From assembly GCA_028819565.1 (NCBI GenBank), contig JAPPLD010000004.1, forward strand, positions 1 to 36,504: a DNA stretch of 36,504 nt. The letters are read 5' to 3'. The DNA is from Gammaproteobacteria bacterium (GTDB lineage Bacteria; Pseudomonadota; Gammaproteobacteria; Poriferisulfidales; Poriferisulfidaceae). The stretch's first letter is position 1. Each line of letters opens with the position of its first letter. Under the pieces are notes generated by a model, which was not told the DNA's origin, ran no database searches, and was given only the letters and a program-made list of their open reading frames with translations. Position numbers and translations under genes: made by a program. This document shows, piece by piece, positions 1 through 36,504 of the stretch.

Positions 1-933
1 GCGGGGATTTTCTTCATTGCATTGCGCATGAAGCGGGAAACCCTGGAAGAAAACACCGGGGCGCTCGAGGCCCTGCACGACCACACCGTGCCGGAGGTGG
101 CGGATGTCGCGCAGGTTGTGGACGTGGCGGAACCGTACGATGGTTTCGTGCGCGGGCTGCCGATGGGGGCGTTCCTGCCAGCCGTACTGAGTGCCTGCGG
201 GGCACCTTCGATCTGCCACGGCGCCGAGACGGTCGGGCCGAAATTCGGGGTGACGCCGCGGCAGATCCTGCGTGCCTGCGGGGCGGATGTGGACCGTCCG
301 ACCCGGGAAGCCGCCGCACGGATGGGGAAAGCCGAGTGCGGCTGGAGTTACGTCGATCAATCGCAGTTCTGTCCTGCCCTGCACCAGTTGCTGGAATTTC
401 GCACCCGCATCGTCAAGCGCCCGGTGCTGACGACGGTGGAAGTGCTGCTCGCGCCGGTGCGCGGCCGCGAGGCAACCCACCTCGTTACCGGCTACGTGCA
501 CAAGCCCTATCCGCCGGTTTACGCACATCTGGCCCGCGCGGCGGGATTCGATTCCGCGTTGATCGTTCGTGGCGTGGAAGGCGGCATCTTTCCTTCGCTC
601 AAGCAGGCCGGAAAAGCGTTTGGACTTCACGGGAAGGATGAAGAGACGGAATGGGATTTCCATGCTGACGATTTGGATTTCGCGCATGACAGCCGGTCAG
701 TACCTTTGCCGGATTCGGATATGCCGGCGGAGCAGATAGCGCAGGCCGCGGCCGAGACCGGGCTAGCGGCGTTGGGCGGACAGGCGGGGCCGGCCAAGGA
801 CAGCCTGCAGTATGCGGCGGCAATGATCCTGGCGCATCTCGATGGCAGCCGGGACATCCGGCGTCATTATCCGACCGCCTGCGAGGCCATCGACAGCGGT
901 CGGGCACGGGCACGTTTCGAAGCGGGGCTGTAG
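1..933 (+). CDS. TrpD2/YbiB-like protein of the anthranilate phosphoribosyltransferase fold (5' partial)
   Basis: The frame is open from base 1, and the residues before the first possible start (TTG at 22, ATG at 28) read AGIFFIALRMKRET, which fits the helix found near the N-terminus of anthranilate phosphoribosyltransferases. The gene therefore begins outside the window and a few dozen residues are missing. The middle contains segments I associate with the TrpD2/YbiB branch: RIVKRPVLTTVE, HLVTGYVHK and ALIVRGVEGG. YbiB-type proteins bind nucleic acid and are not tryptophan biosynthesis enzymes, and no trp genes lie nearby. The stop is followed by the next gene after 2 bp, so it is the visible head of a + strand operon running to 5483. 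Family assignment is fairly secure; the function is not known. Confidence 0.75.
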   Translation, partial: AGIFFIALRMKRETLEENTGALEALHDHTVPEVADVAQVVDVAEPYDGFVRGLPMGAFLPAVLSACGAPSICHGAETVGPKFGVTPRQILRACGADVDRPTREAAARMGKAECGWSYVDQSQFCPALHQLLEFRTRIVKRPVLTTVEVLLAPVRGREATHLVTGYVHKPYPPVYAHLARAAGFDSALIVRGVEGGIFPSLKQAGKAFGLHGKDEETEWDFHADDLDFAHDSRSVPLPDSDMPAEQIAQAAAETGLAALGGQAGPAKDSLQYAAAMILAHLDGSRDIRRHYPTACEAIDSGRARARFEAGL

Positions 934-935
934 CG

Positions 936-1361
936 ATGGACGAATCGACCCAGTTGAGCCTGCAAAGCGGCATCGCGGCATTCGCGTCCAAACAGTTTTC
1001 GCGCGCGCTCCAGTTGCTGACCCCGTTGGCCGATGCAGGAGAGCCGGAGGCCCAGTACCGATGCGCGATCATGTGCCAGAATGGATTGGGTTGCGTGGTG
1101 GATGCCGAGCGGGCATTCGCCTGGATGACTGCGGCGGCCGAGGCGGGCTTGGCACTCGCGCAGCACGGCCTGGGGTTCATGTACATGGAAGGCGAATGCG
1201 TTGAACAGAATGGAGAGAAAGCCGTGTACTGGTACGAGAAAGCGGCAGAGCAGGGTTTGGCGGGCTCCCTGACCACGCTGGCCATGATGTACGAGGAAGG
1301 GAAGCTGGTGCCGCGGGATACGGAGCGGGCTCGCGCCTTGTACAAGAAAGCCGGGTTCTGA
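936..1361 (+). CDS. Sel1-repeat (TPR-like) protein
   Basis: This 141-residue protein carries about three Sel1-like repeats, seen as recurring AEAGLALAQHGLGFMYMEG and AAEQGLAGSLTTLAMMYEEG blocks with helix-turn-helix spacing of about 36 residues. Sel1 repeats form solenoids that mediate protein-protein contacts. No signal peptide is visible, so it is probably cytoplasmic. The ATG at 936 lies 2 bp after the preceding stop, and the next gene starts 5 bp after its own stop, which argues for co-transcription. Its position just before a MoxR ATPase/VWA pair suggests an adaptor role for that complex; this is inference from context only. Confidence 0.75.
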   Translation: MDESTQLSLQSGIAAFASKQFSRALQLLTPLADAGEPEAQYRCAIMCQNGLGCVVDAERAFAWMTAAAEAGLALAQHGLGFMYMEGECVEQNGEKAVYWYEKAAEQGLAGSLTTLAMMYEEGKLVPRDTERARALYKKAGF

Positions 1362-1366
1362 TCGGC

Positions 1367-2413
1367 ATGCGTCCGTCCCAACTCGCCCGGGTGCTGGAAG
1401 AGGAGTTCCGCAGCGCGGCTCAAGGACACCATACGCCAGCCATGATCTGGGGGCCGCCCGGCGTGGGCAAGTCGCAGATCGTGGCACAGGTCGCCGACCG
1501 CCATGCGGCCCCGGTGATCGACATCCGCCTGTCGCAAATGGAGCCGAGCGATCTGCGCGGAATCCCTTTTCGCGTTGACGATACGGTGGATTGGGCAATT
1601 CCGGCCATGCTGCCGAACATGGATCGCCACGGGCCGAATGGAATCCTGTTTCTGGATGAAATCACTTCGGCCGCACCGACCGTCTCCGCTGCCGCCTACC
1701 AGTTGATCCTAGATCGCCGCCTCGGGCACTACCAGGTCCCGGACGGCTGGGCCATCTTCGCCGCCGGCAACCGCCAGGGCGACCGCGGCGTAACCTACGT
1801 GATGCCGTCGCCGCTGGCCAACCGCTTCTCGCACTTCGAGATCGAAGTGCACATGGACGACTGGGTGCAATGGGCTTATGGAGAAGGGATCGACGACCGG
1901 GTGATTGGCTTCCTGCGGTTGCGCCCGGAACTTCTGTTCGATTTTGACGCCGAGCACAATCCCAGCGCATTCCCCACCCCGCGATCCTGGGAGTTTGCAC
2001 ATCGGGCATTGCGCAAGTTCGAATCCGATCCCTTGGTGCTGGGTGAGGCGCTCCAAGCCTGCGTGGGTCCGGCAGCGGGGATGCAGTTGCATGCTTTCGT
2101 GCAGCATGCCGCGGAATTGCCAGATTTGGACGACGTATTGGCAGGCAAGGACACGGCGATTCCCGAGTCGGTGGATCTCCAGTACGCTGTCGCCGCTGCG
2201 CTGGTCGGTCGGGCCGTGCGCGCCAATGGCGAATCGAAGCTCGGGACAGTGTTGGGCCCGATCCTGACCTACGCCGGACAATTCCCGCAACGCGAGATCG
2301 GTGTCATGCTGGTCTGCGACCTGATGCGCGGGGTTGGCGAAGAGGCGGTCTTCGGCGCGCCGGAATTCAAACCCTGGGCGGATCAAGTCGCGGAACTGCT
2401 GGTCTACGACTGA
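1367..2413 (+). CDS. MoxR-type AAA+ ATPase
   Basis: The 348-residue protein has a Walker A motif GPPGVGKS at residues 29-36, a Walker B ILFLDE at about 93-98, and a sensor-1 type segment FAAGNRQGDR, all in the order of the MoxR/AAA_5 group. Such ATPases act as chaperones that load metals or remodel partner enzymes, and are normally encoded beside a von Willebrand factor A protein. That is the case here: the next gene is a VWA/metallopeptidase protein whose ATG overlaps this stop by one base (TGATG), indicating translational coupling. The client complex is unknown. The DsrS-like gene downstream raises the possibility of a sulfur-oxidation client, but this is speculative. Confidence 0.85.
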   Translation: MRPSQLARVLEEEFRSAAQGHHTPAMIWGPPGVGKSQIVAQVADRHAAPVIDIRLSQMEPSDLRGIPFRVDDTVDWAIPAMLPNMDRHGPNGILFLDEITSAAPTVSAAAYQLILDRRLGHYQVPDGWAIFAAGNRQGDRGVTYVMPSPLANRFSHFEIEVHMDDWVQWAYGEGIDDRVIGFLRLRPELLFDFDAEHNPSAFPTPRSWEFAHRALRKFESDPLVLGEALQACVGPAAGMQLHAFVQHAAELPDLDDVLAGKDTAIPESVDLQYAVAAALVGRAVRANGESKLGTVLGPILTYAGQFPQREIGVMLVCDLMRGVGEEAVFGAPEFKPWADQVAELLVYD

Positions 2414-3546
2414 TGCCGGCGACGCGCGACGCGAAGACCCGGCTGGCACAAGCCCGTACCCGGTTGGTTCTGGACCGGCCTTTTCTTGGCGCCCTAGTGC
2501 TGCAACTGCCGCTGGTGGAAGGGGGAGATTGGTGCCGTACCACGGCCACCGACACGCAAAGTTTCTACTACAACACGGCCTACATCGACCGCCTAACCAG
2601 CGAGGAAGTCCAGTCGGTGCTGTGCCATGAGGCTCTCCATTGCGCCTTGCTTCACCTGCATCGGCGAGGGCACCGGGCGCGCGGGCGCTGGGATGTCGCC
2701 TGCGACTACGCGGTAAATTGCCTGTTGGTCGCCGAAAACATGATGCTTCCCCAAGGCGCCCTGTACGAGTCCAAGTTCGCAGATCTCACTGCGGAAGAAA
2801 TCTATCCCTGTCTCGACGAGATGGAGGACAAGCGGACCCAGGACTTGCACCTGTACGGCGATTCGTCGGGACAAGAAGATTCGGCGGCAGGACCCCGCCC
2901 GCTCAGCCAAGCCAAGCAGAATGCCATGGCGGCGACCTGGCAGGCCCGGGTTTCCCGCGCCTTGGACGCGACTCGGCAGGCAGGCCGGTTGTCTGGAAAC
3001 TTCGAGCGCCATTTCTCCCCGCAGTTGATGCCGCGCCTGCCGTGGCGGCAACTGCTCGCCCGTTATACCGGCGTATTGGCCCGCGACGACTACAGTTACC
3101 AGAGGACTTCCACGCGCCGAGAGGGGCCTGCGATCTATCCCAGTCTTCGCGGGCGCGAAATCGACCTCGTCACCGCATTGGACGTCAGCGGCTCGGTTTC
3201 GGACACTGAAATCGCAGAGTTCGTTGGCGAGGTGAATGCGATCAAGGGGACCTTGCGTGCCCGCATCACGTTGCTCGCATGTGACCAGGAGTTATCCTCG
3301 GACAGCCCGAAAGTATTTGAACCTTGGGAGACACTGGAGCCGCCGACGAAGGTCAGCGGCGGCGGCGGCACCTCGTTCCGTCCGGTCTTCGAGTGGGTCA
3401 ATGGGCAGGATCGTATGCCGGACCTATTGCTGTATTTCACGGATGCTCAGGGCCGTTACCCGGAGACCCAGCCGCCTTATCCGGTGTTGTGGCTGGTCAA
3501 GGGCCGCGCTACCGTGCCGTGGGGCGAGAGAATCCAGCTGAACTGA
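2413..3546 (+). CDS. DUF2201 protein: putative metallopeptidase domain plus VWA-like domain
   Basis: The N-terminal half (377 residues total) has an HEALH zinc-metallopeptidase motif starting at His72, followed by DVACDYAVN, as in the putative metallopeptidase domain of COG3864 proteins. The C-terminal half is VWA-like, with a MIDAS motif DVSGSVS starting at Asp257 and a later GGGGTSF segment that typically supplies the conserved Thr. Proteins of this design are paired with MoxR ATPases, as here. The ATG shares its A with the upstream stop, so expression is coupled. It is probably cytoplasmic because no signal peptide is present. Whether the HExxH site is catalytic or only binds metal cannot be told from the sequence. 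Confidence 0.85.
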   Translation: MPATRDAKTRLAQARTRLVLDRPFLGALVLQLPLVEGGDWCRTTATDTQSFYYNTAYIDRLTSEEVQSVLCHEALHCALLHLHRRGHRARGRWDVACDYAVNCLLVAENMMLPQGALYESKFADLTAEEIYPCLDEMEDKRTQDLHLYGDSSGQEDSAAGPRPLSQAKQNAMAATWQARVSRALDATRQAGRLSGNFERHFSPQLMPRLPWRQLLARYTGVLARDDYSYQRTSTRREGPAIYPSLRGREIDLVTALDVSGSVSDTEIAEFVGEVNAIKGTLRARITLLACDQELSSDSPKVFEPWETLEPPTKVSGGGGTSFRPVFEWVNGQDRMPDLLLYFTDAQGRYPETQPPYPVLWLVKGRATVPWGERIQLN

Positions 3547-3550
3547 CGCA

Positions 3551-4639
3551 GTGCTGGCCGAAGCCGACCTGTTGCGCATGAACGTGCTGCTGACTCAGCC
3601 GTTGCAGGCGGTCCGCATCGATGAATCTCGCATGTGCCTGGAGGCTTTGACCGATCAGGGAGAAGCGCGAGTGGCGCTGCACCCGAACACCCGTCCGGAA
3701 TCCTACCTGCGCGAAGTGCGCGCCATGCTTTCCACCCGGATCCTGGGTTCTCCGGGCGGCTACCCGCTGTACATCCGGCGCTGGACCCGGATGGGCCAGG
3801 CGCGTGACGGTTCGCTGGAGCGGTTGCTGCTGTTGGGCGAGCCGGAAGCGGTCGCGGCAGTGGTGCATGCGCTGGGGCTTACGGAAGAGCTTGCGCGGCG
3901 TGCCTGGTGGGTGGAACCGAACTCCGAACATGCCCGACGGATGCTGGACAGTCCGGCGGTTGCCGACAGCACGCTGGGAACGACACTGGTGGAGTTTCTT
4001 CTTGAGTTCCTGCCGTTCGAAGAACGCCCGGGCGATGTCATCGCCTCGCTGCAGCGCCTGCTGCGGCATGCATCCTTGACCGAAGAACGACGATCCGCCT
4101 TGTGGCAACGTGCCCAGAGGCAGTCCGCCTACATGGTGGGCTTTTTGTCGGCTGGCGCCGAGTGTCTGCCGGAAACGCATCCACCGCACCCGAAACTTGA
4201 AGAAGCCCGGGCAGCAATCGGCAAAGATTCCGAAGACCCTCTCGCGCAACGTCTGCTGTGGACTTTGGACGTGTCCGGGCAGGGTTTCCTTGTGGCCACC
4301 CGAAAAGCGCTCGCACGTCCGCCCAACCAAGACGTGGTGGTGGCTTTGCTGAACGCGATCGGACAGGGATTCGTCTTGCCTGGTGCCACCGCCTCGTTCC
4401 GCACGTTTGCTGAACTGGAAAAGGAGGTTAGCGCCCTGCCGTCCCAGGCACCTTGGGAAGAGGATGCGGACCTCTCCGAGCTCCGCCGTTCCGTGTTGTG
4501 TCTGGCCCGGGTGGGGGAACGGTTGCTGGATCCGATTTTCGGCGTCAGCGATGCGGTAGGGTCGGTCATGCGCCGGCGGATCGAACCGGTCGTCCAGCCG
4601 ATCAGGAAACATTTGGAATGTCTGGCCGATCATGAATGA
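3551..4639 (+). CDS. DsrS-like cytoplasmic protein (tentative)
   Basis: A 362-residue soluble protein with a GTG start 4 bp after the previous stop. The segment ILGSPGGYPLYIRRWTRMGQ at about residues 64-83, followed by LLLLGEPEAVAAVVH and ELARRAWWVEP, resembles what I remember of DsrS. DsrS is a protein of about 41 kDa encoded at the end of the dsr sulfur-oxidation operon of purple sulfur bacteria, with no established biochemical function. Length is consistent. No cysteine motif or cofactor site stands out. If correct, it supports a sulfur-oxidising lifestyle, although no other dsr gene is in the window. The identification rests on recollection of the family, so the name is tentative; that it is a real gene is clear from operon spacing. 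Confidence 0.55.
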   Translation: MLAEADLLRMNVLLTQPLQAVRIDESRMCLEALTDQGEARVALHPNTRPESYLREVRAMLSTRILGSPGGYPLYIRRWTRMGQARDGSLERLLLLGEPEAVAAVVHALGLTEELARRAWWVEPNSEHARRMLDSPAVADSTLGTTLVEFLLEFLPFEERPGDVIASLQRLLRHASLTEERRSALWQRAQRQSAYMVGFLSAGAECLPETHPPHPKLEEARAAIGKDSEDPLAQRLLWTLDVSGQGFLVATRKALARPPNQDVVVALLNAIGQGFVLPGATASFRTFAELEKEVSALPSQAPWEEDADLSELRRSVLCLARVGERLLDPIFGVSDAVGSVMRRRIEPVVQPIRKHLECLADHE

Positions 4640-5483
4640 AGATTTGAGCATGAGGCTGCCGGATGGACGGATGCTGGCCTATGCTGAATATGGTGATTCC
4701 GATGGCATTGCGGTTCTGGGTCTGCATGGCACGCCCGGAACTCGGCACATCTTTTCGCTGGGCAACTCTTCGGCTCGGAAACATGGATTGCGCCTGATTG
4801 CGCCGGACCGGGCAGGTGTCGGGGGTTCGGATGACCGCCCCGATCACAGTCTCGCGGGGCATATCGAGGATGCGGTCGCCTTGCTGGATCATCTCGGGGT
4901 GGAGAAATTCGGGGTGCTCGGTTTTTCCGGGGGAGGTCCCTATGCGGCGGAAGTGGCCAGGCAGGTGCCACATCGGATTCGAGCCTTGACCCTGGTCAGC
5001 GCGCACGTGCAGGGTGTGCCGCCCGGCCCGGGGCACCAGACTTTGATGAAACTGGCTAATGTCAGCATCCCGGCGGCTCGATTGGTGTTTTTGGCGATTG
5101 CGATTCCCGCAGTCGCAGCACCGAATTTTTCCCGATTCCTGATTGGTCCCGGCCTTAATCGCAGTGATCGGCAGGCCCTGAAAAATCGGGAAATTCGCCA
5201 ATGCCTGACCAAAGGCATTGCCGGGGTCCTCTGGAGTGGGCGCGCGACCGCCCTCGAAGCAAGGAATTTTTATCGCGAACGCCCCTCTTCACCGATTGCT
5301 CTGGATGCGCCGGTGCGAATCTGGCATGGGGCGGAGGACAAAGTGATTGTGCCAAAAGCCGCGTTTATTTATTCACGCATGTTTCCCGGTTCCTATTTGA
5401 CCGTTATCCCGAAGGTGGGGCACCTGTGGGGGCTGGTGGCCTGCGATCAGGTGCTGGCGACCCTAGCTCACGATCTACGGTGA
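4632..5483 (+). CDS. alpha/beta hydrolase
   Basis: A 283-residue alpha/beta-hydrolase fold protein. The oxyanion segment LHGTPGTRH is at residues 31-39, the nucleophile elbow GFSGGG places Ser99 as nucleophile, Asp236 in WHGAEDKVIV is the likely acid, and His264 in KVGHLWG completes the triad. Substrate is not predictable; the general fold includes esterases, lipases and peptidases. The ATG overlaps the end of the preceding gene by 8 bp, so it is the last gene of the operon, although ATG at 4650 is an alternative start. It is convergent with the island serine protease; only 9 bp separate the two stops. Confidence 0.85.
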   Translation: MNEDLSMRLPDGRMLAYAEYGDSDGIAVLGLHGTPGTRHIFSLGNSSARKHGLRLIAPDRAGVGGSDDRPDHSLAGHIEDAVALLDHLGVEKFGVLGFSGGGPYAAEVARQVPHRIRALTLVSAHVQGVPPGPGHQTLMKLANVSIPAARLVFLAIAIPAVAAPNFSRFLIGPGLNRSDRQALKNREIRQCLTKGIAGVLWSGRATALEARNFYRERPSSPIALDAPVRIWHGAEDKVIVPKAAFIYSRMFPGSYLTVIPKVGHLWGLVACDQVLATLAHDLR

Positions 5484-5492
5484 TTGATGAGG

Positions 5493-6422
5493 TTATCCTT
5501 GCACTGGTTGAGCGACTTGGAGCTTAACCAAAGCGCGACCAAGATGATTTTCAATTATCTTGAACGAAGGTGTATTCATACAAGTATTCATGAAAGCATG
5601 ATGCACAGTCAAAACAATGTCCTGCAGTTCCGGATCCTTTTCCAGATCTTTCACTCTCAACCCGAGTTTCTTACACTCGTCAATATGAATATGTTTGGCA
5701 TGGGACCCATTTCCAGAATAGTCGGTTAGCCCCTTGACTATTCGTCTGGCACGACCTCGCCTAGTCCTGACATTTGTGATTCCTTTCAACATGTTGTTTT
5801 CAAGGTGATACAAAGCGACTTCCCTACCATGCTTGATCGCGTTTTGGCACTGGCTGAGGAAGGTCGGGTGATACTTGGAGAGAATCGGGCCCCAAACATG
5901 AATTTTGTGAGGATCTTCTTTAATTTCCTCAGCAGCAGAACGAAACTCCTCGATTACGCCATATGCAGGTACCCCCCGAACTTGGGGGTCGATAGGGCCT
6001 AAGTTTGAGTGGGTGCCCATCAGGATTTCTTTACTTGCACAGGCAATAAGCGTACCTGCCGACATGGCAATTTGCGGAACAATGACACGAATGTCATCTC
6101 CGAACATTCTATGGAGGTAGTCAATGATTGATTCAGTTGCAGGCAATTCTCCACCTGGGGTATGCAAAACCAAATCGAGCCCAACTGAGCGGTCAAGTTC
6201 ATGAACTGCCATCATGATGGCGTTTTTATCTTCATCGGTGATTTGTATTCCTTCTAGATTTGGTTTTGACAACCAGCCCGAATAATAAGCGATCACATTA
6301 CGGCCGGTCTTCTCAAACAGTTTTTTTAGATATTTTCGACGGACAATGTCTGACGGGGATTGAGCGTTTAGCTCAACCTTAAGCTGATTTATCTCATTTA
6401 ATACCTCGGACCAATTAGGCAT
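5493..6422 (-). CDS. SDH-family serine protease (ClpP/crotonase fold)
   Basis: This 309-residue protein fits the serine dehydrogenase proteinase (SDH, PF01972) family. LHTPGG at residues 86-91 forms the oxyanion region, AMSAGT places the probable nucleophile at Ser121, and NLGPIDPQ at about 140-147 is the family's characteristic following block. No signal peptide or obvious transmembrane segment is present, so a cytoplasmic proteolytic role is likely. It is encoded in AT-richer DNA than the genes to its left, with a 61-residue protein just upstream on the same strand (29 bp gap), which probably forms an operon with it. Proteins of this family often occur in accessory islands; a defence role is possible but not shown. 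Confidence 0.8.
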   Translation of the reverse strand: MPNWSEVLNEINQLKVELNAQSPSDIVRRKYLKKLFEKTGRNVIAYYSGWLSKPNLEGIQITDEDKNAIMMAVHELDRSVGLDLVLHTPGGELPATESIIDYLHRMFGDDIRVIVPQIAMSAGTLIACASKEILMGTHSNLGPIDPQVRGVPAYGVIEEFRSAAEEIKEDPHKIHVWGPILSKYHPTFLSQCQNAIKHGREVALYHLENNMLKGITNVRTRRGRARRIVKGLTDYSGNGSHAKHIHIDECKKLGLRVKDLEKDPELQDIVLTVHHAFMNTCMNTPSFKIIENHLGRALVKLQVAQPVQG

Positions 6423-6451
6423 TGCTAATTTCCTTCAGCAACAAGAAGAAA

Positions 6452-6637
6452 TTATTCTAGTGGTTTGCTATAGGCGGCACTATAGCTATCAATTTGATCC
6501 AGAAACGATGGTTGGGCGAGCGAGCGAGTGGCATTCCAAACTTTGATGTCGGGATGATCGAAAAGAACACGATGGATGCGTTCTAACTCCTGATCGTCCG
6601 TATCCTGAATTTTTTCGTTGTTTTCTTTTTCGCTCAT
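6452..6637 (-). CDS. small acidic protein upstream of SDH protease
   Basis: A 61-residue protein rich in acidic and polar residues (MSEKENNEKIQDTDDQELE at the N-terminus). I do not recognise a family. The ATG at 6637 is chosen because a GGAG Shine-Dalgarno lies about 11 nt upstream; the longer frame would start at a TTG at 6658 and would have that ribosome site inside its own first codons. It precedes the SDH protease on the same strand, and small partners of this kind can be substrates, inhibitors or adaptors; this is inference only. Confidence 0.55.
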   Translation of the reverse strand: MSEKENNEKIQDTDDQELERIHRVLFDHPDIKVWNATRSLAQPSFLDQIDSYSAAYSKPLE

Positions 6638-6840
6638 TAGTATGGTTTCTCCTTTCAAAAAATGTCCTGATAGACAATAACACTTGCCATAGGGACATGA
6701 ATGAATATCATCTTACAGTATATGCAATTTTCCTGATAAAACAGACACATGTTCAACTGACTTATTTGTGTGAGGCAGAGGGCAGAATGCTAAAATAATT
6801 TTCAACTCAAAAGTTTCCATTTCCATTCGGGGAACGAAGG

Positions 6841-7533
6841 ATGAGCATCGAAATGCGGCGGACCGATCCTCGAGTGTTGCCCGCCTACACGACACTGGAA
6901 GTGGCACATTACCTTGCCGTCCCTCCGGCAACGGTCAGATACTGGGCGCTAGGCCGGGACCGTTATGTGCCCCTGATCGTAACCCCGAAGCATTCTCCGG
7001 CCCTACTTTCGTTTCTCAATCTTGCGGAACTTCACATTCTGGCTTCCATCCGGCGCGTACACGCCGTGAAGATGCCAAGCATCCGGAAGGCAATCCGATT
7101 TCTGAAGAAAAGGGCCCAGAGCCCGGTTGACCGGAAGTATCCGTTGCTTAGCCGCGATCTTGATACAGACGGCGTGGATCTGTTCATTGAAGAGTATGGA
7201 AGCCTGATTAATATCAGTAAGTCAGGCCAGATGGCTATGCGGGAAATAATTGGCGCGGCCTTGAGCCGTATTGAGCGCGACCCCGAAGGCATTCCTGTCA
7301 AGCTCTACCCGTTCACCCGGGCCGATGACATAAAGAATGCGCCTGCGATGATTGTCATTGACCCGAATCTTTCTGCAGGACGCCCGGTTATCGTTGGTAC
7401 CGGACTGGCCGTCCAGCTTATTGCCGAACGATACAAGGCTGGCGAATCCATCAACGATTTAGCGCAGGACTACGAGCGCAGCCATGAAGAAATCGAGGAA
7501 GCCGTCCGGTGCGAACTCCCGGCAGCAGCCTGA
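6841..7533 (+). CDS. DUF433-domain protein with MerR-like HTH (antitoxin-like)
   Basis: The 230-residue protein has an N-terminal helix-turn-helix of MerR-like type (TTLEVAHYLAVPPATVRYW, about residues 17-35) and a C-terminal DUF433 domain. The latter is recognisable by VIDPNLSAGRPVIVGTGLAVQLIAERYKAGES and a following helix (about residues 176-225). DUF433 proteins are commonly encoded just upstream of small PIN-like (DUF5615/Mut7-C) proteins and are regarded as antitoxins. Here the downstream frame keeps only the start of such a partner (7484-7660). The ATG at 6841 is preceded by a GAAGG Shine-Dalgarno. The protein would bind DNA and probably autoregulate the 200-bp divergent region in front of it. 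Confidence 0.75.
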   Translation: MSIEMRRTDPRVLPAYTTLEVAHYLAVPPATVRYWALGRDRYVPLIVTPKHSPALLSFLNLAELHILASIRRVHAVKMPSIRKAIRFLKKRAQSPVDRKYPLLSRDLDTDGVDLFIEEYGSLINISKSGQMAMREIIGAALSRIERDPEGIPVKLYPFTRADDIKNAPAMIVIDPNLSAGRPVIVGTGLAVQLIAERYKAGESINDLAQDYERSHEEIEEAVRCELPAAA

Positions 7534-7660
7534 AACGCCGGTTTTCTTTCTCGACCGGAACTTGGGGAATCACATGATCGCAACTCGGCTTCGGCTGGGA
7601 ATTGTCGATGTGATAAAGTCTTTTTCCCACCGTGCGTCAAGACCGCATGGTTTCGAATAA
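7484..7660 (+). pseudogene. truncated PIN-like (DUF5615/Mut7-C) toxin stub
   Basis: A frame of 58 codons opens with ATG at 7484 inside the end of the DUF433 gene and ends at TAA 7658-7660. After a basic leader it reads PVFFLDRNLGNHMIATRLR, which matches the usual beginning of a DUF5615/Mut7-C PIN-like protein, including the first acidic residue. The rest of such proteins (roughly another 60-90 residues with the remaining acidic residues) is absent. The overlap with the antitoxin gene is the normal arrangement for these pairs, so this looks like a toxin whose 3' part was deleted or frameshifted. Confidence 0.6.
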
Positions 7661-7675
7661 CCACGTCAATCTGAA

Positions 7676-7695
7676 CGGTGCAGGCTTGTGCACCG
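7676..7695. promoter_or_regulatory. inverted repeat, 7-bp arms
   Basis: CGGTGCA and TGCACCG form a perfect 7-bp inverted repeat with a 6-nt spacer. It lies between the toxin stub and the next gene. No T-tract follows on either strand, so an operator is as likely as a terminator. Confidence 0.35.
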
Positions 7696-7757
7696 GAGAG
7701 CCTGATACTTGAGGGATTCGGGCGGGAGCATCAACCACGAACAAGCGACATTACCAA

Positions 7758-8678
7758 TTGCGCATCAGCGGCCTTCAGGACGGAGAGGGGCAGATCAAGG
7801 CATCAGATCTAGCCCGGGTTTTGAACGCCCTCACTGAATTGGCGGAACGGTCGACTCGTCTGCTGGCAACAGGTGAGAGTAGCGGGAGGGGCCCCAAGCC
7901 CAAATGGCTTGGCGTAACCGCTGATTTTACTGTCACCGGGCTGGCGTCAGGTTCTACGGTTTTGGGCATTGAAGCTCCATGTCTTGGCGAGACGGCCTCC
8001 GAAGTGTTTGCTCAACAGGAGTTCTGGAGAGAGCAACCAGACCTCGACCACACCGCGCTGGAACTGACAACACTGGCGATAGAAGAAGCCCGGGATGTCA
8101 ATTCTCCCGGAGACCGTTTCGACAATGCTGTCCTTGAGGCTGTTCTCAAATTCAAAACGGCTATTAGACTCCCTGGGGTGTGTTATGAGTTAACTCCGGA
8201 GGATTCGGCGCAGGGAAGATTCAGGCTGGATGAAGTCCTCTATGAGCAAGTCAGCGAGAGGAAGGCGGAGATTCCAGCGTCGAAAGCTTGGGTTGTTAGT
8301 GGCAAGCTGGACGAAATTAAACATAGTGCCGGACGTTTTCAGCTTGTGCTGGATCAGGGGTCTAGACTTTTCGGGAAGTTATCTTCCTCCGAACTAGATG
8401 CAGAGACTTTGCGCTCATTGTGGGGTAGACAGGCCACGGTGGAGGGAATGGTTCATTTCAAGGTCAATGGCCAGCCACGTTTAATCGAAGCGCGCCGGAT
8501 GAGCGAGGGCGCCGAGGGTGATAAGGTTTTCGGGAAAATGCCTGTTGCGGATAAGGGGGGAACAGGCAAGCTTTTGGCCATTCAAGGCAAGCCAATCCGT
8601 TCTACAGACCTTTCTAAACTTAAGGATGCGTGGCCGGGCGACGAGCCGATTGAAGACCTTCTTTCCAAACTTGATTGA
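7758..8678 (+). CDS. unknown protein coupled to PIN-domain gene
   Basis: About 306 residues, no family recognised with certainty. The N-terminal part contains a helical stretch (ASDLARVLNALTELAERSTR), then VTADFTVTGLASGSTVLGIEAP. The last third (SGKLDEIKHSAGRFQLVLDQ through VNGQPRLIEARRM) looks like an all-beta, OB/SH3-like barrel. The start is uncertain: TTG at 7758 has no ribosome site, while the frame stays open back to 7713 and reads STTNKRHYQLRISG, which looks like real protein but offers no ATG/GTG. The stop overlaps the TTG start of the PIN gene, so the two are coupled. It may be a large antitoxin or an accessory protein of the PIN toxin; this is inference from context. Confidence 0.65.
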   Translation: MRISGLQDGEGQIKASDLARVLNALTELAERSTRLLATGESSGRGPKPKWLGVTADFTVTGLASGSTVLGIEAPCLGETASEVFAQQEFWREQPDLDHTALELTTLAIEEARDVNSPGDRFDNAVLEAVLKFKTAIRLPGVCYELTPEDSAQGRFRLDEVLYEQVSERKAEIPASKAWVVSGKLDEIKHSAGRFQLVLDQGSRLFGKLSSSELDAETLRSLWGRQATVEGMVHFKVNGQPRLIEARRMSEGAEGDKVFGKMPVADKGGTGKLLAIQGKPIRSTDLSKLKDAWPGDEPIEDLLSKLD

Positions 8679-9154
8679 GTAACCCGAAGATGCGCCGCTT
8701 TCTTCTGGATACTGGCGTGCTTCTCGGTTTTATTCGAAAAGCAGAATGGGCAGAGCGTGTATGGAAAGAATTGAACCTCGATAGCAAGGAAGCAATCATT
8801 TTTACTTCTATCATCTGCGTCGGTGAACTTCTAGCACTTTCGGAAAAGCTTGGGTGGGGAAAAAGTAAGAAGTCTCGTCTTGAAGAGGTTTTGGCCAAAT
8901 ATTCAGCGCTCGATATTAATGATCAGGGCGTATTGCGGGCATACGCAATGATCGACGCTTGGACCCATGGACAGAAAGTGGACGCCCCACGTCGGACTCC
9001 TCCACCCAAGCCAGCCATTTCGATGCAGCAGAATGATCTTTGGATCGCGGCCACAGCCCATGAAAGCCAAGCGACCTTATTATCGACAGACAAGGACTTC
9101 AAACATCTGAAAGAAATATGGTTTGGTTTTCACTATGTGGATCAAAATCATTAA
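8675..9154 (+). CDS. VapC-type PIN-domain protein
   Basis: A 159-residue PIN-domain protein. The acidic set expected for a Mg-dependent ribonuclease is present: Asp12 in LLDTGVLLG, Glu51 in CVGELLAL, Asp121 in QQNDLWIAATA and Asp139/Asp141 in STDKDFKHL. The frame starts at TTG 8675, overlapping the upstream stop by 4 bp; ATG at 8690 is an alternative that keeps the whole domain. Length is slightly above typical VapC, with an inserted proline-rich loop before the third acidic motif. PIN toxins cleave tRNA or rRNA and are neutralised by a partner encoded just upstream, which here is an unusually large unknown protein instead of a small VapB. Confidence 0.8.
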   Translation: MSNPKMRRFLLDTGVLLGFIRKAEWAERVWKELNLDSKEAIIFTSIICVGELLALSEKLGWGKSKKSRLEEVLAKYSALDINDQGVLRAYAMIDAWTHGQKVDAPRRTPPPKPAISMQQNDLWIAATAHESQATLLSTDKDFKHLKEIWFGFHYVDQNH

Positions 9155-9259
9155 CATCAGGGCAAACGATGTGCGGTGAGATGCGAGTGATACAATTTTT
9201 CACCCAGTTCTTATAGCCACGCACAAATTTTTCTCGGAATCCAAAAGAGAGCAAAGTTT

Positions 9260-9837
9260 ATGAAACAAAAAACACTTCTGTTGCTAGCAGCGGCAGTTGG
9301 TTCTCTGGGGCTAGTAGGCTGCTCCGAGCTTCCCCCTCTTGACTTCAGTCTTCCAGATGTAGAGATATCTGATCGAAGGCACGACGCTGAAGTCAAATCA
9401 ATCGTCGTAAGTTTCGCGAATGAAGACGAGCAAGAAGGCGACGTAGATGTTGTTGTTATCGAAAGCGCAGGAGTGAATATCACATCTGGAACAGCTACTG
9501 CAAGTCTGTGGGAATCCTCACTTGAAGAAGCACTTACCCGCTCTCTCATTTCCAAGACGACGCGTCTAACAAAATATCCATTTTCGTGAAAGTGCTAAAG
9601 CTGGATGTGCCTGCGTTTGGCTTTTCATTCACGACAGATGCCATTGCCCGTTATGAGATAGTAAATCGCGCATCCGGCGAAATAATTTTCAACCAAAAAA
9701 TCACTTCGATTGGAGAAGTACCGGCGGACTATGCCTTTGCGGGAGTGATTCGTGCCCGCGAGAGCGTGAATCGCTCAGTGAGAAATAACATCAGGCTATT
9801 CCTTGAAGCAATTAAAACCGCTGATCTGGTGGAATGA
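9260..9837 (+). pseudogene. lipoprotein broken by a single frameshift
   Basis: The first part (9260-9589) starts with a lipoprotein signal peptide and lipobox LVGC, then a short domain; it ends prematurely at 9587-9589. The second part (9586-9837) lacks its own start region and reads VKVLKLDVPAFGFSFTTDAIARYEIV. This matches the C-terminal half of a lipoprotein family I recall as one chain of about 190 residues. Reading the second frame upstream gives DDASNKISIFVKVLKLD, which joins smoothly after SLISK of the first frame. One base is therefore missing near 9554-9556 (TCCAAGACGAC). It could be a true pseudogene or a sequencing error. The 2-ORF reading is less likely because neither half is complete. 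Confidence 0.65.
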
Positions 9838-9865
9838 GGCTTGGGTTCCGTGTTATGAAATTATC

Positions 9866-10024
9866 ATGAATCTGGTTACAGGGCTCGTACTAGTTTTGGC
9901 CGTACTTGCTATTGCGGCATGGATTCTGTCTCCATCTCTCGCCGTACCTCTCGCCATATCAAGTATTCTTGCTGCCGTGTTGCTCACTGTGTTAGTGCGG
10001 GGTTACTGCAAACGTTGCAAGTAG
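9866..10024 (+). CDS. small two-helix membrane protein (putative)
   Basis: A 52-residue frame from ATG 9866 with two hydrophobic segments (about residues 3-21 and 24-43) and a basic, cysteine-containing tail CKRCK. No good Shine-Dalgarno is visible, and I recognise no family. It lies just downstream of the broken lipoprotein. A longer frame from 9803 exists but its extra N-terminus overlaps the lipoprotein and looks spurious. Confidence 0.35.
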   Translation: MNLVTGLVLVLAVLAIAAWILSPSLAVPLAISSILAAVLLTVLVRGYCKRCK

Positions 10025-10106
10025 CAAATCAAGTTAGTATGCAGTATCTGCGAAAGCAGAGCGCATCTATCTTTTCTGAGAGGTTCTTACCTTTTTGTTC
10101 CCTCTT

Positions 10107-10601
10107 ATGCGCCAGTTAATTCTAGTCCGTCATGCCAAGTCTGACCGTAGCGATTGGAGCGTTCCGGATGTCGAACGTCCACTTGCTCCGAGAGGGGAAC
10201 GGGATGCGCCGGAAATGGGGCGGCGGCTGGCGGATCGCCAAGAGGGCATCGACGCCCTGTACAGTTCGGTTGCCCGCCGGGCGCTGGACACTGCGGGGCA
10301 TTTCGCTGAGGCGCTGGGTATGGACGCGGCGGATCTCCGCTTGAGAAAGGGTTTCTACACGTTCTCGCCCAATGACATGCTGCGCGAATTACGCGAACTG
10401 GACGATGCCGCCGACCGGGTTGTGGTTTTCGGCCACAATCCTGCGACCAGTGGAGTTGCCGCGTATCTGGCCAATCAAGTCTTGGGCGATCTTCCGACCT
10501 GTGCGGTGGTCCGTCTGGATGTGGATTGTGGTTCTTGGCAGGAATTGAGCCCTGCCGTCTGCACCTTGCGCGAGGTAGACACGCCCAAAAATCCGGCCTG
10601 A
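10107..10601 (+). CDS. sixA: SixA-family phosphohistidine phosphatase
   Basis: A 164-residue histidine-phosphatase (phosphoglycerate-mutase-like) protein. The motif LVRHAKS puts the phospho-accepting histidine at His9, SSVARRALDTA carries the usual arginine, and VVFGHNPATSG carries the second catalytic histidine. SixA proteins remove phosphate from phosphohistidine on phosphotransfer proteins. ATG 10107 is preferred to the in-frame TTG at 10095 because the family begins directly with M-R-x-L-x-L-V-R-H. No clear ribosome site is seen. It marks the right edge of the AT-rich island and converges with asnO. Confidence 0.8.
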   Translation: MRQLILVRHAKSDRSDWSVPDVERPLAPRGERDAPEMGRRLADRQEGIDALYSSVARRALDTAGHFAEALGMDAADLRLRKGFYTFSPNDMLRELRELDDAADRVVVFGHNPATSGVAAYLANQVLGDLPTCAVVRLDVDCGSWQELSPAVCTLREVDTPKNPA

Positions 10602-10625
10602 CGAGCCCGGAATTCCCGCGTCAGG
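10597..10625. terminator. possible bidirectional hairpin between sixA and asnO
   Basis: CCTGACG (10597-10603) pairs with CGTCAGG (10619-10625) across a 15-nt loop, overlapping the stop codons of both convergent genes. No T-tract is present, so intrinsic termination would be weak. Confidence 0.35.
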
Positions 10626-12402
10626 GATTGATCCCGTCAACGTGTTGCTGTAGCCAGCATTCCAGTGCCGCTGCGTGCCATAGCAGGCTGCCGTCCAACG
10701 CGGTTCGATAGCGCAGGGGATTCTGAAGCAATCGATCAAGGTATTCTCTTCGAAATAGCCCGCGGTTCAGGCATTCGGGCTGGCTCAAAACCTCCCGGGC
10801 CCAGTCCAGGAAGGGTCCTTGCACGTACTTGAGGGCCGGAACCGGGAAATACTCTTTCGGTCGGTCGATCACCTCTGCCGGCAGCCGCGCCCGGGCCAGG
10901 GCGCGCAACGGGTACTTGCCGCCGTCGCGCAGCTTCAGTTCTGCTGGCATCCCGGCGACGCATTCCACCAATTGATGGTCGAGATACGGCACACGTGCCT
11001 CAAGCCCCCACGCCATGGTCATGTTGTCGACCCGCTTGACCGGGTCGTCGGTGATCAGCATGGTCGCGTCCATGCGCAGCACGGCATTCAGGAATTCGAT
11101 ATCTTCTCCGCATTCGAGCCGCTCTGCGAGCAGGGTCCGGGTATGGTCCTCGCCGATCCACTCCGGTGCTAATGCTTCGTCGAATTCATCATGGCTGCGG
11201 TCTAGGTAATGGCGGCAGAAGGTATCCAGCCCGTCCGCCTGTTCCTCTTGCATCTTCGGGTACCAGGAGTAGCCGGCAAACACTTCGTCCGCGCCTTGTC
11301 CGCTCTGCACGACTGAGATATCCGGCTTGACCTGTTCCGCCAGCAGGAAGAACGCTGCCGCATCTTGGGCCACCATGGGTTCGCTCATGCAGCCAATGGC
11401 CTCGTCCAGGCGATTCAACAACTGGTCGTTGCGGATGAAGTAGCGATGATGTTCGGTGTCGTAGTGTTGGGCGACCGCGTCCGAGTATTCGAATTCATGC
11501 CCGGCTTCCCCGCCTGCATCCTCGAAGCCGATGCTGTAGGTGCGGATGGGCGAGGAGCCATGCTCGGCCAGTAGAGCCACCAGCAGGCCGGAGTCCAGGC
11601 CGCCGGACAGCAGCACGCCGACCGGGATGTCGGAGATCTCGATTCGCTTGCGCACGGCCTCCCGAAGCTCGACATGCACCTGTTCCACCCATTCTTCCGT
11701 GTTGCGAGCAGGATCCGGATTCCGTGCATCCAGTTGCCAATAGCTCTCCTCTTTCACCGTACCGTCCGCGTTGACCATCAGGTAATGACCCGGTGCAAGT
11801 TTTCGGATGGAACGCAGCAGGGTGCGGGGGGCAGGGACGACCGCATGCAGACTCAGGTGATGGTGCAAGGCGACTTCGTCGAGCGTGAGGTCCACGTCTT
11901 TGGTGGCAAGCAGGGCCTGCACGTTGGAGGCGAAACGGAAAACATCGGGGGTTTGGTGGTAATAAAGTGGTTTGATGCCCAGCCGGTCCCGAGCCAAGAA
12001 CAGTCGTTTCGAGCGGGGATCCCACAGGGCGAAGGCAAACATGCCGTGGAGGCGCTCGACGCAAGCTTCACCCCATTCGGCATAGGCTTTCAGGATGACC
12101 TCGCTATCCCCCGTGGTGCGAAAGCGGTGACCGTGCTCCTTCAATTGCGTCCGCAATTGCGGGTAGTTGTAGATGCAGCCGTTGAAGACCAGAACCTGTC
12201 CGGAATCGGGATCCAGCAACGGCTGGTGTGCCCGAGGATTCAGGTCGATGACCGACAGGCGGCGGTGTCCCAATGCGACCGGGCCCTGGTGCCACTGGCC
12301 TTCGTGATCGGGTCCCCTGCGGGCTAGAGGCAGGAGCATGCGGGTGATGCGGGCGGGATCGGCCGGTCCCCGGAAATGTCTTTCTCCCGCGATTCCACAC
12401 AC
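10621..12402 (-). CDS. asnO: N-acetylglutaminylglutamine amidotransferase
   Basis: A 593-residue class II glutamine amidotransferase of the asparagine-synthase type. With GTG at 12402 as start the protein begins MCGIAGE, exposing Cys2 as the glutaminase nucleophile; longer frames would bury it. The synthetase domain has the PP-loop SGGLDS at 266-271. The segments SEPMVAQDAAAFFLLAEQ, VQSGQGADEVFAGY and DDPVKRVDNMTMAWGLEARV match what I know of AsnO, the enzyme amidating N-acetylglutaminylglutamine to the osmolyte NAGGN, better than AsnB. Its usual partner, the synthetase Ngg, is not adjacent. A TATACT hexamer lies 6 nt before the GTG, suggesting a leaderless mRNA. Some uncertainty between AsnO and other AsnB-like enzymes remains. 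Confidence 0.85.
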   Translation of the reverse strand: MCGIAGERHFRGPADPARITRMLLPLARRGPDHEGQWHQGPVALGHRRLSVIDLNPRAHQPLLDPDSGQVLVFNGCIYNYPQLRTQLKEHGHRFRTTGDSEVILKAYAEWGEACVERLHGMFAFALWDPRSKRLFLARDRLGIKPLYYHQTPDVFRFASNVQALLATKDVDLTLDEVALHHHLSLHAVVPAPRTLLRSIRKLAPGHYLMVNADGTVKEESYWQLDARNPDPARNTEEWVEQVHVELREAVRKRIEISDIPVGVLLSGGLDSGLLVALLAEHGSSPIRTYSIGFEDAGGEAGHEFEYSDAVAQHYDTEHHRYFIRNDQLLNRLDEAIGCMSEPMVAQDAAAFFLLAEQVKPDISVVQSGQGADEVFAGYSWYPKMQEEQADGLDTFCRHYLDRSHDEFDEALAPEWIGEDHTRTLLAERLECGEDIEFLNAVLRMDATMLITDDPVKRVDNMTMAWGLEARVPYLDHQLVECVAGMPAELKLRDGGKYPLRALARARLPAEVIDRPKEYFPVPALKYVQGPFLDWAREVLSQPECLNRGLFRREYLDRLLQNPLRYRTALDGSLLWHAAALECWLQQHVDGINP

Positions 12403-12408
12403 AATGCA

Positions 12409-12416
12409 AGTATAGT
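12409..12416. promoter_or_regulatory. overlapping -10-like elements of divergent asnO and queG
   Basis: AGTATAGT contains TATACT on the - strand (12414-12409, 6 nt before the asnO GTG) and TATAGT on the + strand (12411-12416, 29 nt before the queG ATG). The two genes are separated by only 43 bp. No convincing -35 box is seen for either. Confidence 0.4.
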
Positions 12417-12445
12417 AAAGCCTTTTTCCGGGACTTTTTTTCGCC

Positions 12446-13498
12446 ATGCCTGATTCGCTGCCGGATCTCTCGCGTGCCATCCACCGATGGGGACGGGAAC
12501 TGGGCTTCGACCAGGTGGGCATCGCCGACCTGGACCTGGAGGAGCACGAGGCGCACCTGTTGAACTGGCTGAAACAGGGCCGGCATGGCGAGATGGGTTA
12601 CATGCAGCGCCACGGAGTGCGCCGCTCGCGCCCATGGGAGCTGGTGCCTGGAACGCAGCGGGTGATTTCGGTCCGCCTCAATTACCTCCCGCACGGGCTG
12701 GATCACGCGGAACAGGCATTGGAGGATTCAACCCGGGGCTACGTGTCCCGATACGCCTTGGGCCGGGACTATCACAAGGTGCTGCGAGGTCGCCTGCGGC
12801 GCTTGGTTCGGCGCATCGAAGGAGTGGCCGGCCCGTTCGGCTACCGCGTATTCACCGACAGCGCACCGGTGCTTGAGAAAGCGCTGGCCGAACGCGCCGG
12901 GTTGGGTTGGATCGGCAAACATACCAACCTGCTGGCCAAGGATGCCGGGTCTTGGTTTTTCCTTGGCGAGATCTACACGGACCTGCCGTTGACCCCCGAT
13001 CCACCGACCCGCGAAGAACACTGCGGGGACTGTCGCGCCTGTATCGATGTTTGCCCGACCCAGGCAATCGTCGCGCCGTACCAACTGGACGCGCGCCGCT
13101 GCATCTCGTACCTGACGATCGAGCTCAAGGGTTCGATCCCGCTGCCGCTTCGGCCCCTGATCGGCAACCGGGTCTACGGCTGCGACGATTGCCAATTGGT
13201 CTGCCCGTGGAACCGCTACGCCCAACTGGCTTCGGTAGAGGATTTCCAGCCACGGGCCGCACTGGAGAAGTCGTCGCTTGTGGAGATGATGGCTTGGGAA
13301 GAGGCAGACTACCTGCGTCACACTGAAGGTACGGCGATGCGCCGCATCGGACATGTCCAGTGGCTGCGCAATGTCGCCGTGGCGCTCGGCAATGCGCCGC
13401 ACGATGAAGCCGCAGTCACGGCACTACAGACCCGCGCCAGACATCCCAGCGAACTGGTGCGCGAACATGTTGCGTGGGCGCTGGAGCGCCACGCGTGA
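12446..13498 (+). CDS. queG: epoxyqueuosine reductase
   Basis: A 350-residue protein with all QueG hallmarks. Asp138 in FTDSAPVLEKALAERAG is the likely proton donor, and GWIGKHTNLL follows. The first ferredoxin-type cluster motif is CGDCRACIDVCP (Cys193, 196, 199, 203) and the second CDDCQLVCPW (Cys246, 249, 253), with Cys219 between. The C-terminal part is a HEAT-like region. QueG performs the last step of queuosine tRNA modification, reducing epoxyqueuosine with cobalamin and two 4Fe-4S clusters. It starts 43 bp from the divergent asnO gene and its stop overlaps the GTG of the following sugar phosphorylase, so the two are co-transcribed. Confidence 0.93.
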   Translation: MPDSLPDLSRAIHRWGRELGFDQVGIADLDLEEHEAHLLNWLKQGRHGEMGYMQRHGVRRSRPWELVPGTQRVISVRLNYLPHGLDHAEQALEDSTRGYVSRYALGRDYHKVLRGRLRRLVRRIEGVAGPFGYRVFTDSAPVLEKALAERAGLGWIGKHTNLLAKDAGSWFFLGEIYTDLPLTPDPPTREEHCGDCRACIDVCPTQAIVAPYQLDARRCISYLTIELKGSIPLPLRPLIGNRVYGCDDCQLVCPWNRYAQLASVEDFQPRAALEKSSLVEMMAWEEADYLRHTEGTAMRRIGHVQWLRNVAVALGNAPHDEAAVTALQTRARHPSELVREHVAWALERHA

Positions 13499-15204
13499 AC
13501 GCCATCGTCGAACATCTCCGGGCGTTGTACCCGGATGCGGATGCGGATGCGTTGCAGGAGCGGATTGCCGCGAGCTTCAAACAGCATGCATATGCGTCCC
13601 GCCGCCCGGATCAGGATTGGTCAGAGCGGGACACGCTGCTGATCACGTATGGCGACACCCTGACCAAACCCGGGGAAGAGCCGTTGCGCACTCTGGCCGA
13701 CTTCCTGGAAACCCGCCTGCAGGATGCATTCAGCGCGGTGCACCTGCTTCCCTATTTTCCGTTCACTTCGGATGACGGCTTTGCGGTTTCGTCCTATCGC
13801 GAAGTACGCCCCGATTTGGGTGGATGGGAAGACGTCTCCCGGATCGCCGGGAAATTCGACTTGATGACCGACCTGGTGCTCAATCACTGCTCGCGGGAGC
13901 ACTTACTAGCGCGACGCCTGTGGTCTGGCGATGCCAGTGCGGAACCCTGGTTTCACGTGGTGGATTCGGCAATGGACACAACCGGAGTTGTTCGGCCACG
14001 GGCGACCCCGCTGATTACCCCGTTGCCGAATGACCCGCAAGGTCGCGGGGTCTGGACCACATTCAGCGACGACCAATTGGACTTCAATTACCACAACCCG
14101 GAAGTCCTGCTTGAGGTCATCGACGTGATGGCGCAATACGTAGCTGCCGGCACGCGCCTGCTGCGGCTGGACGCAGTTGCCTACCTGTGGAAGGAGCCGG
14201 GAACAAGTTGCATTCACCTGCCCCATACGCACCGCATTGTCCGCCTGCTTCACGCCATTCTCGGGGCACACGCGCCGGCCTGTCGGCTCGTTACCGAAAC
14301 CAATGTTCCGCAGGACGAGAACCTGAGCTACTTCGGTGCAGGGGACGAGGCGGACTTGGTCTACCAGTTTGCGTTGCCGTCCTTGGTGTTACAGGCTCTT
14401 CACCGCGGCAGTTCCGTTTACCTGAACCGGTGGCTCCGCGATTGGCCGGAGTTGCCGCCGGGTTGCACTTTCCTGAATTTCATCGCCTCCCACGACGGCA
14501 TCGGGGTACGCCCGGTCGAGGGGATCGTCACTCCGGAGGAATTGGAGGATTTGCTACAAACGATGCGCCGTTTCGGTGGGCGAATCAGCACCCGGACCGG
14601 CGACGACGGGCGCGAATATCCCTACGAGATCAACATCACCCTGTTTGATGCCTTGCGTGGCACCCGTTTCGGCGAAGACGGGCTTCAGGTCGCCCGGATG
14701 CTGTGCGCGCACGTGATCCTTCTGTCGCTTCCGGGGATTCCGGCGTTCTACATTCACAGCTTGCTGGCTTCACCGAACGACGAGGAGAAGGCGCGTGCGA
14801 CCGGACGCGCACGCTCGGTCAACCGCGGCCAATTTGACCGGGCAGCGCTCGAACAGCAATTGGACGAACCGGGGAATCCGAGGCGGGAAGTATTGGAGGC
14901 TCTGCTCGGTCTGATTCGCTTGCGAGTTGGGCAGCCTGGGTTCGCGCCACAGGCGTCGATGACGCCGTTGGCTCTCGGATCGGGGTTTCTCGGTCTGATT
15001 CGGGAGTCTTCACAACAGAAAATTCTGGTGCTCTGCAACATCACGCCACAGCCACAGCGCGTGAATCTGGACACAGATCCGCTGGGGTTGCCGCGTGCGG
15101 TGGATGACCTGATCGGGCAAAGCCGGATCCGGGTCCATCACCATCATCTGGATCTGACGCTGGCGCCGTACCAGTGCCTGTGGTTGGTGGCAGTGGGTGG
15201 CTGA
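13495..15204 (+). CDS. GH13 subfamily 18 sugar phosphorylase (glucosylglycerate/glucosylglycerol/sucrose phosphorylase type)
   Basis: The GTG at 13495 overlaps the queG stop (GTGA), giving 569 residues; this length fits the YcjM/glucosylglycerate phosphorylase branch better than shorter (about 490 residues) sucrose phosphorylases. The (beta/alpha)8 barrel motifs are clear: HLLPYFPFTSDDGF near residues 83-96, DLVLNHCS near 126-133, RLDAVAYLWKE with nucleophile Asp226, VTETNVP with acid/base Glu268, and ASHDGIG with Asp334. Such enzymes reversibly phosphorolyse an alpha-glucoside to glucose 1-phosphate. Given the AsnO osmolyte gene nearby, a glucosylglycerate or glucosylglycerol substrate is an attractive inference, but sucrose cannot be excluded. 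Confidence 0.85.
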   Translation: MNAIVEHLRALYPDADADALQERIAASFKQHAYASRRPDQDWSERDTLLITYGDTLTKPGEEPLRTLADFLETRLQDAFSAVHLLPYFPFTSDDGFAVSSYREVRPDLGGWEDVSRIAGKFDLMTDLVLNHCSREHLLARRLWSGDASAEPWFHVVDSAMDTTGVVRPRATPLITPLPNDPQGRGVWTTFSDDQLDFNYHNPEVLLEVIDVMAQYVAAGTRLLRLDAVAYLWKEPGTSCIHLPHTHRIVRLLHAILGAHAPACRLVTETNVPQDENLSYFGAGDEADLVYQFALPSLVLQALHRGSSVYLNRWLRDWPELPPGCTFLNFIASHDGIGVRPVEGIVTPEELEDLLQTMRRFGGRISTRTGDDGREYPYEINITLFDALRGTRFGEDGLQVARMLCAHVILLSLPGIPAFYIHSLLASPNDEEKARATGRARSVNRGQFDRAALEQQLDEPGNPRREVLEALLGLIRLRVGQPGFAPQASMTPLALGSGFLGLIRESSQQKILVLCNITPQPQRVNLDTDPLGLPRAVDDLIGQSRIRVHHHHLDLTLAPYQCLWLVAVGG

Positions 15205-15311
15205 ATCCTGAAGCCGAGAGGCAAATAACCGGCAAACCTGGACTTTTTAAAAATTCTGGTAGGATTGCTGCCGGTTGTCAAGGCAAAGTCTTTTGGCAAC
15301 TTGCTTGATCT

Positions 15312-15345
15312 GGCCGGTCGAGGCTTCTGACCTTGACCGGCCTTT
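15312..15345 (+). terminator. strong hairpin after sugar phosphorylase, in front of TonB receptor
   Basis: GGCCGGTCGAGG (15312-15323) pairs with CCTTGACCGGCC (15331-15342) with one G-U pair, leaving a 7-nt loop and followed by TTTCG. It is 108 bp after the phosphorylase stop and ends 35 bp before the receptor ATG, so it is either the operon terminator or a leader hairpin of the receptor gene. The T-tract is short. Confidence 0.55.
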
Positions 15346-15377
15346 CGATTAACCGGAAATCACAAGGAGTATTTCTT

Positions 15378-17681
15378 ATGGCACATTGTGGAGTGATCTG
15401 CATGCAGGTATGCAGTTTTTCTCTCTCAGGGTTGCTGGCCGTCACGGCGTTTCTGTTCACGACGGTGACTGTTCACGCACAGGAAGTCATCACGGTGTTT
15501 GGTTCCAAGACGGTGTTCCAACATGCGGGTGTTCCAACGGACACGCCCAATCTGATCCGTCTGGCGCCGGGTGGCGCAGTCAGTCGTAACGGTGCCTTGA
15601 CCAGCATTCCCCAATACCGGGGATTGCACACCTACCGGGTCCAGACCCATCTGGACGGTCGACAGCCGCATACGGCGGGGCCTGCCTGGATGGACAGTCC
15701 GCTGCATTACATGCCGAGTTCCCTGATGGAATCGGTGCAGGTTCACCGGGGCATCGCACCGGTCGGGGCTGGATCCGCGATCGGCGGCTACATCGATGCA
15801 CTTTCATACACCAGCCGTTACACCCTGTCGAAGGATTACGAGTTCCACGCGCGGGTGACGGCGGACAACCTTTCATTCAACGATGGCAACAACGCGAGCG
15901 TGTTCCTGTCACTGGCGAACGACCGTTCCCGATACCACCTGTACGGGGCACACGATCAGGGCGACGAGGCGAACAGCGCGGATGTCAAGATTCGGACCTC
16001 TCACTACAAGCGGGATTTCTTCGGGTTCGGCATGGGCCACCAGTTGGGCGAGGGTGAACTGATGATCGACTATGCCCGAAACAATACTGGTAATGCCGGC
16101 GTACCGGCCTTGCCGATGGACATTCACTTCTACCATACAGATCTGATCAACCTGCGCTACCGTGGCGATGCGGGAGAGTGGCACATGGAGGCGCAGGTCC
16201 ATTACCAGGAAACCGATCACGACATGTCCAACTATGCATTGCGCGACCCTCCGGACTTCAGCAATCCCATGGCGGATATCCTGCCACCGTTCCGCGGAAC
16301 CGATAAGCGCCTAGTGCTGGTCGATGGATTGTCAGTCGGCGGCAAACTGGCCGGGAGCCGCCCATGGGGCGACGGGACCCTGCGCATGGGAGTGGACTTC
16401 AGGCAGAGCGAAAATGGAGCGACCGTCTTCGATCCGGATGCGGCTCCTTTCTTTGTCGAAAACTTCGACGACGCGACAACGGACGAATACGGGGCATTTG
16501 TTGAGTGGAGTGGTGATCTGACAGGCCCATGGAGTGGCGAATTCGGCGTTAGGGTTCACCACACACGTACCGACGCCGATACCGTCGAACATTTCCGGCC
16601 AACCTGCCAGATGCTGCTCAGGGTCAACGCCGATGGTGGGCATCCTAAATACAGGCGGAACGGATCTTTGGCCGCGAGAGGATGCGACGACCCTACTTTG
16701 ATGCCGAGGGACTGGATGCCTCCTCCGGCCATGTCGGTCGGCATGCTGAGCAAGCGCTTCAATCGGGCCGACCGCAGCCAAACGGATACGGAAATCGACG
16801 CTACGGCCGTATTCCGTTACGAATGGGGCGAGTCCACGGAGTTCGAGTTCGGCCTGGCGCACAAGACCCGAGCACCGGCCTACATGGAACGCTATCTGTG
16901 GGTTCCGCTTGAGATCAACGCGGGCCTGGGCGACGGTAACAACTACGTGGGCGACATCAACCTCAAGCCGGAGGATTCCTGGCAGATAGAATTGGGCCTG
17001 AACTGGGAAGACAGTGAGAAGAAATTTTCACCTAGAGTCTTCGTACGCCGGGTCGACGACTACATTACCGGGATCCCGGCCACGGACGAGCACATCATCC
17101 GGGTCAGCAGCGTGCTCAATGGCGATCCGACCCCGGTCCAGTTCGCCAATGTTGATGCCGAGTTCTATGGAGCCGATGCGGTGTTTGGGTTCCCGCTGAC
17201 GGAAGACTGGCGACTGGACGGCACGGTCAGCTACGTGCGCGGCAAGCTGCGCGAGTCCTTCCAGAGCCAGAGACGGGAGGACGGCACGACCCACACGATC
17301 CGGGATGACAATATTTACCGTATGCCGCCGTTACGCGGCTTGCTGTCTGCTTCGCGCACCTTGGACGACTGGGTGATATCGATGGAAGTGGACTGGGCGG
17401 CGCGCCAGTCCAAGATCTCTCAACTCATGCTGGACGATCCCCAGAGCGGCAACAACCATAACCGTCCGACTTCAGGGTACGCGCTGTATAACCTGCGCAC
17501 CCAGTACATGCACCCATCCATGGGTTTTATGCTGTCCGCCGGCGTGGAGAACCTGACGGACCGCATGTATGTTGATCACATGAACGGCTTCAACCGGGTC
17601 AGCGGGGGAGAACTGGCGGTCGGCGAGCGCCTGCCGGGACCGGGGCGCAATATCTACGCTCGGTTGAACTGGGAGTGGTGA
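15378..17681 (+). CDS. TonB-dependent outer-membrane receptor
   Basis: The ATG at 15378 has an AAGGAG ribosome site 9 nt upstream; the longer frame from 15333 is less likely. The 767-residue product has a hydrophobic signal segment ending near VHAQE, a short plug domain containing IPQYRGLHTYRVQTHLDG and ESVQVHRGIAPVGAGSAIGG, then a long beta-barrel region. It ends in an aromatic residue (LNWEW), as expected for BAM-assembled barrels. The plug resembles OprC/metal-type receptors more than siderophore receptors, but the substrate cannot be assigned. It is convergent with fur; no recognisable Fur box was found in its 173-bp upstream region. Confidence 0.85.
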   Translation: MAHCGVICMQVCSFSLSGLLAVTAFLFTTVTVHAQEVITVFGSKTVFQHAGVPTDTPNLIRLAPGGAVSRNGALTSIPQYRGLHTYRVQTHLDGRQPHTAGPAWMDSPLHYMPSSLMESVQVHRGIAPVGAGSAIGGYIDALSYTSRYTLSKDYEFHARVTADNLSFNDGNNASVFLSLANDRSRYHLYGAHDQGDEANSADVKIRTSHYKRDFFGFGMGHQLGEGELMIDYARNNTGNAGVPALPMDIHFYHTDLINLRYRGDAGEWHMEAQVHYQETDHDMSNYALRDPPDFSNPMADILPPFRGTDKRLVLVDGLSVGGKLAGSRPWGDGTLRMGVDFRQSENGATVFDPDAAPFFVENFDDATTDEYGAFVEWSGDLTGPWSGEFGVRVHHTRTDADTVEHFRPTCQMLLRVNADGGHPKYRRNGSLAARGCDDPTLMPRDWMPPPAMSVGMLSKRFNRADRSQTDTEIDATAVFRYEWGESTEFEFGLAHKTRAPAYMERYLWVPLEINAGLGDGNNYVGDINLKPEDSWQIELGLNWEDSEKKFSPRVFVRRVDDYITGIPATDEHIIRVSSVLNGDPTPVQFANVDAEFYGADAVFGFPLTEDWRLDGTVSYVRGKLRESFQSQRREDGTTHTIRDDNIYRMPPLRGLLSASRTLDDWVISMEVDWAARQSKISQLMLDDPQSGNNHNRPTSGYALYNLRTQYMHPSMGFMLSAGVENLTDRMYVDHMNGFNRVSGGELAVGERLPGPGRNIYARLNWEW

Positions 17682-17683
17682 AC

Positions 17684-17701
17684 GCGGCCGTGGTCGGCCG
17701 C
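17684..17701. terminator. GC-rich hairpin between receptor and fur
   Basis: GCGGCCG-TGGT-CGGCCGC is a perfect 7-bp hairpin with a tetraloop, 2 bp after the receptor stop. No T-tract follows it directly; it sits beside a second hairpin at 17712-17739. Confidence 0.4.
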
Positions 17702-17711
17702 CTCGATGACA

Positions 17712-17744
17712 GTAGGCCTCGCCGCCGTGCGGGGCCTACTTATT
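17712..17744. terminator. bidirectional terminator hairpin between receptor and fur
   Basis: GTAGGCCTCGC (17712-17722) pairs with GCGGGGCCTAC (17729-17739) including one G-U pair, with a 6-nt loop; TTATT follows on the + strand. The right arm overlaps the fur stop codon. It probably serves both convergent genes. Confidence 0.55.
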
Positions 17745-18158
17745 CTGGCAGTTGCTGTCGCTGCAGACGCCGTACAAGTACAAAGAGTAGCTCTGCAGGT
17801 CGAAATGTTTCTGCCGGATGATCTCTCGGAGATGCTCGACGAGTTCGGGGTCCTCGAATTCGATGATTGCGTTGCACTCCGTGCAGATCAGGTGCTCGTG
17901 CGGTGATTCGTCGTTGAGTTCGTAGACGGCTCGGCCCGCGTCGAAGTTGTGCCGGACCACTAGGCCTGCCTGTTCGAATTGAGTCAGAACCCGGTACACG
18001 GTCGCAAGCCCGATGTCTTCGTTGGCATCCAGCAGTTTGCGGTAGAGGTCTTCGGCCGACACGTGCCGCACGTCGCTGTTTTCCAGCACGGCTAGGATTT
18101 TCAACCGAGGGACGGTGCTCTTGAGGCCCGCCTTGCGCAATCCGTCGTCACTGGACAT
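17736..18158 (-). CDS. fur: ferric uptake regulator
   Basis: ATG 18158 is supported by a GGAGG site 7 nt upstream; the longer frame to 18353 is not needed. The 140-residue protein has the Fur layout: a winged-helix DNA-binding domain with the recognition region EDIGLATVYRVLTQF at about 48-62, then a dimerisation domain with PHEH at 86-89, Cys92/Cys95 (CTEC) and a second pair Cys132/Cys137 (CSDSNC). With Fe2+ it represses iron-acquisition genes. It probably regulates the two TonB-dependent receptors in this window, but no consensus Fur box was identified by eye. Length and motifs fit classic gammaproteobacterial Fur, not Zur. Confidence 0.93.
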   Translation of the reverse strand: MSSDDGLRKAGLKSTVPRLKILAVLENSDVRHVSAEDLYRKLLDANEDIGLATVYRVLTQFEQAGLVVRHNFDAGRAVYELNDESPHEHLICTECNAIIEFEDPELVEHLREIIRQKHFDLQSYSLYLYGVCSDSNCQNK

Positions 18159-18232
18159 AGGGGAACCTCCGCCAGTCAGGGTAACTTTATACTCTAGCAT
18201 AGAGACGCGCAGGGAAGAGCCTCGCGCCGTTC

Positions 18233-18238
18233 TACAAT
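18233..18238 (+). promoter_or_regulatory. -10-like TACAAT before small gene 18283
   Basis: TACAAT lies 44 bp before the ATG of the small gene. No clear -35 box accompanies it. The same intergenic region also carries TATAAA-like sequence on the fur strand near 18187-18193. Confidence 0.3.
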
Positions 18239-18282
18239 TGCCGGTGTGAAGATTGAACCTGAAAGACCTTGAGGAGGTATTG

Positions 18283-18492
18283 ATGAGCGAAGAAAACCGG
18301 AAGGACATCCGCATGCTTCTGAAGCGGTTCGGAGTGCAGGCGGACGAGGCCATCGTCCGGCATCTGGCGGTTCTGGGAGATGGTGTTCCTCTACGATTGC
18401 GCTGTACGCTGGAGGACTTGACCGATTACGGCGACCAGCCCCCGAATTCGCCGTTGAGCGTAGTGGTCGAGGGAGAAATTCAGGCGGAGTGA
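18283..18492 (+). CDS. small conserved-looking hypothetical protein
   Basis: A 69-residue protein starting at ATG 18283 with a strong GAGGAGG site 5 nt upstream, which is why the TTG at 18253 is rejected. Sequence: a short basic helix (RKDIRMLLKRFGVQADEAIVRHL) followed by a beta-rich end (VPLRLRCTLEDL, LSVVVEGEIQ). No family is recognised. It is divergent from fur and converges with the SPOR gene; only 6 bp separate their ends. The clear ribosome site and codon usage like its neighbours support a real gene. Confidence 0.6.
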   Translation: MSEENRKDIRMLLKRFGVQADEAIVRHLAVLGDGVPLRLRCTLEDLTDYGDQPPNSPLSVVVEGEIQAE

Positions 18493-18498
18493 TCGCGC

Positions 18499-19098
18499 CT
18501 ACTTGTGCGCGCGGATCAGCAGCGTCTCGATCCGGTTGTCACGAAGCCGCTTGCGCACTTCGCGCAGTCGCGCCAAGTTCTTGTAGGGTCCGACCCGGAC
18601 CCGGTGCCAGATGTCGCGGTCGATGGTGACGGACTGGATGGACGCTTCGGTTCCGAGCAGGATGACCTGGGCCCTCATGCCGTTGGCGTCGTCGAGACTG
18701 CGGAAAGAGCCCGCCTGCAAGTAGTAGACGCCCTCGGGCACGGGCTTGGCTTTCTTGTCGCCCGGTTTCGGCTCTTTTTTGGTCGGTGGTTCCGGATCCG
18801 GCACCACGACTTCTTGGCTGGGCAAGATGGTGTAGAAATCGAACCGTGGTGTTTCCGCCGGTTTCGCCGTAGCCGTCTTCGGTGGCTGCGCATTACCCCA
18901 TAGGTCACTCCATTCCACTTCCTTCGCTATGTTGAACACCAAGACGCTGACGACGCCGATCAGCAGGCCACCACCGAGCAGGAGCCATGGGGGGAGGGGC
19001 TTGCGTGCGCGTGTTTTGCGCTTTTTGGCGGTCGGTCGCCGCTTGGGGGTCGCGGGACGTCGTTTTGGAGTTGCGGTACGTTTTTTAGGGGCCGCCAT
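18499..19098 (-). CDS. SPOR-domain inner-membrane protein (FtsN-like)
   Basis: The ATG at 19098 shares one base with the argS stop (TGATG), indicating coupling; an in-frame GTG one codon upstream is possible. The 199-residue protein has a highly basic N-terminus with TPKRRPATPKRRP repeats, one transmembrane segment (PPWLLLGGGLLIGVVSVLVF, about residues 36-55), a proline-rich linker and a C-terminal SPOR domain. The latter begins YYLQAGSFRSLDDAN and ends VRVGPYKNLARLREVRKRL. SPOR domains bind denuded glycan strands at the division septum. Its place directly after argS matches other gammaproteobacteria, where an FtsN-like protein follows argS. Confidence 0.88.
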   Translation of the reverse strand: MAAPKKRTATPKRRPATPKRRPTAKKRKTRARKPLPPWLLLGGGLLIGVVSVLVFNIAKEVEWSDLWGNAQPPKTATAKPAETPRFDFYTILPSQEVVVPDPEPPTKKEPKPGDKKAKPVPEGVYYLQAGSFRSLDDANGMRAQVILLGTEASIQSVTIDRDIWHRVRVGPYKNLARLREVRKRLRDNRIETLLIRAHK

Positions 19099-20852
19099 CA
19101 CATACTCTCGGGGGCGTCAATGTTCAACAGGTTCAGACCGTTGCCGAGCGTCTGGCGTACTGCCATGATCAACCGAAGCCGGGCCTGGCACACGGGAAGT
19201 TCATCAACCAACACGGCGACGGCATTATAGTAAGCGTGAAATTCCTGAGCCAGTTTGCGCAGGTAGACGGTCAGGTGGTGCGGTTCGCGTTCCTGGGCCG
19301 AGCGCAGGACCGCGTCCGGATAGCGTGACAACTGCTTCTGCAACGCGCGCTCACCCTCATCGGTCAGCGGCGACAAGTCGCAGGGATCCTCGGGGATGTT
19401 GATTTCCTCATCTTTCGCCCGCTCCAGGATGCTGCAGATCCGTGCGTGCGCGTACTGCACGTAGTAGACCGGGTTGTCCACGCTTTGTTCGGTGGCCAAC
19501 TGAAGGTCGAAGTCCAGGTGCTGGTCCGATTTGCGCATGACGTAGAAGAAGCGTGCCGCATCCTGTCCGACTTCGTGCTGCAGCGACTGTAGGGTCACGA
19601 ACTCTCCGCTGCGCGTCGACATCGAGATTTTTTGCTTGCCTCGGTATAGGCTGGCGAACTGGACCAGCAGGATTTCCAGCCGTTCGGGGTCGATCCCGAG
19701 CGCCTGAAGCGCGGCACGCACCCGTCCCGCATAGCCGTGATGATCCGCCCCCCAGATATTGATCGCGGTGCCGTAGCTACGCGCCATCTTGTCGGCATGA
19801 TAGGCAATGTCGGTTGCGAAGTACGTCCACTGCCCGTTACTTCTCTGGACGACGCGGTCCTTTTCGTCACCGAACTCGCTTGAGCGGAACCAGAGAGCAC
19901 CCTCCAGTTCGTACAGGTGGCCAGCCTCCCGTAATTGCGCAATGGTTTGCTCGACTTTGCCGTCGTCCAACAGTTCACGTTCGGACTGCCAATAATCGAA
20001 ACTCGCGCCGAAATGATCCAGGTCGCGGCGAATACGTTCGAGCAGCGTGTCGACTGCAACCGAGGCTAACTCGGTCCAGATTGTTTCATCGAGGAAATCC
20101 CGGGTTCGAAGGATCAGAAAGTCCAGGTACATGTTGTGCCCATCCTCGTCCGGTCCGTCGTCCGGTGCGCCTGCCCGGATGTTTTCGAACGAAGCCCGCC
20201 ATACGTCGCCACGAGTACGGTGGCAGTCGGCCGCAATGTCCAGGATATAGTCGCCCTGATATCCGGCTTCCGGGAAGATCACGGGTTCTCCGCACAGTTC
20301 CAGATAACGCAGCCAAACGGAAATCGCCAGGATGTCCATTTGTCGTCCGGCATCGTTGATGAAGTATTCGCATTCAACCGTATGGCCGGCTGCCTCGAGA
20401 ATCCGGGCAAGGCAGGAGCCGAGCGCGGCTCCGCGGCCGTGTCCGACATGCAGGGGTCCGGTCGGATTGGCGGAGACGTATTCGATCAGGATACGCTGTT
20501 CGCTGCCGGGCGGCCGGGTTCCGTAATTCGTAGCTTGGCTCAGGACCTGATCGACGATCTCCGCCTTGGCTTCAGGCCGCAACTGGAAGTTGATGAATCC
20601 CGGGCCTGCCACCTCCGTGGACAACAAGTCCGGGTTCTCCGGCAGGTTCTGAATGATCTGCTCGGCTAGATCGCGCGCATTAAGGTTTGCTTCTCGCGCC
20701 AAAACAAGAGCGAGGTTGCAGGCGTAATCTCCGTGCTTCGGATCCTTGGTCGACACGACCTCGATGCGCTCGGGGTTCGGGTCGGGCAACAGGCCCTGTT
20801 GGTGCAGGGTCTGCCATGCCTGGGTCAGGTTCGCAACGAGAGTGGCTTTCAC
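19098..20852 (-). CDS. argS: arginyl-tRNA synthetase
   Basis: A class I aminoacyl-tRNA synthetase of 584 residues with a GTG start. NPTGPLHVGHGRGAALG carries the HIGH-equivalent HVGH signature, and KQKISMSTRSGEF stands at the position of KMSKS. An N-terminal Arg-tRNA synthetase additional domain precedes the catalytic core, and the C-terminal DALR anticodon-binding domain ends the chain (VYLRKLAQEFHAYYNAV). It charges tRNA-Arg. It is the first gene of a two-gene operon with the SPOR protein, and is divergent from the LysM-like gene with 53 bp between starts. Confidence 0.96.
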   Translation of the reverse strand: MKATLVANLTQAWQTLHQQGLLPDPNPERIEVVSTKDPKHGDYACNLALVLAREANLNARDLAEQIIQNLPENPDLLSTEVAGPGFINFQLRPEAKAEIVDQVLSQATNYGTRPPGSEQRILIEYVSANPTGPLHVGHGRGAALGSCLARILEAAGHTVECEYFINDAGRQMDILAISVWLRYLELCGEPVIFPEAGYQGDYILDIAADCHRTRGDVWRASFENIRAGAPDDGPDEDGHNMYLDFLILRTRDFLDETIWTELASVAVDTLLERIRRDLDHFGASFDYWQSERELLDDGKVEQTIAQLREAGHLYELEGALWFRSSEFGDEKDRVVQRSNGQWTYFATDIAYHADKMARSYGTAINIWGADHHGYAGRVRAALQALGIDPERLEILLVQFASLYRGKQKISMSTRSGEFVTLQSLQHEVGQDAARFFYVMRKSDQHLDFDLQLATEQSVDNPVYYVQYAHARICSILERAKDEEINIPEDPCDLSPLTDEGERALQKQLSRYPDAVLRSAQEREPHHLTVYLRKLAQEFHAYYNAVAVLVDELPVCQARLRLIMAVRQTLGNGLNLLNIDAPESM

Positions 20853-20893
20853 GGGATTGGCCGGTAAGAGGGGCGTAGTGTACCCCCATGCTC

Positions 20894-20899
20894 TAAAAT
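20894..20899 (+). promoter_or_regulatory. -10-like TAAAAT directly before the LysM-like gene
   Basis: TAAAAT is followed by 6 nt and then ATG 20906, so the expected transcription start coincides with the start codon. No Shine-Dalgarno or clear -35 is visible. Confidence 0.4.
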
Positions 20900-20905
20900 T
20901 GGTAG

Positions 20906-21640
20906 ATGCGCTCAGCGGTTTTAGCTCTTTTCCTGATTTCCGGTTCCGTATTTGCCTCTTTCGAGGCAGATCCGGCGAAGGAGTGGCTGCGTGACGACGC
21001 GCCGCACGTCTACCTGGTGCGCCAGGGAGAAGTTGAAGCGGATGCGGCGCGGCATTTCGTCAAGGACCCTCGGGACTGGCCACAGGTGTGGTGCCCGTGG
21101 CCTGGGTACGAGCCGCCGGTGCCAATCGGTCCGGGAGATCTTCTGGTTCGTGTGCAGGTCAATGGGCGCGGTTGGATCCAACGCGCCCGACTCGGCAATG
21201 GCGACCAACCGCATGCCCGGGTATTGGAAGCTTTCGATGTTGGCGAAATCGAGCCTTTCATCTGGATTCCGGATGCGTGGGTGCACCCGCCGCAACACAT
21301 CGAGATCGACTTGACCGAAATTGTCGTGCATGAACCGGCGCGTGCGATCCACCGCAGGGTCTCGAGGTTCTGGCCGAGCAGCGAGACGCAGCCTCTTCCG
21401 ATGGTCCGCCTGAACGCGGGCAGCTTGGAATTCCTGTCGATCGGTATGGGGTTGACGGTGGTTCCGGCCGAGAAAGAAGCAGAGCCGGTGTCCTGGCTTC
21501 GAGCCGTGGTGGTGGCAGTCTTTCCCAGTTACAGTTACGCGCTGTTGCTGGAGCCTCAGGCGGTTGCCGAGCCGGGGGATTTGGCGCGCAGCCCAACGGC
21601 ATGGTGTTTCCCGCATGCGCCGGCACAGGCTTCAGAGTAG
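20906..21640 (+). CDS. secreted LysM-like protein
   Basis: A 244-residue protein with a signal peptide (MRSAVLALFLISGSVFASFE). After it, APHVYLVRQGEVEADAARHFVKDPRDWPQVW and IGPGDLLVRVQVNG follow the pattern of the LysM-domain proteins encoded near dprA in many gammaproteobacteria, though the domain is divergent. The remainder is beta-rich and unassigned. It probably acts in the periplasm on or near peptidoglycan. In the usual gene order dprA and smg lie between this gene and topA; both are absent here. Confidence 0.65.
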   Translation: MRSAVLALFLISGSVFASFEADPAKEWLRDDAPHVYLVRQGEVEADAARHFVKDPRDWPQVWCPWPGYEPPVPIGPGDLLVRVQVNGRGWIQRARLGNGDQPHARVLEAFDVGEIEPFIWIPDAWVHPPQHIEIDLTEIVVHEPARAIHRRVSRFWPSSETQPLPMVRLNAGSLEFLSIGMGLTVVPAEKEAEPVSWLRAVVVAVFPSYSYALLLEPQAVAEPGDLARSPTAWCFPHAPAQASE

Positions 21641-21680
21641 GTTGCATGGACGATTTGACTGTCCGCAACACAATTCACAT

Positions 21681-21709
21681 TTGCAGCAGCGAGATCGTGC
21701 TACCCTAAT
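21681..21709 (+). promoter_or_regulatory. topA: candidate sigma70 promoter of topA
   Basis: TTGCAG (21681-21686), a 17-bp spacer and CCTAAT (21704-21709) resemble a sigma70 promoter. It lies 53 bp before the topA ATG in a 122-bp intergenic region. No good Shine-Dalgarno is seen before that ATG. Confidence 0.4.
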
Positions 21710-21762
21710 TTAAAAGCCGACAGAATTAGAGAACCAAGACTCCTTACGCGCAACACCCCACC

Positions 21763-24093
21763 ATGCCGAACAATCTGGTCGTAGTGGAATCGCCGGCAAA
21801 AGCCCGGACGATCGAGAAGTACCTGGGCCCAGGCTTCCAGGTGCTGGCGTCTTACGGTCATGTGCAGGACTTGGTTCCGAAGGACGGGGCCGTCGACACG
21901 GAAGGCGACTACGCCCTCAAGTACCAGGTGACGCCCGGGCACGAGAAACACCTGCGCAAGATCGCGAGCGCGCTCAAGGATTGCGAGGCGTTGTATCTGG
22001 CTTCCGACCCGGACCGCGAAGGGGAAGCGATCTCCTGGTCGCTGTACAGCCTGCTCAACAAGCGCAAGAAACTAGGCGAGAAGAAAACCTACCGGGTGGT
22101 GTTCCACGAAGTAACTCCCGAAGCGGTGCGCCAGGCCTTGGAGCACCCGCGGGATCTGTCGGACGACCTGGTCAACGCTTACCAGGCGCGGCGGGCCATC
22201 GATTACCTGGTTGGATTCAACCTGTCGCCGCTGCTGTGGCGGAAGATCGCTCCCAAGCTTTCGGCAGGCCGCGTCCAGAGCCCGGCCCTGCGCCTGATCG
22301 TCGAACGCGAGAATGAGATCGAGGCATTCCAGCCCCGCGAGTTCTGGACCGTGGATGCGTTGCTGGATAAAGATGGGCATGGATTCCCGGCCAAGTTGCA
22401 CATGCTGGACGGGAAACGCCTGAAGAAATTCGATCTGGAGAATGAAGAGCAGGCAAATGCGGCCCGCGAACAGGTCCAAGCATATGCCACGGAACTGGCC
22501 GTCGCGTCGGTGGAGCGCAAGGAGCGCAAGCGCAATCCGGCGCCGCCGTTCACCACGTCCACTTTGCAGCAGGAAGCGTCGCGCAAGTTACGCTTTTCCG
22601 CGCGCAGGACGATGCAGGTCGCCCAGCAGTTATACGAAGGCGTCGACCTGGGTTCCGGCCCGGTCGGTTTGATCACCTACATGCGGACAGATTCGGTGAC
22701 ACTCGCAACCGTTGCGTTGAATAACCTTCGCCAGACCATCAAGGAGCGTTATGGCGAGGATCAGATGCCGCCGTCTCCGCGTCGGTACAAGACCCGGACC
22801 CGCAACGCGCAGGAGGCGCACGAGGCGGTTCGTCCGACCGATGCCACGCGAACGCCGGAACAAACTCGCGGCAAGTTGAGCGATGACCAGCAGAAACTTT
22901 ACGAATTGGTCTGGAAGCGCGCCGTGGCCTGCCAGATGATCCCGGCCGTGATCGACCAGGTCAGCGTGGATCTCGACTGTGGCCCAGGCACCCAACTGCG
23001 GGCAACGGGCTCTCACGTTCGGGTTCCGGGGTTCATGCAGGTGTACCGCGAAGGTTCGGACGAAGCAAATGGGAACGGAAGCCAAAAAAATAGCGATGAA
23101 CGCTACCTCCCTGAATTGCGAGAGGGCGAACGCGTGGCGCTCCAGGAGGTCAAGGCGAACCAGCACTTCACCGAACCGCCGCCGCGCTATACCGAGGCGA
23201 GTTTGGTCAAGACCCTAGAGGAATACGGCATCGGCCGCCCCTCCACTTACGCGGATACCTTGTCGACCCTGGTCAGCCGCAAGTACGCGGAACTCGACAA
23301 GCGCACATTCTTCCCAACTGCACTCGGCAAGGTGGTGTGTAATTTCCTGACCGAGCACTTTTCGCGATACGTCGACTACGAATTTACGGCGCAATTGGAG
23401 GATTCGCTGGATCGGGTGGCGCGGGGAGAAACCGAGTGGATCCCGGTCGTGGACAGTTTCTGGAAGCCGTTCCACCAGCAGGTGAATGAGAAGAGCGAGA
23501 CTGTGTCCCGCCAGAAGGCGCAGATGATGCGCGAACTCGGCACGGATCCGGAAAGCGGCAAGCCGGTTCGCATCCGGGTCGGACGCTACGGGCCGTTCGT
23601 TCAGGTTGGAGACCGGGAGGATGAAGAAAAGCCTCGGTTCGCGAGCCTCCGCGAAGGTCAGAGTTTCGAGACCATCACGTTCGAGGAAGCGATGGACCTG
23701 CTGGTACTGCCGAGATCGCTGGGCGTGGGGGACGATGGCGAACTGATCGAAGTCAACATTGGCCGTTTCGGGCCCTACGTGAAATACGGGCCGAAAAAAT
23801 ACGTGTCCCTGCCGAAAGGGGAAGACCCGATGACGGTGACGCGCGAGCAGGCGGATGAATTGATTGCGGAACATCGGCACCGTGAGGCGAACCGAACGAT
23901 TCAAGACTTCGGGGTGGACGATATTCAGGTGCTCAACGGCCGGTATGGCCCGTATGTCACGAATGGCAAGCGCAACGCGAAGATTCCGAAGGGGGAGGAT
24001 CCTGCGGAATTGACGCTGGAACAATGCCAGGAACTTCTGGCCGCTGCACCGCCGCGCAAGCGACGCGCTTCACGCGCAAAACGCAAAAGCTAA
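21763..24093 (+). CDS. topA: DNA topoisomerase I
   Basis: A 776-residue type IA topoisomerase that relaxes negative supercoils. The N-terminal Toprim domain has VVESPAKARTIEKYLG and ASDPDREGEAI; the catalytic tyrosine is Tyr306 in GLITYMRTDS. The C-terminus does not carry the tetracysteine zinc fingers of E. coli TopA. It has three short Toprim C-terminal repeats (GRYGPFVQVG, GRFGPYVKYG, GRYGPYVTNG) and a lysine/arginine-rich tail, as in several other bacterial lineages. The stop codon is fused to a strong Shine-Dalgarno (TAAGGAGG), presumably serving tsaC. Confidence 0.96.
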   Translation: MPNNLVVVESPAKARTIEKYLGPGFQVLASYGHVQDLVPKDGAVDTEGDYALKYQVTPGHEKHLRKIASALKDCEALYLASDPDREGEAISWSLYSLLNKRKKLGEKKTYRVVFHEVTPEAVRQALEHPRDLSDDLVNAYQARRAIDYLVGFNLSPLLWRKIAPKLSAGRVQSPALRLIVERENEIEAFQPREFWTVDALLDKDGHGFPAKLHMLDGKRLKKFDLENEEQANAAREQVQAYATELAVASVERKERKRNPAPPFTTSTLQQEASRKLRFSARRTMQVAQQLYEGVDLGSGPVGLITYMRTDSVTLATVALNNLRQTIKERYGEDQMPPSPRRYKTRTRNAQEAHEAVRPTDATRTPEQTRGKLSDDQQKLYELVWKRAVACQMIPAVIDQVSVDLDCGPGTQLRATGSHVRVPGFMQVYREGSDEANGNGSQKNSDERYLPELREGERVALQEVKANQHFTEPPPRYTEASLVKTLEEYGIGRPSTYADTLSTLVSRKYAELDKRTFFPTALGKVVCNFLTEHFSRYVDYEFTAQLEDSLDRVARGETEWIPVVDSFWKPFHQQVNEKSETVSRQKAQMMRELGTDPESGKPVRIRVGRYGPFVQVGDREDEEKPRFASLREGQSFETITFEEAMDLLVLPRSLGVGDDGELIEVNIGRFGPYVKYGPKKYVSLPKGEDPMTVTREQADELIAEHRHREANRTIQDFGVDDIQVLNGRYGPYVTNGKRNAKIPKGEDPAELTLEQCQELLAAAPPRKRRASRAKRKS

Positions 24094-24123
24094 GGAGGCG
24101 TCTCCGGCAGGGGCGGCAGTACG

Positions 24124-24675
24124 CTGGACACCCGAGAGGGCATCAAGGCGCTGCTGGACGGCAAAGTCCTGGCCTATCCGACCGAAGGCGTGTGGGGCTT
24201 GGGTTGCCTGCCGGATCACCCGGACGCGGTGCGCCGGCTGCTGGACCTAAAGCGAAGGGATCCGGACAAGGGGCTGATTCTGATTGCGGCCCGCTACGAG
24301 GATCTGCAGCCATACATCCAGCCCTTGAACGAGGAACAACAGGCTAAACTGGAGTCCCCGGGGGAGCCGGTGACCTGGTTGGTCCCGGCCGTCGAAAATG
24401 CATCCGTCCTGCTGCGGGGCACGCATGCGACCCAGGCGGTCCGCATCACCCGACACAGCCTATGCCGTGCGCTGTGTCTGGAGGTGGGCCCTCTGGTTTC
24501 GACCAGTGCGAACCCGGAAGGGGCGCCCCCGGCAAAAACGTCTGAAGAGGTTGAAGAGATGTTCGGTTCGACGATAGACGGAATCGTGGAAGGCCCGCTC
24601 GGCGGAGCTTCAGGTCCCAGCGAGATTCGGGACTTGTTGACAGGGCAGGTGATCCGTCCGGTACAGGCGACATGA
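24124..24675 (+). CDS. tsaC: threonylcarbamoyl-AMP synthase, apparently with a non-canonical start
   Basis: TsaC makes threonylcarbamoyl-AMP for the t6A modification of tRNA. The conserved [12 protein letters not shown] block, [19 protein letters not shown] and GPSEIRD are all present. The only ATG/GTG/TTG start in frame is GTG at 24190, which would remove YPTE and the preceding helix and leave about 161 residues. The frame is open back to the topA stop and reads [22 protein letters not shown], as expected for the family. CTG at 24124 gives 183 residues, near the usual 185-190; ACG at 24121 or ATC at 24142 are other options. A frameshift or base error is an alternative explanation. The stop overlaps hemF (ATGA). 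Confidence 0.85.
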
Positions 24676-25583
24676 GTGACCTTCCCGACCCTGGATCCGT
24701 TTGCGCCTTCCTGGAGAAGTTACAACAGGATGCCACCGAGGTGTTTGAGCAGTTGGAACCGACGGCAAGATTCCGTCAAGACTCCTGGGATCATCCCGAG
24801 GGAAGCCGGGGCGACACACGGGTGCTGGAGGGAGGAGAAGTTTTCGAGAAGGCAGGAGTGAACTTCTCGGATGTCACAGGCACGGCGCTGCCCGAAGCAG
24901 CCACCGAACGGCACCCGGAACTGGCGGGGCAGCCGTTCACCGCGATGGGCGTGTCGATCGTGGTTCATCCGCGGAATCCCTACGTGCCCACGGCACACTG
25001 CAACGTTCGGTTCTTCAGCGCCCGCGCGCCCGACGGCGAGGATCGGTGGTGGTTTGGAGGCGGGTTCGACCTGACACCGTACTACGGATTCGAGGAAGAC
25101 GCCCGACATTGGCACACCATGGCTCGCGATGCTTGTGCACCTTTCGGAGACGAGGTCTACCCGAAATTCAAACAGTGGTGCGACCGCTACTTCTACTTGC
25201 CGCACCGCGACGAAACACGCGGCGTCGGCGGCCTGTTCTTCGACGATCTCAACGAATGGGGTTTTGAGAAGACCTTTGCGTTCATGCGTGTTGTGGCAGA
25301 ACACTTTCTCAAGGGATACCTGCCGATTGTGGAACGTCGCCGCGAGACGCCTTGGGGCGAGCGCGAGAGAGCCTTCCAGAAATACCGCCGCGGTCGTTAC
25401 GCCGAGTTCAACCTGTTGTACGATCGCGGCACGCTGTTCGGACTGCAGAACAGCCGGCGTGCCGAATCGATCCTGATGTCGCTCCCTCCGGACTGCGGTT
25501 GGATTTACGACTACCGACCCGAGCCGGGCTCGCCGGAGGCGGAACTGACCGAACGCTTTCTGGGCGCCCGCGACTGGGTCTGA
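24672..25583 (+). CDS. hemF: aerobic coproporphyrinogen III oxidase
   Basis: A 303-residue protein matching HemF in length and motifs: [61 protein letters not shown] and [14 protein letters not shown]. It oxidatively decarboxylates coproporphyrinogen III to protoporphyrinogen IX using oxygen, in the cytoplasm. The ATG overlaps the tsaC stop by 4 bp, so topA-tsaC-hemF reads as one operon. Presence of HemF implies at least some growth with oxygen. It converges with the DUF4399 gene, whose stop is immediately adjacent. Confidence 0.96.
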
Positions 25584-25599
25584 TTACTCGACGGTAATC
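25582..25599. terminator. short hairpin between hemF and the DUF4399 gene
   Basis: GATTAC (25582-25587) pairs with GTAATC (25594-25599) around a 6-nt loop at the junction of the two convergent stops. It is short, with no T-tract, so its role is uncertain. Confidence 0.3.
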
Positions 25600-26012
25600 G
25601 TAATCATCTCGGACACGACCGGCGGGTCGTGCGGGATGTGCGCGTAATCGCCGAGCACCAGTTGCAGCGTATAACTGCCCGGCTCCAGCGTCAGCGTGGT
25701 TTCCGTCTGTCCGCCGCCGAAATGGCGAACCTGATCAGTTGTGGGAAGCGGCATGCCGAGGTCGACTTCCGGAGAGTTGATCAGCAGATGATGATGGCCG
25801 GTATTCGACTGATTTACGCCAGCCGGGGCGACACCCATGTCATGCAGGCCGAACAACACCTTGAAGGGAGACTGGACGGTTGCGCCGTCTACGGGCTCGA
25901 TGAAATACACGCCAGCGCCTTCAGGCGCGGGCTGCCGGGGCATTTCGGCTAGAAGGGGAGACAAGGCCAAGCCCAAGACGAGGGCAAGGACGCCGAAATT
26001 TACGTGTTTCAT
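25584..26012 (-). CDS. DUF4399 periplasmic protein
   Basis: ATG 26012 overlaps the dsbB stop by 4 bp (ATGA), and the frame from it begins with a signal peptide (MKHVNFGVLALVLGLALSPLLAEM); the longer frame to 26147 lies inside dsbB and is rejected. The 142-residue protein contains VYFIEPVDGATVQSPFKVLFGLHDMGVAPAG and NTGHHHLLIN, which match the DUF4399 domain, and ends with a beta-sandwich-like stretch (GSYTLQLVLGDYAHIPHDPPV). Function of the family is unknown; the histidine-rich NTGHHH suggests metal binding. Co-transcription with dsbB is likely. Confidence 0.8.
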   Translation of the reverse strand: MKHVNFGVLALVLGLALSPLLAEMPRQPAPEGAGVYFIEPVDGATVQSPFKVLFGLHDMGVAPAGVNQSNTGHHHLLINSPEVDLGMPLPTTDQVRHFGGGQTETTLTLEPGSYTLQLVLGDYAHIPHDPPVVSEMITITVE

Positions 26013-26524
26013 GTCGGGTACTCCAAGTGACGTTTCCGGATGGCGTCGATCATGTCGACCAGAGATAGCAGAAACAATACCACAAAAAGGCCTAAGGTCA
26101 GGGCTGGGATGGACAACCCCAGGAACGTCCACTGGATGGTGCCGCAATCGCCACTGCCCTGCAGTGCGGAGGCCACCGCCCCTTCGAGGCCGATTTGGTC
26201 GAGCATGTGCCAGAATCCCGCGCCGCAGTCGCCCAGGGTGTCCGGCGGGCGGTTCTGGAGGTAGACGTGCCGCCCGGCGATTGCGGTCCCGCCCAGGCTC
26301 ATGACCAGGGCGCCGATGTCGTACCCGATCCGATCCCTCGCCCCGGGACGCTGAAAGTAAGCCAGCGCGAAGATGATGGCCAAAGCGATGAAGACAAACC
26401 GGTCAAGGATACACAGCGGACAGGGCTCAAGACCCAAGGTGCGTTCCAGGTACAGGTAGCCAAAAGCGAGCGCGGCCACGCAGATGACGAGACCGACGAG
26501 ATGGAGGTTCGGGATACGAGACAT
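26009..26524 (-). CDS. dsbB: disulfide bond formation protein B
   Basis: A 171-residue inner-membrane protein with four hydrophobic segments. The first periplasmic loop carries the redox pair Cys35/Cys38 (EPCPLC) and the second carries Cys100 and Cys127, exactly the DsbB set. It reoxidises DsbA and passes electrons to quinones. The DUF4399 gene follows with a 4-bp overlap. A TACAAT hexamer lies 8 nt before the ATG, so the mRNA may be (nearly) leaderless. It is divergent from hemB, 80 bp apart. Confidence 0.9.
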   Translation of the reverse strand: MSRIPNLHLVGLVICVAALAFGYLYLERTLGLEPCPLCILDRFVFIALAIIFALAYFQRPGARDRIGYDIGALVMSLGGTAIAGRHVYLQNRPPDTLGDCGAGFWHMLDQIGLEGAVASALQGSGDCGTIQWTFLGLSIPALTLGLFVVLFLLSLVDMIDAIRKRHLEYPT

Positions 26525-26532
26525 GGGCCTTT

Positions 26533-26598
26533 ATTGTAGTATTGCCGGGGTTGTGGGGGCTTTTGCAGTTTCCGAAAACAGGCGCAATCCCCTAAACT
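26533..26598. promoter_or_regulatory. divergent -10-like elements of dsbB and hemB
   Basis: On the - strand TACAAT (26538-26533) lies 8 nt before the dsbB ATG. On the + strand TAAACT (26593-26598) lies 6 nt before the hemB ATG. Neither gene has a good Shine-Dalgarno, and -35 boxes are weak. Confidence 0.35.
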
Positions 26599-26601
26599 TA
26601 A

Positions 26602-27609
<1,008 letters not shown>

Positions 27610-27630
27610 AGCCCTAGGAGTTTCCGGTTC

Positions 27631-28461
27631 GTGGAGCGTTATGCCGTCATCGGGTATCCGGTTACGCACAGCCTGTCGCCGGTCATTCACGCCGGGTTCG
27701 CGGCCCAGACCGGGAAAGAAATCCACTACGAGCAACTGAATGTCCCGGTAGCCGATTTCGAGGCTGCGGTGCGGGATTTCCGGCAGGCGGGCGGTTGCGG
27801 GCTTAACGTGACCGTGCCGCACAAGGAGGCGGCGTTGGGGTTGGCGGGGGAAGTCATGCCGCAGGCTCGCACGGCGGGTGCGGCCAACTGGCTGACCTTC
27901 AGGGAGGACGTCATCGTTGCTGGTAATACGGACGGCAGTGGCCTGGTTTGCGATCTGACCGAGGCACAGGGCCTTGATCTGTCCGGCATGCGGATTCTGT
28001 TGCTGGGTGCAGGCGGCGCGGCACGGGGCATTTTGGGCCCCCTGTTGGGATGCGCCCCGAAGCACTTGACCGTGGCCAACCGCACTCCCGAACGCGCACA
28101 CACGCTGGTTCAAGCGCATGGCTCGCCTAGAAACCTCGAAGCATGTGGACTGGATGACTTGGGCGAAGTTTCCTTTGATTTGATTCTCAACGCCACAGCG
28201 GCGGAATTGTCGGCCTCACCAATGAATTTGCCGCCCTCGATCTTGGAGGCGGAATCGACGGTCTGCTATGACCTGATGTACGGTGCCGACACTGCGTTTA
28301 TGGTTTGGGCGCGGCAGGCCGGCTGCACCCGTGCTTGCGATGGGCTTGGGATGCTGGTGGAGCAGGCCGCGGAAAGTTTCGAACTGTGGCACGGCATCCG
28401 TCCCGACACCACGCCGGTACGCGACCGCCTGCGTTCTGCGGTCAGGCCCCGTACTCCCTGA
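27631..28461 (+). CDS. aroE: shikimate dehydrogenase
   Basis: A 276-residue NADPH-dependent shikimate dehydrogenase starting with GTG, with a TAGGAG ribosome site about 12 nt upstream. The substrate-binding segment GYPVTHSLSPVIH is at residues 6-18, the catalytic lysine lies in NVTVPHKEAA, and the Rossmann glycine loop is LLLGAGGAARG. It converts 3-dehydroshikimate to shikimate in aromatic amino acid synthesis. Its 3' end overlaps that of pyrE on the other strand by 20 bp. Confidence 0.94.
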   Translation: MERYAVIGYPVTHSLSPVIHAGFAAQTGKEIHYEQLNVPVADFEAAVRDFRQAGGCGLNVTVPHKEAALGLAGEVMPQARTAGAANWLTFREDVIVAGNTDGSGLVCDLTEAQGLDLSGMRILLLGAGGAARGILGPLLGCAPKHLTVANRTPERAHTLVQAHGSPRNLEACGLDDLGEVSFDLILNATAAELSASPMNLPPSILEAESTVCYDLMYGADTAFMVWARQAGCTRACDGLGMLVEQAAESFELWHGIRPDTTPVRDRLRSAVRPRTP

Positions 28462-29107
28462 GATAATCTTCGATCTGCTCTTGATACTGCCGATACTGCG
28501 GGACGTCTTTCAGGAACTGGTGGAAATCGTTGGCGCACGCAACCGAAATGACCGGAATCCCGCAATGCTCTTCAAGCTCCTGTACCGCAGAGAGTTGGCT
28601 TTGTCCGCGTTCGCCGCGATCCATCAGGATGAGTAACCCGACTGGTGTGGCGCCGAGCGATCGGATCAGATCGACCGAACCTCGAACCGTGATCCCCGAC
28701 GAGACCACATCGTCTACAAGCAGTACCCGGCCTTCGATCGGGGCTCCGTAGGTCTGCCCCTGATCACCATGATTCTTGACTTCCTTTCGGTCGAAACCCA
28801 CTGGCACGGTCTGGCCGTAAAGCCGCTGGAACGCGCAGGCGGCGGAGGTGGCCAGAGGAATACCCTTGTAGGCCGGGCCGAACAGCATGTCGAACTGGAT
28901 GCCCGCATCGGTGGCGGCTTGGGCATAGAACGCCCCGACCTGTTCCAGCGCCGTACCGTCGTTGAAGGATCCGGCATTGAAGAAATACGGGCTCTTGCGG
29001 CCGGACTTCAGCGTGAAATCGCCGAATTTCAGGCATTCGTACTCAAGCGCGAGCTGCAGAAATGCAGCCCGGTAGTCGGTCGGCGAGGTTGTGTCGGGTG
29101 GCGGCAT
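28442..29107 (-). CDS. pyrE: orotate phosphoribosyltransferase
   Basis: A 221-residue protein from ATG 29107, the first ATG that gives a normal PyrE length. The PRPP-binding signature VLLVDDVVSSGIT, the loop DRKEVKNHGDQG and the N-terminal LKFGDFTLKSGRKSPYFFN are typical of the family. It converts orotate and PRPP to OMP in pyrimidine synthesis. The gene is divergent from xthA (59 bp apart) and convergent with aroE, with overlapping 3' ends. Confidence 0.95.
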   Translation of the reverse strand: MPPPDTTSPTDYRAAFLQLALEYECLKFGDFTLKSGRKSPYFFNAGSFNDGTALEQVGAFYAQAATDAGIQFDMLFGPAYKGIPLATSAACAFQRLYGQTVPVGFDRKEVKNHGDQGQTYGAPIEGRVLLVDDVVSSGITVRGSVDLIRSLGATPVGLLILMDRGERGQSQLSAVQELEEHCGIPVISVACANDFHQFLKDVPQYRQYQEQIEDYLREYGA

Positions 29108-29166
29108 GCCGGTACGCGGGGGTTCCGGCCTGAATTTTATCCGATGCGGCTGGCGAGAGGGGTGCA

Positions 29167-29934
29167 ATGCGCATAATCACGCTCAATGCGAATGGCATCC
29201 GCAGCGCCGAACGCAAGGGATTCTTCCGGTGGCTGGCCCGCCAGCGGGCAGACGTGGTTTGTCTGCAGGAGCTCAAGGCCCACCTGCACCAGATTGATGC
29301 ACCGACGTTCTATCCGAAGTCGTTTCATTGCTACTACCATCCGGCCGAGCGGCCCGGCTACAGCGGCGTGGCTTTGTTCTCGCGAGAGAAGCCGGACCGG
29401 ATTATCGAGGGTTTCGGCTCATCCGAATTCGACCCTGAGGGTCGCTACCTGGAGGCTCGTTTCGGTCGTCTGTCGGTAGTTTCCCTGTATGCACCGTCCG
29501 GGTCTTCGAGCGAGGAACGCCAGCAGGCGAAATACCGGTTCATGGACGAATTCATGGTGCACCTCCAGTCCCTGCGGCGCAGGCGCGCCATCGTGTGCGG
29601 CGACTGGAATATCGCGCACCGTGAAATCGACTTGAAGAACTGGCGTTCGAACCAGAAGAATTCGGGTTTCCTGCCGGAAGAGCGGGCCTGGATGGATCAG
29701 GTGTTCGGTTCGGGCGGATTCGTGGACGCCTTTCGGGAAGTTGACGCGAGACCCGAGCAATACACTTGGTGGTCCAACCGCGGCCGGGCCTGGGACAAGA
29801 ACGTGGGTTGGCGCATCGATTACCAGGTGGTGTCGCGCAACCTGGCAAACTGTGCCCGCCGTGTACGTATTTACAAGGCGCAGAGGTTTTCCGATCACTC
29901 GCCGCTGATCGTGGACTACGAATTGCCGGAGTGA
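29167..29934 (+). CDS. xthA: exodeoxyribonuclease III
   Basis: A 255-residue endonuclease/exonuclease/phosphatase-fold DNA repair enzyme. Visible catalytic residues: Asn8 in NANGIR, Glu35 in LQELK, Tyr108 in SLYAPSG, Asp146/Asn148 in GDWNIAH, Asp218 in RIDYQ and Asp243/His244 in FSDHSPL. It acts on abasic sites and 3' blocked ends. A GAGAGGGG site precedes the ATG. It is followed after 7 bp by the permease gene, suggesting co-transcription; xthA next to pyrE is a common arrangement. Confidence 0.94.
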   Translation: MRIITLNANGIRSAERKGFFRWLARQRADVVCLQELKAHLHQIDAPTFYPKSFHCYYHPAERPGYSGVALFSREKPDRIIEGFGSSEFDPEGRYLEARFGRLSVVSLYAPSGSSSEERQQAKYRFMDEFMVHLQSLRRRRAIVCGDWNIAHREIDLKNWRSNQKNSGFLPEERAWMDQVFGSGGFVDAFREVDARPEQYTWWSNRGRAWDKNVGWRIDYQVVSRNLANCARRVRIYKAQRFSDHSPLIVDYELPE

Positions 29935-29941
29935 GGACAAG

Positions 29942-31312
29942 GTGGAAATTCACACGCTGAGCTGGCGCGAGACGCTGGCTATGTACCGGGACATCCGGAT
30001 GGTGCGGATCCTTCTGATCGGCACGTTGAGCGGGCTGCCGCAGGTCGCGGTGCTGTCCATGATGACCCTGTGGTTGCAGGAGAGCGGATTCAGCCGGACG
30101 GACATCGGCCTGTTCGGTCTCGTGCTGGTGGTGTATGCGGTCAATGTCGCGTGGGCCCCCATCGTGGATGCGGTGCGCCTTCCGGTCCTGGCCCGATGGT
30201 TGGGTCCCCGACGATCCTGGATTGTCGCCATGCAGACGGTGATCGTCGTCTGCCTGGCCGCGCTGTCGCGTCTGGAGCCCGACGGGCAGCTTGAGTGGGT
30301 TGCGGTCTGGGCGGTGGTGTTGGCGGCTGCCGGTGCGACCCAGGACGTCGCGATCGATGCCTTGCGGATTGAGCAGTTTCGCGAAGACGAGCCGCGCAAG
30401 GTTGGTGGGGGCTCGGCGATGGCGACTTCCGGCTGGTGGATCGGCTACGGCTTGGGCGGGGGGCTTGCCCTGTGGCTGGTGGAGTGGTTGCAGGAAGCCG
30501 GGATCGAACAGGCTTGGCAACAGGGCTATCTTTGGTTGATCCTGCTGGTCGGCGTGCTGGTCGGGCTGTTTCTCTGGCTGGTGCCGGAACCCGACCGGCC
30601 CCGGCAGACGGCGGAACGGACCGTCGGTTGGGGACTTCATCTCGTGAAAATGTACGTGCACCCCGTGCGGAGTTTCGTGGTGCGCTACGGGGCGCAGCTT
30701 GCAGTCTTCCTGTTGCTGGCGATTTTCTTGTTCAAGGTAGGCGAGGCTTTCCTGGGGCGGATGTCGCTGGTGTTCTATACCGAGATCGGCTTCTCCAAGT
30801 CGGATATCGCGCTGTATTCCAAGGGCTACGGGGCCGTGGCCATTGCCGTCTTCGCGGTGCTGGGCAGCCTGATCAATGCCCGCTACGGCTTGCTGCGCGG
30901 AATCATCATCGGTGGCGTGGCGATGGCATTGACCAACCTGCTCTTCGCGTTGTTGGCCTGGTACCCGTCGTCGGGGCTGTTCGTGGTTGCCGTGATCGCC
31001 GACCAGTTCACCACGGCGATCTCGACCGTCGCGTTCGTCGCTTTCCTGTCGCAGTTGTGTGACCGGAACTGGACCGCGACCCAGTATGCGGCTCTGGCCT
31101 CCTTGGGCACGCTGTCCCGGACCCTGCTTGCCGCAGGCAGCGGCATTCTGATCGACGGGTTGGGGGGTGACTGGCCGCTGTTCTTCGTCATCACGACCCT
31201 GATGGTGGTGCCGAGCCTCCTGCTGATCGCAATGAACCGTCGTCGGCTTGCACCCTTCATGGAAGGGCGGTCAGTGAGTAGTATCCATGTTGTCAAGCAG
31301 AGGATGAGTTGA
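29942..31312 (+). CDS. MFS permease, AmpG-like; 3' end altered by IS insertion
   Basis: A 456-residue membrane protein with about 12 hydrophobic segments and a GTG start. The first part, LLIGTLSGLPQVAVLSMMTLWLQ followed by IGLFGLVLVVYAVNVAWAPIVD, resembles AmpG-type muropeptide permeases, and TQDVAIDALRIE is a further AmpG-like segment. AmpG imports anhydro-muropeptides for cell-wall recycling; the exact substrate is inferred. The last 10 residues (SIHVVKQRMS) and the stop codon come from the adjacent IS110 element. Joining the sequence across the element changes the end to RMGES with a TAA at 32489-32491, 18 bp before phoU. The original gene was therefore probably in an operon with phoU. The tail lies outside the membrane core, so the protein is likely still functional. 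Confidence 0.85.
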   Translation: MEIHTLSWRETLAMYRDIRMVRILLIGTLSGLPQVAVLSMMTLWLQESGFSRTDIGLFGLVLVVYAVNVAWAPIVDAVRLPVLARWLGPRRSWIVAMQTVIVVCLAALSRLEPDGQLEWVAVWAVVLAAAGATQDVAIDALRIEQFREDEPRKVGGGSAMATSGWWIGYGLGGGLALWLVEWLQEAGIEQAWQQGYLWLILLVGVLVGLFLWLVPEPDRPRQTAERTVGWGLHLVKMYVHPVRSFVVRYGAQLAVFLLLAIFLFKVGEAFLGRMSLVFYTEIGFSKSDIALYSKGYGAVAIAVFAVLGSLINARYGLLRGIIIGGVAMALTNLLFALLAWYPSSGLFVVAVIADQFTTAISTVAFVAFLSQLCDRNWTATQYAALASLGTLSRTLLAAGSGILIDGLGGDWPLFFVITTLMVVPSLLLIAMNRRRLAPFMEGRSVSSIHVVKQRMS

Positions 31313-31315
31313 CGC

Positions 31316-32266
31316 TCAACGTGGTGCGACCCTGTAGTCTGCCGTCCAGGTCCGATCCTGCTTGACGAGCGTATTGGCCAGGATGATCAGTTTCCTCATG
31401 ATGGCGGTCAGCGCCACCTTGCCGGGCTTCCCGGCGTTCCGGAGCTGAAGGTACTTGGCGCGGAGGTCCGGGTTGTGCCGGGAGGCCGCCAAGGCGGCCA
31501 TGTAGAGGCCGCGCCGCAGTCGCGCGCGCCCGCCCTGGGTGAAGCTTTTCCCCTTCCAGGCCCCGGACTCGCGGGTCATCGGGGCCAGGCCGGCCAGGCT
31601 GGCCCCTTCGCGGGACTCCAGCGTGCCGATCTCCGGCAGTTCCGCCAGCACGGTGGCCGAGGTGATCCGGGAGATACCGGGGATCGAGGTCAGGATCCGA
31701 TCCGCCCGCGCCAGCGCCGCATCGGTCCGGATCAGTTCCGCCGTTTCCGTGTCCAGGGCGTCCAGGGCGCGCTCGATCTGGCGGAGCCGGTTCCGGCACG
31801 GTCGTCTGGGCGTCGGCTGGCGAAGATGGAGCTCGCGGCTTTTCGCCACGGTGCGATCCCGCACCAGGGCCCAGCGGGCCAGCTGCAACTCCCGCAGTTC
31901 GCGCTGCCGGGGCGGTGGCAGAACGGTCGGGCGCAGGTCGAACGCGGTCCCCATCTGCGCCAGCAGGGCCGCATCCAGCACATCCGTCTTCGCCCGCCGG
32001 CCCAGAGCCTGTGCGAAGCGCCGTGCCTGCAGGGGGTTGACGCGCGCCAGCGGCAACCCGGCATCGAGCAGCGCCTGCTCGAAGTCCCGGTGCCAGTGCC
32101 CGGTCGGCTCGTAGACGACGCGGTCGCGCGACCGCCCCGCCAGCCAGGCCAGCAGGTCGCGATAGCCGGTCTTGTTGTTCGGGAACTGCCGGACCTCGCC
32201 GGTGGGGGCCAGATGCGCGTCCAGCCGGTCTTTCGAAATGTCCACGCCAAGGGTAAGATAAGTCAT
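31316..32266 (-). CDS. IS110-family transposase (DEDD recombinase)
   Basis: ATG 32266 has an AGGAGAGG ribosome site and gives a 316-residue protein. The N-terminal RuvC-like DEDD domain has Asp9 in GVDISKDR, Glu53 in YEPTGHW and Asp95/Asp98 in AKTDVLDA. The C-terminal Tnp_20 domain has IPGISRITSATVLAELPEIG and a basic block FTQGGRARLRRGLYMAALAA. Proteins of this family recombine DNA guided by a bridge RNA encoded in the non-coding end of the element. The longer frame up to 32510 lies in another reading frame and is not the transposase. The gene looks intact. Confidence 0.93.
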   Translation of the reverse strand: MTYLTLGVDISKDRLDAHLAPTGEVRQFPNNKTGYRDLLAWLAGRSRDRVVYEPTGHWHRDFEQALLDAGLPLARVNPLQARRFAQALGRRAKTDVLDAALLAQMGTAFDLRPTVLPPPRQRELRELQLARWALVRDRTVAKSRELHLRQPTPRRPCRNRLRQIERALDALDTETAELIRTDAALARADRILTSIPGISRITSATVLAELPEIGTLESREGASLAGLAPMTRESGAWKGKSFTQGGRARLRRGLYMAALAASRHNPDLRAKYLQLRNAGKPGKVALTAIMRKLIILANTLVKQDRTWTADYRVAPR

Positions 32267-32281
32267 GGTTCCTCTCCTGTC

Positions 32282-32452
32282 TCCTGTTCTTGTCATGCGA
32301 GCCTTGATGCTCCTGTATCCATTCAGGACGATGGGAAAGGGCGGGAACGACTCGACTACTCAACGGTCCTTGATGACCCAGAATGGACAGCCCGACTCCC
32401 GCCCCCCGGCGTCTGTGGACGCCGGGGAGGAACTTCTGTCTGTTGAAGTTCC
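32282..32452 (-). ncRNA. candidate IS110 bridge RNA
   Basis: Read on the - strand from 32452 to 32282, about 171 nt. First comes GGAACTTC-8 nt-GAAGTTCC (32452-32429), then CCCCGGCGTC-CACA-GACGCCGGGG (32427-32404). Next is a large internal loop closed by GGGCGGGA/TCCCGCCC (32404-32397 with 32346-32339), containing the inner hairpin GGTC-ATCAAG-GACC. Last is a second loop closed by TCCTG/CAGGA (32328-32324 with 32286-32282), with inner hairpin GAGC-ATCAAG-GCTC. The first loop contains CCATTCT (32386-32380) and TGAGTAGT (32362-32355), matching the genomic flanks. The second contains ATGGATAC (32322-32315) and GACAAG (32294-32289), matching the element's own ends. This is the published order of target and donor guides in IS110 bridge RNAs. 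Transcript ends are estimates. Confidence 0.75.
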
Positions 32453-32509
32453 CTTTCGGTAACAGAACAGACAAGAATGGGAGAGAGTTAAGGTAACCGG
32501 AGCAGTGCA

Positions 32510-33232
32510 ATGGAGCCGGAAGACGTAATCCAGCACACGTCCAGCGAGTTCGCGCGGTTTCTGAAGAACGTGCGCAGCCACACCCTGGAGATGGGGGGAT
32601 TGGCGGAGCAGCATGTCTCCTCCGCGGTGCAAGCGTTTCTTGATGGGAACCAGAAACTGGCCAAGAAGATTGCCCGCGAAGACTTCAAGATTAATGCGCT
32701 GGAAGTCAAGATCGACGAGGAATGCAGCGAATTTCTGGCCCTGCAGCACCCGGTCGCCATGGACCTGCGAACGGTGATCGCGGTGATCAAGGCTACGACG
32801 GATCTGGAGCGGGTCGGGGACGAGGCGGAAAAGATCGCTCGCATGACGGTGCGGTTGGATTATCAGGCGGTCCGCAAGCGGCACCTGCGCGCCGTGAAGC
32901 ACATCGGACGTCACGTTCTGGACATGTTGCACAAGTCTCTCGATTCATTCGCCCGGTTAGACCCGGAACAGGCGCTGGAAGTCCTCAAGGCGGATACCGA
33001 GGTCGATCAGGAGTACGAAGCCGCGATCCGGCAGATGATCACATTCATGATGGAGGACCCGCACGACATCCGCCTGGTGCTGGAGATTCTGTGGTGCGCC
33101 AAGGCGCTGGAGCGCATCGGCGACCATGCGGCCAACATCTGCGAGCATGTGCTGTACCAGGTCCTCGGTAAGGACCTGCGCCACATTTCGATCGAGCAGG
33201 TGGAGAAAGAACTGGCCGGAGCGCAGATCTGA
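32510..33232 (+). CDS. phoU: phosphate-specific transport system accessory protein PhoU
   Basis: A 240-residue all-helical protein with two PhoU repeats, each carrying the metal-binding E/DxxxD pattern: the first around INALEVKIDEECSEFLALQ, the second around ALEVLKADTEVDQEYEAAIR. PhoU restrains the PstSCAB/PhoR phosphate-sensing system. A GGAG site lies 7 nt before the ATG. No pst or phoBR genes are in the window. The upstream IS110 element now separates it from the permease gene. Pre-insertion distance to the permease stop was 18 bp, so phoU has probably lost read-through from that operon or gained expression from the element. Confidence 0.93.
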   Translation: MEPEDVIQHTSSEFARFLKNVRSHTLEMGGLAEQHVSSAVQAFLDGNQKLAKKIAREDFKINALEVKIDEECSEFLALQHPVAMDLRTVIAVIKATTDLERVGDEAEKIARMTVRLDYQAVRKRHLRAVKHIGRHVLDMLHKSLDSFARLDPEQALEVLKADTEVDQEYEAAIRQMITFMMEDPHDIRLVLEILWCAKALERIGDHAANICEHVLYQVLGKDLRHISIEQVEKELAGAQI

Positions 33233-33240
33233 CCGGGATG

Positions 33241-33260
33241 CGGCGGCGTATCAGCCGCCG
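33241..33260. terminator. GC hairpin between phoU and TonB receptor
   Basis: CGGCGGC (33241-33247) pairs with GCCGCCG (33254-33260) around a 6-nt loop, 8 bp after the phoU stop and over the receptor stop codon. No T-tract is present. Confidence 0.4.
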
Positions 33261-36200
33261 AAAGCGTACTTGAAGCCTAGCTTGAATCGGCGGCCCTTGG
33301 CGTCGTGGGTCAGGTTGTCATGTGCCACCTCCCAATCCACCGCAGGCGGGTCCTCGTCCGCGATGTTGTGAACGGTGAGCGTCAGCGTCGTGTTTCCGGC
33401 TGGCGGTTCCCAGCGCAGACCGATGTCCAGGGTGACGAAACTGTCGATGTCAGGATAAAGACTCGACAATCTGTCGTCATAGGCGGAGATGTAATTCATG
33501 TAGAGGCTAGTGGTCCAATCGCCCGAGGAATAACTGGCGAAGCCGTGCCCTTTCAACCGCGGCAACGGCGGGATGTCGAAGTCGCTGGGATCATTGTAAT
33601 AACCAGCCGCTTCAATCCTATCCCGCAGTGGGATTCCCCTGAAATTCAGGGCATCGACGTCATATTCCAGAAGGTAGGTGCCACCCAATCCCCATGAGAA
33701 GACACCCTGCTGTAGGTCGTGGCTACCGCCCAGATTGAAGTCCAATCCGGATGTGCGGATGGTCGGGCCGTTGATCATCTGTGTGCGGATCGCCTCAATT
33801 TGGCAGTATGGTTTGTTTTCGAAAGTCGGCCCGGTTCCCGCTGCGCAGACGATGAGGTCATCCACGGGTGAGTTGCTTGTTGCGGGTTCTTGAATGCGGT
33901 CTTGAGCATATTCATCGTTTCCTTCCTCGTTTTTTTGTAGCGGATACCAGTAGTCTCTGTAGGTGGTAACGATGGAACCGTGGGGGGTCGCCGTGATAGG
34001 ATCATCGAAAATGTACTTCCAGTAGTCCAGCGTCAACTCCACCCCGTTACCAAGTTCTGCGAACATGCCGATGTTGTACGTTAGCGCTTCCTCAGGATCC
34101 AAGCTCTTGTCTCCTTTCACTTCGATTGGCTTGTAGGCGCCATCGACCCATTCCTGCCTGTAGAAAGGATCCTCGTTCAGGTCGTCCACTGAAGGGGCGC
34201 GGAAGGTTGTCTGCACCGACCCGCGCAAGGTGATCGAATCCGACACGTCCCAGAGCACTGCAGCTTTCGGGTCGAACGTGCTGGACTCGTCGTGTTCCTC
34301 GTAGTGGGCAGCAAGCTGCATGTTCATCGTATCGCTGATGTCGTAGGCCCACTCGCCGAAGAATGAATGGGTCGTCTGGTGTCTGGAGTAGGGGAAATTC
34401 CCGACGGTGAAGCCAAACGTGCCAATTTGTCCATCCGTAAACTTGAGTGGATTGCCTTCATCGTTAAGGTTCTTGTTTTGCTCGGCGCAGTCAAGATCCT
34501 CGTCTGACGCGCTGGGGGCCTGGTCCTTGTTGACCCGGCACGGGTTGATGCTGAGATCGCCGGGCCGGTTCGGGGTCGCCTCGGCCTCGAAGCGGCGGAA
34601 CTGGTAGCCGGCGGCGAAACTGCCCATGTCCTCTCCCACGTCCCCGGTCAGGGTGAGATCGAACACATACAGGTCCGCTTCGCTGTCCAGAGACACTTCG
34701 CTGCCGACCATCCAGTCGAGCAATTCCCGGCTGTTCGCTTGCGTTTCATCGTAGTAGGGATTGGGGCGCGTGACGAACTCGGCTCCGGGCTGTTCGGAGT
34801 ATTGCAGTGCGTCGCTGTAGGGGTTGTAGTACATGCAATCACCCTCTCCGGGGCTCTTGCCGGTAGTGTCGCCGAGCCTCAGGCCCGACTTCTTCCCGCG
34901 ATCCGGCAATGCTTCCACGCCGCAGTTCGGTCCTCCAAAGCCGCGATACGCGAGAAAACGCCGGGTGATGTACTCCGCGGGCTGGCCCACGGTGCCTTCG
35001 GAATGCGAGTAGGAGAAGCCCACGTCGTATTCGTACAGGTTGTCGCCGAACAGGCTGATTTCGTCATTGACCGAGGCCGAAAGGCGCCAGGTCTCCGATT
35101 CCCTCTTCAAGAACCGTGCAGGCCCCGAATGCCCGACTGTCCGGCCTTTGAAACCATAAGGATTGCGTTCGTCGTTTGCACCGAAAGTGCGGACCAGAGT
35201 CCCATAGGCAGGGTGGTTCATATCGATAAGGTTGACCTCATCAATATTCGCCCAAGCAGCCGGGGGATAGGATGGTGTGTTGCGCCATTCGGGAATGTCT
35301 GCCTCGGAGTACATCGCTTCGAGGTGGTACGCCATGCCGGTCTCGAATTCGCCATTGAGTTCTGCGAAGATCCGGGTGTGGTCCTGCTTTTCGATCAGGT
35401 TGTCGAATTGGCTGTAGCGGAAGCGGCACGTAACATCGTCCAAATCATCACCGGATTCCCCTGACTCGTATCCACCGAACCCCTCACATCGGGGATCGTT
35501 GAATCCCTCGACATTCAGGTCTGCGACAACACGCGTCTCCCCATCGTCCCGCAGCCGATAGAAGGTTCCCGGGTTGCCCACGCTAGACCAGCCATTGAGC
35601 CGCCCCGCGAATTCCCGCAGGCCCCACTCGCGTTCTCCGGCCTTCAATTCCTGCCGCCGATAGTGTTCTGCCGCGACCATCAGGTGTGCGTTTTCGCCGA
35701 CATCAACGCCCCAGATACCCGCAATTGTGCTGTCACCTGCATTCTCGAAAGAGTCATGCGAAGCGCTCAGCTCGAAACCGTCGAAATCCTTGCGCGTATG
35801 GAAATTGACCACGCCACCCATGGCATCTGAGCCGTAAATGGCGGCAGCGCCTTCTTTCAGGACGTCGATGCGTTCAATCGCCACTTGGGGAATCGCGTTC
35901 ACGTCCACGAAGCGGCCGCTCACTAGGCGCGCCGGGACATAGACCTGCCGTCGGCCGTTGATGAGCACCAGCGTGCGCGAAGCGCCCAGCCCGCGCAGAT
36001 TGACATTGGAGACCGACTCGGCCAGGTTCTGGCCGGTGCCGTACCAACTGCTGTTTTCGCCGAGGATGCCGTGGCTGGCACTCAGGTTCTTGAACAGGTC
36101 GACCATGGAGGGCGAACCCTGGAGTTCCAGCATGCTCCGGTCCATCGTGACCACCTGCATGGAGGTGTCGTTGGCGTCCTGCTTGATGAAACTGCCCGTG

Positions 36201-36385
36201 ACGGTGATCTCTTCCGTCCCGCTATTCTCTTCAGGCTCGTCGGCATATACCGGGAGGGATGCCGCGCACAGCAAGAGCCCCGCGGCCAACCCTGGAAGCA
36301 TGAACTGGCATGGCATCAATCTCGACCAGCAGCCAAGATCTGGCAAATGGACGCACCCTCGAAGTGTAGCTAGATTCTCCGACAT
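33251..36385 (-). CDS. large TonB-dependent outer-membrane receptor
   Basis: ATG 36385 follows a GGAGGG ribosome site and gives 1,044 residues; the frame extends to 36478 but lacks such a site. A long N-region precedes a hydrophobic signal segment (LPGLAAGLLLCAASLPVYADE). Then comes a plug domain with the TonB-box-like EEITVTGSFIK and the conserved VNLRGLGASRTLVLINGRRQ and DVLKEGAAAIYGSDAMGGVVN, followed by a large beta-barrel. The size, the LVLINGRR plug and the C-terminal RRFKLGFKYAFGG resemble the large receptors used for diverse ligands (oligosaccharides, peptides, complexed iron), so substrate is uncertain. Several cysteine pairs lie in predicted extracellular loops. No partner transporter genes are adjacent. 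Confidence 0.9.
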   Translation of the reverse strand: MSENLATLRGCVHLPDLGCWSRLMPCQFMLPGLAAGLLLCAASLPVYADEPEENSGTEEITVTGSFIKQDANDTSMQVVTMDRSMLELQGSPSMVDLFKNLSASHGILGENSSWYGTGQNLAESVSNVNLRGLGASRTLVLINGRRQVYVPARLVSGRFVDVNAIPQVAIERIDVLKEGAAAIYGSDAMGGVVNFHTRKDFDGFELSASHDSFENAGDSTIAGIWGVDVGENAHLMVAAEHYRRQELKAGEREWGLREFAGRLNGWSSVGNPGTFYRLRDDGETRVVADLNVEGFNDPRCEGFGGYESGESGDDLDDVTCRFRYSQFDNLIEKQDHTRIFAELNGEFETGMAYHLEAMYSEADIPEWRNTPSYPPAAWANIDEVNLIDMNHPAYGTLVRTFGANDERNPYGFKGRTVGHSGPARFLKRESETWRLSASVNDEISLFGDNLYEYDVGFSYSHSEGTVGQPAEYITRRFLAYRGFGGPNCGVEALPDRGKKSGLRLGDTTGKSPGEGDCMYYNPYSDALQYSEQPGAEFVTRPNPYYDETQANSRELLDWMVGSEVSLDSEADLYVFDLTLTGDVGEDMGSFAAGYQFRRFEAEATPNRPGDLSINPCRVNKDQAPSASDEDLDCAEQNKNLNDEGNPLKFTDGQIGTFGFTVGNFPYSRHQTTHSFFGEWAYDISDTMNMQLAAHYEEHDESSTFDPKAAVLWDVSDSITLRGSVQTTFRAPSVDDLNEDPFYRQEWVDGAYKPIEVKGDKSLDPEEALTYNIGMFAELGNGVELTLDYWKYIFDDPITATPHGSIVTTYRDYWYPLQKNEEGNDEYAQDRIQEPATSNSPVDDLIVCAAGTGPTFENKPYCQIEAIRTQMINGPTIRTSGLDFNLGGSHDLQQGVFSWGLGGTYLLEYDVDALNFRGIPLRDRIEAAGYYNDPSDFDIPPLPRLKGHGFASYSSGDWTTSLYMNYISAYDDRLSSLYPDIDSFVTLDIGLRWEPPAGNTTLTLTVHNIADEDPPAVDWEVAHDNLTHDAKGRRFKLGFKYAFGG

Positions 36386-36504
36386 CGGACTCCCTCCTTC
36401 ATGCTTTGCCCCCCCCATCATAGTCCCAGCGCGCGATCTCCGCAATTCCGTGCGCAGGTTCACTACATATCGGAACACGCCTCGCTTGGCGAATGTGTTT
36501 TGAC

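What the first reader, a model, noticed from the sequence alone, without database searches (positions are those of the whole stretch)
31275..32480. An IS110 element whose bridge RNA guides can be read from sequence and match both flanks and both ends
In the non-coding region upstream of the transposase, in transposase orientation, the first large loop holds CCATTCT, identical to the top strand of the left flank (RC of 32474-32480). It also holds TGAGTAGT, the reverse complement of the top strand of the right flank (flank + strand at 31275-31282). The second loop holds ATGGATAC, identical to the right end of the element (RC of 31281-31288). It also holds GACAAG, the reverse complement of the left end. 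All four meet at the dinucleotide CT/AG; three of the four include it fully and ATGGATAC includes only its C. This order (left guide same sense, right guide antisense, target loop before donor loop) is what is known for IS110 bridge RNAs such as that of IS621. Matches are 6-8 nt each, but all four fall where the model requires.
Basis: partly seen in the sequence, partly recalled or inferred. Interest (0 to 1): 0.92.

Follow-up and report, generated by a model that had tools for sequence, protein, structure and literature searches.

The report
IS110 transposon with readable bridge RNA
This is an ordinary jumping gene of the IS110 family whose built-in guide RNA can be read letter by letter; empty sites in sister genomes and a second insertion into the same 12-letter sequence confirm the reading, but the mechanism itself was already known.

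Summary
The element is 1,194 bp (31282-32475, minus strand). It carries an intact IS110/IS621-type DEDD transposase and a 209-bp leader that encodes a bridge RNA. Four independent tests agree.
(1) Sister genomes hold the empty site ...GTGAGTAG|AATGG..., so only one extra CT core is present, exactly as predicted.
(2) A covariance model built from 33 relatives, without this element, finds the leader as its only convincing hit in the window (86.8 bits, E 1.6e-20).
(3) Across 34 non-redundant elements the target loop matches its own flanks far better than other elements' flanks (observed 435; best of 20,000 permutations 368). The donor guide changes together with the element end.
(4) A second, truncated copy sits at a site whose empty version in a sister genome reads CCATTCTACTCA, the same 12-mer the guides specify.
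The fine details also follow IS621: the left donor guide stops at the C of the core, the right donor guide is discontiguous, and handshake bases are present. This is a new member of a known kind. It is a clean natural example and not a new principle; the first score of 0.92 was too high.

The parts
31282..32475 (-). Complete IS110-group element, 1,194 bp including one CT core (at 32474-32475; the equivalent core copy at 31280-31281 lies on the other side)
   Evidence: Empty sites in G001, G002 and G004
31316..32266 (-). Intact DEDD transposase/recombinase, 316 aa (D9, E53, D95, D98, catalytic S234)
   Evidence: Pfam DEDD_Tnp_IS110 1.6e-22 and Transposase_20 1.9e-20; IS621 structure 8wt6 E 1.6e-34; residues invariant in the alignment
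32267..32475 (-). Left non-coding end, 209 bp
   Evidence: Sequence and ORF map
32282..32424 (-). Bridge RNA core (target-binding and donor-binding loops, part of the 5' hairpin region)
   Evidence: Held-out covariance model R1, 86.8 bits, E 1.6e-20, full length 1-151
32400..32457 (-). 5' hairpins GGAACTTC/GAAGTTCC and CCCCGGCGTC/GACGCCGGGG (approximate limits)
   Evidence: RNA fold, z -3.68 for 32276-32463
32380..32386 (-). Left target guide CCAUUCU
   Evidence: Identical to left flank 32474-32480
32356..32362 (-). Right target guide UGAGUAG, preceded by a GU linker, followed by handshake base U (32355)
   Evidence: Reverse complement of core CT plus right flank ACTCA
32315..32322 (-). Left donor guide AUGGAUAC (stops at the C of the core, as in IS621)
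   Evidence: Identical to right end 31281-31288
32289..32297 (-). Right donor guide CA[U]GACAAG, followed by handshake AA (32287-32288)
   Evidence: Reverse complement of CTTGTC (32470-32475), then TG after one bulged U
31280..31288 (-). Right end ATGGATA plus core CT (left donor and core)
31275..31279 (-). Right target ACTCA (flank)
32476..32480 (-). Left target CCATT (flank)
29942..31312 (+). MFS transporter gene into whose 3' end the element inserted; the C-terminus changes from predicted ...RSVSRMGES to ...RSVSSIHVVKQRMS
   Evidence: Pfam MFS_1; joined flanks and sister genomes

Best explanation
An IS110-group insertion sequence that moves by bridge-RNA-guided recombination. The element is excised as a circle, which joins right end and left end into the donor ATGGATA-CT-TGTCTG (inferred). 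A promoter with a perfect -35 (TTGACA) spans that junction and should drive the leader RNA (inferred). The RNA's first loop pairs with the target CCATT-CT-ACTCA (left guide to the bottom strand, right guide to the top strand) and the second loop pairs with the donor. The transposase then exchanges strands at the shared CT, leaving no target duplication beyond CT. The sequence match of loops to target and donor, the site use and the ends are shown here; RNA expression, RNA binding and catalysis are inferred from IS621.
For: Exact ends and CT core from three empty sites. Held-out covariance model hit, E 1.6e-20, the only significant one in the window and the only one in the genome. Consensus structure with two loops and inner hairpins, 13 of 19 pairs with compensatory change. 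Target loop tracks flanks in 34 elements, 0 of 20,000 permutations reach the observed value. Donor guide and right end change together: ATGGATA in both here and in L046, ACGGATT in both in L061, ACGGAAA in both in L069, ACGGATA in both in nearly all others. Second copy in the same genome: its empty site in G002 reads CCATTCTACTCA exactly. Transposase matches the IS621 structure with all catalytic residues. Same syntax as IS621: left guide, hairpin GGGU..ACC, GU linker, right guide, handshake.
Against: No RNA data. The -10 box of the circle junction is poor in this element (TCTGTT), whereas relatives have TATGAT/TATGAC. Base pairing beyond the five target bases on each side is not supported (the next bases mismatch or wobble). 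The CM built from this subfamily does not hit IS621 itself, so membership rests on protein, syntax and base pairing, not on RNA sequence similarity to IS621.
Confidence: 0.97

Rival explanations
1. The four short matches are chance, and the leader is only an untranslated region or regulatory hairpin of an IS110 transposase.
For: Each match is only 6-8 nt; the leader also folds into strong hairpins that would look structured anyway.
Against: Permutation over 34 elements, held-out model hit, donor co-variation, and the second insertion into the same 12-mer.
Confidence: 0.01
2. The target loop is real but the element is now stuck: a relic whose bridge RNA is no longer transcribed because the circle-junction promoter has a weak -10, so the one full copy is immobile.
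For: -10 is TCTGTT in this element against TATGAT-like in relatives; one full copy and one truncated copy only; no unoccupied exact CCATTCTACTYA remains in the genome.
Against: Transposase ORF intact; the truncated copy is 100% identical over 216 bp, so movement was recent; -35 is a perfect TTGACA.
Confidence: 0.15
3. The element belongs to the IS1111 group with the guide RNA in the right end.
For: Same transposase superfamily; a short GACAA...TTGTC inverted repeat flanks the donor sequence.
Against: Non-coding left end 209 bp, right end 34 bp; the bridge RNA model matches the left end; sub-terminal repeat is only 5 bp.
Confidence: 0.01

Closest known systems
IS621 (IS110 group) and its bridge RNA (PMC11208160, PMC11208158)
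   Same: DEDD recombinase with catalytic Ser; RNA in the left end; target loop before donor loop; left guides same-sense, right guides antisense; CT core; left donor guide ending at the C; GU linker before the right target guide; discontiguous right donor guide; handshake bases.
   Different: Different subfamily: low-identity transposase (phmmer E 1.6e-34) and no RNA sequence similarity detectable by the subfamily model; right donor guide has one bulged U and 8 pairs instead of two bulged U and 7; target is CCATTCTACTCA; right target guide is the long 7-nt form.
Alphaproteobacterial IS110 relatives (Sphingobium, Rhizobium, Roseobacter and others; L034-L083) and elements in MAGs L046, L061, L085
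   Same: About 47-56% identical transposase, same leader architecture, left end CTTGTC, donor loop GAACGGATAC or GAATGGATAC.
   Different: Other target guides and other flanks; donor ACGGATA instead of ATGGATA, except L046, which shares ATGGATA.
ISCro4 (PDB 9t56)
   Same: IS110-type recombinase with a solved structure, second-best PDB hit (E 3.4e-33).
   Different: Its RNA was not compared here.
IS1111 group and seekRNA (PMC11187229)
   Same: Same transposase superfamily, RNA-guided target choice.
   Different: IS1111 elements have long right ends with the RNA there; here the RNA is in the long left end.

Membership tests
IS110 group of the IS110 family | DEDD (RuvC-like) N-terminal domain and Tnp domain with catalytic serine | tested here: met
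   Pfam PF01548 and PF02371 over cut-off; D9, E53, D95, D98, S234 invariant and aligned with the IS621 residues
IS110 group of the IS110 family | Left non-coding end longer than right end, no long sub-terminal inverted repeats | tested here: met
   209 bp against 34 bp; only a 5-bp GACAA/TTGTC repeat
IS110 group of the IS110 family | Insertion at a core dinucleotide without a longer target duplication | tested here: met
   Empty sites carry one CT, the filled site two
Bridge RNA system (IS621 type) | Structured RNA in the left end with target-binding then donor-binding loop | tested here: met
   Held-out model hit, consensus structure with compensatory changes
Bridge RNA system (IS621 type) | Guides complementary to left target bottom strand, right target top strand, left donor bottom strand, right donor top strand, core included | tested here: met
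   left donor guide includes only the C of the core, as in IS621
Bridge RNA system (IS621 type) | Target guides co-vary with insertion sites among orthologues | tested here: met
   34 elements, 0 of 20,000 permutations; second copy's empty site
Bridge RNA system (IS621 type) | Promoter reconstituted at the circle junction | tested here: inconclusive
   TTGACA-18-TCTGTT here (weak -10), TTGACC-17-TATGAT type in relatives
Bridge RNA system (IS621 type) | RNA is transcribed, binds the recombinase and is needed for recombination | not testable with these tools
   Needs RNA sequencing and recombination assays
IS1111 group | Long right end carrying the RNA, 7-17 bp sub-terminal inverted repeats | tested here: not met
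   Right end 34 bp; RNA in left end

The most novel reading that the evidence does not exclude
This subfamily (donor ACGGATA/ATGGATA-CT-TGTC, one bulged base in the right donor guide, 8 donor pairs, naturally long 7-nt right target guide, 12-bp exact target) is a bridge-RNA variant with stricter natural site choice than IS621; in this genome no unoccupied exact copy of the 12-mer was found.
Probability: 0.15. Interest if true: 0.4.

Novelty: new member of a known kind. Interest (0 to 1): 0.25.

Why it matters
It shows that the target of an IS110 element can be read from raw sequence and then verified: two insertions in one genome, each with an empty counterpart in sister genomes, fall on the sequence the guides specify. 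The subfamily offers a set of about 30 natural guide-target pairs, which could be useful for choosing further bridge recombinases, but it adds no new principle.

Tried and rejected
Rfam has no bridge RNA model that matched. The single-sequence scan of genome contigs found no relatives because its patterns were too specific; an alignment query worked. The subfamily model R1 does not detect IS621, so RNA homology to IS621 could not be shown by sequence. Folding of only the two loops without the 5' hairpins is not better than shuffles, so the single-sequence fold was not used as evidence; the alignment-based structure was. The idea that the shared ACT beyond the right end belongs to the element was rejected by the empty sites.

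Full report
OBSERVATION. Read in transposase orientation (minus strand), the left junction is CTCTCTCCCATT-CT-TGTCTGTTCTG and the right junction is CTTGACAACATGGATA-CT-ACTCACTGACC. The leader holds CCATTCT (32380-32386), TGAGTAG(T) (32355/6-32362), ATGGATAC (32315-32322) and GACAAG (32289-32294).

ELEMENT AND ENDS. The left flank and the right flank of the element match sister genomes G001, G002 and G004 of the same genus; in G001 and G002 they abut as one continuous stretch. The joined stretch there reads ...GGTCAGTGAGTAG|AATGG... in G001 and G002 and ...GGTCAGTGGGTAG|AATGG... in G004. The filled site therefore carries one extra CT and nothing else: the element is 1,194 bp, 31282-32475, with no longer target duplication. 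The flanking MFS transporter ends ...RSVSRMEEG or ...RSVSRMGEG in G001/G002 and is predicted to end ...RSVSRMGES here without the element; with the element it ends ...RSVSSIHVVKQRMS.

TRANSPOSASE. P0001 (316 aa) has both IS110 Pfam domains. Its best solved structures are IS621 (8wt6, E 1.6e-34) and ISCro4 (9t56). D9, E53, D95, D98 and S234 are invariant among relatives and align with the DEDD residues and S241 of IS621.

BRIDGE RNA. Relatives at about 47-56% transposase identity were collected from plasmids, 80 genome loci and 50 viral-contig loci (these sets also hold more distant ones). Most of the closer ones carry the same leader: left end CTTGTC, then two loops, then the donor loop GAACGGATAC...GACAAG, then the start codon. 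A consensus fold of 33 non-redundant leaders, without this element, gives a target-loop stem with inner hairpin and a donor-loop stem with inner hairpin; 13 of 19 pairs show compensatory change. A covariance model from these 33 finds the window at 32424-32282 (-) full length with 86.8 bits, E 1.6e-20; the next hit has E 2.9. It is the only hit in the genome.

GUIDES. For 34 non-redundant elements I scored the best fit of the own flanks (7 left bases + CT, and reverse complement of CT + 5 right bases) in the target loop. The sum is 435; 20,000 permutations of flanks among elements never exceeded 368. For this element no other element's flanks do as well, and 49 of 100,000 random flank pairs do. 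The right guide sits at a fixed place (about 30 nt before the donor-loop anchor in nearly all elements). The donor guide changes with the element end: ATGGATA in guide and end here and in L046, ACGGATT in L061, ACGGAAA in L069, ACGGATA in nearly all others. These data show a target loop that follows the flanks and a donor loop that follows the ends.

SECOND INSERTION. The same genome carries a truncated copy, contig C18 152208-152423, 100% identical over 216 bp and ending in the same right end. Its right flank is CT-ACTTA, one base off ACTCA; the changed base would form an rG:dT pair, a kind tolerated by IS621 (PMC11208160). The left half is lost. The uninterrupted site in sister genome G002 reads AATTTGAGTAGAATGGCAGC, the reverse complement of GCTGCCATTCTACTCAAATT: the same 12-mer CCATTCTACTCA. 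The target was fixed in advance by the window's guides, so this is an independent test with ten non-core positions. No unoccupied CCATTCTACTYA was found in the own genome.

COMPARISON WITH IS621. The rules come from PMC11208160 and PMC11208158, and IS621 itself was read in E. coli records. IS621 reads AUCGGGCCU-U-GGGUUCUAACC-U-GU-UGC-GUAG-AU; this element reads CCAUUCU-GGGUCAUCAAGGACC-GU-UGAGUAG-UC. Here too the left donor guide ends at the C of the core, the right donor guide is interrupted (CA[U]GACAAG), and one handshake base in the target loop (U, opposite A at donor position 7) and two in the donor loop (AA, opposite TT at target positions 6-7) fit. The circle junction would give TTGACA-18-TCTGTT; relatives have TTGAYC-17-TATGAT-like, so the promoter claim is only partly supported in this copy.

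VERDICT. The reading is right and much better supported than from the window alone. It is a new member of a known kind. Bridge RNAs were predicted in 85.7% of ISfinder IS110-group elements (PMC11208160), so surprise is low; the value is a clean natural test with empty sites. Not shown: transcription, binding, catalysis.

Noticed in passing
G000 contig C18 152208-152854 (L010 1209-1855): The truncated second copy is fused to a ferritin-like (by reading, bacterioferritin-type) gene that has lost its 5' part; intact IS and intact gene (G002) share CGCCAA at the junction, which suggests a deletion through 6-bp microhomology that began inside the IS.
   Followed up: partly
G004 C1 1310245-1310411 (L003 about 1501-1667): A 74% identical right-end fragment of a sister element with the same donor end ATGGATA-CT but another flank (CACTTC) and a broken reading frame.
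   Followed up: partly
L046, L061, L085: Among the closest relatives (53-56% identity) are elements in MAGs of Bryobacterales and Gammaproteobacteria; from their isolate codes I suspect sponge samples (not checked), which would point to exchange of the element among symbionts. L046 shares the ATGGATA donor.
   Followed up: no
G000 C30 3753-4175 and G001-G005: A different IS110-family transposase (about 390-430 aa open frame) occurs in every genome of the genus; its RNA was not examined.
   Followed up: no
L191 (G001 C25 after 182808): A run of more than 50 G in a draft contig next to the empty second site, probably an assembly artefact.
   Followed up: no
L154, L149: Some relatives have a donor guide ending GGATAG or an end GGATAACT, departures from the C of the core that may show non-CT cores or decayed copies.
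   Followed up: no
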